From Nocardioidaceae bacterium (GTDB lineage: Bacteria; Actinomycetota; Actinomycetes; Propionibacteriales; Nocardioidaceae): a stretch of 39,655 nucleotides of DNA. The DNA lies in NCBI GenBank assembly GCA_025927595.1, contig JAICLD010000003.1, positions 1-39,655 of the forward strand, read 5' to 3'. The translations under genes were made by a program, and so were the position numbers. Numbering within the stretch: the stretch's first letter is position 1; the number at the start of each line of letters is the position of its first letter. Positions 1 to 39,655 of the stretch are shown one piece after another. A model generated the notes under the pieces. It did no database searches and had not been told where the DNA came from. It saw nothing but the letters and a program-made list of their open reading frames with translations.

Positions 1-282
1 CCAGGCCTCCGCCCCGCCGTCACCGTCGCGCCGACCCACGCGCCCCACCCGCGGCTCCCGCGAGCGGCGCCTCGCCGGAAAGGCGCAGCGGGGCCGGACC
101 AAGGCGCTGCGGCGGCGGCCTCCCACTGACTGACCGGCCCGAAGTGACCATGGACGGGATGACCCGGTTGCTCCTAGGGTGTCCGTTCAGGCAGCCGTCG
201 GCGGACGTTCGGCGGTCGCCGCAGTCGTCCGCCGAAGCGCCGTGTGGGGGCACACGGTCCGGCGGTCCAGGGGGAGGGCACC

Positions 283-525
283 ATGTCGCAGCATCTCGGC
301 GACCCCACGGTCGCACCGAGGGTCGAGCGCCGCCGCCGGCGCGAGCTCGCCACCGGCGCTGCGGCGGTCGCCGTCCGGGCCGCCGTGCACCCGGCGCTGA
401 GGCCGGCCGAGGACGGTCGCGGGGTGGTCGCGGACCTCGCGCGCCCCGGCACGGTCCCGCCGCAGCGCGACCCGCTCCCCCAGCACCTGCCACGGCACCT
501 GCCGGGCGCGCCGCCGGCCCGGTGA
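283..525 (+). CDS. possible small Arg-rich hypothetical protein
   Basis: ATG at 283 preceded by purine-rich gggggaggg; 80-aa ORF (MSQHLGDPTVAPRVERRRRR...). Overlapping antisense ORFs exist and no family is recognised. Confidence 0.25.
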   Translation: MSQHLGDPTVAPRVERRRRRELATGAAAVAVRAAVHPALRPAEDGRGVVADLARPGTVPPQRDPLPQHLPRHLPGAPPAR

Positions 526-539
526 GCCGGCGCCCGGCA

Positions 540-565
540 GCTGACCGGTCCCACCGGCCGTCAGC
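540..565. terminator. possible hairpin downstream of hrpA
   Basis: GCTGACCGG-tccca-CCGgccGTCAGC imperfect stem just beyond the hrpA stop codon. Confidence 0.35.
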
Positions 566-570
566 GGTCG

Positions 571-3500
571 CTACAGCGCGTCGAGGGCCTTGCGGATCCG
601 CGTGTCGGAGACCGGGTACGCCGTCCCGCGGGCCTGGTCCCACAGCGAGACGCGGTACTCCTCGAGCATCCAGCGCACCCGCGTGAGCCCGGCGTCGGAC
701 GGTCGGCCCTCGGGCAGTGCCGCCACCCGGTGCAGGTAGGCCTCCTGCAGCGGAGCGACCCGGTCCATCAGCTGCCGGTCCGTCGCGACCTGCTGCCGAT
801 GGCCGGCCAGCCGCTCGCGACGGGTCCGGACCGCTGCCAGGTAGCGCGGCAGCGCTCGGAGCTGGGCGACGCCCACGTCGGAGACGAAGCCGCGGTGCAC
901 CAGGCGCCCGACCTGCGCCTTCATGTCCGCCAGCGCGGGCAGCAGCGGCAGCTCCGCGGAGCCGGTGAGCGACCGCTCGACGTCGCGCCACTCGCCCAGG
1001 ACCCGGACCACTTCGTGCAGCACCGCCGTCGTGGTGCTCGCGAGCTCGGTGCGGACCGCCGCGGCGAGCGCGTCGAAGCCGCGCTCGTCCCAGGCGACGC
1101 CGTGCCGCTCGACGAGGGCGTCGACCGCGGCCGCGACGCAGTCGTCGAGCAGCGCGGCCGTCGACGGGTACGGCGACCCGGCCAGCCCGAGCTTCTCGGC
1201 GTTCGACAGCCCGTCGGCGAGCCGGCGCGCGGGTGAGGGCAGCCGGAGCAGCAGCAGCCGGCGCAGCCCCAGGCGGTGGGAGGCGTCCTGCTCGGCCGGG
1301 GACCCGAGCACGCGGACCCCCACCGTGCTGCCCTCGTCGACCAGGGCGGGGAAGCCGCGGACCTCGTGGCCGGCGCGGGAGCGGGCGAGCTCCCGGGGCA
1401 GCTCGCCGAAGGTCCAGCGGGTCTGCCCGGACGCGTCGAGCCCGGCCTCCGCTGCCGCGTCCGCCATCGCCTCGGCGAACCGGGGCCGCAGCGGCGCCCG
1501 CAGCTCGTCGAGGTCCTTGCCGGCGGCCACGACCCCGCCGTCGTCGGCCACCACCCGGAACGTCGGCCGCAGGTGGTCGGGGACCTTGGACCAGTCCCAC
1601 GCCTCGCGCGGCACCGCCACCCCCGTGCGCGACCTCAGGAACCGCTCGAGCGCGTCGAGCAGCGGCTCCTCGCCGGGTGACGCGGCGGTCAGGAAGTCCG
1701 CCGCGACGTCGGGCACCGGCACGAAGCTGACCCGCAGCTGCTTGGGCAGGGACCGGACCAGGGCCACGACGAGGTCGTGCCGCAGCCCGGGCACCTGCCA
1801 GGTGAACGGCTCGGGCTGGACCTGGTTCAGCAGCGGGACCGGTACGTCGACGGTGACCCCGTCCTCGGCGGCGCCCGGCTCGAACTGGTAGCGCAGCGGC
1901 AGCCGCAGGTCTCCCTCGCGCCACTCGTCGGGGTAGTCCTGCTCGGTGACCGCGTCCGCCGACCCGGTGACCAGCATCGCCGGGTCGAACGTCAGCAGCT
2001 CGGGGTCGTCGCGGCGGGCCCGCCTCCACCAGGTGTCGAAGTGGGCGCCCGAGACCACCTCCTCGCTGACGCGCTGGTCGTAGAAGTCGAACAGCGTGTG
2101 CTCGTCGACGACGATCCCGCGCCGCCGGGCGCGGTGCTCGAGCTCCTCCGCCTGCTCCAGCAGCTCCCGGTTGCGGACCAGGAACGGGTGCCGCGTGGAC
2201 CACTCTCCGTAGACGAGCGCGTGCCGGAGGAACAGCTCCCGGCTCAGCCCCGGGTCGACCCGCCCGTAGGGCACCAGGCGGTCGGCGACCAGCGGGACGC
2301 CGTACAGGGTGACCCGCTCGCGGGCCACGACGGAGGCGCGCCTGCGGGACCAGTGCGGCTCCGCGTAGGCCCGCTTGACGAGGTGGGCGCCGAGCTCCTC
2401 GGCCCACTCCGGGCGGATCGCGGCGTTGACGCGCGCGTAGAGCCGTGAGGTCTCCACCAGCTCCGCGGCCATCACCAGCGACGGCTGCCTCCGGAACAGC
2501 CCGGACCCGGGGAAGATCGAGAACCGGGTGTTGCGGGCGCCCAGGTAGTCGCGGCTCTCGGGGTCCCGCAGCCCGATGTGGGAGAGCAGGCCCGACAGCA
2601 GGGCCTGATGGATCCCGTCCCCGTCGGGCTCCTCGTCCGCACGCGGCGCCTTGGGGACGGTGAGGCCCAGCTGCTTCGCGGTGCGGCGCAGCTGGGACTC
2701 CAGCTCCTGCCACTCGCGGACCCGGAGGTAGTTGAGGTACTCCGAGCGGCACATCCGCCGGAACGCGCTGGAGGAGAGCGAGCGCTGCTGCTCGCGCAGG
2801 TAGCGCCAGAGGTTCAGCCAGGTGAGGAAGTCCGACGTCTCGTCCTTGAACCGGGCGTGCTGTTGGTCGGCCTGGGCCCGCTTGTCGGCCGGGCGCTCGC
2901 GCGGGTCCTGCAGCGACAGCGCCGCGGCGATCACCAGCACCTCGCGCAGGCAGCCCCGTCGGTCGGCCTCGACGACCATGCGCGCCAGGCGCGGGTCCAC
3001 CGGCAGCGCGACCAGCTGGCGGCCCAGGCGGGTGAGTCGCCCGCCCGTCAGCGCGCCCAGCTCCTCGAGCAGCTGCACGCCGGCGCGGACGTCGCGCTGG
3101 TCGGGAGGGTCCACGAACGGGAACCGCCCCACCTCCCCGAGGCCGAGGGCGGTCATCTGCAGGATCACCGACGCGAGGTTCGTGCGCAGGATCTCGGGTT
3201 CGGTGAACTCCGGGCGGGAGGCGAGGTCCTCCTCGCTGTAGAGCCGGATGCAGATCCCCGCCTCGACGCGGCCGCAGCGGCCGGCGCGCTGGTCGGCCGA
3301 GGCCTGGCTGACCGGCTCGATCGGGAGGCGCTGCACCTTCGTGCGGGTGGAGTAGCGGGAGATCCGGGCCAGGCCGGCGTCGACGACGTACCGGATGCCG
3401 GGGACGGTCAGCGACGTCTCGGCCACGTTGGTGGCGAGCACGACCCGACGGTCGGTGTGGGGCTCGAAGACCCGGTGCTGCTCGGCCGACGAGAGCCTCG

Positions 3501-4473
3501 CGTAGAGCGGGACCACCTGGAACGACGCCCGGCCGCTGCTCCTGGGGTCGGCCACCCGGTCGAGCACGTCGGCGGTGTCGCGGATCTCCCGCTCGCCGGG
3601 GAGGAACACCAGGATGTCGCCGGGACCCTCCGCGACGAGCTCGCGGACGGCCTCGACGATCGCCTCGGTCTGGTCGCGGGTGACCGGCTCCCCCTCGGCA
3701 TCGACGACGGGCTCCTCGGAGCCCTCCTCGACCAGGGGCCGGTAGCGGACCTCCACGGGATACGTGCGACCCGACACCTCGACGACCGGTGCAGGGCGGC
3801 CGTGCGCGTCGGCGAAGTGCCGCGCGAAGCGCTCGGGGTCGATGGTCGCGGAGGTGATGACGAGCTTGAGGTCCGGTCGGCGCCGAAGCAGCCGCTTGAG
3901 GTAGCCGAGCAGGAAGTCGACGTTGAGGCTGCGCTCGTGCGCCTCGTCGATGATGATCGTGTCGTAGGCCGAGAGCATCCGGTCGTGCTGCAGCTCGGCG
4001 AGCAGGATGCCGTCGGTCATCACCTTGACCAGCGTGTCCCTCGACGAGTGGTCGGTGAACCGGACCTGGTAGCCCACCGCCTCCCCGAGCGGGCGACCGA
4101 CCTCCTCGGCGATCCGCTCGGCGACGCTGCGGGCCGCTATCCGCCGCGGCTGGGTGTGCCCGATGATGCCGTCGACGCCCCGGCCGAGCTCGAGGCAGAT
4201 CTTCGGCAGCTGCGTGGTCTTCCCCGACCCCGTCTCCCCCGCCACCACGACGACCTGGTGGTCGCGGATGGCGGCCGCGATGTCGTCGCGGCGCTGGGTG
4301 ACCGGCAGCTCCGGCGGGTAGCGGATCTCCGGCACGAGAGCGCGGCGGCGCTCGACCTCCGCCGCCGCCAGTCGTCGAGGATGTGGCGGAGTACGGCGGG
4401 CAGGCCGCCGTCGCCCGGAGCGACGGTCCCGCCGGTCCGGGCTCTCCCGCTCCCGTGCGCTCGCCTGCGACAT
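571..4473 (-). CDS. hrpA: ATP-dependent RNA helicase HrpA (DEAH-box)
   Basis: 1300 aa; GETGSGKTTQLPK Walker A, DEAH (IIIDEAHERSLNVDFLLGYLK), SATID, QRAGRCGR motif VI; long C-terminal HrpA-specific region. Confidence 0.95.
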   Translation of the reverse strand: MSQASARERESPDRRDRRSGRRRPARRTPPHPRRLAAAEVERRRALVPEIRYPPELPVTQRRDDIAAAIRDHQVVVVAGETGSGKTTQLPKICLELGRGVDGIIGHTQPRRIAARSVAERIAEEVGRPLGEAVGYQVRFTDHSSRDTLVKVMTDGILLAELQHDRMLSAYDTIIIDEAHERSLNVDFLLGYLKRLLRRRPDLKLVITSATIDPERFARHFADAHGRPAPVVEVSGRTYPVEVRYRPLVEEGSEEPVVDAEGEPVTRDQTEAIVEAVRELVAEGPGDILVFLPGEREIRDTADVLDRVADPRSSGRASFQVVPLYARLSSAEQHRVFEPHTDRRVVLATNVAETSLTVPGIRYVVDAGLARISRYSTRTKVQRLPIEPVSQASADQRAGRCGRVEAGICIRLYSEEDLASRPEFTEPEILRTNLASVILQMTALGLGEVGRFPFVDPPDQRDVRAGVQLLEELGALTGGRLTRLGRQLVALPVDPRLARMVVEADRRGCLREVLVIAAALSLQDPRERPADKRAQADQQHARFKDETSDFLTWLNLWRYLREQQRSLSSSAFRRMCRSEYLNYLRVREWQELESQLRRTAKQLGLTVPKAPRADEEPDGDGIHQALLSGLLSHIGLRDPESRDYLGARNTRFSIFPGSGLFRRQPSLVMAAELVETSRLYARVNAAIRPEWAEELGAHLVKRAYAEPHWSRRRASVVARERVTLYGVPLVADRLVPYGRVDPGLSRELFLRHALVYGEWSTRHPFLVRNRELLEQAEELEHRARRRGIVVDEHTLFDFYDQRVSEEVVSGAHFDTWWRRARRDDPELLTFDPAMLVTGSADAVTEQDYPDEWREGDLRLPLRYQFEPGAAEDGVTVDVPVPLLNQVQPEPFTWQVPGLRHDLVVALVRSLPKQLRVSFVPVPDVAADFLTAASPGEEPLLDALERFLRSRTGVAVPREAWDWSKVPDHLRPTFRVVADDGGVVAAGKDLDELRAPLRPRFAEAMADAAAEAGLDASGQTRWTFGELPRELARSRAGHEVRGFPALVDEGSTVGVRVLGSPAEQDASHRLGLRRLLLLRLPSPARRLADGLSNAEKLGLAGSPYPSTAALLDDCVAAAVDALVERHGVAWDERGFDALAAAVRTELASTTTAVLHEVVRVLGEWRDVERSLTGSAELPLLPALADMKAQVGRLVHRGFVSDVGVAQLRALPRYLAAVRTRRERLAGHRQQVATDRQLMDRVAPLQEAYLHRVAALPEGRPSDAGLTRVRWMLEEYRVSLWDQARGTAYPVSDTRIRKALDAL

Positions 4474-4556
4474 GACCGGCCCAGTCTACGGACCGGCTCC
4501 CCGACGGACCCGGTCCGGCAGGCGCTCGTCGAGGGTCGACCTCCCCGTCCCCTTGC

Positions 4557-4574
4557 TTCACAGGCTTCTCACAG
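4557..4574 (+). promoter_or_regulatory. putative PhoP-type direct repeat (TTCACAG-N4-CTCACAG)
   Basis: TCACAG at 4558-4563 and 4569-4574, 11-bp period, in the hrpA/response regulator divergent intergenic region. Confidence 0.55.
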
Positions 4575-4618
4575 GAGGCTCCCACCGTTCCCATGACCGA
4601 GCAGGCGATCCTGGGACC

Positions 4619-5350
4619 ATGCCACTCGCGAGCTCCTCCCCCGCGCTGACGCGTCCCGACGGCTCGGCCCTGCGCGTGCTCGTCGTCGACGACGAGGTCA
4701 ACATCGCCGAGCTGATCAGCATGGCGGTGCGCTACGAGGGGTGGGAGCCGTGCGTCGCCCACACCGGCAGCAAGGCCGTGAGCGCCGCGAAGGACGCCCG
4801 CCCCGACGCGGTCGTGCTCGACGTCATGCTGCCGGACTTCGACGGCATGGAGGTGCTGCGCCGGATGCGGGGGCTGCACCCCGACGTACCCGTGCTGTTC
4901 CTGACCGCGCGGGACTCCGTCGAGGACCGGGTCCTCGGTCTCACCGCCGGCGGCGACGACTACGTGGTCAAGCCGTTCAGCCTCGAGGAGGTCGTCGCGC
5001 GTCTGCGGGCGCTGATGCGGCGGGCCGGAGCGACCGACCGCCGTCAGTCCAACCGGCTGAGCGTCGGGGACCTCACGCTCGACGAGGACAGCCACGAGGT
5101 GTTCCGCGCGGGCGAGGAGATCCGGCTGACCGCGACCGAGTTCGAGCTGCTGCGGTTCCTCATGCGCAACCCGCGCCGGGTGCTCTCCAAGCCGCAGATC
5201 CTCGACCGGGTGTGGAACTACGACTTCGGCGGGCAGGCCAACGTGGTCGAGCTCTACATCTCCTACCTGCGCAAGAAGGTGGACGCCGGCCGGGAGCCGA
5301 TGATCCACACCATGCGCGGGGCGGGGTACGTCCTGAAGCCGGCCGAGTGA
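4619..5350 (+). CDS. OmpR/PhoP-family response regulator
   Basis: REC domain LRVLVVDDEVNIAELISMAVRYEG...VVLDVMLPDFDGMEVLRRMR...VLFLTARDSVEDRVLGLTAGGDDYVVKPFSLEEVVARLRAL plus winged-helix LTATEFELLRFLMRNPRRVLSKPQILDRVWNYDFGG. Confidence 0.95.
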   Translation: MPLASSSPALTRPDGSALRVLVVDDEVNIAELISMAVRYEGWEPCVAHTGSKAVSAAKDARPDAVVLDVMLPDFDGMEVLRRMRGLHPDVPVLFLTARDSVEDRVLGLTAGGDDYVVKPFSLEEVVARLRALMRRAGATDRRQSNRLSVGDLTLDEDSHEVFRAGEEIRLTATEFELLRFLMRNPRRVLSKPQILDRVWNYDFGGQANVVELYISYLRKKVDAGREPMIHTMRGAGYVLKPAE

Positions 5351-5357
5351 GGCTGTC

Positions 5358-6920
5358 GTGACCCGGCGGCTGGTCCCGACGTCCCTGACGGGACGGCTGG
5401 TCGCCACGCTCGTGACGGTGGTGGTGCTGGCCTCGGTCCTCCTCGGGGTGCTGACCAGCCTCGCCACCCGCACCGTGCTCTACGGCCAGCTCGACGAGCA
5501 GGTGGAGCACGCGGTGGGCCGCTCCCTGCATCGGGACCCGGGCGACCCGCGGCTGCCGTTGACCGACGACGACAGCGGGCTCGACGACCGCGGACCCGGC
5601 GCCGGCGACCCGGTGGGCACCGTCAACGCCTTCGTGACCGGGGGCCTGTCGACCGGCCAGGTGCTCGGCGACAACGGCCCCGAGGATCTTGGCAGGGCGG
5701 CGCTGCGGCGCCTCGGCGCGGTGCCGACCGACGGCCGGGTCCACGAGGTCGACCTCCCCGGACGCGGCAGCTTCCACGTGGAGGCGCGCTCCGACGGCGC
5801 CGGCACCGTCGCCGTCGCCGGCCTCTCCACCCATGACGTCCAGGACGCGATCGGCACGCTGCTGCTCTGGGAGGTCGTGCTCGCCCTCGCGGCGGTGCTG
5901 CTCGCGGCCCTGAGCGGCCTGTGGCTGGTGCGACGGCAGCTGCGGCCCCTGCGCCGGGTCGCCGCCACCGCGCACCAGGTGTCCGCGCTGCCGCTCTCCA
6001 GCGGCGAGATCGGCACGACGGTCCGGGTCCCGGACTCGCTGACCGACGAGCGCACCGAGGTCGGTGCCGTCGGCGCGGCGCTGAACGCCCTGCTCGCGCA
6101 CGTCGAGCAGGCGCTCGACGAGCGGCACCGCAGCGAGCAGCAGGTGCGCCAGTTCGTGGCCGACGCCTCCCACGAGCTGCGGACCCCGCTCTCCACGATC
6201 CACGGGTACGCCGAGCTGAGCCGGCGCACCCAGCCCCCGGACGCCGACCGGCTCGCGATCGCGATGGGCAAGGTCGAGGTGGAGGCCACCCGGATGTCGA
6301 GCCTGGTGCAGGACCTGCTGCTGCTGGCACGTCTGGATGCCGGTCGGCCGCTGGCCCGGGACGAGGTCGACCTCACCAGGCTCGTGCTCGAGACCGTCGG
6401 CGACGCAGGGGTGGTCGCCCCCGGTCACCGCTGGCTGCTCGACCTCCCCGACGAGCCGCTGGAGGTGACCGGGGACGAGCAGCGGCTGCACCAGGTCGTC
6501 ACCAACCTGCTCAACAACGCACGCCGGCACACACCCCCGGGCACGACGGTGGGCATCGCCGTCAGTGTCGACGGGGACGACGTACTGCTCGACGTCACCG
6601 ACGACGGCCCCGGCATGCCGCCGGAGCTGGTGCGGACGGCGTTCGAGCGCTTCTCGCGCGGCGACTCCTCGCGCACCCGCCAGTCCGGTGGCGCCGGGCT
6701 CGGCCTGTCACTGGTCCAGGCGATCACCACCGCCCACGGCGGCACCGTCTCCGTCGAGTCCGGGCCCGGCCTCACCCGCTTCGAGGTGCGGCTGCCGGCT
6801 CGGCCGCGCCACCGACGCGGCGGCCAGGTTGTGGCCGATGACCGCTCGTTTCGGACTGGGACGCTGCAGGGATCGGCCACAAGCCGGCCGTTGGACCGGG
6901 ATGGGCCACCGTCGGTTTGA
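5358..6920 (+). CDS. sensor histidine kinase (HAMP, HisKA, HATPase_c)
   Basis: N-terminal TM; FVADASHELRTPLSTIHGYAEL H-box; NLLNNARRHTPPGT, DDGPGMPPEL, GGAGLGLSLV; 7 bp downstream of the response regulator. Confidence 0.95.
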   Translation: MTRRLVPTSLTGRLVATLVTVVVLASVLLGVLTSLATRTVLYGQLDEQVEHAVGRSLHRDPGDPRLPLTDDDSGLDDRGPGAGDPVGTVNAFVTGGLSTGQVLGDNGPEDLGRAALRRLGAVPTDGRVHEVDLPGRGSFHVEARSDGAGTVAVAGLSTHDVQDAIGTLLLWEVVLALAAVLLAALSGLWLVRRQLRPLRRVAATAHQVSALPLSSGEIGTTVRVPDSLTDERTEVGAVGAALNALLAHVEQALDERHRSEQQVRQFVADASHELRTPLSTIHGYAELSRRTQPPDADRLAIAMGKVEVEATRMSSLVQDLLLLARLDAGRPLARDEVDLTRLVLETVGDAGVVAPGHRWLLDLPDEPLEVTGDEQRLHQVVTNLLNNARRHTPPGTTVGIAVSVDGDDVLLDVTDDGPGMPPELVRTAFERFSRGDSSRTRQSGGAGLGLSLVQAITTAHGGTVSVESGPGLTRFEVRLPARPRHRRGGQVVADDRSFRTGTLQGSATSRPLDRDGPPSV

Positions 6921-6961
6921 GGGGGGTCCGAGCGGGAACGGTGGGACCGGAAGGAGGGACC

Positions 6962-7108
6962 ATGGATCTGATCCTGTGGATCATCGCGGTGATCCTGGTG
7001 GTCGCCGGCATCGTGTCGATCGTGCGCGGCGGGCTGCTCTGGGGCATCGTGCTGATCATCGTCGGCCTGCTCGTCGGGCCCGGCGGCGTCAGCATCTTCG
7101 GCAAGTAG
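6962..7108 (+). CDS. 48-aa two-TM hydrophobic peptide ending GPGGVSIFGK
   Basis: MDLILWIIAVILVVAGIVSIVRGGLLWGIVLIIVGLLVGPGGVSIFGK; upstream ggaaggaggga RBS. Confidence 0.85.
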   Translation: MDLILWIIAVILVVAGIVSIVRGGLLWGIVLIIVGLLVGPGGVSIFGK

Positions 7109-7224
7109 CGCCACCTCGCCGTCTTCGGGGGCGAAGGCGTGGACCGGCCGGTCGCCGCCTGGCGCAGCGGCCGGCCGCTCCGACGCGCCCGGGGGTCGCG
7201 CGGCGCCCGGGTAGGGTCGCCGGT

Positions 7225-8085
7225 GTGCGGACGCTGCGGGACAAGGTCGTCGTGGTCACCGGCGCCGGCTCGGGCATCGGCCGGGCACTGGCCGTGCAGG
7301 CCGCCGTCGCCGGCGCCGTTCCCGCGCTCAGCGACGTGGACGAGCGCGGCCTGCGCGAGACCGCGGACCTGGTCCTCGCCGCCGCGGGCCGCCGACCCCG
7401 GACGGACCGGCTCGACGTGCGCGACCGGGTCGCGGTGCGCGCGTACGCCGCCGCGGTCGGCGACGGGCTGGACCGGGTCGACGTCCTGGTCAACAACGCC
7501 GGCGTCGCCCTGCACGGCGCGCTCGAGGAGGTCGGGTACGACGACCTCGAGTGGGTGATGGACGTCGACTTCTGGGGCGTCGTGAACGGGACCAAGGAGT
7601 TCCTCCCCCACCTGGCGGCCTCCGGGGACGGCTGCCTGGTCAACGTCTCGAGCCTGTTCGGCCTCATGGGGGTGGCGGGCCAGACCGCCTACTGCTCGGC
7701 GAAGTTCGCGGTGCGCGGCTTCACCGAGTCGCTGCGCCAGGAGCTGCTGCTCGCGGGCACGCCCGTCCAGGTGACCTGCGTGCACCCGGGCGGCGTGCGG
7801 ACCGGGATCGTCCGGCACGGGCGCGTCGCGGCCTCCCACGACAAGGCCGCCGTCGAACGGCACTTCGACGAGCGGCTCGCGCGCACGACCCCGGAGCAGG
7901 CCGCTCGGGCGATCTGGGCGGGCGTGCTCGCCGGTCGACCGCGCGTCCTCGTCGGTGCCGACGCCAAGGCGCTCGACGCGACGGTGCGGCTGCTCGGGTC
8001 CGGCTACCAGCGGCTCGTCACGAGGGTGATGCGGCCGACGGCTCCGCGCCCGCTGGTCCCCCCGCCACCGCCCGCAGCACGCTGA
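7225..8085 (+). CDS. SDR family oxidoreductase
   Basis: TGAGSGIGRALA cofactor motif, NNAGVAL, YCSAKFAVRGFTESLRQEL (YxxxK). GTG start; TAGGGT hexamer 7 nt upstream. Confidence 0.92.
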   Translation: MRTLRDKVVVVTGAGSGIGRALAVQAAVAGAVPALSDVDERGLRETADLVLAAAGRRPRTDRLDVRDRVAVRAYAAAVGDGLDRVDVLVNNAGVALHGALEEVGYDDLEWVMDVDFWGVVNGTKEFLPHLAASGDGCLVNVSSLFGLMGVAGQTAYCSAKFAVRGFTESLRQELLLAGTPVQVTCVHPGGVRTGIVRHGRVAASHDKAAVERHFDERLARTTPEQAARAIWAGVLAGRPRVLVGADAKALDATVRLLGSGYQRLVTRVMRPTAPRPLVPPPPPAAR

Positions 8086-9091
8086 CGGCGGCGGCCCGGC
8101 CCAACGGGTTCGGACGGCGGTCCGCGGGCCCCCGTCCTGTGTCCCACCAGCCGAGGGGCACGCCGAGCTGGTACCACGCCTGCGCGACCGCCGCGGCGCC
8201 GTCGAACACCCCCGCGCCGGCCCGACCGGTCGTGGGCCGCCAGCGGGTGGCCAGGACATGGGTCAGCTCCTCGGCGACCCGTCCCGGCGAGAAGTCGGCC
8301 GAGCGGAGCACCGCCGCGGCGAGGGCGCCGAGCGCGTCCCTCTCGAACCGTCCGGCCCAGCGCGGTGCCGGGTCGACGAGCGTGGACCACAGCAGCGTGG
8401 TGTCCGCGGCGCAGTCCCGTCCGAGCGGAGACCGCCGCAGCACGTCCCCCTCCGTCCGCAGGAGCCCCTGCGCGAGCAGGTGGTCCTGGAGGATCCGCAG
8501 CGGGGGCACGTCCGTTCCGGCCGCTACCCGGATCCAGGGGAACTCCTCGGTCCAGCGGAACCGGTCGTCGAGGGCCCGGACGGTGGCCAGGGGCAGTCGC
8601 CCGCCCTCGAGCCGGAGGCCGTCCTCACCCACGGCGGCCAGCAGCGCCCGGGCGGCAGCCAGCGACAGCGCCGCCCGCGCCGGGACCCGGGGCCCGCGCT
8701 CGACCGCGGCCAGCGCCGGCTGCCAGAACCGGGCGGGCACCCCGGTGAAGGCCGCGGCCCAGCGTCCGACGGAGATCGCCTGGTGGACGCGCGGGGAGCG
8801 GCACACCGCCGCGAGGTCGGGACGCCCCTCCTGCTCGAAGCGGTCACCGAGCGCCCAGGCGACCTCGTGGGGGCGTGCCTCGCCCGGCCGCTGGCCCGGT
8901 CTCTGGCCCAGCCCCTGGCCGCCGGCCGGGAGCCGCAGCGCCAGCTCGCGGGTCAGGAAGCGGCTCAGCAGGGCCGGGTCCGGCGCCGCCGTGCCACCCG
9001 CAGCGGCGCCGCCGTGACCCGCGAGCCAGTCCAGCGCGTCGAGCACGGCGATCCCGACAAGCGCCTCGCTGCTGTCCTGCGCGTCGGTCAC
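8018..9091 (-). CDS. hypothetical protein (357 aa)
   Basis: VTDAQDSSEALVGIAVLDALDWLAGHGG...; GTG start with CACAAT -10-like hexamer 6 nt upstream; 3' end overlaps the SDR gene by 68 bp. Confidence 0.7.
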   Translation of the reverse strand: MTDAQDSSEALVGIAVLDALDWLAGHGGAAAGGTAAPDPALLSRFLTRELALRLPAGGQGLGQRPGQRPGEARPHEVAWALGDRFEQEGRPDLAAVCRSPRVHQAISVGRWAAAFTGVPARFWQPALAAVERGPRVPARAALSLAAARALLAAVGEDGLRLEGGRLPLATVRALDDRFRWTEEFPWIRVAAGTDVPPLRILQDHLLAQGLLRTEGDVLRRSPLGRDCAADTTLLWSTLVDPAPRWAGRFERDALGALAAAVLRSADFSPGRVAEELTHVLATRWRPTTGRAGAGVFDGAAAVAQAWYQLGVPLGWWDTGRGPADRRPNPLGRAAAVSVLRAVAGGPAGAEPSAASPS

Positions 9092-9171
9092 CCCCGCATT
9101 GTGGCCCGTTCCGCCCACGCGACCGAGCCCGACTATCGTGGCGGACGTCGAGGGACGTCGAGGGAGGCGCG

Positions 9172-9459
9172 ATGGCCGGCGTCGCACAGGACCGGGTGGC
9201 CCGCGAGGTGGTCTGCCACGGGGTCGTGCAGGGGGTCGGGTTCCGCTTCGCATGCCGCGAGCAGGCGCGTGCGGTCGGCGTCGACGGGTGGGTCGGCAAC
9301 GCCGCGGACGGCACCGTCCGTGCACGCGTCGAGGGTCCGCCGGGAGCCGTCGCCGCGATGGTCGACTGGCTGGGCACCGGCCCGCGGCACGCCGACGTGG
9401 AGCGTCTCGACGTGGAGGAGGTCGCCCCCGACGGGACCCCGGGGTTCCGGGTCCGCTGA
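9172..9459 (+). CDS. acyP: acylphosphatase
   Basis: GVVQGVGFRFACREQA and GWVGNAADGTVRARVEGPP acylphosphatase signatures. Confidence 0.95.
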   Translation: MAGVAQDRVAREVVCHGVVQGVGFRFACREQARAVGVDGWVGNAADGTVRARVEGPPGAVAAMVDWLGTGPRHADVERLDVEEVAPDGTPGFRVR

Positions 9460-9462
9460 TCC

Positions 9463-10851
9463 TCAGCGGGGGGTCCGGCCGGCCGCGCGCCGGCGCACCG
9501 ACCGGACGCGGGTCGGGCCGACGAGCCGCGGACCGGACAGCCGGGTCTCCAGCCGGCGTGCCTCCCGCTTCAGCGGCTGGGCGAGGTACTCCCCGAAGAT
9601 CACCCCCGACGCCAGCGCGATCGCGATCGCCGCGGCGTTGATGATGGAGATGATTCCGTCCTGGCCCTCCGCCAGCAGGGTGAGGCCGCGGTAGATGGAC
9701 AGGCCCGGGAGCAGCGGCACGATCCCCGGCACCACCACGGTCAGGGGCGGCACCCGCACCCGGCCCGCGACGGAGTAGCTGACCACCCCGATCACGACGG
9801 AGGCGGTGGCCGAGGCCCAGGCGATCCCCAGGCCCCGGTCCACGACGAGGGTCAGCACCACCTGAGCGGCCGCACCCACCGCGGCGATCGGCAGCAGGCT
9901 GCGGATCGGCGCGTAGGACGCGAAGGCGAACGCCGCAGCGGCGAGAGCCGCTCCCATGGTCATGACCGGCAGGTCCGAGAGCGTCGTGGCACCGGGGTTC
10001 AGGTGTCCCAGCCTCACTCCGAGCAGCCGTCCCACGGTCAGTCCCCCGCTGACGCCGGCGATCACGCCCGCGGTGGCCAGCATCGCCTCGAGGATCCGGG
10101 CCCCTGCCGTCAACGGGTAGCCGGTCAGCGCGTCCTGGACCGCACCCATGAAGCTCACGCCGGCGAGCAGCATGATGATCCCGGCCGTGATCACCAGCGA
10201 CGGCGACATCCGGGCGCCGACCGCCGCCGCCAGCACCGCGATCAGCGTCGCGAAGAAGCCGCCGGCCACCTGCTGGTAGAACCCGGGCCACCGACGGCGC
10301 GACATCTCCCGCTGGATGAGGTCGACGCCCATCGAGGCACCGGCGGCGATCAGCGCCACCGAGCCCTCGCCGCCGACGAGCAGGCCGGTCCCGCCCCCCA
10401 TCACGCCGTACCCGAGGGTGACGGCCCAGCGGGGCAGCCGGTGGCCGGAGGAGACGATCCGGGCAAGCCGGGAGCGGGCCTCGTCCCGGCCGACCCGGCC
10501 GGCGAGCAGGTCGCGCACCAGGTGGTCGACGAGGGTCAGGTCCTCGTAGTCGATCTCGCGGTGCCGGACGTGCCGCATCTGGATCAGCGCCGGCTCGTCG
10601 AAGCTGGTCTGGTGGCTCATCGCGAGCTCGGTGAAGGTCACGTCGGCCGTGGCCCCGCGCAGGCCGCAGCCGTGCGCGACGTTGAGCATCGTCGCGGCGA
10701 CGTCGGCGGCGCCGGCCCCGGACGAGAGCAGCATCTCCCCGACGCGCAGCGCCAGGTCCAGGGTCTTGTAGATGTCGCGGGTGTCCTTCGGGGCAGGCTC
10801 GGCGGCGCCCGTGCCGCCGGCCCCCGCCGCTGCGCTCTGCTGCTTGACCAT
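9463..10851 (-). CDS. threonine/serine exporter (ThrE) family protein
   Basis: 462 aa; N-terminal LALRVGEMLLSSGAGAADV...MLNVAHGCGLRGATADVTFTEL domain plus C-terminal multi-TM region VVVPGIVPLLPGLSIYRGL. Confidence 0.9.
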   Translation of the reverse strand: MVKQQSAAAGAGGTGAAEPAPKDTRDIYKTLDLALRVGEMLLSSGAGAADVAATMLNVAHGCGLRGATADVTFTELAMSHQTSFDEPALIQMRHVRHREIDYEDLTLVDHLVRDLLAGRVGRDEARSRLARIVSSGHRLPRWAVTLGYGVMGGGTGLLVGGEGSVALIAAGASMGVDLIQREMSRRRWPGFYQQVAGGFFATLIAVLAAAVGARMSPSLVITAGIIMLLAGVSFMGAVQDALTGYPLTAGARILEAMLATAGVIAGVSGGLTVGRLLGVRLGHLNPGATTLSDLPVMTMGAALAAAAFAFASYAPIRSLLPIAAVGAAAQVVLTLVVDRGLGIAWASATASVVIGVVSYSVAGRVRVPPLTVVVPGIVPLLPGLSIYRGLTLLAEGQDGIISIINAAAIAIALASGVIFGEYLAQPLKREARRLETRLSGPRLVGPTRVRSVRRRAAGRTPR

Positions 10852-10972
10852 CGCGGTACCAGTGTGACGGCCGGGGGCCCCGGCCCGCGAGCCGACCGGA
10901 CGGCCGCGGGCGTGGGCTTGCTCACCCGACGACCCGCTCCCTCCCGCATCGTCTGCGGTCGCGGCGCGACGA

Positions 10973-12052
10973 TCACCCGCCCGACAGCAGACGAACCGGA
11001 GGGGGCATCTCCGCGCGGACCCCCACGAGGCGGACCGCACGGGACCGGTCGAAGCGGTCCAGCAGCCCCACGGCCGCCTCCGCGAGCTCGGCCGGGTCGG
11101 AGGTCGGCGCCGGCAGCGTCCGGCTGCGGCTCCGGGTCTCGAACGGCGCGTACCGCAGCTTCAGCCCGACCCGGACCGCGGGCCGGCCCTCCGCCGCGAG
11201 GTCGGCGGCCACCTGCCGCGCCAGCCCGCGTACGGCGTCGGCGACCCCGTCCCAGTCGACGAGGTCGTGCTGGAACGTCGTCTCGCGCCCGTGCCCCCGT
11301 GCGACGTACGGGGTGGCGTCGACCGGCGAGGAGTCCACGCCCCGACCGAGGCGCCGGTACCAGGGCCCCATCGTCGGGCCGAGCCGCTCGGCCAGCAGGG
11401 TGGTGTCGGCGGCAGCCAGGTTCGCGACGGTGCGGATCCCGAGCTCCTCGAGCCGGCGCGCGGTCCTGCGGCCGATCCCCCACAGCGCGTCGGTGGGCCG
11501 CTCCCCCATCTCGTCGAACCAGGTCCGGCTGCTGATCCGGTAGACCCCGCGCGGCTTGCCGAAGTCGGTGGCGATCTTGGCCTGCAGCTTGTTGTCGCCG
11601 ATCCCCACCGAGCAGTGCAGCGCGGTCGCCTCGAGGACGGCCGCGCGGACGTCGCCGGCGAACGCGACCGGGTCGTCGGTGCGGACCGCGAGGAAGGCCT
11701 CGTCCCAGCCGAGGACCTCGACCGGGACCCCGAGGGAGCGCAGCGCGGTCATCACGTCGGCGGAGGCGGCGTCGTACGCCGGCTTGTCCACCGGCAGGAA
11801 GACCGCCTCGGGGCAGCGGCGGGCCGCCGTGCGCAGTGGCATGCCCGAGCGCACCCCGCTCGCGCGGGCCTCGTAGGAGGCGGTCGAGACGACGCCGCGC
11901 TCGGTCGGGTCGCCGCGGCCTCCGACGACGACCGGGAGCCCGGCCAGCTCCGGTCGGCGCAGCACCTCCACCGCCGCGATGAACTGGTCGAGGTCGACGT
12001 GCAGCACCCACTCGCGCGGGGGTGCCGGCTCCTCCGGCTCAGGGGCGCCCAC
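10973..12052 (-). CDS. dinB: Y-family DNA polymerase, DinB2-like
   Basis: HVDLDQFIAAVE catalytic motif, VEVLGWDEAFLAV, CSVGIGDNKLQAKIATDFGKP, LWGIGRRTARRLEELGI. Confidence 0.9.
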   Translation of the reverse strand: MGAPEPEEPAPPREWVLHVDLDQFIAAVEVLRRPELAGLPVVVGGRGDPTERGVVSTASYEARASGVRSGMPLRTAARRCPEAVFLPVDKPAYDAASADVMTALRSLGVPVEVLGWDEAFLAVRTDDPVAFAGDVRAAVLEATALHCSVGIGDNKLQAKIATDFGKPRGVYRISSRTWFDEMGERPTDALWGIGRRTARRLEELGIRTVANLAAADTTLLAERLGPTMGPWYRRLGRGVDSSPVDATPYVARGHGRETTFQHDLVDWDGVADAVRGLARQVAADLAAEGRPAVRVGLKLRYAPFETRSRSRTLPAPTSDPAELAEAAVGLLDRFDRSRAVRLVGVRAEMPPPVRLLSGG

Positions 12053-12088
12053 GCCCCCATCCTGCCCGAGCCGACGCCCCCGACCGGC

Positions 12089-14326
12089 TCAGCTGATCCT
12101 GACGAACCCGCTGTGGGTGCCCAGGTGCACCGCCTCGCCCGGGAACACCCAGCGGTACCAGGTCCGGCGGGTGGGCCGGACCAGCCGGCTGACGCCGCCG
12201 TGCGGTCCGGTCCGGGACCGCACGACCGTGACCCACGGTGCGCCGTCCCGGGTGCGGCGCTGCAGGGTCACGGAGGCGTCGCGGACGGTGCTGCCGCTCA
12301 GCGTCCGCAGCGTCGCGCCGACGAGGTGGTGGGTCGGCCGGTGCACCTCCAGCCGCACCGTGACCTTGACGTACGTCGAGCCGGACACCGACGCGCGGAA
12401 GCCGGTGCTGCCCGGGGAGGAGAACCGGACCCATCCGGCCCGGTGGTCCTCCAGGCGCACCGACACCTGCCCGGTGGCGCCCGAGGTCGGACGCGACAGC
12501 GTGGACCAGGACCGCGACCCGCGCCAGCGCACCTGCGCCAGGACGGGCCGGCGCGCCAGCGGGTGCCCGGCGGAGGTGCGCAGCACGGCGCTGACCACGC
12601 CGCTCCTCAGCCGCGGCGTCGTCCACGACGTCACCGTCGACGGGGCGACGCTCGGGGTCGGAGCCGGCTCGTCGGCGTTGACCCGGACCGTCGCCGCGCC
12701 GGTCACCTGCTGGCCGTCGCCCTGGGTGACCACCACGCGGACCGGCAGCGAGCGGGTGGTCGCCGCGGAGGGACAGGTCACCGTCGTCGCGGCGTCGGCG
12801 GGCGACTCGACCGCGCAGTCGTCGGCCTGCCACCGGTAGCCGAGGTCGGTCCCGGTCGCGGCCACGTGGACCGTGAACGGCGTGCCGGCGGCGACCGCCT
12901 CGGGCGCGGTGACGACCGCGGTCGGCGCGGGAGCGGTTCTGACCGTCACGAACGCGGTGCCGGCACCGCCGCCGCCGCTGCCGGCCTCGATCGCGTGCGC
13001 GGTCACTGCGACCGGGCCGGTCACCCCCGCGGGGCACACCAGCGCGGCCGTGTCGGACGTCGCGGTCTCCGACCCGGGCGTGAGCGCGCACCGGGGCTCC
13101 GACGCGGTCCAGGACCAGCTGACGACGCGCGAGGACGCCGCGCTGAACGTGACCCGCCGGCCGCTCAGCGCGTCGCTCGCGGACGCCGTGACGCTCACGT
13201 CCGGGGCCGGGACCGTCGCTGCCACCGTGTCGAGGAAGCTGGAGTCCGCGACGTTCCAGTGCGACGCGAGGAAGCTGCCGGGCGCCGGGTCGGTGCTGAA
13301 GTAGTCGTCGTGCCCGCAGTCGAGGAGCTGGTCCTGGGCCGGTGGGCAGGCCTGGCGCATCGCGATGCCGGAGGAGTCGTCGTAGCACATGATGTCGAAC
13401 TCGTCCGAGCAGTGCCCGTTCGTCGTGGCGTGCGGGGCGCCGGGGAGCACGCCGCCGAGCGTGTGGGTCAGCTCGTGCGCCGCCGTCGAGTGGTCCGAGG
13501 ACCAGCACGGCGCGTCCACCCGGGCGTACGACGCATAGACGCCGTCGTTCTCGTTGTGGGTCGGGGACGGGTCGTCGTACAGCGTGCCCACGCCGCAGAG
13601 CCGGTCGGAGTCGGCGAACATCAGGTAGTGGCGGTCGGTCCTCTTGTAGCCCATCGCCTTGACGGCGGCGATCGTGGTCCAGACGTCGGAGTCCAGGGAC
13701 CCCTTCGGGACGGCGACGTCCTTGATCACCGGCAGGCAGTCGGCGGTGTGCACCCAGCGGACCCGGCGCTCGCCGCCGGTCTGGCGGGCCGAGAGCGCGA
13801 AGACGTCGTCGACGTTCGCCACCTCGTTGCGGAGGACCGGCTGCACGCTCGCGAAACGGTCGACCCGGCTCGCGTCGTGCAGGTAGAGCACCTGCACCCG
13901 GAGGCCGTCCGTGCCGGTGCCGCTGCACGAGGGCGCGACGTGCTGGGTCAGCGTGCGGATCACGGAGGGCCCGACCGGCGAGGCGGGCCCGGTCGGGATC
14001 GGGTCGCCGGCGGAGGCCGGCGCGGCGAGCCGCAGGTCGACCCGGGCCCGCAGGGTGCCGGTGTCCGTGGCGCTCGCCGCGCCCGCACCCGGGGACGGCG
14101 AGACACCGGGCGGCGGCGGGTCGTCCTGCACGGGCACGAGGTCCTGCGGCGCGCCCACGACGCCGACCGCGCCGGCTTGGCCGATCGGGTCGGCCGCACC
14201 GGCCGCCGAGGACACGGCGGCGCCGGCCGCCGTGACGGACCCGGCGGCGGTCAGGACGGTCGCGACCACCCCGACGACCGCGGTGACGGACATCAGGCGC
14301 ATGCGCGGCCAGCAACGCGACGCCAC
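12089..14326 (-). CDS. secreted metzincin-like zinc metalloprotease with C-terminal Ig/PKD-like modules
   Basis: Signal peptide; AHELTHTLGGVLPGAPHATTNGHCSDEFDIMCYDD; Ala/Val/Thr-rich modular C-terminus. Confidence 0.75.
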   Translation of the reverse strand: MASRCWPRMRLMSVTAVVGVVATVLTAAGSVTAAGAAVSSAAGAADPIGQAGAVGVVGAPQDLVPVQDDPPPPGVSPSPGAGAASATDTGTLRARVDLRLAAPASAGDPIPTGPASPVGPSVIRTLTQHVAPSCSGTGTDGLRVQVLYLHDASRVDRFASVQPVLRNEVANVDDVFALSARQTGGERRVRWVHTADCLPVIKDVAVPKGSLDSDVWTTIAAVKAMGYKRTDRHYLMFADSDRLCGVGTLYDDPSPTHNENDGVYASYARVDAPCWSSDHSTAAHELTHTLGGVLPGAPHATTNGHCSDEFDIMCYDDSSGIAMRQACPPAQDQLLDCGHDDYFSTDPAPGSFLASHWNVADSSFLDTVAATVPAPDVSVTASASDALSGRRVTFSAASSRVVSWSWTASEPRCALTPGSETATSDTAALVCPAGVTGPVAVTAHAIEAGSGGGGAGTAFVTVRTAPAPTAVVTAPEAVAAGTPFTVHVAATGTDLGYRWQADDCAVESPADAATTVTCPSAATTRSLPVRVVVTQGDGQQVTGAATVRVNADEPAPTPSVAPSTVTSWTTPRLRSGVVSAVLRTSAGHPLARRPVLAQVRWRGSRSWSTLSRPTSGATGQVSVRLEDHRAGWVRFSSPGSTGFRASVSGSTYVKVTVRLEVHRPTHHLVGATLRTLSGSTVRDASVTLQRRTRDGAPWVTVVRSRTGPHGGVSRLVRPTRRTWYRWVFPGEAVHLGTHSGFVRIS

Positions 14327-14365
14327 CGGTTCAGTCCCTCCTCGTGGTCCGTGAGCCTCCGAGGA

Positions 14366-14383
14366 GGTATCGGCCTCGATACC
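14366..14383. promoter_or_regulatory. perfect 7-bp inverted repeat (ggtatcg-gcct-cgatacc)
   Basis: Direct reading; lies between the GH25 gene stop and the metalloprotease start, both on the minus strand. Confidence 0.4.
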
Positions 14384-14421
14384 CGGACACTTGAGGCTTC
14401 ACGGTTCGGCGTCGGGACGGC

Positions 14422-15831
14422 TCAGTGCGGGCGCACGGTGAGGTAGCTGCTGGTGCGCGGGCTGACCTGGCTGCTGCCCGAGACGACCGCCTTCCACACC
14501 CGCGCCACGCGGGGGTGGATCGTCACCGAGTGCCAGCCGGTCGGCGCGAGGCTGGTGCACCGGCCGACGAGGATCCACCGGCCGCCCTGCAGCGAGCGCT
14601 TGTAGTAGCTGACGACCTGGCCGGCCATCCCTCCGGACGCCGACGTCACGTGGCCGTAGAGCATGAGGGCGTGCCCCCGGGCGACCGTCCGGTGCTCGGG
14701 GCGGAGGTCGACCGCCACCGTCGTACGGACCGGCGCCAACGGCACCGTCGAGGAGACCGCGGCCGCGTAGACCGGGCCGCCGACGAACCGCGCCTGGTAG
14801 GAGGCGGCCGCCGTGGCGGTCGCCGTCAGCGTGAACGCCCCGGCCGCGTCGGTCTTCGCGCCGTCCACCTGGGTCCAGGTGCCGCCGGGGGCGGCCTGGG
14901 CCCAGAGCGTGACCGGGCGCCCGGCGACCGGCGCCGGCGCGGCGGCGGTGCTCAGCGTCCCGGCGAAGGTGGCGGTGGACCCGACGGTGGGTGCCGTGAC
15001 GGGCGGGGTCAGCGACAGCGTGGTGGCCGCGCCGGTGGGCACCGTCGTGCCGCCTCCCGCGGGGCCGCCGGAGCCGCCGGTCGCGTTGGCGAGCAGCGCG
15101 AGCTGCTTGCTGCTGCCGTTGAACCGGTTCATGTCGACCTTGCCGGCGATGCCGTCGACGTGGCCGCTGCTGGTGCGCTGCCAGAACGTCCAGGTCTTCC
15201 AGCCGCCCGGCACGAGGGGGCTCCCGGTGGTGTAGTGGGCGATCCAGAGCGGGTAGTGGGTGAACGCGGTGCTGTTGCCGACGTGGTCGATCCAGAAGTA
15301 CGGCGAGCAGTAGATGATCGGGGTGCGGCCGGTGAGCCGCTCGGTGGTCTCCAGCCAGGTCGCCACCCAGGAGCGCAGCGACGAGGAGGACAGCCCTCCG
15401 GTGGCCTCGAGGTCGAGGACCGGCGGCAGGTCGCCCTTGTCGGAGAACCGGCCCGCCTTGGCGACGAAGTACCGTGCCTGCGCCTCGGCCGACCCGACGC
15501 TGGGCCGGGCGAAGTGGTAGGCCGCCCGGTAGATGCCGGCCTGCTCGGCGCCGTCCCAGTTCTTCCGCAGCAGCGGGTCGGTGTAGTACGTCCCCTCCGT
15601 GGCCTTCATGAACGCGAACGTCACGTCGTCGGAGCGGACCTTGCTCCAGTTGACGGTTCCCTGCCAGTGCGAGACGTCGACCCCGTCGGCGTACGCGACC
15701 GCCGAGGCGACCAGGGCCGCGAGCGCGGTGAGGACGACGACGGCCGGGCGGACGACGCGGGCGGCGCGATCGGCGGTACGGCGTGGGGCGGACGGCGCAG
15801 GGGCGCGCAGCAGGGCAGGGCGACGGGACAC
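14422..15831 (-). CDS. secreted GH25 lysozyme-like muramidase with C-terminal Ig-like modules
   Basis: DGVDVSHWQGTVNWSKV, AFMKATEGTYYTDP, AYHFARPSVGSAEAQARYFV, PPVLDLEA; N-terminal signal/TM. Confidence 0.92.
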   Translation of the reverse strand: MSRRPALLRAPAPSAPRRTADRAARVVRPAVVVLTALAALVASAVAYADGVDVSHWQGTVNWSKVRSDDVTFAFMKATEGTYYTDPLLRKNWDGAEQAGIYRAAYHFARPSVGSAEAQARYFVAKAGRFSDKGDLPPVLDLEATGGLSSSSLRSWVATWLETTERLTGRTPIIYCSPYFWIDHVGNSTAFTHYPLWIAHYTTGSPLVPGGWKTWTFWQRTSSGHVDGIAGKVDMNRFNGSSKQLALLANATGGSGGPAGGGTTVPTGAATTLSLTPPVTAPTVGSTATFAGTLSTAAAPAPVAGRPVTLWAQAAPGGTWTQVDGAKTDAAGAFTLTATATAAASYQARFVGGPVYAAAVSSTVPLAPVRTTVAVDLRPEHRTVARGHALMLYGHVTSASGGMAGQVVSYYKRSLQGGRWILVGRCTSLAPTGWHSVTIHPRVARVWKAVVSGSSQVSPRTSSYLTVRPH

Positions 15832-15986
15832 GAGGGTCCTCCGAGACTCCCGGGGCCGTGGGGGGAACGGCCCGCTCTCGAACAGGGCTCTGGCAGGCTA
15901 ACCCGCGGCCGTCGGCGCCCGGGGCGGAACGCCGAGATTGGCGACGGCCGGGCAGCCGCCTGGTCGAGGGCCCGTCACGGACTCGC

Positions 15987-16826
15987 TCAGGGAGCCGGAG
16001 GGGTCGCCCCGTCGGTCGGCGTGGCCGAGGGGGTCTCGCTCGCCGTCGGGCTGGGCACCGGCGTCGGCGACTCCGTGGCGTCCGTCGGGGACGGGGTCGG
16101 CGTCAGCTGGGTGGGGGTGGGCGTGGGTGCCTCGGTCGACGGCTCCTGGCCGGGCACGGCCGTGCTCGTGGACGCCTGGGGGCTCTCGCTCGAGGTGCCC
16201 GACGCCGTCGGGCTGGGGCTGGTGGTCGGCGCCGGGGTCGGGGTCGGCGTGCGCTTGCCACCCCCACCACCGGTGAGCCCGGACAGGGACGTGCGGGTGG
16301 TGGCGCTGCTGCCGCCGGTGTAGGACGAGACCGCGCGGCCGCCGATGAGCTCGAAGGCGGTGATCGCCACCATCGCGACGACGAACGCGGCGCCGGCCGC
16401 CAACGAGATCCGCTTCCACGGCAGCGCGACCAGGCGGTCCTTCCAGGTCGGCACCTCGACCCCCGCCGCGGCCCGACGGAGCTCGTCCTCGGCCGCGTCC
16501 AGCTCGTCGCTGGCCCGCGCGATCCGGGCCTCCGAGCGCGTGCCGTCGTCCACGGTCGCGGTGGCCCGGCCCAGCTGCGAGCGGGCCTGCGCCACCCGGC
16601 GGGCGGCTGCGGCCTGGGCGGCCGAGACCCCCTGCTTGCTGACGTCGATGCCGCGCGAGAACAGCGCGTTCCCGAGGGTGATCACCACGCTGCCGAGGGC
16701 GGCACCGATCACCGTGCCCGCGGCGCCGAGGGTCGACAGCAGCACCGCCGAGACCATGGCGGCCAACGCACCCGCCAGCACCTTCACCCAGTCGACGGTG
16801 GGCTGCCGTTCCTGCTGCTCACTCAT
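15987..16826 (-). CDS. membrane protein with Ser/Thr/Pro-rich C-terminal tail
   Basis: Two hydrophobic segments in the N-terminal half and a third before the tail; tail ...PTPTPAPTTSPSPTASGTSSESPQASTS...; AATACT hexamer 8 nt upstream of ATG. Confidence 0.75.
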   Translation of the reverse strand: MSEQQERQPTVDWVKVLAGALAAMVSAVLLSTLGAAGTVIGAALGSVVITLGNALFSRGIDVSKQGVSAAQAAAARRVAQARSQLGRATATVDDGTRSEARIARASDELDAAEDELRRAAAGVEVPTWKDRLVALPWKRISLAAGAAFVVAMVAITAFELIGGRAVSSYTGGSSATTRTSLSGLTGGGGGKRTPTPTPAPTTSPSPTASGTSSESPQASTSTAVPGQEPSTEAPTPTPTQLTPTPSPTDATESPTPVPSPTASETPSATPTDGATPPAP

Positions 16827-16903
16827 CGATGTCGAGTATTGCGGACGGTCCTCCCAACCCTGGCACCACGGCGTCGTGAGTCCCACCACAGCACACTGGA
16901 GAC

Positions 16904-18004
16904 ATGCGAGCGGTGACCTTCGAGCAGTACGGCGTCGAGCCCACGGTCCGCCACGTCCCGGAGCCGTCGTGCCCGCCGGGCGGGGTCGTGGTCCGGGTGG
17001 GCGCGACCGGTGTGTGCCGCTCCGACTGGCACGCCTGGATGGGCCACGACCCGGTGCCCCTCCCCCACGTCCCCGGCCACGAGCTCGCCGGGACGGTCGC
17101 CGAGGCGGGCCCTGGGGTGCGCCGCTGGCGCGTCGGCGACCGGGTCACCGTCCCGTTCGTCTGCGGCTGCGGGCGCTGCGAGTGGTGCCGCGCCGGGGAG
17201 GCCCAGGTGTGCCCGGACCAGACGCAGCCCGGGTTCACCGGGCCGGGGTCGTTCGCCGAGCTGGTCGCCCTGCACGCCGCCGACACCAACCTGGTCCGGC
17301 TCCCCGACAGCCTCGACGACGTGACGGCGGCCTCCCTGGGCTGCCGGCTCGCGACCGCCTACCGCGCCGTGGTGACCCATGGTCGGGTCCGGCCCGGTGA
17401 CCGGCTCGCCGTGCACGGCTGCGGGGGCGTGGGCCTGTCCGCGGTCCTCGTGGGCGTCGCGCTGGGCGCCCGGGTGGTGGCGGTGGACGTCTCCGCGGCC
17501 GCGGCCGCGCGGGCCCGTGCGCTGGGTGCCGAGGCGGTCGTGGTGGCCGACCGTGCCGGGCACACCGCTGGTGGCGGCGACGTCGTGGCCGCGGTGCGCG
17601 ACCTGACCGACGGCGGCGCGCACGCGAGCCTCGACGCGGTCGGCAGCCCGGCCACCGCGGTCGCCTCCGTGCGGTCGCTGCGCCGCCGCGGCCGGCACGT
17701 GCAGGTCGGCCTGCTCCTCGGCGACCGGGCGACGCCGCCGCTGCCGATGGACCTGGTCGTCTCCCACGAGCTGGAGGTGCACGGCTCGCACGGCATGCCC
17801 GCGCACCAGTACCCCGAGCTGCTCGACCTCGTCGCCTCCGGCCGGCTCGACCCCGCCCTGCTCGTCGGGCGGGTGGTCGGGCTCGACGAGGCGCCGGCGG
17901 CGCTCGCGGCGATGAGCGCGCCACCGGGCGCACCGGGCGCACCGGGCGCACCGGGCGCACCGGGCGCACCGACCAGCGTGGGGATGACCGTCGTACGCCT
18001 CTAA
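16904..18004 (+). CDS. zinc-dependent alcohol dehydrogenase (MDR family)
   Basis: GVCRSDWHAWMGH, PHVPGHELAGTVAEAG, structural Zn CGCGRCEWCRAGEAQVC, cofactor GCGGVGLSAV. Confidence 0.93.
   Translation: MRAVTFEQYGVEPTVRHVPEPSCPPGGVVVRVGATGVCRSDWHAWMGHDPVPLPHVPGHELAGTVAEAGPGVRRWRVGDRVTVPFVCGCGRCEWCRAGEAQVCPDQTQPGFTGPGSFAELVALHAADTNLVRLPDSLDDVTAASLGCRLATAYRAVVTHGRVRPGDRLAVHGCGGVGLSAVLVGVALGARVVAVDVSAAAAARARALGAEAVVVADRAGHTAGGGDVVAAVRDLTDGGAHASLDAVGSPATAVASVRSLRRRGRHVQVGLLLGDRATPPLPMDLVVSHELEVHGSHGMPAHQYPELLDLVASGRLDPALLVGRVVGLDEAPAALAAMSAPPGAPGAPGAPGAPGAPTSVGMTVVRL
17923..17967 (+). repeat. 5 tandem copies of 9-bp accgggcgc (PGA/GAP codons) in the ADH C-terminus
   Basis: Exact copies at 17923, 17932, 17941, 17950 and 17959. 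Confidence 0.95.
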
Positions 18005-18005
18005 C

Positions 18006-18071
18006 GCCGAGTCGGCGCGTCCACAACACCCCAACCCCGTCGAGTCGGCGCGTCCACAACACTCTGCCGGC
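18006..18071 (+). repeat. left arm of 33-bp repeat array (2 units)
   Basis: GCCGAGTCGGCGCGTCCACAACAC at 18006 and GTCGAGTCGGCGCGTCCACAACAC at 18039 (23/24 identical, 33-bp offset). Confidence 0.95.
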
Positions 18072-18111
18072 GGCTTCTCCGGACCTCAGGTCTAGGAACG
18101 ACCAGGCGTGC

Positions 18112-18232
18112 GCTGTGGAGGAGCCGACTCGGCACCCCGGAGGCGCTGTGGAGGAGCCGACTCGGCACCCAGGAGGCGCTGTGGACGAGCCGACTCGACA
18201 CCCCGGAGGCGCTGTGGACGAGCCGACTCGGC
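18112..18232 (-). repeat. right arm of 33-bp repeat array (3 full units and a partial fourth, inverted relative to the left arm)
   Basis: GCTGTGGA(G/C)GAGCCGACTCG(G/A)C... at 18112, 18145, 18178 and 18211; reverse complement matches the left-arm core (20/22 for unit 4 vs left unit 1). Confidence 0.95.
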
Positions 18233-18262
18233 GGGGAAGGGAAGGGACGGGGTGGGGAGGCG

Positions 18263-21200
18263 TCAGGCGTCGAACAGGGCGCGTACGTCGTCGGCGCCGA
18301 TCGGTGCGGCCATCAGGGCGTCGTCGTCGACGACCCGGGCGAACAGCGCCGCCTTGCGGGCCTTGAGCGCCATCACCTTCTCCTCGATCGTGTCGGTGGC
18401 GACGAGCCGGTACACGAAGACCTGCCGCCGCTGACCGATCCGGTGCGTGCGGTCCACGGCCTGGGCCTCGACGGCGGGGTTCCACCAGGGGTCGAGCACG
18501 AACACGTAGTCGGCCTCCACCAGCGTCAGCCCGACCCCGCCGGCCTTCAGGCTGATCAGGAACACCGGGTCGTCGCCGCTGCGGAACCCCTCGACGACGT
18601 CGGCCCGGCGCCGGGTGCGCCCGTCGAGATAGCTGGAGCCGATCCCCTCTGCCGCCAGGCGCTCCCGCACCCGGCGGAGGAACGTCGTGAACTGGCTGAA
18701 CACCAGCGCCCGGTGCCCCTCGGCCGCCAGCTCGAGCAGGTGGTCGACGAGCACGTCGACCTTGGCCGAGCCGATCCCGGCGTACGCCTCGTCGACGAGC
18801 GCCGCGTCGAGGCTGAGCTGACGCAACCGGGTCAGCGACCGGAAGATCGCGATCCGGTGCCGCTCGAAGTCGTCCACGAGCCCCAGCACCGCCTGCCGCT
18901 CGCGCTGGAGGTGGGTCTCGTAGACCGCACGGTGCCGCGGCGTCAGCGTCACGTCGAGGACCTGCTCCTGCTTGGCGGGCAGGTCGGCGGCGACCGTCTC
19001 CTTCGTCCGGCGCAGCAGGAACGGCCGGACCCGCTGCCGGAACCGGTCGAGGACGGCCCGGTCGCCGAGCCGCTCGACCGGGTTCGCGACGAGCTCCAGG
19101 AACCGCTGCGGCCACGGGTACAGGCCCGGCGCGACGATCGAGAGCAGCGACCACAGCTCCATGAGCCGGTTCTCCATCGGCGTGCCGGTCACCGCCAGCC
19201 GGAACGGTACGTCGATCCGCCGCACGGCCTGGTAGGTCTTGCCGTGGTGGTTCTTGACCGTCTGCGCCTCGTCGAGCACCAGACCGCCCCACGCCGCGTC
19301 GGCGTACGCCTCCTGCTCGAGCCGGAACAGCGTGTAGGACGTCACGACCACGTCGGCGCCCTCGCGCACCTCGGCGACGGTCGTGCCGCGCCTGGCCTGC
19401 GACTCGGTCACCGTGCGGACCTCGAGCCCCGGGGTGAACGTCGCGGCCTCGCCGGCCCACGTCGCCACGACGCTGGTCGGCGCCACCACGAGGAACGGGC
19501 CGGCGCCGTGCGCCCGGGCATGGGCGACGAGCGCGAGGGCCTGCAGGGTCTTGCCGAGTCCCATGTCGTCGGCGAGGATCCCGCCGAGCCCCGTCTGCCA
19601 CAGGTAGGCCAGCCAGCGGAACCCGTCCCGCTGGTAGCCGCGCAGCGTCGCCTCGAGCCCGACCGGCTCGATGTCGGGCAGCGCGTCGAGGCTGCGCAGC
19701 GCCTGCGCCGCGTGCACCCAGCGCGCGGCCTGCTCGTCGACGAGACCGATCTCGGCGAGCTCGTCCCACAGGTGCAGGTCGTGGTGGCCCACCCGGACCC
19801 CGCTCTCGGGCTGCTCGCGAAGCTCGGCGGCGGCGGCCACCAGGCCGGCCAGGTGGGCGAGCTCGGGCCGGTCGATGCGCAGGTGCCTGCCGTTGCGCAG
19901 CACCACCCGGTCCATGCCCCGCGTGAGCGCCTCGAGCACCTGGGCGAGCGCGACGGGGACGCCGTCGACGGTGATCTCGACCTCGAGGTCGAGCCAGTCG
20001 GTGCGCGGGTCGTCCGCGGGGCCGGAGGGGGCCGCGAACCGGACCACGGGCGTGCCGGTCAGCTCCCGGTAGTCCGGCCGGGCGCCGATCTCCTCGACCT
20101 CGACCTGCTCGCTGAGCCCGGGCAGGAGCTGCTCGGCGAACAGGACCGCGTGGGCGTCCTCGAAGACCCGCTCGTCCTCTAGACCGAGCTCGCGGCGGTG
20201 GTCGTAGCAGAGGTGGTAGGCCTGCTCGTCGTCGAGGACGAGCGCGTCGAGCAGCTCGCGCTCGCGGTCCCGCCTGCGCACGCCGCGGAACCCGCGCGAC
20301 TCCGAGAGCCGGTAGACCCGGTCGTCGGAGCCGACCCGGTAGCGCCAGGTCCACGCCGTCCGCACCTCGTCCGCGGCCACCCAGGTGACGCTCAGCACGA
20401 GCCGCGGCTCCACGGGCACCGGCACGGCGACCGAGCCGTCGCTGGAGCCGACCGGGACGTGGCGGTGCAGCCGGGGCAGGTACTCGCTCACCAGGTCGTC
20501 GCGGTCGGCAGCAGGCACCACGAGCGGCTCGCCGCGGACCAGCAGCCGCCGGACCGCCGGACCGGGCGGGACCGTGAGCGCCGCCAGCCGGACCGACCAG
20601 CGGCTTCCGTCGGCGTCCCAGAGGGCGACCGTCCAGCCGCCCTGCCCCAGCACGTCGAGGTCCTCGGCGGCGTACCACTCCTCCTCCGTCCGGACGCCGA
20701 GCCGCAGGCGGGCGTCGCCGTCCCCGGCACCGGCCACGTCGAGCCGCAGCGTCACCGGGTCGTGCAGGTCGACCGAGGACAGCCCCGGGCCGGGCACGAG
20801 AGCGAGGCCGGCCTCGACGCCGCGACGCAGCAGCCGGGCCTCGTCGGGACCGAAGGAGCCGAGGGGCAGGTACGGGTCGGAGCCGGCGTACAGCTGGCGG
20901 GACGCCGCCCGGTGCGCCGAGAGCAGGTCGTTGAGGGCCAGGACCTGCTCGGGCGGGTGCCCGCGCCGGTCCAGGTAGGGCACCTCGCTCCAGGAGACCC
21001 CGGTGCGGACCCAGTTGTCCCGGGCGCCCCGGCGCAGCGGGCGCAGCCTCAGCGTGCCCCGGGCCGGGGTCGCGCTCGAGGTCCAGCCGCGGTAGCCCCG
21101 CGACGGCGCCCTGAGGTCGACCTGGAGGGCGAGCGGGTGGCCGGGGGCCTCCGCCGCGCGCTCCGCGCCCTCGTCCAGCTCGTCGAGCAGCGAGGACAGC

Positions 21201-21556
21201 TGCCGCTCCCACCGCCGGGCCGGTCCCCCGCCGGCCGGCGCCTCACGCGCCTGCTCGTCGCGAACCGTGAGCAGCAGCGCGACCGCGTGCTTGCAGCCGT
21301 CACCGACGGGACAGCTGCACCGGCCCAGCACCCACACCCCCTCCCCGTCGAGACCGACGCTGAGGTGGACGGTGTACGGCGCGCTGCGGGACCCGCTCAC
21401 GGTCCCGCGGATGTCGAGGTCGCCGTCGCCGTCGAGCTCGTGGACGCAGGACAGGACGTTGCCGCGGCGCAGGTAGTCCCAGGCCCGGTCCAGCGTCGGC
21501 GTCCCGTAGCGGCGGCGCAGGTCCTCGTCGGCGAGCAGCGAGGAGAGGTCCACCAT
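18263..21556 (-). CDS. SWIM zinc-finger / SNF2-family DEAD-box helicase
   Basis: SWIM CSCPVGDGCKHAVALL; ILADDMGLGKTLQALAL, LDEAQTVKNHHGKTYQAV, VDRTHRIGQRRQVFVYRLVATDTIEEKV. Confidence 0.95.
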   Translation of the reverse strand: MVDLSSLLADEDLRRRYGTPTLDRAWDYLRRGNVLSCVHELDGDGDLDIRGTVSGSRSAPYTVHLSVGLDGEGVWVLGRCSCPVGDGCKHAVALLLTVRDEQAREAPAGGGPARRWERQLSSLLDELDEGAERAAEAPGHPLALQVDLRAPSRGYRGWTSSATPARGTLRLRPLRRGARDNWVRTGVSWSEVPYLDRRGHPPEQVLALNDLLSAHRAASRQLYAGSDPYLPLGSFGPDEARLLRRGVEAGLALVPGPGLSSVDLHDPVTLRLDVAGAGDGDARLRLGVRTEEEWYAAEDLDVLGQGGWTVALWDADGSRWSVRLAALTVPPGPAVRRLLVRGEPLVVPAADRDDLVSEYLPRLHRHVPVGSSDGSVAVPVPVEPRLVLSVTWVAADEVRTAWTWRYRVGSDDRVYRLSESRGFRGVRRRDRERELLDALVLDDEQAYHLCYDHRRELGLEDERVFEDAHAVLFAEQLLPGLSEQVEVEEIGARPDYRELTGTPVVRFAAPSGPADDPRTDWLDLEVEITVDGVPVALAQVLEALTRGMDRVVLRNGRHLRIDRPELAHLAGLVAAAAELREQPESGVRVGHHDLHLWDELAEIGLVDEQAARWVHAAQALRSLDALPDIEPVGLEATLRGYQRDGFRWLAYLWQTGLGGILADDMGLGKTLQALALVAHARAHGAGPFLVVAPTSVVATWAGEAATFTPGLEVRTVTESQARRGTTVAEVREGADVVVTSYTLFRLEQEAYADAAWGGLVLDEAQTVKNHHGKTYQAVRRIDVPFRLAVTGTPMENRLMELWSLLSIVAPGLYPWPQRFLELVANPVERLGDRAVLDRFRQRVRPFLLRRTKETVAADLPAKQEQVLDVTLTPRHRAVYETHLQRERQAVLGLVDDFERHRIAIFRSLTRLRQLSLDAALVDEAYAGIGSAKVDVLVDHLLELAAEGHRALVFSQFTTFLRRVRERLAAEGIGSSYLDGRTRRRADVVEGFRSGDDPVFLISLKAGGVGLTLVEADYVFVLDPWWNPAVEAQAVDRTHRIGQRRQVFVYRLVATDTIEEKVMALKARKAALFARVVDDDALMAAPIGADDVRALFDA

Positions 21557-21654
21557 GGCGGTCAGCCTAGAGAGCCGCACCCCCTGTCGAGCGGCCGCCG
21601 TGTTGACCGGTGGGGCAGGCTGGTCGCGAAGGCGCCGCCGACCGGAGGGCATGC

Positions 21655-23082
21655 ATGGTCACACCGATGGACCCGACCTCGAGCGGCTTCCTGTTCGCGG
21701 AGAGCCGCGCTCAGCCGATGCACGTCGGCGGCCTGCAGCTGTTCCGGCGCCCGGAGGGCTCGCGCCGCACCTTCGTCAAGGACCTCTACCAGGAGATGCT
21801 GACCTTCGACGACGCCGCGCCGCTGTTCCGCCGGGTGCCGCACCGGTCCCTCGCGACGGCCGGCGCGTGGACCTGGGCCGAGGACGACCAGCTCGACCTG
21901 GAGTACCACGTCCGGCACAGCGCCCTTCCCAAGCCGGGTCGGGTCCGCGAGCTGCTCGAGCTGTGCGGGCGGCTGCACAGCACCCGGCTGGCCCTCGAGC
22001 GGCCGCTGTGGGAGCTGCACCTCATCGAGGGGCTGCGCGACGGCCGGGTCGCGGTCTACACCAAGATGCACCACGCCCTCGTCGACGGCGTCTCGGCGAT
22101 GCGGCTGCTCCAGCGGGTGCTGTCGACCGACCCCGAGGAGACCGGCGTCGCTCCGATGTGGTCCGCCGAGCACGCGCCCTCCCCGCGCGCGGAGCCCCGT
22201 CGCGCCGTCGACCCGGTCCCCGGCGCGGAGGAGCCCGGCCCGTGGGGGCTGCCGGCCGGGTCGCTCCGCTCCGCGCTGGAGCTCGCCTCGGAGGCGGCGG
22301 GACTGCCGGGGGCGCTGGGCCGGACGCTCGCGCGCGGGGTGCGCAACGAGACCTCCGCGGTGTCGCTGTACGCCCCGCGCACGCTGCTCAACACGCGGAT
22401 CACCGGCGCCCGGCGCTTCGCGGCCCAGGACTGGCCGATGGAGCGGATCCGCGGGGTCGGCCGGGCCACCGGGACCACGGTCAACGACGTGGTCCTCGCG
22501 ATGTGCAGCGGCGCGATGCGCACCTACCTCGACGAGCTCGGCGGGCTGCCGGACTCCTCCCTGGTGGCGATGGTCCCGGTGGCGCTGCGGGCCCGCGGCG
22601 CCCAGGTGGCCTCGGCCCGTGGGGGCAACGCCGTGGGGGCGGTGATGGTGCGGCTCGGCACCGACGAGGCGGACCCCGCGGACCGCCTGGAGGTGGTGCA
22701 CCGCTCGATGGTGTCGGGCAAGCGGGCGCTCGGGGAGATGACCCCGGCGCAGATCCTGGCGACGAGCGCGCTCGGCCTGGCGCCGGCCGTGCTCGGTCCG
22801 ATGCTGCGGCTGTCCGGCGTGACCCGGCCGCCCTTCAACCTGGTCATCTCGAACGTGCCGGGCCCTCGCCGTCCGCACTACCTCAACGGCGCGCAGCTGC
22901 AGGGCATGTACCCGCTGTCGATCCCGATCCACGGCATGGGCCTGAACATCACCTGCACGTCGTACGACCAGAGGCTGGGGTTCGGGCTCACCGGCTGCCG
23001 GAGGACGGTGCCGCACCTGCAGCGGCTGCTCGGTCACCTCGACCACGAGCTGGACGCGCTGGAGCGGGCCGCGGGCGCGTGA
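21655..23082 (+). CDS. wax ester synthase/diacylglycerol acyltransferase (WS/DGAT)
   Basis: MHHALVDGVSAMRLL (HHxxxDG), TVNDVVLAMCSGAMRTYL, FNLVISNVPGPRRPHYLNGAQL. Confidence 0.95.
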   Translation: MVTPMDPTSSGFLFAESRAQPMHVGGLQLFRRPEGSRRTFVKDLYQEMLTFDDAAPLFRRVPHRSLATAGAWTWAEDDQLDLEYHVRHSALPKPGRVRELLELCGRLHSTRLALERPLWELHLIEGLRDGRVAVYTKMHHALVDGVSAMRLLQRVLSTDPEETGVAPMWSAEHAPSPRAEPRRAVDPVPGAEEPGPWGLPAGSLRSALELASEAAGLPGALGRTLARGVRNETSAVSLYAPRTLLNTRITGARRFAAQDWPMERIRGVGRATGTTVNDVVLAMCSGAMRTYLDELGGLPDSSLVAMVPVALRARGAQVASARGGNAVGAVMVRLGTDEADPADRLEVVHRSMVSGKRALGEMTPAQILATSALGLAPAVLGPMLRLSGVTRPPFNLVISNVPGPRRPHYLNGAQLQGMYPLSIPIHGMGLNITCTSYDQRLGFGLTGCRRTVPHLQRLLGHLDHELDALERAAGA

Positions 23083-23935
23083 CCGAGCGGCTCCGCTCGG
23101 ACTCCTCGATCGCGGCGTCCCGGTCCCGCCTGCCGGCCCGCCGGCCCTCCTCGTCGACCCCGAGCCGCCAGTAGCCGGAGACCGAGAGCCGCTTGAGGCC
23201 GAGCCCGCGCTCGACCCGCAGGTAGTGGCGCAGCCGCCGCACGGCAGCGGCTTCACCGTGCACGAACGCGTGGACGTCGTCGCCGGCCCACGGCAGCGCG
23301 GTGACCGCCTCGACGAGACGGTCGCCGGGCCTGCGGCCGCCCTGGTGCACCCAGTGGACCCTCACCGCGGGCGGCGGGTCGAGGGCGACCTCGTCCTCGG
23401 GACCCGGCACCTCGAGGACCGCGTCCCCGACGGCGTGCCTCGGGAGCCGGGACAGCGCGACCCCCACCGCGGGCAGCGCGCTGGCGTCCGCCGCCAGCAG
23501 GTGTCGCGAGGCCTGGGGATCGGGCCGGTAGCCGCCGCCGGGGCCGAGGAGCAGCAGCTCGTCGCCAGGGGTGGCGGACAGCGCCCAGGGCCCGGCCAGC
23601 CCGGCGGTCCCGTGCACCACGACGTCGAGGGTCAGCTCCAGGGCCGACGGGTCGAGGTGGCGGACCGTGAGGGAGCGCAGCCGCGGCCCGAGGTCCCGCG
23701 GCGAGGCGTCCCGCACCGCGTCCAGGTCGACCCACGGTCCGCCGTCCACGCGGGGCAGCGGGCGCGGCACCTCCGGCGGCACGAACACGAGCGTGACATA
23801 GGCGTCGGCGTACGGCGACGGCTCCAGCCCGGCCAGCGCGGGACCCCCCACGACGACCCGTCTCACCGACGGCGTCAGCCATCGGCTCCGCACGACCTCG
23901 ACGAGCCTGGCGTGACGACGACGTGCGGCGGGCAT
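22988..23935 (-). CDS. siderophore-interacting protein (FAD-binding ferric reductase family)
   Basis: LTVRHLDPSALELTLDVVVHGTAGLAGPWALSATPGDELLLLGPGGGY; VHGEAAAVRRLRHYLRVERGL; SGYWRLGVDEE. Confidence 0.9.
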   Translation of the reverse strand: MPAARRRHARLVEVVRSRWLTPSVRRVVVGGPALAGLEPSPYADAYVTLVFVPPEVPRPLPRVDGGPWVDLDAVRDASPRDLGPRLRSLTVRHLDPSALELTLDVVVHGTAGLAGPWALSATPGDELLLLGPGGGYRPDPQASRHLLAADASALPAVGVALSRLPRHAVGDAVLEVPGPEDEVALDPPPAVRVHWVHQGGRRPGDRLVEAVTALPWAGDDVHAFVHGEAAAVRRLRHYLRVERGLGLKRLSVSGYWRLGVDEEGRRAGRRDRDAAIEESERSRSVTRPRPAPARPARGRGDRAAAAGAAPSSGSR

Positions 23936-24054
23936 GCGGCTCCTGGCTCGGTCGTGGGTGCGCTGCGACGACGCCGAGCGTAGCGGCGCAGGGCACGCCG
24001 GGCGCGCCGGAGGGACGCCTCGCGGCGGTCGCCGCGACCGGGCGGCGGGGTCGC

Positions 24055-25203
24055 TCAGGTCCGCGGCTCCTCCGCGTCGACGTCGTCGGCTGCCGACGTG
24101 CCGTCGTCTCGGCCACGGTCGGTGAACGTCACCCGGACCCGCTGGAAGCCCTTGTAGCGCTGGGCTTTGGCGTAGCCGGCGTAGGCACGCCGGTCCGCCT
24201 CCGTCAGGCTGACCGCGTCGGTGAACGGGGTCAGCAGCGCCCGCGGGTAGAGGTGGCTGTGCAGCACGACGTTGATCTCGAGGCCGACCACCCACATCGT
24301 GGCCGCGATGTAGAGCAGCGCCACCAGACCGAGCACGACCGCGAAGATCGCGTTCATGTCGCTGGCGCGGGACACGACGTGGCTCACGTAGGTGCCCCCC
24401 GCCAGCTGCAGCAGCTGCCACATCACGGCGACCGCCACACCACCGGGAAGCGACGACCTGAACGACTGCCGGCGCAGGGCGACCAGCCGCATCATCAACG
24501 ACAGCACCAGGGCGTTGAGCGCCAGCGACCCGAGCGAGAACAGCAGCCGGATCCACCGGTCGACGTCGGAGCTGATCACGTCGATGTGGCTGGCGATGCT
24601 GGTCAGGACGGTGACCGCGAGCACGGTCAGCCCGGCGAGCAGCAGGAGCGCCAGGCTGCTGACCCTGCTGAGCAGGGGGTTCAGCCGGTTGTTGCGCGGC
24701 ACCGCCCACGTGGCGTTGACCGAGTTCTGCGCGGCCTGTCCCAGCCCCACGACGCCGTACAGCGCGGTCAGGCCGCCGACGAGCACCGCCGAGGTGCTCC
24801 CGCGGATCCCGCCGGGCTGGCCGAGCTGGGTGCCGACGATCGGGAACTGGCTGAGCGCCGAGGTCAGCACCTCCTGCTGCAGCCTCTCGTTGCCCTGCAG
24901 CACGAAGCCGAGGACCGAGGACGCGATCAGCAGCAGCGGGAAGATCGCGATGAAGGCGTAGTAGGTGATGACCGCCGCGAGGTAGCCGCCCTGGTCGTCG
25001 CTGAACTTGTAGACGACCGCGAGCGGAACGGCGACGACGGGCCGCCGGCGCTGGAAGTGGTCGACGCGGTCGACGAGCCCGGGCACGGACACACCGTACG
25101 TCGTGGGGGCCCGGCCGCGGATCCGTCGGTTCCGCCGCGCGGCGGGCCCTGCGGCGCCTACGCTCGTGTCGGCACCGGCGCCGACACCTGGCCCGGCCGC
25201 CAC
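24055..25203 (-). CDS. YihY/BrkB family inner-membrane protein
   Basis: GYLAAVITYYAFIAIFPLLLIASSVLGFVLQGN, GLTALYGVVGLGQAAQNSVNATWAVPRNNR, multiple TM segments. Exact start uncertain (GTG inside the N-terminus possible). Confidence 0.85.
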   Translation of the reverse strand: MAAGPGVGAGADTSVGAAGPAARRNRRIRGRAPTTYGVSVPGLVDRVDHFQRRRPVVAVPLAVVYKFSDDQGGYLAAVITYYAFIAIFPLLLIASSVLGFVLQGNERLQQEVLTSALSQFPIVGTQLGQPGGIRGSTSAVLVGGLTALYGVVGLGQAAQNSVNATWAVPRNNRLNPLLSRVSSLALLLLAGLTVLAVTVLTSIASHIDVISSDVDRWIRLLFSLGSLALNALVLSLMMRLVALRRQSFRSSLPGGVAVAVMWQLLQLAGGTYVSHVVSRASDMNAIFAVVLGLVALLYIAATMWVVGLEINVVLHSHLYPRALLTPFTDAVSLTEADRRAYAGYAKAQRYKGFQRVRVTFTDRGRDDGTSAADDVDAEEPRT

Positions 25204-25249
25204 CTCAGTCCCCGCCGCACGGCGGGGCCGCCCGGCCCACGCCGAAGCC

Positions 25250-25416
25250 CGTCATGGCAGCCGGACGACCCGAGCGCACCATCGCAGCAGGCGGGCACGG
25301 ACGACCCGAGCAGCACGGCGTGGCAGCGGCCACGCCTCGGGGTGAAGCCACCAGGCGGTGGCCGGGCACTTCGGGCCCGAACCCGACAGGACATCGTTCG
25401 CAGGCGCTGCCGAAGG
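25250..25416 (+). ncRNA. ydaO/yuaA-type cyclic di-AMP riboswitch
   Basis: Conserved-looking blocks CTCGGGGTGAAGCC, GGGCCCGAACCCGACAG and CGCAGGCG...GAAGG; possible P1 closing pair GGCAGC (25256-25261)/GCTGCC (25406-25411); immediately upstream of NlpC/P60. Confidence 0.8.
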
Positions 25417-25424
25417 GCCCCGCC

Positions 25425-25898
25425 ATGCCTGGCACCGCGACCACGTCCTCCGTCCTTCGCCGGCTGCTCGTGCACGCCGTCGTCGTCCTCGCCGTCGTGG
25501 CGTCGACCGCCCTGGTCGGCTCGACCGGCGCCGACGCGCTGACCCGCCACCAGCGGCACCGGGTGCTGCACGTGGCGGCCTCGAAGCAGGGCACCCCCTA
25601 CCGCTACGGCGCCACCGGCCCCAAGGCGTTCGACTGCTCCGGCTACACCCGCTGGGTGTTCGCCAGGATCGGCAAGCGGCTCCCGCGCACCTCCCGGGAC
25701 CAGTCGAGGGCGGTGCGGCACGTCCGCGCCCGCCACCGGCGCCTCGGCGACCTGGTGTTCTTCTCCTCCCACCACCGCGTCTACCACGTCGGGATCTACG
25801 CCGGCCACGGCCGGATCTGGAACGCCCCGCACACCGGGGCGCGGGTCCGCCGGGAGCGGCTGTGGACGCACGCGGTCAGCTACGGCCGGGTGCGCTGA
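25425..25898 (+). CDS. secreted NlpC/P60 family peptidoglycan hydrolase
   Basis: Signal peptide; GTPYRYGATGPKAFDCSGYTRWVF, LGDLVFFSSHHRVYHVGIYAGHGRIWNAPHTG catalytic Cys/His pattern. Confidence 0.95.
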   Translation: MPGTATTSSVLRRLLVHAVVVLAVVASTALVGSTGADALTRHQRHRVLHVAASKQGTPYRYGATGPKAFDCSGYTRWVFARIGKRLPRTSRDQSRAVRHVRARHRRLGDLVFFSSHHRVYHVGIYAGHGRIWNAPHTGARVRRERLWTHAVSYGRVR

Positions 25899-25902
25899 CC
25901 CC

Positions 25903-25932
25903 CTTCGGCGTCGAAGCCGGCGTCACCGCCGG
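25903..25932. terminator. tandem hairpins at convergent gene junction
   Basis: CTTCG-gcgt-CGAAG (25903-25916) and CCGGCG-tcac-CGCCGG (25917-25932) between the NlpC stop (25898) and the recD stop (25923). Confidence 0.55.
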
Positions 25933-27878
25933 AGCCGCAGTCCGCTCGCGCGCACGACCGGTCGACGGACGGCCGCCTCGAGCGCGGGACGGCTGCCGAC
26001 GACCCGCAGGCGGTGCTGCGCGCGGGTCGCCCCGGTGTACAGCAGCTCGCGGGTGAGCAGCGGCGAGCCCGCCGGTGGCAGCACCAGGGTGACGGCGTCG
26101 TACTGCGAGCCCTGGCTGCGGTGCACCGACATCGCGTGCAGGGTCGTGACGTCGGCCAGCCGGCCCGGAGACAGCAGGTCCACGACGCCGTCGCGCAGGA
26201 ACGCCGCGCGCGGGCGACCGCCGGCCGCCACGACCACCCCGGTGTCCCCGTTGAACAGCCGCAACCGGTAGTCGTTGCTGGTCACCAGGAGTGGACGGCC
26301 GACGTACCAGCGTCCCTCGGCGGCGTACCCGGGCACCGCCGCGCGCAGCCAGCCCTCGACCCGCTCGGTCCACTGGCCGACCCCGAACGGCCCCTGACGG
26401 TGCCCGCACAGCAGCTGGTGCGCGGCGAGCCGGCGCAGCGCCTCGGCGCCGTCGCCGGCGGCCGCCGCCTCGTGCAGCGCGGTCCCCGCGGCGACGACCT
26501 GCTCGCGCAGCGACGCGAGCGACGCCCCGTCGGGGACGCTCCCGTCGGGGACCTCGACGAGCTCGACGCGGTCCCCGCCCCGCTCCAGCACCTCGCGTAC
26601 GGCGTCGGGGTCCCCGGCGCGGACCGCGGTGGCGAATGCCGCGATGTCCCCGGCGAACCGGTGCACCCGCGAGAGCCGGACCACGCCCCGGCCCAGCACC
26701 GCCGCGCGCTCGTCGGCGTCGAGGTCGGCGAGGTCGCGTGCCCCCGGACCCCCGGTGGCCGTGCCGGCCGCCGGCAGGCCCGGTGCGCCCCGGGGCGCGT
26801 CGCGCAGCACGAGGTCGCCGAGGACCGCACCGGCCTCGACGGAGGCGAGCTGGTCGGGGTCCCCGACGAGCAGCAGCCGGGCGTCCGGGCGCAGCGCGTC
26901 GACCAGCCGCGACATCAGCGTCAGCGACACCATCGAGGCCTCGTCGACGACGACCACGTCGTGCGGCAGCCGGTTGTCGCGGTCGTGCCGGAACCGGGTC
27001 CGCGAGTCCGGCCGACGGCCGAGCAGCCGGTGCAGGGTGACCGCCTCCAGCGTGCCGACCCGCCGCCGGTCCTCCTCGCCGACACCGGCCAGCGCGGCCG
27101 CAGCCGCGGTGGTCAGCCGCTTCGCGGCGACGGCCGTGGGTGCCGCCAGCGCGACCCGCAGGCCGCCGCCGGCCTGGTCCTGGAGCACGGCGATCAGCCG
27201 GGCCACCGTCGTGGTCTTCCCGGTGCCGGGGCCCCCGGCGAGCACGCTGACCCAGCGGTGCGCGACCACGACGGCGGCCAGCCGCTGCCGGTCCGGGCCT
27301 TCGCCGGGGAACAGCCGGTGCACCGCCCCCGGCAGCCGGTCGGCGTCGACCTCCGGGCCGGGCCGCAGCGCAGCCTCGTCCAGCACCGTGGCGATCCGCT
27401 GCTCCTGGCGCCAGTAGCGGTCGAGGTAGAGCAGCGACCCCCGCAGCCGCAGCGGCCGCGCTGCGTCACACCCCGTGCCGGGCCCGGTGTCGGGCCCGGT
27501 GTCAGGCTCCCTGTCGGGCCCCCTGTCCGGTCCCGTGTCGAGCCCGGTGGCGACCAGCGGGCTCGCCTCCAGTGCCGAGAGCCAGGCCGGCTCCTCCGGC
27601 CAGGGCAGCGCGGCGAGGGCGGCCGCGTCGACGTCCTCGACCGCGGTGGTGGCGCGGGCCTGCGCCACGTCGAGGCACACGGACCCGGCGCGCAGCGCAC
27701 GGACCGTCAGGGCCGCCGCGAGCAGCACCCGCTCGTCGGGCTCGTCGCCCAGCCGGCCCAGCCGGGCCGCGACGTGCACGTCGGCGGCGCCGAGGACGCC
27801 GGCGTCGTTGAACGTCCGCAGCAGGCCGTCCGCGCGGCGTACCCGCTGGACGTCGTGGGGGTCGGCCACCTGGGTCAC
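25923..27878 (-). CDS. recD: exodeoxyribonuclease V subunit alpha (RecD)
   Basis: WVSVLAGGPGTGKTTTVARLIAVLQ, VVVDEASMVSLTLMSRLVDAL, DPDQLASVEAGAVLGDLV, TLHAMSVHRSQGSQYDAVTLVLP. GTG start overlapping the recB stop (GTGA). Confidence 0.95.
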   Translation of the reverse strand: MTQVADPHDVQRVRRADGLLRTFNDAGVLGAADVHVAARLGRLGDEPDERVLLAAALTVRALRAGSVCLDVAQARATTAVEDVDAAALAALPWPEEPAWLSALEASPLVATGLDTGPDRGPDREPDTGPDTGPGTGCDAARPLRLRGSLLYLDRYWRQEQRIATVLDEAALRPGPEVDADRLPGAVHRLFPGEGPDRQRLAAVVVAHRWVSVLAGGPGTGKTTTVARLIAVLQDQAGGGLRVALAAPTAVAAKRLTTAAAAALAGVGEEDRRRVGTLEAVTLHRLLGRRPDSRTRFRHDRDNRLPHDVVVVDEASMVSLTLMSRLVDALRPDARLLLVGDPDQLASVEAGAVLGDLVLRDAPRGAPGLPAAGTATGGPGARDLADLDADERAAVLGRGVVRLSRVHRFAGDIAAFATAVRAGDPDAVREVLERGGDRVELVEVPDGSVPDGASLASLREQVVAAGTALHEAAAAGDGAEALRRLAAHQLLCGHRQGPFGVGQWTERVEGWLRAAVPGYAAEGRWYVGRPLLVTSNDYRLRLFNGDTGVVVAAGGRPRAAFLRDGVVDLLSPGRLADVTTLHAMSVHRSQGSQYDAVTLVLPPAGSPLLTRELLYTGATRAQHRLRVVGSRPALEAAVRRPVVRASGLRLRR

Positions 27879-30800
27879 GTCGCGGCCCCCGAGCCGCCCG
27901 CCGCACCCGCCAGCAGCGCCGACAGGTCGACCACGAGCCCCGGCGGCGGCGACCACGAGAACACGCCGCACGTCATCGTGTCGACCACCGGCGTGTCCGG
28001 ACCGCACATGCCGCGCAGGAACAGGTAGAGCACCCCGCCGAGGTGGACGGCGGGGTCGTAGCCCGCGTGCCGCCAGCGCAGGTAGCGGTGCAGCGCCACG
28101 GAGTACAGCAGCGCCTGGAGCGGGTAGTGCGCCTCCCTCATGGCCGCGGCCATCGCGGCCGGTCGGTAGTCGTCCGAGGTCAGCTCGTCCCCGCCGAGCC
28201 AGTTGGTCTTGTAGTCGACGACGACGTAGCGGGGGCCGCCGTCCTCACGCAGCCGCAGGACCGTGTCGATGCTGCCGTTGAGGAAGCCGCGCAGCCGTCT
28301 GTCGGCCAGCAGGGGGACCGCGAGGTCGTCGGCGTAGCGGCGCAGCGGGTCGTCGGTCGGCAGGTGCCGGCGCAGCACCTCGGCCACGTCCCCCACATGG
28401 GCACCTCCCACGGGCCGGTCGCCGCCGGCCAGCGGCAGCTCGAAGCCGAGCTCGTCGAGCCGGTCGCCGCGCGCCACGTCGACCAGCCGGCGACCGCCGG
28501 CCAGCGGCCCGAGCGGGGTCAGCAGGGCCGGCAGCAGCGCGTCGGCGAGCTCCTCCGGACCGAGCCCGGCGACCGCGGCGGCACCGGCCCGGTCGGCCTC
28601 GCGTGCCAGCTCCGCGCGCAGGTCCTGGCCGGCGAAGTCGGTGTGCTCGAGGACCGCGTGCACCAGCGTCCCGACGTCGGCACCGCGGGGGACGCCCACC
28701 ATCGGGGACGGCAGCGCCATGCCGGTCACGGTCCCGCCGTCAGGGGTCCCGGCGGGCGCCACCTCGACCTCGTCGACCGTCCCGGGCTCCTCGACCTCGC
28801 TGGTGACGCCCGCCGGGGCCGCCTCGTGCAGGCCCGCCGTCAGCCCGGAGTACGACGTCCGGGTCCACGTCGAGTCCAGCACCCGGTCGAAGGCGCGCAC
28901 GCCGAGGTCGGGGACCGCCTCGACCGGGGGCGTCCAGCGCCGGGTCTCCGGCACCGACGTCTCCACCACGATCCGGTCGCCGGAGCGGGCGGCGAGCTCC
29001 TCCAGCCGCGCGCGAGCCTTGTCGTCGGACCAGACCCGGACCGGGTCCTCCAGGACACCGTCCGGTGACCGGGTGCCGAAGAGCAGCCGGTGCAGCGGCC
29101 CGCCGACCGTGTTCGACGTCGGCGCCCAGTGCGTGACGACCTGGGCGGAGGCGCGGGTCAGCGCGACGTAGGCCAGCCGCAGCGCCTCGCCCGCGTCCTC
29201 CTGCGCGTGGCGCTCCCGGCGGGCGGCGTACCCCTCCCCCGACGGACCGCCGACGTCGAGGACCCGGGTGCCGGCGTCGTCGTGCAGCAGCAGCGGGTCC
29301 GGTGTGCGCGGCACGAACCGGTCCCAGAGGAAGGGCGCGTAGACGACCGGGAACTCCAGCCCCTTGCTGCGGTGGACGGTGACGACCTGGACCGCGGCCG
29401 CGTCGGACTCCAGGCGGCGGCTCCGCTCCTCGGACTGGTCGGCGGCCGCCTCGGTGACCCGGCGCTGGAGCCACTCGACCATCGAGGCCACGCCGAACCG
29501 GCCCACGGCGGCCGCGGCGTGCAGGACCTGCCCGACGTGCCGCAGGTCGGTGAGCAGCCGCTCGCCGTGCTCGCCGGCCAGCACCCGCGGGACCATCGCA
29601 CCGGCGGCGGCCTCCAGCAGCGCGGCGACCCCGCGCCCGGACAGCAGCTCGGCCCAGCCGTGCAGGGTGGCGGTGAGGTCGTCGAGGGAGGCGTCGGCGT
29701 CCGCGGCGGCCAGCCGGTCCGGGGTCCAGCCGACGAAGCTGGTGAGGGCGGCCGCCCGGACGAGGCCGGTGCGCTGGGGCTGGGCGAGCGCGCTCAGCAG
29801 CGTCACCCAGTCCTGGGCGGCCTCGGAGCCGAAGACGCTCGAGGTGCCGGTCAGCACGACCGGCACGCCGGCCGCCGCGAGGGCGTCCCGGACGGAGACG
29901 GCGTCGCGGTTCGCCTGCACCAGCACCGCCACGTCACCGGGGCGCAGCGGGCGTGCGCGGGCGCCGTCCCGCAGCGTGGCCCCCGACGCGAGCAGGGACA
30001 CGACGTCGCCCGCCACGTCGCGGGCCACCCAGGACCGCACGGCGTCCACGCGCAGCAGCGCGTCCTCGCCCGGGGTGACCAGGTCGCGCTCGACGACACG
30101 GACCCGGAGCGGCGCGCCGGCCGGGGCGCCCTCCAGCCGCGGGCCGGAGCGCGCCGCGGCCACGGGGTGCACCCGGATCCGCTCGTGGCCCAGGGCCACC
30201 CCGCCCATCACCTGCTCCAACGCCTCCACCAGCGGCGCGTCGCTGCGCCAGTTGGTGCCCAGCGTGCGGGTCCGGCCGGCCGAGCCGGTGGCAGCCAGGT
30301 AGGTGACCACGTCGGCACCGCGGAAGGCGTAGATCGCCTGCTTGGGGTCCCCGATGAGCACCAGGGTGCGGTGCCCGTGGAAGGCGCGCTCGAGGATCTC
30401 CCACTGCACCGGGTCGGTGTCCTGGAACTCGTCGACCATCACGACCGCGTAGCGCCTGCGGACCCGGGCGCGCGCGTCCGCACCGGTCTCCGGGTCGGCC
30501 AGGGCGTCCCGCAGGTGCACGAGCAGGTCGTCGTAGTCCATCAGCCGGCGCCGGCGCTTGCGCTCGTCCACCTCCTCGCGGACCCGCTCGGCCAGCCGGC
30601 GCCGCAGGTCGGCCTCGGAGTCCGGCGCCGCCCCACGCGGCGCGAGCACCGCCTGGCGGTCGGACACCGCCTGGAGCCCGATCCGGGCGGCCACGTCGGG
30701 TGCGAACGGCGGCGTGGGGCTCGCAGGTCCGCCGTAGGCCCGCACGTACAGGTCGCCGACGACCTCGGCCGTCACGTCGGCGACGGACTCGGTGAAGGTG

Positions 30801-31234
30801 AGCTCGGGGTCGACGTCGGCGGCCACGCCGAGTCCGGTCAGCATCTGCTGGCAGAAGCCGTGGGTGGTGGCGATCGTCGCGGCGTCGAAGTCGGCCAGTG
30901 CCTGCCGCAGCCGCTGCCGGCGCAGGGCCACCGCCTCGTCCGGTCCGGCCGCCAGCAGCGCGGTCACCGGCTCCTCGCCGGCCCGGGCCGCCGCGGGGTC
31001 CGCCAGCGCCGCAGCGGTCGCGACGAACCGCTCCCGGACCCGCTCCCGCAGCTCCACGGTCGCCGCCCGGCCGAAGGTCACCAGCATCAGCTCGTCGACG
31101 CGCGCGTGGCCCTCGGCGACGTAGCGCACGGCCAGCGTCGCGATCGTGTGCGTCTTGCCGGTGCCCGCGCTCGCCTCGAGCACCGTGGTGCCCTCGGGCA
31201 GCGGGCCGCGGGGATCGAAGACCGGGGCGTCCAT
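27875..31234 (-). CDS. recB: exodeoxyribonuclease V subunit beta (RecB)
   Basis: VLEASAGTGKTHTIATLAVRY, VMVDEFQDTDPVQWEILE, LIGDPKQAIYAFRGAD, VTVHRSKGLEFPVVY; nuclease motif YVVVDYKTNWLG...YPLQALLYSVALHRYL. Confidence 0.95.
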   Translation of the reverse strand: MDAPVFDPRGPLPEGTTVLEASAGTGKTHTIATLAVRYVAEGHARVDELMLVTFGRAATVELRERVRERFVATAAALADPAAARAGEEPVTALLAAGPDEAVALRRQRLRQALADFDAATIATTHGFCQQMLTGLGVAADVDPELTFTESVADVTAEVVGDLYVRAYGGPASPTPPFAPDVAARIGLQAVSDRQAVLAPRGAAPDSEADLRRRLAERVREEVDERKRRRRLMDYDDLLVHLRDALADPETGADARARVRRRYAVVMVDEFQDTDPVQWEILERAFHGHRTLVLIGDPKQAIYAFRGADVVTYLAATGSAGRTRTLGTNWRSDAPLVEALEQVMGGVALGHERIRVHPVAAARSGPRLEGAPAGAPLRVRVVERDLVTPGEDALLRVDAVRSWVARDVAGDVVSLLASGATLRDGARARPLRPGDVAVLVQANRDAVSVRDALAAAGVPVVLTGTSSVFGSEAAQDWVTLLSALAQPQRTGLVRAAALTSFVGWTPDRLAAADADASLDDLTATLHGWAELLSGRGVAALLEAAAGAMVPRVLAGEHGERLLTDLRHVGQVLHAAAAVGRFGVASMVEWLQRRVTEAAADQSEERSRRLESDAAAVQVVTVHRSKGLEFPVVYAPFLWDRFVPRTPDPLLLHDDAGTRVLDVGGPSGEGYAARRERHAQEDAGEALRLAYVALTRASAQVVTHWAPTSNTVGGPLHRLLFGTRSPDGVLEDPVRVWSDDKARARLEELAARSGDRIVVETSVPETRRWTPPVEAVPDLGVRAFDRVLDSTWTRTSYSGLTAGLHEAAPAGVTSEVEEPGTVDEVEVAPAGTPDGGTVTGMALPSPMVGVPRGADVGTLVHAVLEHTDFAGQDLRAELAREADRAGAAAVAGLGPEELADALLPALLTPLGPLAGGRRLVDVARGDRLDELGFELPLAGGDRPVGGAHVGDVAEVLRRHLPTDDPLRRYADDLAVPLLADRRLRGFLNGSIDTVLRLREDGGPRYVVVDYKTNWLGGDELTSDDYRPAAMAAAMREAHYPLQALLYSVALHRYLRWRHAGYDPAVHLGGVLYLFLRGMCGPDTPVVDTMTCGVFSWSPPPGLVVDLSALLAGAAGGSGAAT

Positions 31235-34200
31235 CAGTGCATCGCCTCGTGCTCGAGCAGCGGCCCGAAGACCTGACGGGCGAGCTGGCCGAACCGGTGC
31301 GGCTCGTCGTCGTACGGCTCTGCGGGCCGCGGACCGCCCAGGCCCAGGAGGTGCCGCAGCGGCACCTCCCCCCAGACCCGGACATGGGCGGGGTCGTCGA
31401 ACTCGCCGAAGGCGCCGCCGTCGCGCCGGGACGTGCGCCACTGCTGCGCCGCCCGGGCCTCCGCGGCCCGGGGCGGACCTCCCCGGCGCCGCACCTCGGC
31501 GTAGGCGCACGAGCTCCTCGGCGCCAGCGGCAACGGCTCGCGCAGCCCGGCGGCACGCAGCCGGACCAGGGTCTCGAGCAGCTCCAGGGCGACCTCCGGC
31601 GCCGGCCCGGCCAGCGCGGACATCGCCGGCCCGTCGGGACCACGCCCCACGGTGGCCGCACACCAGGACGGGCCGGGGCGCCCCGACGCCAGGGCCAGCA
31701 GCTGGACCCACGCGCGGACCCGGTGCTTGGCGGCGAGCCGGGAGTACTCCACCCGCACGACCCGGTCGCCTCGGACGCCCGGCACCGTCCCGGACACCCG
31801 CGGTCCGCCGGGGAGGTCGACCGTCACGTCGACCGCCGCCGAGGGGCCGGCGCGCAGGCCGCTGGTGCGGCCGACCAGGACCTCGACCTCGTCGGCGACC
31901 GGGTCGAGCACCGCGGCGCCCAGCGCCCCGGGCGGCAGGTCGCCGCGCAGCCGCTCGGCGCGGACCGCCTCGGCCCTGCCCACCCCGGTGAGACCGCTGC
32001 GCAGCAGCCGGTCGCCGACCCCCCAGCGCTCCAGCGGCCCCAGCTCCACCGCGATCGCGTCGGGCTGCTCCTCCAGCTCGCGCAGGAGCGTGAGGTCGAG
32101 CCGCTGGCGCAGGAACCCGCGCACCGGCGCCTCCAGGAACTCCACGAGCTCCGGCAGCGTGACGAGGTCCGCGGGCGCCGGCTCGGCGAGGGGGCCGCCG
32201 AGGAACGGCGGCCGTGGACGCCGGGGGGCGAGCATCGACCGGGCGCCGGCGTACGACGCGCGGTCGAAGCTGAACGGTCCCGGCAGCCCCAGGGCGCCCG
32301 CGGAGAACGCGCGCGGGTCGAACGGCTGGAGCGGGTGCCGCACCACGACCCGGGAGCGGTCCTCCTGCCGCGGGAGCATCCGGTGCACCACGTCGAGCAG
32401 CTCGCCGAGCGGCACCGCCGGCGGCCGGACCGCGCCGGTGCGCTCGTCCGCGCCGCTGTAGAGGAGCACCAGGCTCTCCTCGGCCGCCAGCATGGCGTCC
32501 AGGAACAGCTGCCGGTCCTCCGAGCGCGGGTCCCGCTCGCCGACCAGCGGGGTGCGTCCCACGACGTCGTCCCCGTCGAGCCGGGTGCTGCGAGGGAACA
32601 CCCCGTCGTCGAGGCCGAGCAGCACGACGACCCGGTGCGGCACCGACCGCATCGGGACCATCGTGCAGATCGTCAGGTGCCCGGTCCGGAAGCCGGCGCG
32701 CGTCGGCCGGCCGCGCAGCCGGTCCGCGAGCAGCGCCCGCACGTCGCCGAGGCGGAGCGGGACGCGGTCCGCGCGCGGCCCGGCGGCGGTGAGCGCGTCG
32801 CTCAGCTGCCGTCGCGCCTCGACCAGCTGCCACTCCTCGCGCGGCGCGACGTCGGTGAGGTCGCGGACGGCCGTCACGAGCACGTCGACCCAGGCGGCGA
32901 GCGGCTGGTCCCCGGAGAGGGCCGCGACCGTGGCCGCCAGCCGGTCGAGGAGCTCGGCGAGCCGTCCTGCCAGGTCGACGTCGCCGCTGTCCACGTCGTC
33001 CAGCGGCAGGGCGGGACCCAGCGTGCGCAGACCCTCCTCGTCCATCGCGGCGCCCACCAGCACCCGGTCGAGCCCGGCGCGCCAGGTGTTCTGCGCCACG
33101 CCGTCGAGCCGGTAGGGCACCCGGGCCTCCCGGTCCAGCCCCCAGCGCACGCCGCTGCGGCGGACCCAGTCCCCGACCAGCTCCAGGGCGTCGTCGTCGA
33201 GACCGAACCGGCGGCGCACCGGCGGCATCGCGGCCAGGTCGAGGACCTCCGACGCGGTCAGCCGGGCGTCGGCGAGCTCGAGGAGCCGGGCGACGACGGT
33301 CAGCACCGGGTTCGTCTGCCGCAGCGACCGGTCCGCGAGCCGCATCCGCAGCCGGTGCCCCGGGTGCGGCACGTCCGTCCCAGGGCGCTCGAGAGGCTCG
33401 CCCAGGTCCTCGAAGGCGGCGTGGATCAGCGGCGCGTAGGCCTCGATGTCGGGGCACATCACCACGACGTCGCGCAGCTCCAGCGACGGGTCGTCGGCGA
33501 GCAGGCCGAGCACCACCTCACGCAGCACCTCGACCTGACGCTGCCGGCCGTGGCAGGCGTGCACCTGGAGGGAGCGGTCGCGGGGGTCGAGCTCGACGGG
33601 GCCGGGGTCGCGGTCCTCGCGCACGTCGCGCTGCAGCGCCGCGAGCAGCGTCCGGCCGGTGCCGGTGAGCGCCGGCAGGTGCTCGTCGAGGGTGGCCGGG
33701 TCCGTGGTACCGGTCGCCACCAGCCTGACCTGCAGCTCGCGCGCGTCCCGGCCGCAGGAGCGCAGCAGCGGGTGCCGCGGCGACCCGGCGGTCGGGTCCT
33801 CCCGCCGCGGCACCGAGCGCTCCGGCCCCTCCAGCGCGGCCTCGGGACGTCGGTCGACGGTAGTCGCGGCGAGGGCGCCGACGCGCCGCCAGAGCACGTC
33901 GGAGGGGTGCGGCAGCCACAGGTGCACGTCGCGGTGTGCCGCCAGCGCCCGGACGACCGCCAGCTGCTCGGTGGTGAGACGGGTCGGGCCGAACAGCGAG
34001 ACCCGGGCCGGCAGGTCGAGCACCTCCGGCTCCCGCACGAGGCGCTCGCAGGCGGGCGTGAGCCGCTCGGCGGGGCTCGGCGTGCCCAGGGCCGCCCGGA
34101 CCCGGCGCCACAGCTGCGCCTGCCACGACAGGTCGCCGGCGAGCGTGCCTCCCGCGCCGTCGGCGTCACGGCCCGCCGCCCACTCCCGCAGCATGGCCGG

Positions 34201-34659
34201 CCGCTGGGCGGCGTACGAGGCGAAGAGCGCGGCGAGCTTCTGGGCGACCGCGACCCGGCGGCTCGGCTCGGGTCGTCCGCCGAGCACGCCGAGGTGCCGG
34301 GAGAGCGTCGTGCACCACGGCTCGCCGCGGCATGCGTCGGTGACCTCGAGCAGCGCCCAGGTCAGCCGACGCTCGGACCACGGGTCGTCACGGGGGTCGA
34401 CGCCGGTGCCCGCGACGAGGGCCTCGGTGACGAGGCGGGCGGGGCTCGGGAAGAGCAGGTTCGCGCAGATGCCGTCACTGCCGAGGTGGCCGGTGCCCAG
34501 CCGAGCCGACAGCGTCTGGGTGACCCACCGCTCGACCCCCTTGGAGGGCACCGCGACGATCTCCGGCGTGAACGGGTCATCGGGGACGTCGGCGAGCAGC
34601 CGTCCCAGCCCCTGCACGAGCGCGTCCGCGCGCTCGGACCGGTGCAGCTGCAGCGTCAC
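31234..34659 (-). CDS. recC: exodeoxyribonuclease V subunit gamma (RecC)
   Basis: 1141 aa; VAVPSKGVERWVTQTLSARLG...GICANLLFPSP; HACHGRQRQVEVLREVVLGLL; VVLLGLDDGVFPR; stop overlaps recB start. Confidence 0.95.
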   Translation of the reverse strand: MTLQLHRSERADALVQGLGRLLADVPDDPFTPEIVAVPSKGVERWVTQTLSARLGTGHLGSDGICANLLFPSPARLVTEALVAGTGVDPRDDPWSERRLTWALLEVTDACRGEPWCTTLSRHLGVLGGRPEPSRRVAVAQKLAALFASYAAQRPAMLREWAAGRDADGAGGTLAGDLSWQAQLWRRVRAALGTPSPAERLTPACERLVREPEVLDLPARVSLFGPTRLTTEQLAVVRALAAHRDVHLWLPHPSDVLWRRVGALAATTVDRRPEAALEGPERSVPRREDPTAGSPRHPLLRSCGRDARELQVRLVATGTTDPATLDEHLPALTGTGRTLLAALQRDVREDRDPGPVELDPRDRSLQVHACHGRQRQVEVLREVVLGLLADDPSLELRDVVVMCPDIEAYAPLIHAAFEDLGEPLERPGTDVPHPGHRLRMRLADRSLRQTNPVLTVVARLLELADARLTASEVLDLAAMPPVRRRFGLDDDALELVGDWVRRSGVRWGLDREARVPYRLDGVAQNTWRAGLDRVLVGAAMDEEGLRTLGPALPLDDVDSGDVDLAGRLAELLDRLAATVAALSGDQPLAAWVDVLVTAVRDLTDVAPREEWQLVEARRQLSDALTAAGPRADRVPLRLGDVRALLADRLRGRPTRAGFRTGHLTICTMVPMRSVPHRVVVLLGLDDGVFPRSTRLDGDDVVGRTPLVGERDPRSEDRQLFLDAMLAAEESLVLLYSGADERTGAVRPPAVPLGELLDVVHRMLPRQEDRSRVVVRHPLQPFDPRAFSAGALGLPGPFSFDRASYAGARSMLAPRRPRPPFLGGPLAEPAPADLVTLPELVEFLEAPVRGFLRQRLDLTLLRELEEQPDAIAVELGPLERWGVGDRLLRSGLTGVGRAEAVRAERLRGDLPPGALGAAVLDPVADEVEVLVGRTSGLRAGPSAAVDVTVDLPGGPRVSGTVPGVRGDRVVRVEYSRLAAKHRVRAWVQLLALASGRPGPSWCAATVGRGPDGPAMSALAGPAPEVALELLETLVRLRAAGLREPLPLAPRSSCAYAEVRRRGGPPRAAEARAAQQWRTSRRDGGAFGEFDDPAHVRVWGEVPLRHLLGLGGPRPAEPYDDEPHRFGQLARQVFGPLLEHEAMH

Positions 34660-34766
34660 GCTTCCCTCCCGTGTCGGCCGGACGCCGCGACCCTATCCGC
34701 GACGACCGACAGGAACGGTGGGCCCGGTCGAGCGCGACCGGACCGGACGGGCGCGCCGGCCGCGGC

Positions 34767-35105
34767 TCAGGAGGGCAGCCGGTTGGCGACCGTGAGCAGC
34801 ACGGCGGAGTCCTCGAGCGCGGTGAGGTCGTGACGCTGCGGCGGGATGACCAGGTAGTCGCCCTCGCCGCCCTCCCAGCTCGTCTCCCCGGCGCGCAGGC
34901 GGACCCTTCCGGCCAGCACCAGCAGCGTGGCCTCGTCCGGGCTCTCGTGCTCGTCGAGGGCACGGCCCTCCGCCAGCGCGATCAGCGTCTGGCGCAACGG
35001 GTGCTCGTGGCCGCCGTGGACCGTCGCGGCGCTGCGGCCACTCGAGGCGTCGCGGGCCACCGCCAGGTGCTCCTGCACGAGCGAGGTCAGGGAGAGTCCC
35101 TCCAT
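34767..35105 (-). CDS. cupin-domain protein
   Basis: LRQTLIALAEGRALDEHESPDEATLLVLAGRVRLRAGETSWEGGEGDYLVIPPQRHDLTALEDSAVLLTV. Confidence 0.85.
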   Translation of the reverse strand: MEGLSLTSLVQEHLAVARDASSGRSAATVHGGHEHPLRQTLIALAEGRALDEHESPDEATLLVLAGRVRLRAGETSWEGGEGDYLVIPPQRHDLTALEDSAVLLTVANRLPS

Positions 35106-35160
35106 GGGTGCTGTTCCTCTCGTCCACGACGGGCGCCGGCGGCGCCGTACCGGGCCGACC

Positions 35161-35613
35161 CTACGCGGGCTCCCGGCTCCCCCGGCCGGCCGCCCGTTCC
35201 TCCTGCGGCCGCAGCAGCCCGTCGTAGCGCCGTCGCCACGCGGGGTCCGCGGCCAGAGCCTCCTCGTGGGCCTGCACGAGCGCCGAGAGCCGCGTGAGTC
35301 GCACCCGGCCCTGCCGGGACAGGTGCACGCTCACGCGACGGCCGTCGCGGTCGGACTGGCGTCGGTAGACGGCGCCGGTGTCGGTGAGCGCGTCCACCAC
35401 GCGGGTGAGGGTGGGCTGGGCGATCAGCAGGGAGGCCGCGAGCTCCCCCATCAGGTGCCCCTCGCCGTCGCCGAGGGTGCGCAGCACCCGCCACTGGTCG
35501 AGCGTGCAGCCGTCCTCGGCGAGCGCCCGGGACAGCCCCGCGGCGGCGTGCCGCTGCGCGACGGTCAGGCGTTCCACGAGCGAGGGCCCGATCTCCTCGT
35601 CCCGACCCACCAC
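35161..35613 (-). CDS. MarR-family transcriptional regulator
   Basis: LDQWRVLRTLGDGEGHLMGELAASLLIAQPTLTRVVDALTDTGAVYRRQSDRDGRRVSVHLSRQGR wHTH and wing. Confidence 0.92.
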   Translation of the reverse strand: MVGRDEEIGPSLVERLTVAQRHAAAGLSRALAEDGCTLDQWRVLRTLGDGEGHLMGELAASLLIAQPTLTRVVDALTDTGAVYRRQSDRDGRRVSVHLSRQGRVRLTRLSALVQAHEEALAADPAWRRRYDGLLRPQEERAAGRGSREPA

Positions 35614-35657
35614 TCATCTCCCTCGAACGCCGGTGAGCCGGGAGCATACTCGGCGGC

Positions 35658-36743
35658 GTGAGGATCGAGGCGGTGCTGACCGACCCGCTCGAGGCGCAGC
35701 TGGCGTCCCCCCGTCCCGGTGGCCGGGGGCTCCGGGTGGGGCTGGCGGTGCCGCAGTCCGGTCCCCTCGGGATGATCGGCCCCTCCGCCGTCGACGCGGC
35801 GCTGCTCGCCGCGCACGAGGTCAACGTCGCCGGCGGCGTCCGAGGCGCGTACGTCGACCTGGTGCTCGTCGATGCCGGACGCGATCCCGCCACCGTGGCC
35901 GAGCAGGTGCGCCGGCTCTGCCTCGCGGGCGCGCTCGACGCCCTCGTCGGCTTCCACACCAGCGACGTGCACCGGGCGCTCGAGGCGACGGTGGGCGGCC
36001 GGACGCCGTACGTCTTCACCCCGCCGCACGAAGGCGGCCGACGACGCCCGGGCGTGCTCTGCCTCGGTGCCGACCCGACCCGGCAGCTGCGCGCGGCGGT
36101 CGGCTGGCTGGGCGCCGAGCACGGCCTGCGACGGTGGGCGCTGGTCGGCAACGACTACATCTGGCCGCGCAGCGTGCACCGCAGCGCCCGGCCGCTCGTG
36201 CGCGACGCCGGCGCCGAGGTGGTGCTGGAGCGGCTCGTCCCCCTCGGGGGCGTCGCGTCGCGCACCGACCGGCTCGTCGACGACCTGCGCGCCAGCCGGG
36301 CGGACGCGCTGCTGCTGAGCCTCGTCGGACGCGACCTGGTGACGTTCCACCGGGCGCTGCACGGCTCGGGGCTGGACCGTCTGCTGGTCCGGCTGTCCGG
36401 GGCGCTGGAGGAGAACGGGCTGCTCGCCGGGGACGGGGACCGCACCGGCACGCTGTACGCCTCGATGCCGTCCTTCGCCTCGATGACCGACGACCGGCAC
36501 CTGGGCCTCGTCGAGCGGCACGCGGCGCTGTTGGGGCCACGGGCGCCGGTGCTCGACACCTACGCCGAGGGCGTCTACGACGGGCTGAGGCTGGTCGCAC
36601 GGCTCGCCACCGAGGGCGCCTTGCGGCCGGACCGGCTGGTGGCCGCTGCCGCCGGCTCCCCCGACGTCGCCCACGCGCGCCGGGTGCACCTGGCCAGGGC
36701 CGACGGCCTCGCGCTGACCGTCGTGCCGGACATCGCGTCCTAG
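35658..36743 (+). CDS. AmiC-like / urea-short-chain-amide periplasmic-binding-fold protein without signal peptide
   Basis: LRVGLAVPQSGPLGMIGPSAVDAALLAAHEVNVAGGVRG, WALVGNDYIWPRSVHRSARPLVRDAGAEVVLERLVPLG; GTG start with CATACT 7 nt upstream; no hydrophobic leader. Confidence 0.85.
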   Translation: MRIEAVLTDPLEAQLASPRPGGRGLRVGLAVPQSGPLGMIGPSAVDAALLAAHEVNVAGGVRGAYVDLVLVDAGRDPATVAEQVRRLCLAGALDALVGFHTSDVHRALEATVGGRTPYVFTPPHEGGRRRPGVLCLGADPTRQLRAAVGWLGAEHGLRRWALVGNDYIWPRSVHRSARPLVRDAGAEVVLERLVPLGGVASRTDRLVDDLRASRADALLLSLVGRDLVTFHRALHGSGLDRLLVRLSGALEENGLLAGDGDRTGTLYASMPSFASMTDDRHLGLVERHAALLGPRAPVLDTYAEGVYDGLRLVARLATEGALRPDRLVAAAAGSPDVAHARRVHLARADGLALTVVPDIAS

Positions 36744-36756
36744 CACCGCGCGGCAG

Positions 36757-36774
36757 TACTTCCATGTGGAAGTA
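36757..36774. promoter_or_regulatory. 18-bp palindrome TACTTCCA-TG-TGGAAGTA, probable operator
   Basis: Perfect 8-bp arms, 52 bp upstream of the permease start codon. Confidence 0.65.
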
Positions 36775-36825
36775 GTTGGCCCTACGCTTCCCCTCGTTCC
36801 GCCACAGCAAGGGATCGAGGACCGC

Positions 36826-38235
36826 ATGACCGAGTCACCCACGCACGACATCGAGCAGTACGGCTACCACCAGGAGCTGCACCGGTCGCTCTCCTTCGGC
36901 GACCTCCTCGTCTACGGCCTGGTGTTCATGGTGCCGATCGCACCGTTCGGGATCTTCGGCGGCGTGTTCCAGGGATCCGGCGGCATGGTCGCGCTGGCCT
37001 ACGCCATCGGCATGGTCGCGATGATGTTCACCGCGCTGTCCTACTCCCAGATGTCGCGGGCGTTCCCGATGGCGGGCTCGGTCTACACCTACGCCGGTCG
37101 CGGGATCGCGGCGCCGGTGGGCTTCCTGTCGGGCTGGATGATCCTCCTCGACTACGTCCTGGTGCCGGGGCTCCTGTACCTGATCGCCGGTGTCGCGATG
37201 AACACCCTGTTCTCCTCCATCCCGGTGTGGGCGTGGCTGGTCGGCTTCGTGGTGCTGAACACCGCGGTGAACTACGCGGGCATCGAGCTCACCGCCAAGG
37301 TCAACAAGGTGATGCTCGTGGCGGAGCTGATCGTGCTGGCGATCTTCATCGTGATCGGGATCGTCGCCCTGGCCCAGGGCAAGGGTCGTGGCTTCGACTT
37401 CACGCCGATCTACAACGGCGACACGTTCTCGCTGTCCCTGGTGTTCGGCGCCGTGTCGATCGCCGTGCTGTCGTTCCTGGGCTTCGACGGCATCTCGACG
37501 CTGGCCGAGGAGAACAAGGACTCCTCGAACGCCATCGGCAGGTCGATGGTGGCCGCACTGCTCCTGGCCGGGGTGCTGTTCATCGTGCAGACGTGGGTCG
37601 CGTCGCTCCTGGTGCCGCACCCGGGCCGGCTGATCAGCCAGGGCGACCCCGGCGGCACCGCGTTCTACGACGCCGCGGCCGTGGCGTCCGGTGCGTGGCT
37701 CGCCAAGGTCACGGCTCTGGCCACGGCCATCGCCTGGGGGTTCGCCAACTCGCTGGTCGCCCAGGCGGCGACGTCCCGGCTGCTCTACGCGATGGCCCGC
37801 GACCGCCAGCTGCCGTCCTTCCTCGCGAAGATCCATCGGACCAAGGGCGTCCCGGTGAACGCCACGCTGCTCGTCGCGGTGGTCTCGCTCGTGCTGGGGC
37901 TGTACTTCGACAGCCGCGACGACGGCATCTCGCTGCTGAGCACACTGGTCAACTTCGGCGCGCTGACGGCGTTCCTCGCGCTCCACGTCTCGGTGGTCGT
38001 CCACTTCGTCGTCCGGCAGGGCAGCAGCAGCTACGTCAAGCACCTCGTCGTACCCGTCATCGGCTTCGTGATCCTGGCGTACGTCCTGGTCAACGCCCAG
38101 CTCCAGGCCAAGTGGCTCGGCCTGATCTGGTTCGCGGCCGGCCTGCTCGTGCTCGCGATCCTCGTCGCGCTCGGCCGGCGGCCCGACCTCACGCTCGACG
38201 ACAGCGCCCCCACCAGCCACCAGGAGGCCCGATGA
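36826..38235 (+). CDS. APC superfamily amino acid/amide permease
   Basis: 12-TM type profile; LSFGDLLVYGLVFMVPIAPFGIFGGVFQ, MSRAFPMAGSVYTYAGRGI, FLGFDGISTLAEENKDSSNAIGRSM. Confidence 0.93.
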   Translation: MTESPTHDIEQYGYHQELHRSLSFGDLLVYGLVFMVPIAPFGIFGGVFQGSGGMVALAYAIGMVAMMFTALSYSQMSRAFPMAGSVYTYAGRGIAAPVGFLSGWMILLDYVLVPGLLYLIAGVAMNTLFSSIPVWAWLVGFVVLNTAVNYAGIELTAKVNKVMLVAELIVLAIFIVIGIVALAQGKGRGFDFTPIYNGDTFSLSLVFGAVSIAVLSFLGFDGISTLAEENKDSSNAIGRSMVAALLLAGVLFIVQTWVASLLVPHPGRLISQGDPGGTAFYDAAAVASGAWLAKVTALATAIAWGFANSLVAQAATSRLLYAMARDRQLPSFLAKIHRTKGVPVNATLLVAVVSLVLGLYFDSRDDGISLLSTLVNFGALTAFLALHVSVVVHFVVRQGSSSYVKHLVVPVIGFVILAYVLVNAQLQAKWLGLIWFAAGLLVLAILVALGRRPDLTLDDSAPTSHQEAR

Positions 38236-39245
38236 CCGAGGTCCGCTCGCTGCACCCGGCGCCGGACCAGTACGCCTACGCCTTCGGCGGCCGCGAGCCA
38301 CTGCTGACCGTGGCCCCGGGCACGGTCGTCGAGCTGTCGACCGAGGACTGCTTCGCCGGCAACGTCCGTGGCGTCGACGACCTGCCGAGCCGGGTCTGCA
38401 CGTTCCCGTTCCTCAACCCGGTGACGGGGCCGATCGCGGTGGAGGGCGCCGAGGTCGGCGACACCCTCGCAGTGCACTTCGTCGAGATCGTGCCGTCCCG
38501 GGACTGGGCCGCCTCGAGCACGTTCCCGCACTTCGGGGCGCTGACCACGACGCACGCGACCGCGATGCTGCACCCGGCCCTGGAGGAGCGGGTGTGGATC
38601 TACGAGCTCGACGCCGCCACCGGCACCTGCCGGTTCCGGGCGCGCCGCTCCGACCTGACGGTGGAGCTGCCGATGGACCCGATGCACGGCACGGTCGGCG
38701 TCGCGCCCGCCGCCGGCGAGGTCACGATGAGCATCACGCCCGCCGCGCACGGCGGCAACATGGACACCCCCGAGATGCGCGCCGGCGTCACGGCGTACTT
38801 CCCGGTCAACGTCCCCGGCGGGATGCTGTCGATCGGAGACGGCCACGCCCGTCAGGGCGAGGGCGAGGTCTGCGGCACCGCCGTCGAGGCGGCGATGCAC
38901 ACCGTCGTCGTCGTCGACCTCGTAAAGGGTCAGGCGCCGGTCTCCCCGCGGATCGAGAGCGACGGGTTCCTGATGACGACCGGGTCCGCGCGGCCGCTCG
39001 AGGACGCCTACCGGATCAGCCAGCTGGACCTCGTCGGGTGGACCGGCTCGCTGCTCGGCCTCGAGGAGCTCGACGCCTACCAGCTGGTGAGCCAGGCGGG
39101 CCTCGCTCCCGCCGGCAACGTCGTGGACACCAACTACACGATGGTCGGCAAGCTGCCGAAGTCCGTCCTGGGCGAGGCCAAGGCGTACGACGGGCTGCAC
39201 GAGGTGCTCCGCGGCGTCGCCGCGGAGTACCTCGCCTCCCGCTGA
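38232..39245 (+). CDS. acetamidase/formamidase family protein
   Basis: VELSTEDCFAGNVR, NPVTGPIAVEGAEVGDTLAVHFVEI, GGNMDTPEMRAGVTAYFPVNVPGGMLSIGDGHARQGEGEVCGTAVE; ATGA overlap with the permease stop. Confidence 0.95.
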   Translation: MTEVRSLHPAPDQYAYAFGGREPLLTVAPGTVVELSTEDCFAGNVRGVDDLPSRVCTFPFLNPVTGPIAVEGAEVGDTLAVHFVEIVPSRDWAASSTFPHFGALTTTHATAMLHPALEERVWIYELDAATGTCRFRARRSDLTVELPMDPMHGTVGVAPAAGEVTMSITPAAHGGNMDTPEMRAGVTAYFPVNVPGGMLSIGDGHARQGEGEVCGTAVEAAMHTVVVVDLVKGQAPVSPRIESDGFLMTTGSARPLEDAYRISQLDLVGWTGSLLGLEELDAYQLVSQAGLAPAGNVVDTNYTMVGKLPKSVLGEAKAYDGLHEVLRGVAAEYLASR

Positions 39246-39266
39246 CCGCCCTCGGGTCCGTCCGGG

Positions 39267-39635
39267 TCAGCCGTCCGCGGGGTCGCTCGGGTCCGCGGGG
39301 TCGGTCGGGCCCGTGCTGTCGCCGGTCGCCCCGCCGTCGAGGACCGTCTCGACCGCCTCCAGCGCGTCGGACGCCGAGGCCAGGTCCGCCCGGACCCCCC
39401 GCATGAGGGACAGGGGTCCGGCCGCGCGCACCGCCAGGGCCTTCGCGACCGCCGACGACACGAGCGCGTCGGCCTCGTCGGCGGCCGTGCGGCCGGCGGT
39501 GACGTCGTGGTCGGTGACCGCGTCCAGGGCGGCCAGGTCCTCCGCGACCGTGGCGCGCAGCGCGGCGGCGCGGCGCAGGGCGCTGAGCACCTGGGCGTAG
39601 ACCTCGGGGTGCAGGCCGTGCAGGTCCTTGGTCAC
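39267..39635 (-). CDS. hypothetical protein with Asp/Pro-rich tail
   Basis: VTKDLHGLHPEVYAQVLSALRRAAALRATVAEDLAAL...; tail TGPTDPADPSDPADG; GTG start. Confidence 0.6.
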   Translation of the reverse strand: MTKDLHGLHPEVYAQVLSALRRAAALRATVAEDLAALDAVTDHDVTAGRTAADEADALVSSAVAKALAVRAAGPLSLMRGVRADLASASDALEAVETVLDGGATGDSTGPTDPADPSDPADG

Positions 39636-39655
39636 CGCCCGTAGGTCGAGCGTGC

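Follow-up and report, generated by a model that had tools for sequence, protein, structure and literature searches.

The arrays analysed here probably form one half of a two-part system, in which a resident gene for a nuclease-like protein is paired with dispersed extragenic repeats and which works like REP/RAYT; we give this reading a probability of about 0.7. The repeats constitute a family with a defined arm geometry, they are associated with the flanks of one kind of gene, and their units are genome-specific. The window, a contiguous stretch of 39,655 nucleotides from a Nocardioidaceae bacterium (genome G000; 294 contigs, 82% complete), would contain a solo, gene-less copy, its cognate protein being encoded elsewhere in the same genome.

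The array between the ADH and SNF2 genes

The 258-bp gap that separates the stop codon of a zinc-type alcohol dehydrogenase gene (ADH, 18004) from that of a SNF2-family helicase gene (18263) is filled by an array of six 20-bp cores. They read GCCGAGTCGGC-GCGTCCACA, two copies on the plus strand and four inverted on the minus strand (Table 1). The first-pass annotation had described a two-armed inverted array at this position with a 33-bp period, and this description is borne out, as are its coordinates: the period is exactly 33 bp within each arm, and the core has six matches in the window with at most three mismatches, against 0.05 expected from dinucleotide shuffles. The left arm begins 1 bp past the ADH stop codon; the right arm stops 30 bp short of that of SNF2. 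The fourth minus-strand unit, formerly called partial, is not really so, since its 20-nt core is complete and only the outer linker is absent. The GACCTCAGGTC dyad reported for the spacer is present, and none was seen in the other arrays of the same genome that we inspected. At other loci, inter-arm spacers range anywhere from overlap to several hundred base pairs.

Table 1 Features of the window array and of the gene proposed as cognate to its core
Feature	Position	Strand	Remarks
Zinc-type alcohol dehydrogenase (ADH) gene	16904-18004	+	3' end towards the array
Left arm, 2 cores	18006-18058	+	Cores 18006-18025 and 18039-18058; dyad outward, tail inward
Spacer separating the arms, 55 bp	18059-18113		Contains the GACCTCAGGTC dyad, 18082-18092
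Right arm, 4 inverted cores	18114-18232	-	Cores 18114-18133, 18147-18166, 18180-18199 and 18213-18232
SNF2-family helicase gene	18263-21652	-	3' end towards the array
Proposed cognate gene of the window core	G000 contig C180:14781-15740		Three units of the window core on each side

The risk that the array could be mis-annotated as a gene had been pointed out before. A coding reading is rejected here, as the array falls outside the called genes and has units in both orientations. Reading the unit as a DnaA box (GTCCACA) was rejected because the unit tail is not conserved, being TCTGCA, TCCGCA or others in relatives. Rfam gave no matches to the array region, nor did a viral-contig search with the array. 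A Pro-Gly-Ala tail is encoded by a perfect 9-bp repeat, CACCGGGCG, which the ADH gene carries at 17922-17971, close to its 3' end.

The convergent SNF2/ADH pair exists without an array in two same-genus genomes, G002 (86% and 74% identity, respectively) and G006 (85% and 68%). Only 29 bp separate the two stops in G006, a genome with more than 200 units elsewhere. By this comparison the window array is lineage-specific; the empty orthologous sites belong to species whose divergence leaves no exact junction and would hide a target duplication. In another genus (G083, locus L327), an imperfect palindrome, CACCGAGTGTGCGCAAA...TTAGCGCACACTCGGCGGTG, lies just downstream of the SNF2 ortholog.

Copies, anatomy and placement of the repeats

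Pattern searches, from which all genome-wide unit counts derive, place the core at 56 sites in G000, compared with 4 for the reversed control; there are about 17 array loci with about 52 units. Variant copies number about 228 in G006, about 152 in G003 and about 31 in G002, all of the same genus, and core variants were not found in the same-genus genomes G001, G004 and G005. Tandem core pairs occur in 8 of 346 genomes of Nocardioidaceae, in two genera. When 85,462 species genomes were scanned for three dyads in phase, with any tail allowed, the matches listed were almost exclusively Nocardioides and Nocardioidaceae, among them N. albus, N. luteus, N. gansuensis, N. iriomotensis and N. ungokensis. 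The repeat family thus hardly extends beyond Nocardioides and its close relatives. It behaves as the dispersed, REP/BIME-like intergenic repeat that the first-pass annotation had suspected: copies are many, intergenic and mostly between convergent genes, and the arrays vary in copy number and are conserved in relatives.

Each unit consists of an 11-bp dyad and a non-palindromic tail, and its conserved part is the 20-bp core, not a stem. Counting arrays of relatives as well, units are spaced by 32 bp in 340 of 408 cases, by 31 bp in 32 and by 33 bp in 32; the 33-bp period is typical of G000, relatives having mostly 32. Among 111 arrays examined, the two-armed ones run plus then minus in 43 cases and minus then plus in none, the mixed orientation signatures of some arrays being largely due to the near-palindromic dyad, which matches both strands. 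The two-armed arrays listed for G005 again have a plus arm followed by a minus arm. The 20-bp core of G003 is 96% identical within arms and 94% between loci, while for the linker the figures are 87% inside one arm, 61% between loci and 54% between opposing arms. As the core is kept and the linkers are alike mainly within an arm, the arms seem to have grown by local duplication, each independently, with the core as the conserved part.

We defined the gene neighbours of arrays by our own codon-usage gene calls. The flanking genes are convergent at 54 of the 102 arrays whose two neighbours are known, compared with 22 of 241 background gaps (9%; p about 3e-29), and the median distance from array to stop codon is 9 bp. 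Such placement would suit a host 3'-end element, such as a bidirectional terminator or an RNA-stability hairpin, and the nuclease gene could then lie between two of these by chance. The folding of the RNA over the whole window array, far better than that of shuffles (z -7.4), agrees with such a role, but a single arm is not unusually well folded and no intrinsic terminator (stem then T run) was found in the region. The dyad side of an arm points towards a gene 3' end in 120 cases versus 38 opposite; part of this polarity arises because two-armed arrays are symmetrical, and single arms between co-directional genes have no clear polarity, at 12 to 7. Moreover, orthologous convergent pairs manage without an array, and both the gene association and the genome-specific units are left unexplained. 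We therefore regard a host 3'-end element as unlikely. Of the two structures proposed for the array at the outset, the terminator finds no support in sequence scans, whereas a hairpin or cruciform could still be formed by the long inverted arms.

The gene enclosed by the repeats

Where distant plus and minus arms enclose genes, one homologous gene is found between them in 6 of 12 cases, in several species; its product has about 325 aa. In a profile search covering 11 genomes, members score above 230 bits and paralogs no more than about 110. All 14 complete members of the core subfamily, from nine genomes, are flanked by repeats on both sides: 12 by tandem arrays and 2 by ~60-bp internally inverted palindromes. 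Two of these 14 members were discovered via their arrays, which leaves 12 as unbiased. The flanking tandem arrays have a period of 31-34 bp, or 22 bp in two, and two-sided tandem arrays are absent from all 14 low-scoring paralogs. Altogether, the pairing of this partner gene with flanking arrays is well supported.

Several paralogs, and distant relatives from a phylum search, have long inverted matches between their flanks, often palindromic. For distant relatives in other Actinobacteria (L292, L296, L300, L303, L307, L312), and likewise in Nocardioidaceae (L252, L260, L261, L262, L271), the flanking repeats are inverted palindromes or tandem arrays whose sequence is unrelated. For one of these distant members, L300, a strict pattern did not find the flanking palindrome dispersed in its own genome.

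The N-terminal half of the partner matches AbiEi antitoxin models (Pfam/PADLOC). Its C-terminal half matches the MTES_1575/DUF559 nuclease-like families, mostly below curated Pfam cut-offs: one of six partner proteins exceeds the MTES_1575 cut-off and the remainder fall below it. An AlphaFold2 model built from five sequences (mean pLDDT 80) has AbiEi 6y8q as its best structural match (E 5.6e-3), and nuclease-like matches to the C-terminal half are weak. Residues E257, D259, G260, H264, D273 and R276 are shared by all 18 sequences compared and follow the pattern E-x-D-G-x3-H...D..R. These residues, the model and the mostly sub-threshold matches point to a C-terminal half resembling a PD-(D/E)XK (DUF559/MTES_1575) nuclease. 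The AbiEi-like winged-helix part at the N-terminus probably binds the units, and the whole is probably a DNA-cutting protein, predicted and so far unstudied.

A RAYT had been suggested as the partner of the repeats. No Y1_Tnp/RAYT-type transposase was detected in nine genomes, in a search that detected its positive controls; the AbiEi-like/REase-like protein is found instead. The partner protein has no match among known transposase families, nor in PHROGs, phage, plasmid and viral-contig searches. The neighbours of the partner gene that we examined resemble ordinary metabolic genes, the two searched with Pfam being a dienelactone hydrolase and a CoA transferase, and no AbiEii toxin gene was seen among the neighbours listed for six members (Pfam on two).

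Most of 18 members carry a DnaA-box-like motif (TGTGGAYRA or TTRTCCACAGG) 37-72 bp upstream of the partner gene, in the interval from the promoter-side arm to the start codon (L243-L249, L253-L256, L126, L133, L178, L220). The motif occurs at 7 of 128 other genes, and none is found downstream. Expression or action of the partner gene is perhaps tied to replication.

Unit specificity and inheritance of the locus

Unit sequences differ between partner genes. As a test of prediction, genome-wide searches were made with three units taken from gene flanks. The unit of G005 has 83 matches in G005 and 5, 2 and 1 in three relatives; the G001 unit has 40 in G001 and 0 in three relatives. A second G000 unit, GACCCGGCGCGTCTGGCG, has 87 copies in G000, 70 in G004 and 50 in G006, and the four remaining genomes have 0-3; it exactly flanks genes in G000 and G004, and a close variant does so in G006. 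Flank-derived units thus recur in the genomes predicted, and the test was passed. Solo arrays of N. luteus and Nocardioides sp. URHA0032 share the tail of their own gene, and in NZ_CANLDB (Nocardioides) three paralogs have three tails and one dyad, the sampled solo arrays falling nearly all into two tail classes. Distances between proteins and between units show no clear correlation (Mantel r 0.22, p 0.08), which counts against the two-part reading.

The second G000 unit belongs to a second gene/array pair of that genome (C196:7110-8048, L255), and arrays of both G000 unit types can adjoin (contigs C16, C76). At L237 and L244 the two arms of one locus differ in unit type, so that arms may be acquired or converted separately.

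The members in G000, G004, G005 and G006 have a common neighbour gene (86-91% identity) and therefore occupy one inherited locus, but their units differ. Another member has a common neighbour in G003 and G000 (79% identity). To judge by these neighbours, the partner gene remains at conserved loci as its repeats turn over. This bears on whether the arrays are MITE-like, non-autonomous remnants of a conventional transposon whose ends carry multiple sites, as in Tn7 or IS21, given the inverted multi-site ends around one gene and the dispersed gene-less copies. We hold such an origin to be very improbable, for the partner is no known transposase, its gene stays at conserved loci rather than moving, and arm length varies through local duplication.

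It is plausible that the arrays are protein-binding sites. They could serve a chromosome-organising or transcription-roadblock protein, the AbiEi-like/REase-like protein binding there without any spreading: the strict 31-33 bp phasing corresponds to about three helical turns, the 20-bp core is constrained while linkers drift, and the partner has an AbiEi-like DNA-binding part. Binding alone seems rather improbable to us, as the invariant nuclease-like residues and the fast replacement of units between close species at an orthologous gene better suit repeat propagation.

Under the two-part system that we favour, a vertically inherited, non-spreading gene would recognise and propagate short extragenic repeats. 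Its protein would bind the units and cut there, repair of the breaks may spread and homogenise the arrays, and the gaps between convergent stop codons would be the places where copies are tolerated or targeted.

Relation to known systems and significance

A RAYT gene always lies between two inverted REPs, and the REP unit has a conserved GT(A/G)G head (PMC2817692). The present system resembles REP/RAYT in its short extragenic repeats with many dispersed copies, in a cognate gene lying between inverted copies of one repeat and in genome-specific repeat-gene pairs. Contrary to RAYT, an HUH protein of the IS200/IS605-like Y1 type, the partner combines AbiEi-like and PD-(D/E)XK-like parts and is unrelated. 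The unit, too, departs from the short REP palindrome: it joins an 11-bp dyad to a non-palindromic tail without the GT(A/G)G head and stands in phased tandem arrays, in Actinobacteria. Since protein and repeat both differ, the system is not a member of REP/RAYT.

With the AbiE type IV toxin-antitoxin the partner shares an N-terminal half that matches AbiEi models and 6y8q, and it differs by the fused nuclease-like domain and the arrays on its flanks. Vsr-like homing endonucleases (EDxHD/DUF559-type) have a DUF559/Vsr-type nuclease signature similar to that of the partner, whose gene, in contrast, lies outside introns, inteins and conserved genes and has dispersed arrays on its flanks. Mycobacterial MIRU/VNTR and cyanobacterial LTRR are intergenic tandem repeats of variable copy number; unlike them, the arrays described here are inverted, two-armed and have a cognate gene that they flank.

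We found no description of an array-nuclease pairing in the open-access literature that we searched on the protein family or on actinobacterial repeats, and the whole has the appearance of a repeat-spreading system of Actinobacteria that had gone unrecognised. We lean slightly towards a wider proposal, that actinobacterial AbiEi-like/DUF559-like proteins make up a second class of repeat-associated nucleases, one independent of HUH, in which every protein maintains a dispersed extragenic repeat of its own as phased tandem arrays or ~60-bp palindromes, and that many unexplained actinobacterial intergenic repeats are theirs. Protein-repeat specificity is testable, since three paralogs with three different unit tails can coexist in a single genome. 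REP/RAYT has served as the standard example of a gene that coexists with many tiny extragenic repeats. If our reading is true, a non-homologous pairing in a different phylum would imply that this gene-repeat way of life evolved twice, and it would provide a function for an abundant unannotated protein family and an explanation for a class of intergenic repeats.
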